A stretch of 6,104 nt of DNA, taken from the NCBI GenBank assembly GCA_001412365.1, contig LKUE01000184.1, forward strand, positions 1 to 6,104. The letters run 5' to 3'. Below the pieces are notes generated by a model. That model worked only from the letters and a program-made list of their open reading frames with translations, was not told the origin of the DNA and searched no databases. The DNA comes from Desulfuromonas sp. SDB (lineage in GTDB: Bacteria; SDB-A). Made by a program: the position numbers and the translations under genes. Positions 1 through 6,104 of the stretch are shown in pieces (positions within the stretch are counted from its first letter, which is position 1; every line of letters begins with the position of its first letter).

Positions 1-2
1 AA

Positions 3-551
3 CTCATTTTTTTCTCCACTGCCTTTGCCCTGATCCTCCTCATTCTGTCAGGAGGTTGTCAGGGTAATGGCGATGTAATCTCAGGAGCTATAGGCACTGC
101 TGCTGATCTTGCTTCTCAAACTCAAACTGTTGAAATACAGGCAGATCAAAATGTAACCAATGGGGCAGACAGCTCAGCTCCCGCCACTCAACCTACCCCT
201 ACCGATGAGTTTTCACCGGAAGAAGTAGAACAAATGCTGGCTACAGAAGAATTTCACTATACCAGCGCCAGAAATCCTTATAGATCGCCGCTGGAACAAC
301 TTGAAAAATCAAACCTTTTAAATCCTAAAGATGCCATCCTGGAAGGTGTTATCTCAGGCCCCCGGGGACTTCTGGCTATTGTACGGAGTTTGGAAGGCAA
401 ACATTGGTTATTGCGGGAAGGAGACCGAGTTAGCGGAGGGAACGTAGCGGAGATAACTCCGGAAGCAGTGACCTTTGTTTTTGAAACTTATGGATCGATT
501 TCCAAAGTAGTAATAACCAGACAAAGCTCTACAACCGAGGAGGGGCAGTGA
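3..551 (+). CDS. pilP: PilP-like type IV pilus inner-membrane lipoprotein (5' partial)
   Basis: PilP is the lipoprotein that links the inner-membrane PilN/PilO platform to the PilQ secretin in type IV pilus assembly. The frame is open from the left edge, and 182 codons are visible. The first ATG (234) is internal: upstream lies a hydrophobic run ending in a lipobox-like LSGGC, with the candidate lipidated Cys at base 57 (visible residue 19). A Q/T/S/P-rich linker follows, then the family-typical RNPYRSPLE segment at visible residues 90-98, then a small beta-rich C-terminal domain (about residues 110-175, including SGPRGLLAIVRS and LREGDRV). The stop overlaps the GTG of pilQ by 4 bases, as expected for a pilMNOPQ operon. 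Serine at lipobox position -3 is not the commonest residue. The true start lies outside the window. The PilP assignment rests on the motif, the C-terminal fold pattern and the adjacent secretin. Confidence 0.88.
   Translation, partial: LIFFSTAFALILLILSGGCQGNGDVISGAIGTAADLASQTQTVEIQADQNVTNGADSSAPATQPTPTDEFSPEEVEQMLATEEFHYTSARNPYRSPLEQLEKSNLLNPKDAILEGVISGPRGLLAIVRSLEGKHWLLREGDRVSGGNVAEITPEAVTFVFETYGSISKVVITRQSSTTEEGQ
537..545 (+). promoter_or_regulatory. Strong Shine-Dalgarno fixing the pilQ GTG start
   Basis: GAGGAGGGG lies inside the last codons of pilP and leaves a 4-base gap from its GGAGG core (539-543) to the GTG at 548. It supports GTG over the later Met codon at residue 9. It also keeps the two lysines that begin the signal peptide. 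The 4-base overlap of GTG with the pilP TGA suggests translational coupling. Confidence 0.8.
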
Positions 552-2200
552 AAAAATTAATTTTAATATTAATGTCACTACTAGGTCTGGTTGGATTGAT
601 TAATGCAACTAATTTAAATGATATTACCATCTCTCCAACCTCCCAGGGTACTCAGGTTTTGTTAGAGACCGATGGGACCTTAACCTACCGGGAATACCTT
701 TCCGGAAACAACGTAGTGATTGATTTTTACGATACCGACAACAATCTTCAAGCTTCTGCATTCCCCATAATCAACCGGGGTTCGATAACCGGTATAGGTA
801 TTGCTGATTTTTCTTCTAGTAATATTCTCAGGGTGGTTATTGAGACCGAAGGGTTAAAAAATTATAATGTAGTGCCATCCAGGTCTAATTTGGCACTAAA
901 CATCCAACCCAGCGTATCTTCAGGCAGTTTTCCGGTATGGAGAGCATCGGAAAGCATTTCCGAACTGGAGTATGATAATTTTTCCTACGGGGGATTGCCC
1001 CGGGGAGCTTTTACCGGAGCAGGCGGACTGATCAGTATGGACCTGGATCAAGCGGATATACTATCTGTTCTCAGGGCAATTGCTGATTACAGCGGCAGGG
1101 ATATAATTGCTTCCCCCGGAGTTTCAGGAACAGTGACCTTGAAATTAAACAATGTCACCTGGTGGCAAGCCCTTCAGGCAATTTGTCATTCCCATGGATT
1201 TGGAATTTCAGAAGAAAATGGAATTCTGCTGGTGGGAAATCAGAGTGAATTCGACAATTGGAGACAAGCCCAGGAAAGTGCAGAAAGAACCATCTACCGG
1301 GTTTACACCTTGGAATACACCACCCCCGATAATATTCTACCATCACTGCAGAATTTAATTTCAGAGAGAGGACAAATATCTGTGGACGCCCGAACCAACT
1401 CCCTGGTAGTCAGCGATATTGAGTCCCGGCAACAGGCAGTTCAGGATATGATCGGCATTCTGGATAAAGCCACTCCTCAAGTGGAAATCATCGCCAAAAT
1501 AATTGATGTCAACACCGACGCTTCCATTGACTTCGGGATTACCTGGGGAGTAACTGGATTGGATTTCTTCGAGTACAACACTCAAGGTGATGTTCAATTT
1601 GGAGATTTAACTCAAACTGAAGAAAGAGGCAGAATTGGTATTCAGGTGGGAACCATACAGAGTTTTGCAAATATCCAAACTTTAATTGATGCTATGGAAA
1701 GAGACGGCAAAGCCAGAACTATTGCCAGCCCTCATATTACTGTTCTGGATAATACTACCGCTACCATTCTGGGAGGTAAGAGATTCGGGGTTCAGGTTAG
1801 AGGTTCAGACGGTTCAGTAACCATTGAATTCTACGATGCGGGAACAAAACTGGAAGTCACTCCCCATGTCAATGTTATGGATGAAATAAATTTAGAAATT
1901 AGAACTGAACTTTCTGATGTTGACATATCTTCAGTTCAGGCAGGTACCCCCATTATCACCACTCATGAAGCCCAAACCACTCAACGGGTAATGGATGGTG
2001 AAACTGTAGCCCTGGGGGGATTTGTAACTGAAACTGAAAGTAATTCTGAAACCGGTATTCCTATTTTGAAAAACATTCCCCTGATCGGCTGGCTGTTTAA
2101 AAATCACAGCACATCCACCACTCAGAGGGAAGTGCTGATATTTATTACTCCTCACATTATCCGCCCCCATCAGGTGGAGACCCAAACTTCACCAGAATAA
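548..2200 (+). CDS. pilQ: Type IV pilus secretin PilQ
   Basis: PilQ forms the outer-membrane ring through which the pilus fibre leaves the cell. The 550-residue product starts with a signal peptide (1-20, MKKLILILMSLLGLVGLINA). An AMIN-type peptidoglycan-binding domain follows (about 24-119), then a spacer, an STN/N0 domain (about 160-231, with the SGRDIIASPGVSGTVTL segment), one N1/NolW domain (about 248-308, with QISVDARTNSLVVSD) and the secretin barrel domain (about 311-540). The barrel carries the typical RTIASPHITVLDN, TTHEAQTTQRVMDGETVALGG and GIPILKNIPLIGWLF segments and ends in ITPHII. All domains are intact. With a single AMIN and a single N1 it is shorter than the roughly 700-residue PilQ proteins of Pseudomonas or Neisseria. 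It lies directly after pilP and before a strong terminator, so it is the last gene of its operon. Family assignment is firm. Confidence 0.96.
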   Translation: MKKLILILMSLLGLVGLINATNLNDITISPTSQGTQVLLETDGTLTYREYLSGNNVVIDFYDTDNNLQASAFPIINRGSITGIGIADFSSSNILRVVIETEGLKNYNVVPSRSNLALNIQPSVSSGSFPVWRASESISELEYDNFSYGGLPRGAFTGAGGLISMDLDQADILSVLRAIADYSGRDIIASPGVSGTVTLKLNNVTWWQALQAICHSHGFGISEENGILLVGNQSEFDNWRQAQESAERTIYRVYTLEYTTPDNILPSLQNLISERGQISVDARTNSLVVSDIESRQQAVQDMIGILDKATPQVEIIAKIIDVNTDASIDFGITWGVTGLDFFEYNTQGDVQFGDLTQTEERGRIGIQVGTIQSFANIQTLIDAMERDGKARTIASPHITVLDNTTATILGGKRFGVQVRGSDGSVTIEFYDAGTKLEVTPHVNVMDEINLEIRTELSDVDISSVQAGTPIITTHEAQTTQRVMDGETVALGGFVTETESNSETGIPILKNIPLIGWLFKNHSTSTTQREVLIFITPHIIRPHQVETQTSPE

Positions 2201-2207
2201 AAAATAA

Positions 2208-2245
2208 GGGCAGGGATGCATCCCTGCCCTGTTTGTTTTTCTTGT
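2208..2245 (+). terminator. Rho-independent terminator after pilQ, possibly bidirectional
   Basis: Bases 2208-2229 are a perfect 22-base palindrome: arms GGGCAGGGA and TCCCTGCCC around a TGCA loop. A T-rich tract follows (2230-2246). An A-rich run (2196-2206) precedes the stem, so the minus strand would also have a T-rich tail. It begins 8 bases after the pilQ stop and separates the pilus operon from the L,D-transpeptidase gene. Confidence 0.92.
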
Positions 2246-2291
2246 TTTAGTTTTCCTTGCATTAATTTCATTTCATTGCTAAAAATACTTG

Positions 2292-3170
2292 ATGATATTA
2301 TGGTGTTTATTATTATGTTGGGGGACACCTAATTCTGGTGTAGAACCCCATATCATGCCGGATAATTATTGTTTGTTAACAATTCCGGACACTGTTTTTG
2401 CGCATCAAAGACTGGCACTGTCACCTTATTTATTGGATAACTCAAAAGTTTCCATCCATCTAGATGACACCACCATAGATTGTCCCACCGGCACCAAGTT
2501 ATCCCAGCAGAAACTGCTGATGGGATATGTGGAGATTCCCTATCCGGGGATTGAATTCACTGAAGCAGTTTTACAGATCAGCAGCCCCGGTTTTAACTGC
2601 ACATATCCTCTATGTATCTACAGTGAAAGATGGATGGATATTTATCTGGACGAAGATCTTCAGTTCACCATTTTATGGGAAGGAGCAAGACCTTTGACTT
2701 ATAGCTTAATCTCCAGCGGCAGAGGAAAATCACCAACTGAATGCGCCCACTCTAAAGTATACGGCAAACAGGTTTCTGCTGAATTTTACGATGGAGGTGA
2801 AATGAAATGGTGGATGGCTATCCAACGAGCTTATGATGTTACCGTGATAACTGACAGCGGTGAAGAAAAATACTTTGAGTACTTAGAAAACGGCACTCAT
2901 GCTCCTCTCAGGGGTACCTATCATCAAGTGGGATCTCCAGCCAGTCACGGCTGTGTCCGGAATCCCCTGGCTAAAATCTTCTGGGATCATCTACAGGTCA
3001 ATGATCGGGTGGAGTTGCATTACCGAAATTCCGGCTCCAGTTATTCCTTTGATCAGATCAATCCGGCGTGGAGATATATCCAATGGGATCCAATCCTGGA
3101 AGTTGATTCATCGTTGATCCAGTACATGCAGGGAGCCTGGGAAAGAATACAAATAGAATTTAATTTATAA
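2292..3170 (+). CDS. Secreted L,D-transpeptidase, YkuD family
   Basis: YkuD-family enzymes form 3-3 peptidoglycan cross-links, or attach proteins to meso-diaminopimelate, through an active-site cysteine in the periplasm. Numbered from ATG 2292 (292 residues), the YkuD domain runs from about 113 to 245. It contains SHGCVRN at 218-224 with catalytic Cys221. His203 lies 14 residues before the SHGC motif, matching the family pattern H-X(14-17)-[S/T]HGC. The first 12 residues are hydrophobic (ILWCLLLCWG), resembling a short uncharged signal segment. Residues about 25-110 look beta-rich, hold Cys27, Cys64, Cys103 and Cys108, and match no domain I recognise. There is no LysM or PG-binding module. 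The start is uncertain: TTG 2289 adds one residue, ATG 2355 would remove the hydrophobic start, and none has a clear ribosome site. The gene follows the pilQ terminator and precedes lpoB by 28 bases, so it probably leads the next operon. Confidence 0.85.
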   Translation: MILWCLLLCWGTPNSGVEPHIMPDNYCLLTIPDTVFAHQRLALSPYLLDNSKVSIHLDDTTIDCPTGTKLSQQKLLMGYVEIPYPGIEFTEAVLQISSPGFNCTYPLCIYSERWMDIYLDEDLQFTILWEGARPLTYSLISSGRGKSPTECAHSKVYGKQVSAEFYDGGEMKWWMAIQRAYDVTVITDSGEEKYFEYLENGTHAPLRGTYHQVGSPASHGCVRNPLAKIFWDHLQVNDRVELHYRNSGSSYSFDQINPAWRYIQWDPILEVDSSLIQYMQGAWERIQIEFNL

Positions 3171-3188
3171 CTGATTTAACTCCAAACC

Positions 3189-3193
3189 GGAGG
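3189..3193 (+). promoter_or_regulatory. Shine-Dalgarno of the lpoB-like gene
   Basis: GGAGG sits 5 bases before the ATG at 3199. It fixes that start, which also gives a complete lipoprotein signal peptide. Confidence 0.85.
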
Positions 3194-3198
3194 TTAAT

Positions 3199-3774
3199 AT
3201 GAAAAATAAATGGGCCCTTTTAATTTCACTGCTCCTGTTAGTGGGCTGCTCATCTCGAACCGTTACCAGAATTGATACTGATTTAGTTACTGATCTAAGC
3301 GGGAAATGGAATGATACAGATTCCCGTTTAGTAGCTGAAGCAATGGTTACTGAATGTCTGGATTCTCCATGGTTAACCATGTACATGGAAAGAAATGCTT
3401 CCAAACCTACCGTAATTGTAGGTACAATCCAAAACCGGAGTTATGAACATATAGATGCAACCACTTTCATGAAAGATATTGAACGTGATTTCGTCAATTC
3501 AGGTCTGATCAGAATTGTCGCCTCAGTTGAGGAAAGAGAAGATTTAAGAGATGAAAGATGGTCCCAACAAGGATTTGCTTCCCCTGAAACCAGAACTGCC
3601 TTAAGAAATGAATACGGCGCTGAATATATGATGATGGGAACTATCACTTCAATTATTGATGAGGCAGAAGGAGTAAGAGTAAACTACTATCAGGTAGATC
3701 TGGAATTATTGGATATTGAAACAACTGAAAAAATTTGGATGGGCTCAAAAAAGATAAAAAAGATTATTGAATAA
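3199..3774 (+). CDS. lpoB: LpoB-like penicillin-binding protein activator, lipoprotein
   Basis: LpoB is an outer-membrane lipoprotein that reaches through the periplasm to activate the bifunctional synthase PBP1b. The 191-residue product opens with KNK, a hydrophobic run and lipobox LVGC with Cys17. Ser at +2 and +3 fits outer-membrane sorting, if enterobacterial rules apply. The body shows family-typical blocks: DLSGKWNDTDSRLVAEAMV (32-50), SKPTVIVGTIQNRSYEHID (68-86), DFVNSGLIRIVAS (97-109), GAEYMMMGTITSI (140-152), and YQVDLELLDIETTEKIWMG with KKIKK at the C-terminus. The disordered Pro/Gln-rich linker of the E. coli protein is absent, so the lipid anchor connects almost directly to the globular domain. 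The upstream L,D-transpeptidase and downstream COG3014-like lipoprotein support a cell-wall role. Activation of a particular PBP is inferred from family only, and no PBP gene is in the window. Confidence 0.9.
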   Translation: MKNKWALLISLLLLVGCSSRTVTRIDTDLVTDLSGKWNDTDSRLVAEAMVTECLDSPWLTMYMERNASKPTVIVGTIQNRSYEHIDATTFMKDIERDFVNSGLIRIVASVEEREDLRDERWSQQGFASPETRTALRNEYGAEYMMMGTITSIIDEAEGVRVNYYQVDLELLDIETTEKIWMGSKKIKKIIE

Positions 3775-3777
3775 TTT

Positions 3778-3784
3778 GTTATTA
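3778..3784 (+). other. Left cassette core site (GTTATTA), candidate recombination junction
   Basis: GTTATTA fits the integron core form G^TTRRRY at five of seven positions and shares GTTAT with the site at 4405-4409. It lies 4 bases after the lpoB stop and 15 bases before the acetyltransferase ATG, which is the usual place for the start of a gene cassette. The predicted crossover lies between 3778 and 3779. Confidence 0.5.
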
Positions 3785-4405
3785 AGAGAATAATGAATAT
3801 TAAGGGAAATAAAATAGAATTAAAATCTGCCAAAGAATCGGATCGAGAAAAAATATACACTTGGCTTACACAATCAAACTTAACTCCCCCTATGATGGGA
3901 CTTCCGAACTACCCAGACCACCCGATTCCTTCTTGGGAAGAATTCTGCAAGGATTATACTTTTTCCTTTTTTAACATTTCTGGTGATGGCAAAGGGAGAA
4001 ATTATATTATTGTCGTCGATGGTGAAGAAATCGGAACCATTGGATATGACCTTCTCGATAAACAAAACGGCAGGGTTATCATGGAGTTATGGATTCGATC
4101 TGAAAAATATTACGGGCACAGCTATGGCAGTGATGCTTTAAATACACTTTGCAACTATATACATACAAATTATAGTATCAAAAATTTCATAATAAGTCCT
4201 TCCTCAAGAAATAAACGAGCAATAGCTGCATATAAAAAGGCTGAATTCAGATATAAAAAATTCCTGAACAAAGAAGAACAAAAAAAGGAATTTAAATTAT
4301 CCGAATACGATGATATTATATTAATGATAAAAAAACTTATAACAAAGCAATGCATCTGACTTTTTCCCGCCGCTTAGCTTTGGGAAAAAGCAGTTGATTT
4401 TCTCG
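3779..4405 (+). mobile_element. Putative single integron-type gene cassette carrying an acetyltransferase
   Basis: The 627-base segment has cassette architecture. It starts at a GTTAT core, holds one gene whose ATG lies 14 bases in, and ends in a foldback attC-like site that contains the stop codon. It has no promoter I can see. By hand count the gene body is about 34% G+C against about 39% for the adjacent lpoB. No integrase or attI is in the window, so it would be a lone cassette, either inserted at a secondary GTT site or left from a lost array. Removing it brings lpoB and the following ORFs close together. This is a structural inference; a chance hairpin next to a transferred gene is the main alternative. 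Confidence 0.55.
3793..4359 (+). CDS. GNAT-family N-acetyltransferase
   Basis: GNAT enzymes move an acetyl group from acetyl-CoA to an amine; the substrate here is unknown. The 188-residue product has an N-terminal IELKSAKESDREKIYTWL segment (8-25), a central VDGEEIGTIGYDL strand pair (75-87), MELWI (97-101), a CoA-loop region YYGHSYGSDAL (106-116), and SSRNKRAIAAYKKAEF (137-152), the usual C-terminal N-x-x-A-I-x-x-Y block. The CoA-loop consensus [RQ]xxGxG reads YGHSYG, with Tyr107 and Ser110 in place of the Arg/Gln and first Gly, so cofactor binding may be altered. It resembles RimJ/RimL- or AAC(6')-like members, but I cannot assign resistance or protein acetylation. The start has a weak AAGAGA ribosome site. 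The TGA stop lies inside the attC-like site, as in integron cassettes. Lys/Ile/Asn-rich coding and low G+C set it apart from its neighbours. Transcription probably comes from the lpoB side. Confidence 0.85.
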   Translation: MNIKGNKIELKSAKESDREKIYTWLTQSNLTPPMMGLPNYPDHPIPSWEEFCKDYTFSFFNISGDGKGRNYIIVVDGEEIGTIGYDLLDKQNGRVIMELWIRSEKYYGHSYGSDALNTLCNYIHTNYSIKNFIISPSSRNKRAIAAYKKAEFRYKKFLNKEEQKKEFKLSEYDDIILMIKKLITKQCI

Positions 4406-4411
4406 TTATAA
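4337..4411 (+). other. attC-like recombination site (foldback)
   Basis: The outer boxes TTATAAC (4337-4343) and GTTATAA (4405-4411) are perfect reverse complements. Inside them CTG-A-CTTTTTCCC (4356-4368) pairs with GGGAAAAAGCAG (4382-4393), leaving A4359 bulged, as extrahelical bases are in attC stems. The apical loop is 13 bases (4369-4381). AAAGCAA (4344-4350) can also pair with TTGATTT (4394-4400) around one G-A mismatch. The 75-base length is within the usual attC range. The outer boxes match RYYYAAC/GTTRRRY only partly (five of seven each), and the region between outer box and inner stem is longer than in textbook attC sites. It is a poor terminator candidate because no T-tract directly follows the stem. 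Confidence 0.55.
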
Positions 4412-4413
4412 CT

Positions 4414-4557
4414 ATGAAAAGCACAGATATAGGAAAGCAGATGATCGAAGAAGGCAAACAGGTACAGGGGAACCGAAAGATATCGCCGTTTGGTCAACGG
4501 ACATTTCGCTCCGCTCCATCCCCACCAGTGATGGCTGAAGATCTGCTAAAACGGTAA
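4414..4557 (+). CDS. Possible small ORF, 47 residues, unknown
   Basis: This frame runs from an ATG 2 bases past the cassette's right core site to a TAA 6 bases before the next gene's ATG, in that gene's own frame. The product is basic and Pro/Ser-containing, beginning MKSTDIGKQMIEEGKQ and including SPFGQRTFRSAPSPP. It has no signal peptide, membrane segment or domain I recognise. There is no convincing ribosome site. With the cassette removed it would start 12 bases after the lpoB stop, so it could be an original small operon member, a remnant of a longer gene, or chance. The region between the flanking genes (4360-4563) is only about 200 bases, and I found no promoter in it. Confidence 0.3.
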   Translation: MKSTDIGKQMIEEGKQVQGNRKISPFGQRTFRSAPSPPVMAEDLLKR

Positions 4558-4563
4558 AACACG

Positions 4564-5913
4564 ATGTCACGTTTTTTAATCTTAATATCTATAGCATTTA
4601 TTGGCGGTTGCGCCTCAAGCTATCAGCGAATGGAACCAGTTCGAACCTATCTTTACCAACATCAATACCAGAAGGCGGTGGAAGTATTTGACAGTTTAAA
4701 TATTTCTGAACAAAATGCTGTTTCTCTCGATCATGCCAACCGGGGATTGTTGTTGCATCTGAATAAAGATTATATCGAAAGTAATGCTGAATTGGAGATA
4801 GCGGAAACCTACATGGATCGTATCCGGGAGGAAAATTTAAAACAGATCATATCTTCAATGCTTATAAATGAATATTCTCTTCCCTATGCGGGTGAAGACT
4901 ATGAAAATACAATGATAAATTTTTATAAACTATTTAATTACGTATTATTGAATGACTTTCAAGAAGCCCTGGTGGAATGCAGAAGAATTGACCATAAATT
5001 AAATGTTCTCTATGATTTCTATTCAGAAAACTTAACTTATCGAGAGGACGGATTTGCCAGATATCTTGCCGGCATCATCTATGAACATCTTGGTCATTAT
5101 GACGATGCTTTTATAGAATATTTTAAATCCTATCATATCTACAAAGATCTCTATTATCCCAACTACAATTTAAGCCCTCCCCAGGGTTTGATTTTAAGTT
5201 TAATTAAAACTGCAGTAGTAACCTCCCGCACTGATCAAATTCAGGATTTATTATCAAATCCCAGGTATCAATCTATCCAAACCTATATCCAGACATTTCA
5301 AGACAGTTTAAATCATTCCCCAGTTGATTCAGCATGTGAGATTATTTATATTTTAGAAACAGGGGAACTGCCTCATAAGCAGGAAATTAATGTATATTTA
5401 GATATAGACGATGATCATCCCCAGCCGGTTGCCCTCTCTCTTCCCACCATCATTCCTCATCCCTCCGCCATAACTTCTGGCTATCTAAACTCCGGCAACA
5501 ATCAGGCACCTCTGGAATTAGTGGAAAATCTGGGAGCCATTGCCGCATTAAGTCTAGAAGATCACCGGGGAAGAATTATTGTAAGAGCAGCCGCCCGAAC
5601 TGGATTAAAGATATTAGCCTCGGAAGCAGGAGAATTCATCGGTGACCAGATCGCCGATGAAGAAAACTCCTGGCTGGGTGATTTAATCGGTTCAGCAGTC
5701 AGCATTTTCGGAGCAGCAACAGAGCATGCTGACTTAAGAAGCTGGTCCTTGCTTCCCGATAGAATATTTCTGGGAAGACTGGCAATCAGCCCCGATCAAA
5801 CCAATTTTACCGTAAATTTACATTTGTACGGATATTCCGACATTGAACTCACCTATTCTATTGATCCCAAACCTGGTGAAAAAATATTCATAAAAGAAAG
5901 GGTGTGGTATTAG
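4564..5913 (+). CDS. COG3014-like large lipoprotein with TPR-like N-terminal half
   Basis: The 449-residue product has a short signal ending in lipobox IGGC (Cys16, then Ala-Ser-Ser), so it is probably lipid-anchored. Residues about 20-200 are helical with TPR-like pairs: YLYQHQYQKAVEVFDSL (29-45), GLLLHLNKDYIESNAELEIAE (61-81), YKLFNYVLLNDFQEALVECRR (121-141) and FARYLAGIIYEHLGHYDDAFIEYFKSY (164-190). The pattern DYENTMINFYKLFNYVLLND, with ECRRIDHKL and FARYLAG, is what I recall from COG3014 proteins. So is the late ADLRSWSLLPDRIFLGRL (389-406). The C-terminal half is mixed alpha/beta with a Gly/Ala-rich helical stretch (about 322-386). The biochemical function is not established as far as I know; the neighbouring lpoB suggests a cell-envelope or peptidoglycan role. 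The ATG lacks a clear ribosome site, and an in-frame TAA at 4555 blocks extension upstream, so translation may depend on coupling. Confidence 0.82.
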   Translation: MSRFLILISIAFIGGCASSYQRMEPVRTYLYQHQYQKAVEVFDSLNISEQNAVSLDHANRGLLLHLNKDYIESNAELEIAETYMDRIREENLKQIISSMLINEYSLPYAGEDYENTMINFYKLFNYVLLNDFQEALVECRRIDHKLNVLYDFYSENLTYREDGFARYLAGIIYEHLGHYDDAFIEYFKSYHIYKDLYYPNYNLSPPQGLILSLIKTAVVTSRTDQIQDLLSNPRYQSIQTYIQTFQDSLNHSPVDSACEIIYILETGELPHKQEINVYLDIDDDHPQPVALSLPTIIPHPSAITSGYLNSGNNQAPLELVENLGAIAALSLEDHRGRIIVRAAARTGLKILASEAGEFIGDQIADEENSWLGDLIGSAVSIFGAATEHADLRSWSLLPDRIFLGRLAISPDQTNFTVNLHLYGYSDIELTYSIDPKPGEKIFIKERVWY

Positions 5914-5950
5914 AATATTGAAAACAGCTCCTGCAATCTGATTTAACCAT

Positions 5951-6104
5951 TTATGCTACGTTTATATGTGCTTTAAAGACATATGAATTATCATGCAGTT
6001 GTTTTTCCTCTAGTTCATTTTCAAATTTATATGCATTTTATAAGATCAGTTTTCAGTTCAGGTTTCCCGGTCTTTTTTTCCAACTTAATGAATTTTTCAA
6101 ACAT
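5951..6104 (-). pseudogene. Possible frameshifted 3' end of a minus-strand gene (partial, tentative)
   Basis: Reading inward from the right edge on the minus strand, one frame gives FEKFIKLEKKTGKPELKTDLIKCI and stops at 6027. A second frame continues from about 6036 as NAYKFENELEEKQLH and ends FKAHINVA at a TAA at 5951. Both pieces have protein-like composition. They would join into one reading frame if the AAAA run (6036-6039) were one base shorter. This could be the decayed or misread end of a convergent gene. The region is only about 27% G+C by hand count, where short open frames arise easily, and I recognise no family. No terminator is visible between it and the preceding plus-strand gene. 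Confidence 0.22.

Follow-up and report, generated by a model that had tools for sequence, protein, structure and literature searches.

Integron gene cassettes can enter DNA outside integrons at secondary sites, as in the case of aadB in the RSF1010-derived plasmid pIE723 and in an Acinetobacter plasmid (cited in PMC10127599). The consensus for secondary sites has been given as GWTMW (PMC4618277) and as GNT or GWT (PMC4618277, PMC10127599). In Escherichia coli, experiments with cassette libraries have yielded insertions at attG sites (Loot et al., Nat Microbiol 2024, as described in PMC12444791; also cited in PMC12901181). Cassettes lacking an adjacent integrase are also recognized as CALINs, which have been described in Xanthomonas (PMC12444791) and are called by IntegronFinder 2.0 by default from at least two attC sites (PMC9024848).

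IntI-driven insertion outside integrons has so far been demonstrated chiefly by experiment and for plasmids that carry resistance. A genome that has an integrase, cassette arrays and several lone cassettes next to housekeeping genes, and whose relatives have none of these, lets one ask how frequently genes brought in by integrons turn into permanent host genes, and which target sites serve in nature; tools that by default need two attC sites would miss such insertions.

Here we describe such a genome, starting from a 6,104-bp stretch, one entire contig (C184), which is referred to below as the window. An earlier note, made from the sequence, had proposed that an integron-type cassette carrying a GNAT gene lies between lpoB and a COG3014-like gene, and the attC site, the cores and the empty locus in relatives reported here bear this out.

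Results

The window belongs to a 3.14 Mb assembly (G000; 433 contigs, 98.7% complete). Three same-family genomes (G001-G003) served as relatives for comparison, all other matches being from the same domain only. The order YkuD-domain gene, lpoB, COG3014-like gene is kept in all three, and the contig is therefore chromosomal DNA of this lineage. Orthologues of the COG3014-like gene (a label taken over from the earlier note) are 49-52% identical in these genomes; Pfam gives a TPR match alone for this gene, and a weak one. Features of the window and of related loci are collected in Table 1.

Table 1. Coordinates of features in the window and, where an L number is given, at other loci of the same genome.
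Feature	Position	Strand	Remarks
Secretin gene	548-2200		
YkuD-domain gene	2289-3170		
lpoB-like lipoprotein gene, upstream host gene	3199-3774	+	PF13036 LpoB 6e-36; adjoins COG3014-like gene in G001-G003
Left crossover point, host G3778 / cassette T3779	3778-3779	+	core GTTATTA
Intact integron gene cassette, 627 bp	3779-4405	+	G/TT cores at both ends, one ORF, 3'-end attC; absent from family relatives
GNAT N-acetyltransferase gene, 188 aa	3793-4359	+	PF13302 4.3e-12
attC recombination site	4337-4411	+	R'' 4337-4343, R' 4405-4411; 34.5 bits; architecture 0/1000 shuffles
Probable second cassette, decayed, inferred extent	4406-4540	+	DNA homology to C421 cassette from core GTTATAAC; absent from G001-G003
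47-codon ORF	4414-4557	+	first ~29 codons related to C421 cassette ORF
Putative attC remnant of second cassette	4503-4546	+	4503-4531 match to C253 attC; inferred right junction G4540/A4541
COG3014-like lipoprotein gene, downstream host gene	4564-5913	+	orthologues directly after lpoB in G001-G003
Integrase ORF, 414 aa	L009 (contig C253) 61-1305	-	~100 N-terminal residues precede family match
C421 cassette	L112 4789-5166		between S4-domain gene and peptidase-like gene
C38 cassette	L111 4637-5102		before POT transporter gene
C67 cassette	L107 54-700		before HAD-family and dapB genes
C35 lone attC	L113 465-526		before mgtE; 5' core not clear

The cassette is inserted 4 nt past lpoB, with crossovers at G3778/T3779 and G4405/T4406 (a slash marks the crossover point here and below). 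The GTTAT that the earlier note had seen 15 bases upstream of the ATG occupies 3778-3782 (ATG at 3793), and its second copy is present at the far end, at 4405; six of the seven positions of the 5' core, GTTATTA, agree with the GTTATAA expected from R''. GTTAT alone was rejected as evidence, as it occurs 11 times within the window. G+C is 33.0% in the GNAT gene and 33.5% in the cassette versus 37.5% in lpoB, values close to the ~34% versus 39% estimated beforehand.

The sole ORF of the cassette starts 14 bp inside it, 18 nt downstream of the lpoB stop, and ends inside the attC site, with its stop codon (4357-4359) in the left arm. The protein, a predicted GNAT N-acetyltransferase, is full length and exceeds the PF13302 gathering cut-off (47.3 bits versus 25.4). 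Its closest solved structure is an aminoglycoside acetyltransferase (6bff, 1.5e-6); against AAC(6') families the best score was 33 bits, short of the curated cut-off of 250. Its likeness to AAC(6') and spermidine acetyltransferases is only weak. The plasmids, phages and viral contigs searched held no relatives of this protein, and in genome contigs the sole relative found, matching at 60% over 86 aa, is a truncated copy from an Actinomycetota MAG of groundwater origin. This copy (JACQXZ010000096.1, 1091-1384) sits between attC-like sites, and the MAG has 14 attC matches. Integron cassettes usually consist of a single ORF that lacks a promoter; promoter-like hexamers are present in this one, hexamer scans being weak evidence.

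The attC site is laid out as R'', 5 nt, 3 bp, an unpaired G, 6 bp (one of them a mismatch), an unpaired A and a stem, the left arm reading TTATAAC-AAAGC-AAT-G-CATCTG-A-CTTT and the right arm AAAG-CAGTTG-ATT-TTCTC-GTTATAA; by the same architecture scorer, the aadA1 attC has an identical arrangement (GTT-C-AAGCCG-A-CGCC). R'' and R' each match the respective consensus, RYYYAAC or GTTRRRY, at 5/7 positions and pair with each other at 7/7. The features tested for attC membership, namely R''/R' and L''/L' inverted pairs, extrahelical bases and a bottom-strand fold, are present. The foldback that had been noticed around the stop codon is likewise real: with single-stranded DNA folding, the bottom strand of 4325-4420 gives z = -3.1, and 1 of 200 shuffles was as good. 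On the architecture scale, where known class 1 attCs score 16-19.5, 4337-4411 is the top site of the window at 19.0, a value reached by none of 1,000 Markov shuffles of the window (mean 14.75, maximum 18.0).

A covariance model (R1) was constructed from 10 class 1 integron attCs (public plasmids) and seven attCs of this genome, from C253 and C363 and none from the window. Variable loops were shortened in some attCs of the R1 alignment, from which the window site was left out, and its paired positions show covariation far in excess of that in shuffled and slid controls. The attC covariance-model check that the earlier note had suggested then placed the window site far above background (34.5 bits; E 4.9e-6 over 44 kb, 3.5e-4 genome-wide). 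Model R3, comprising eight class 1 attCs only, recovered seven other sites in the genome, and the window site was not among its hits at E<=1; the attC claim therefore rests on the mixed model R1. Rfam gave no match in the window.

The earlier note had called the cassette a lone one, which does not fit what follows it. From the core GTTATAAC at 4405, the next ~92 bp match the start of the C421 cassette of the same genome, the homology starting exactly at the core (GTTATAACTATG vs GTTAGAACCATG; local score 83, shuffled maximum 40), and the tail of the segment is attC-like. The 47-codon ORF protein resembles that of the C421 cassette ORF (48% over 29 aa, E 0.01), and its remainder is probably read-through of a decayed attC. 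Ungapped, 4503-4531 matches the C253 attC at 22/29 positions (score 30, reached by 0/300 shuffles; shuffled maximum 29). The fold of 4400-4600 showed nothing beyond chance (z -0.97), and the second attC therefore looks non-functional; it has decayed below covariance-model detection, so that the window holds one detectable attC. Probably, then, 4406-4540 is a second cassette that has lost an internal part and whose attC has decayed; its right junction would lie at G4540/A4541, as placed by C253 attC spacing from a weak match. Because G001-G003 are also without 4406-4563, the second piece is probably part of the gained DNA, and the insertion is probably longer (3779-4540) than the 3779-4405 first delimited.

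In G001-G003, 9-22 nt separate the lpoB stop from the COG3014-like ATG, with no GNAT gene and no 4406-4563, so that the comparison with relatives proposed beforehand finds the locus in all three without the acetyltransferase; these genomes are ~50% identical at the protein level, and the empty site in them is not nucleotide-exact. The gene order is indeed compact once 3779-4405 is removed, as the earlier note had stated, but 4406-4563, absent from relatives, stays behind. With 3779-4540 taken out, the joined flanks read lpoB-TAA-TTTG/ATCTGCTAAAACGGTAAAACACG-ATG, so that 27 nt separate the two genes, much as in the relatives. Under two-cassette insertion, the empty site is thus predicted to read lpoB-TAA-TTTG-ATCTGCTAAAACGG..., with a putative recipient core, TTTG/ATCTGC, that fits GWTMW, its right junction depending on a weak attC remnant. 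The empty site suggested previously, TTTG-TTATAAC, is probably wrong, as GTTATAAC would be the start of the second cassette.

A TIGR02249 search of the genome identified one integron integrase above the cut-off (C253, 64-1002; 396 bits versus 265). The array that follows it has attCs at 2285-2356, 4348-4426 and 5110-5172 and a further match at 2430-2520; the attC at 4348-4426 (matched stretch 4340-4384) aligns with the left half of the window attC (83% over 47 bp, E 1.6e-6). Model R2, which contains all attCs found in the genome, the window's included, and is no test of the window site, gave 20 matches at E <= 10, just the last two being weak (0.08, 0.09). In the three family relatives, R2 returned nothing below E 0.8, R1 no attC at E<=1, and the integrase search no integron integrase above the cut-off. 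The genome search that the earlier note had recommended has thereby turned up an integrase, arrays and further attCs, and the isolated attC without an integrase that it had envisaged is not what this genome holds. No intI lies in the window itself, the intI being on C253, and with one detectable attC the window falls below the default CALIN setting of IntegronFinder 2.0; in this assembly of 433 contigs, IntI and window are linked by binning and attC similarity only.

The C253 cassettes (L009 1458-8692) resemble a defence-gene store, and include genes for a TIR-domain protein and an OLD/GajA-like AAA ATPase, a PD-T7-4 match (E 3e-88) and a type IIG restriction-methylation gene. Arrays without an integrase on their own contig occur on C363 (L058 1-6000), C223, C233 and C348, with a MazEF-like gene pair and a HEC-09-matching gene among them; these arrays may be assembly-split parts of the C253 integron.

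At least three further single cassettes, on C421, C38 and C67, lie beside unrelated chromosomal genes, with one attC each and 5' cores that agree with the expectation from their own R'' at 7/7, 7/7 and 6/7 positions, respectively. The C421 and C67 cassettes adjoin family-conserved genes; the genes flanking the former are in the same order in relatives, where the cassette ORF has no match. The right junctions read G/ATTAAT (C421), G/ATGAAT (C38), G/TTGTGT (C67) and, as inferred, G/ATCTGC (window), and all four fit the published secondary-site consensus GNT/GWT; array attCs end in GTT. When the host bases to the left are included, TTG/AT is shared by three of the four sites, numbers so small that this is a lead only. 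All four cassettes are oriented like the downstream gene. One genome contains at least four sites fitting single-cassette export (window, C421, C38, C67). It is conceivable, although we lean against it at present, that IntI in this lineage routinely exports single cassettes to chromosomal intergenic gaps, at WTTG/AT-like sites and in the direction of the downstream gene; if true, the integron would feed genes permanently into host operons, beyond storing them.

Discussion

The locus is best explained, with high probability, by an off-integron insertion at a secondary site, carried out by the genome's own IntI, that left the GNAT cassette and a second one. The C253 IntI would have recombined the folded bottom strand of the cassette attC with an attG-type site, TTTG/ATCTGC, in the short stretch separating lpoB from the COG3014-like gene, outside any integron. 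The product would have been a small off-integron array, GNAT cassette (3779-4405) followed by second cassette (4406-4540), both read in the operon direction, with the second later losing most of its body. Because the GNAT gene starts 18 nt behind the lpoB stop, co-transcription is probable; position and strand suggest expression from the lpoB promoter, by which the gene would have become fixed as an ordinary operon gene. Since the genome contains an integrase and arrays, we regard the locus as an off-site insertion in an integron-bearing genome, not an integrase-free orphan.

If the GNAT cassette alone had been inserted, 4406-4563 would be long-standing host DNA containing a small gene, and GTTATAAC would be the host recipient core; GTTATAA does pair perfectly with R'' TTATAAC, and deleting 3779-4405 alone gives a compact order. 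We nevertheless consider this unlikely, given that 4406-4563 is absent from relatives as well, that its match to the C421 cassette sets in precisely at the core, and that its tail is attC-like. Rather less probable is decay in place, in which a larger integron once here lost its integrase and most of its cassettes to leave a CALIN. Two tandem cassettes, one of them decayed, would suit such a history, as would the arrays lacking intI on their contig (C363, C223, C233, C348), but no attI or intI trace is found between lpoB and the COG3014-like gene, the remaining host gap (~27 nt) resembles that of the relatives, and the same pattern, small and off-site, recurs in the lone cassettes on C421, C38 and C67.

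A non-integron origin, in which the GNAT gene arrived by horizontal transfer and its terminal hairpin is attC-like by chance, is strongly disfavoured and barely credible: the genome-wide covariance-model E value (3.5e-4), the close likeness to a bona fide C253 attC of the same genome, the matching 5' core and an architecture score reached by 0/1000 shuffles weigh against it, even though GNAT genes move by many routes and the class-1-only model R3 was negative for the window.

Insertion by the genome's own IntI, our preferred reading, has several counterparts among known systems. Like CALINs and single attC sites lacking an integrase, the window has attC-bearing cassettes away from the intI of the same genome; CALINs are called by default from at least two attCs, whereas the window contains one intact attC and one apparently decayed, and single-attC insertions occur elsewhere in the genome. 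In the aadB insertions, as in the window, one cassette has entered with precision outside an integron, at a recipient other than attI. They involve resistance cassettes on plasmids, however, while the window is chromosomal and comes from an uncultured lineage with its own IntI; unlike aadB, moreover, its cassette was placed between genes of the cell envelope and has a probable decayed cassette in tandem. With the attG insertions the window would share IntI-mediated entry of cassettes into chromosomes at short non-classical sites; those insertions come from experiments, whereas the present case is natural, probably old and read from sequence, with several sites per genome. Off-integron insertion by IntI at attG sites is thus already known; what this genome adds is a natural multi-site example from an uncultured lineage, and it is this multiplicity within one genome that merits attention.
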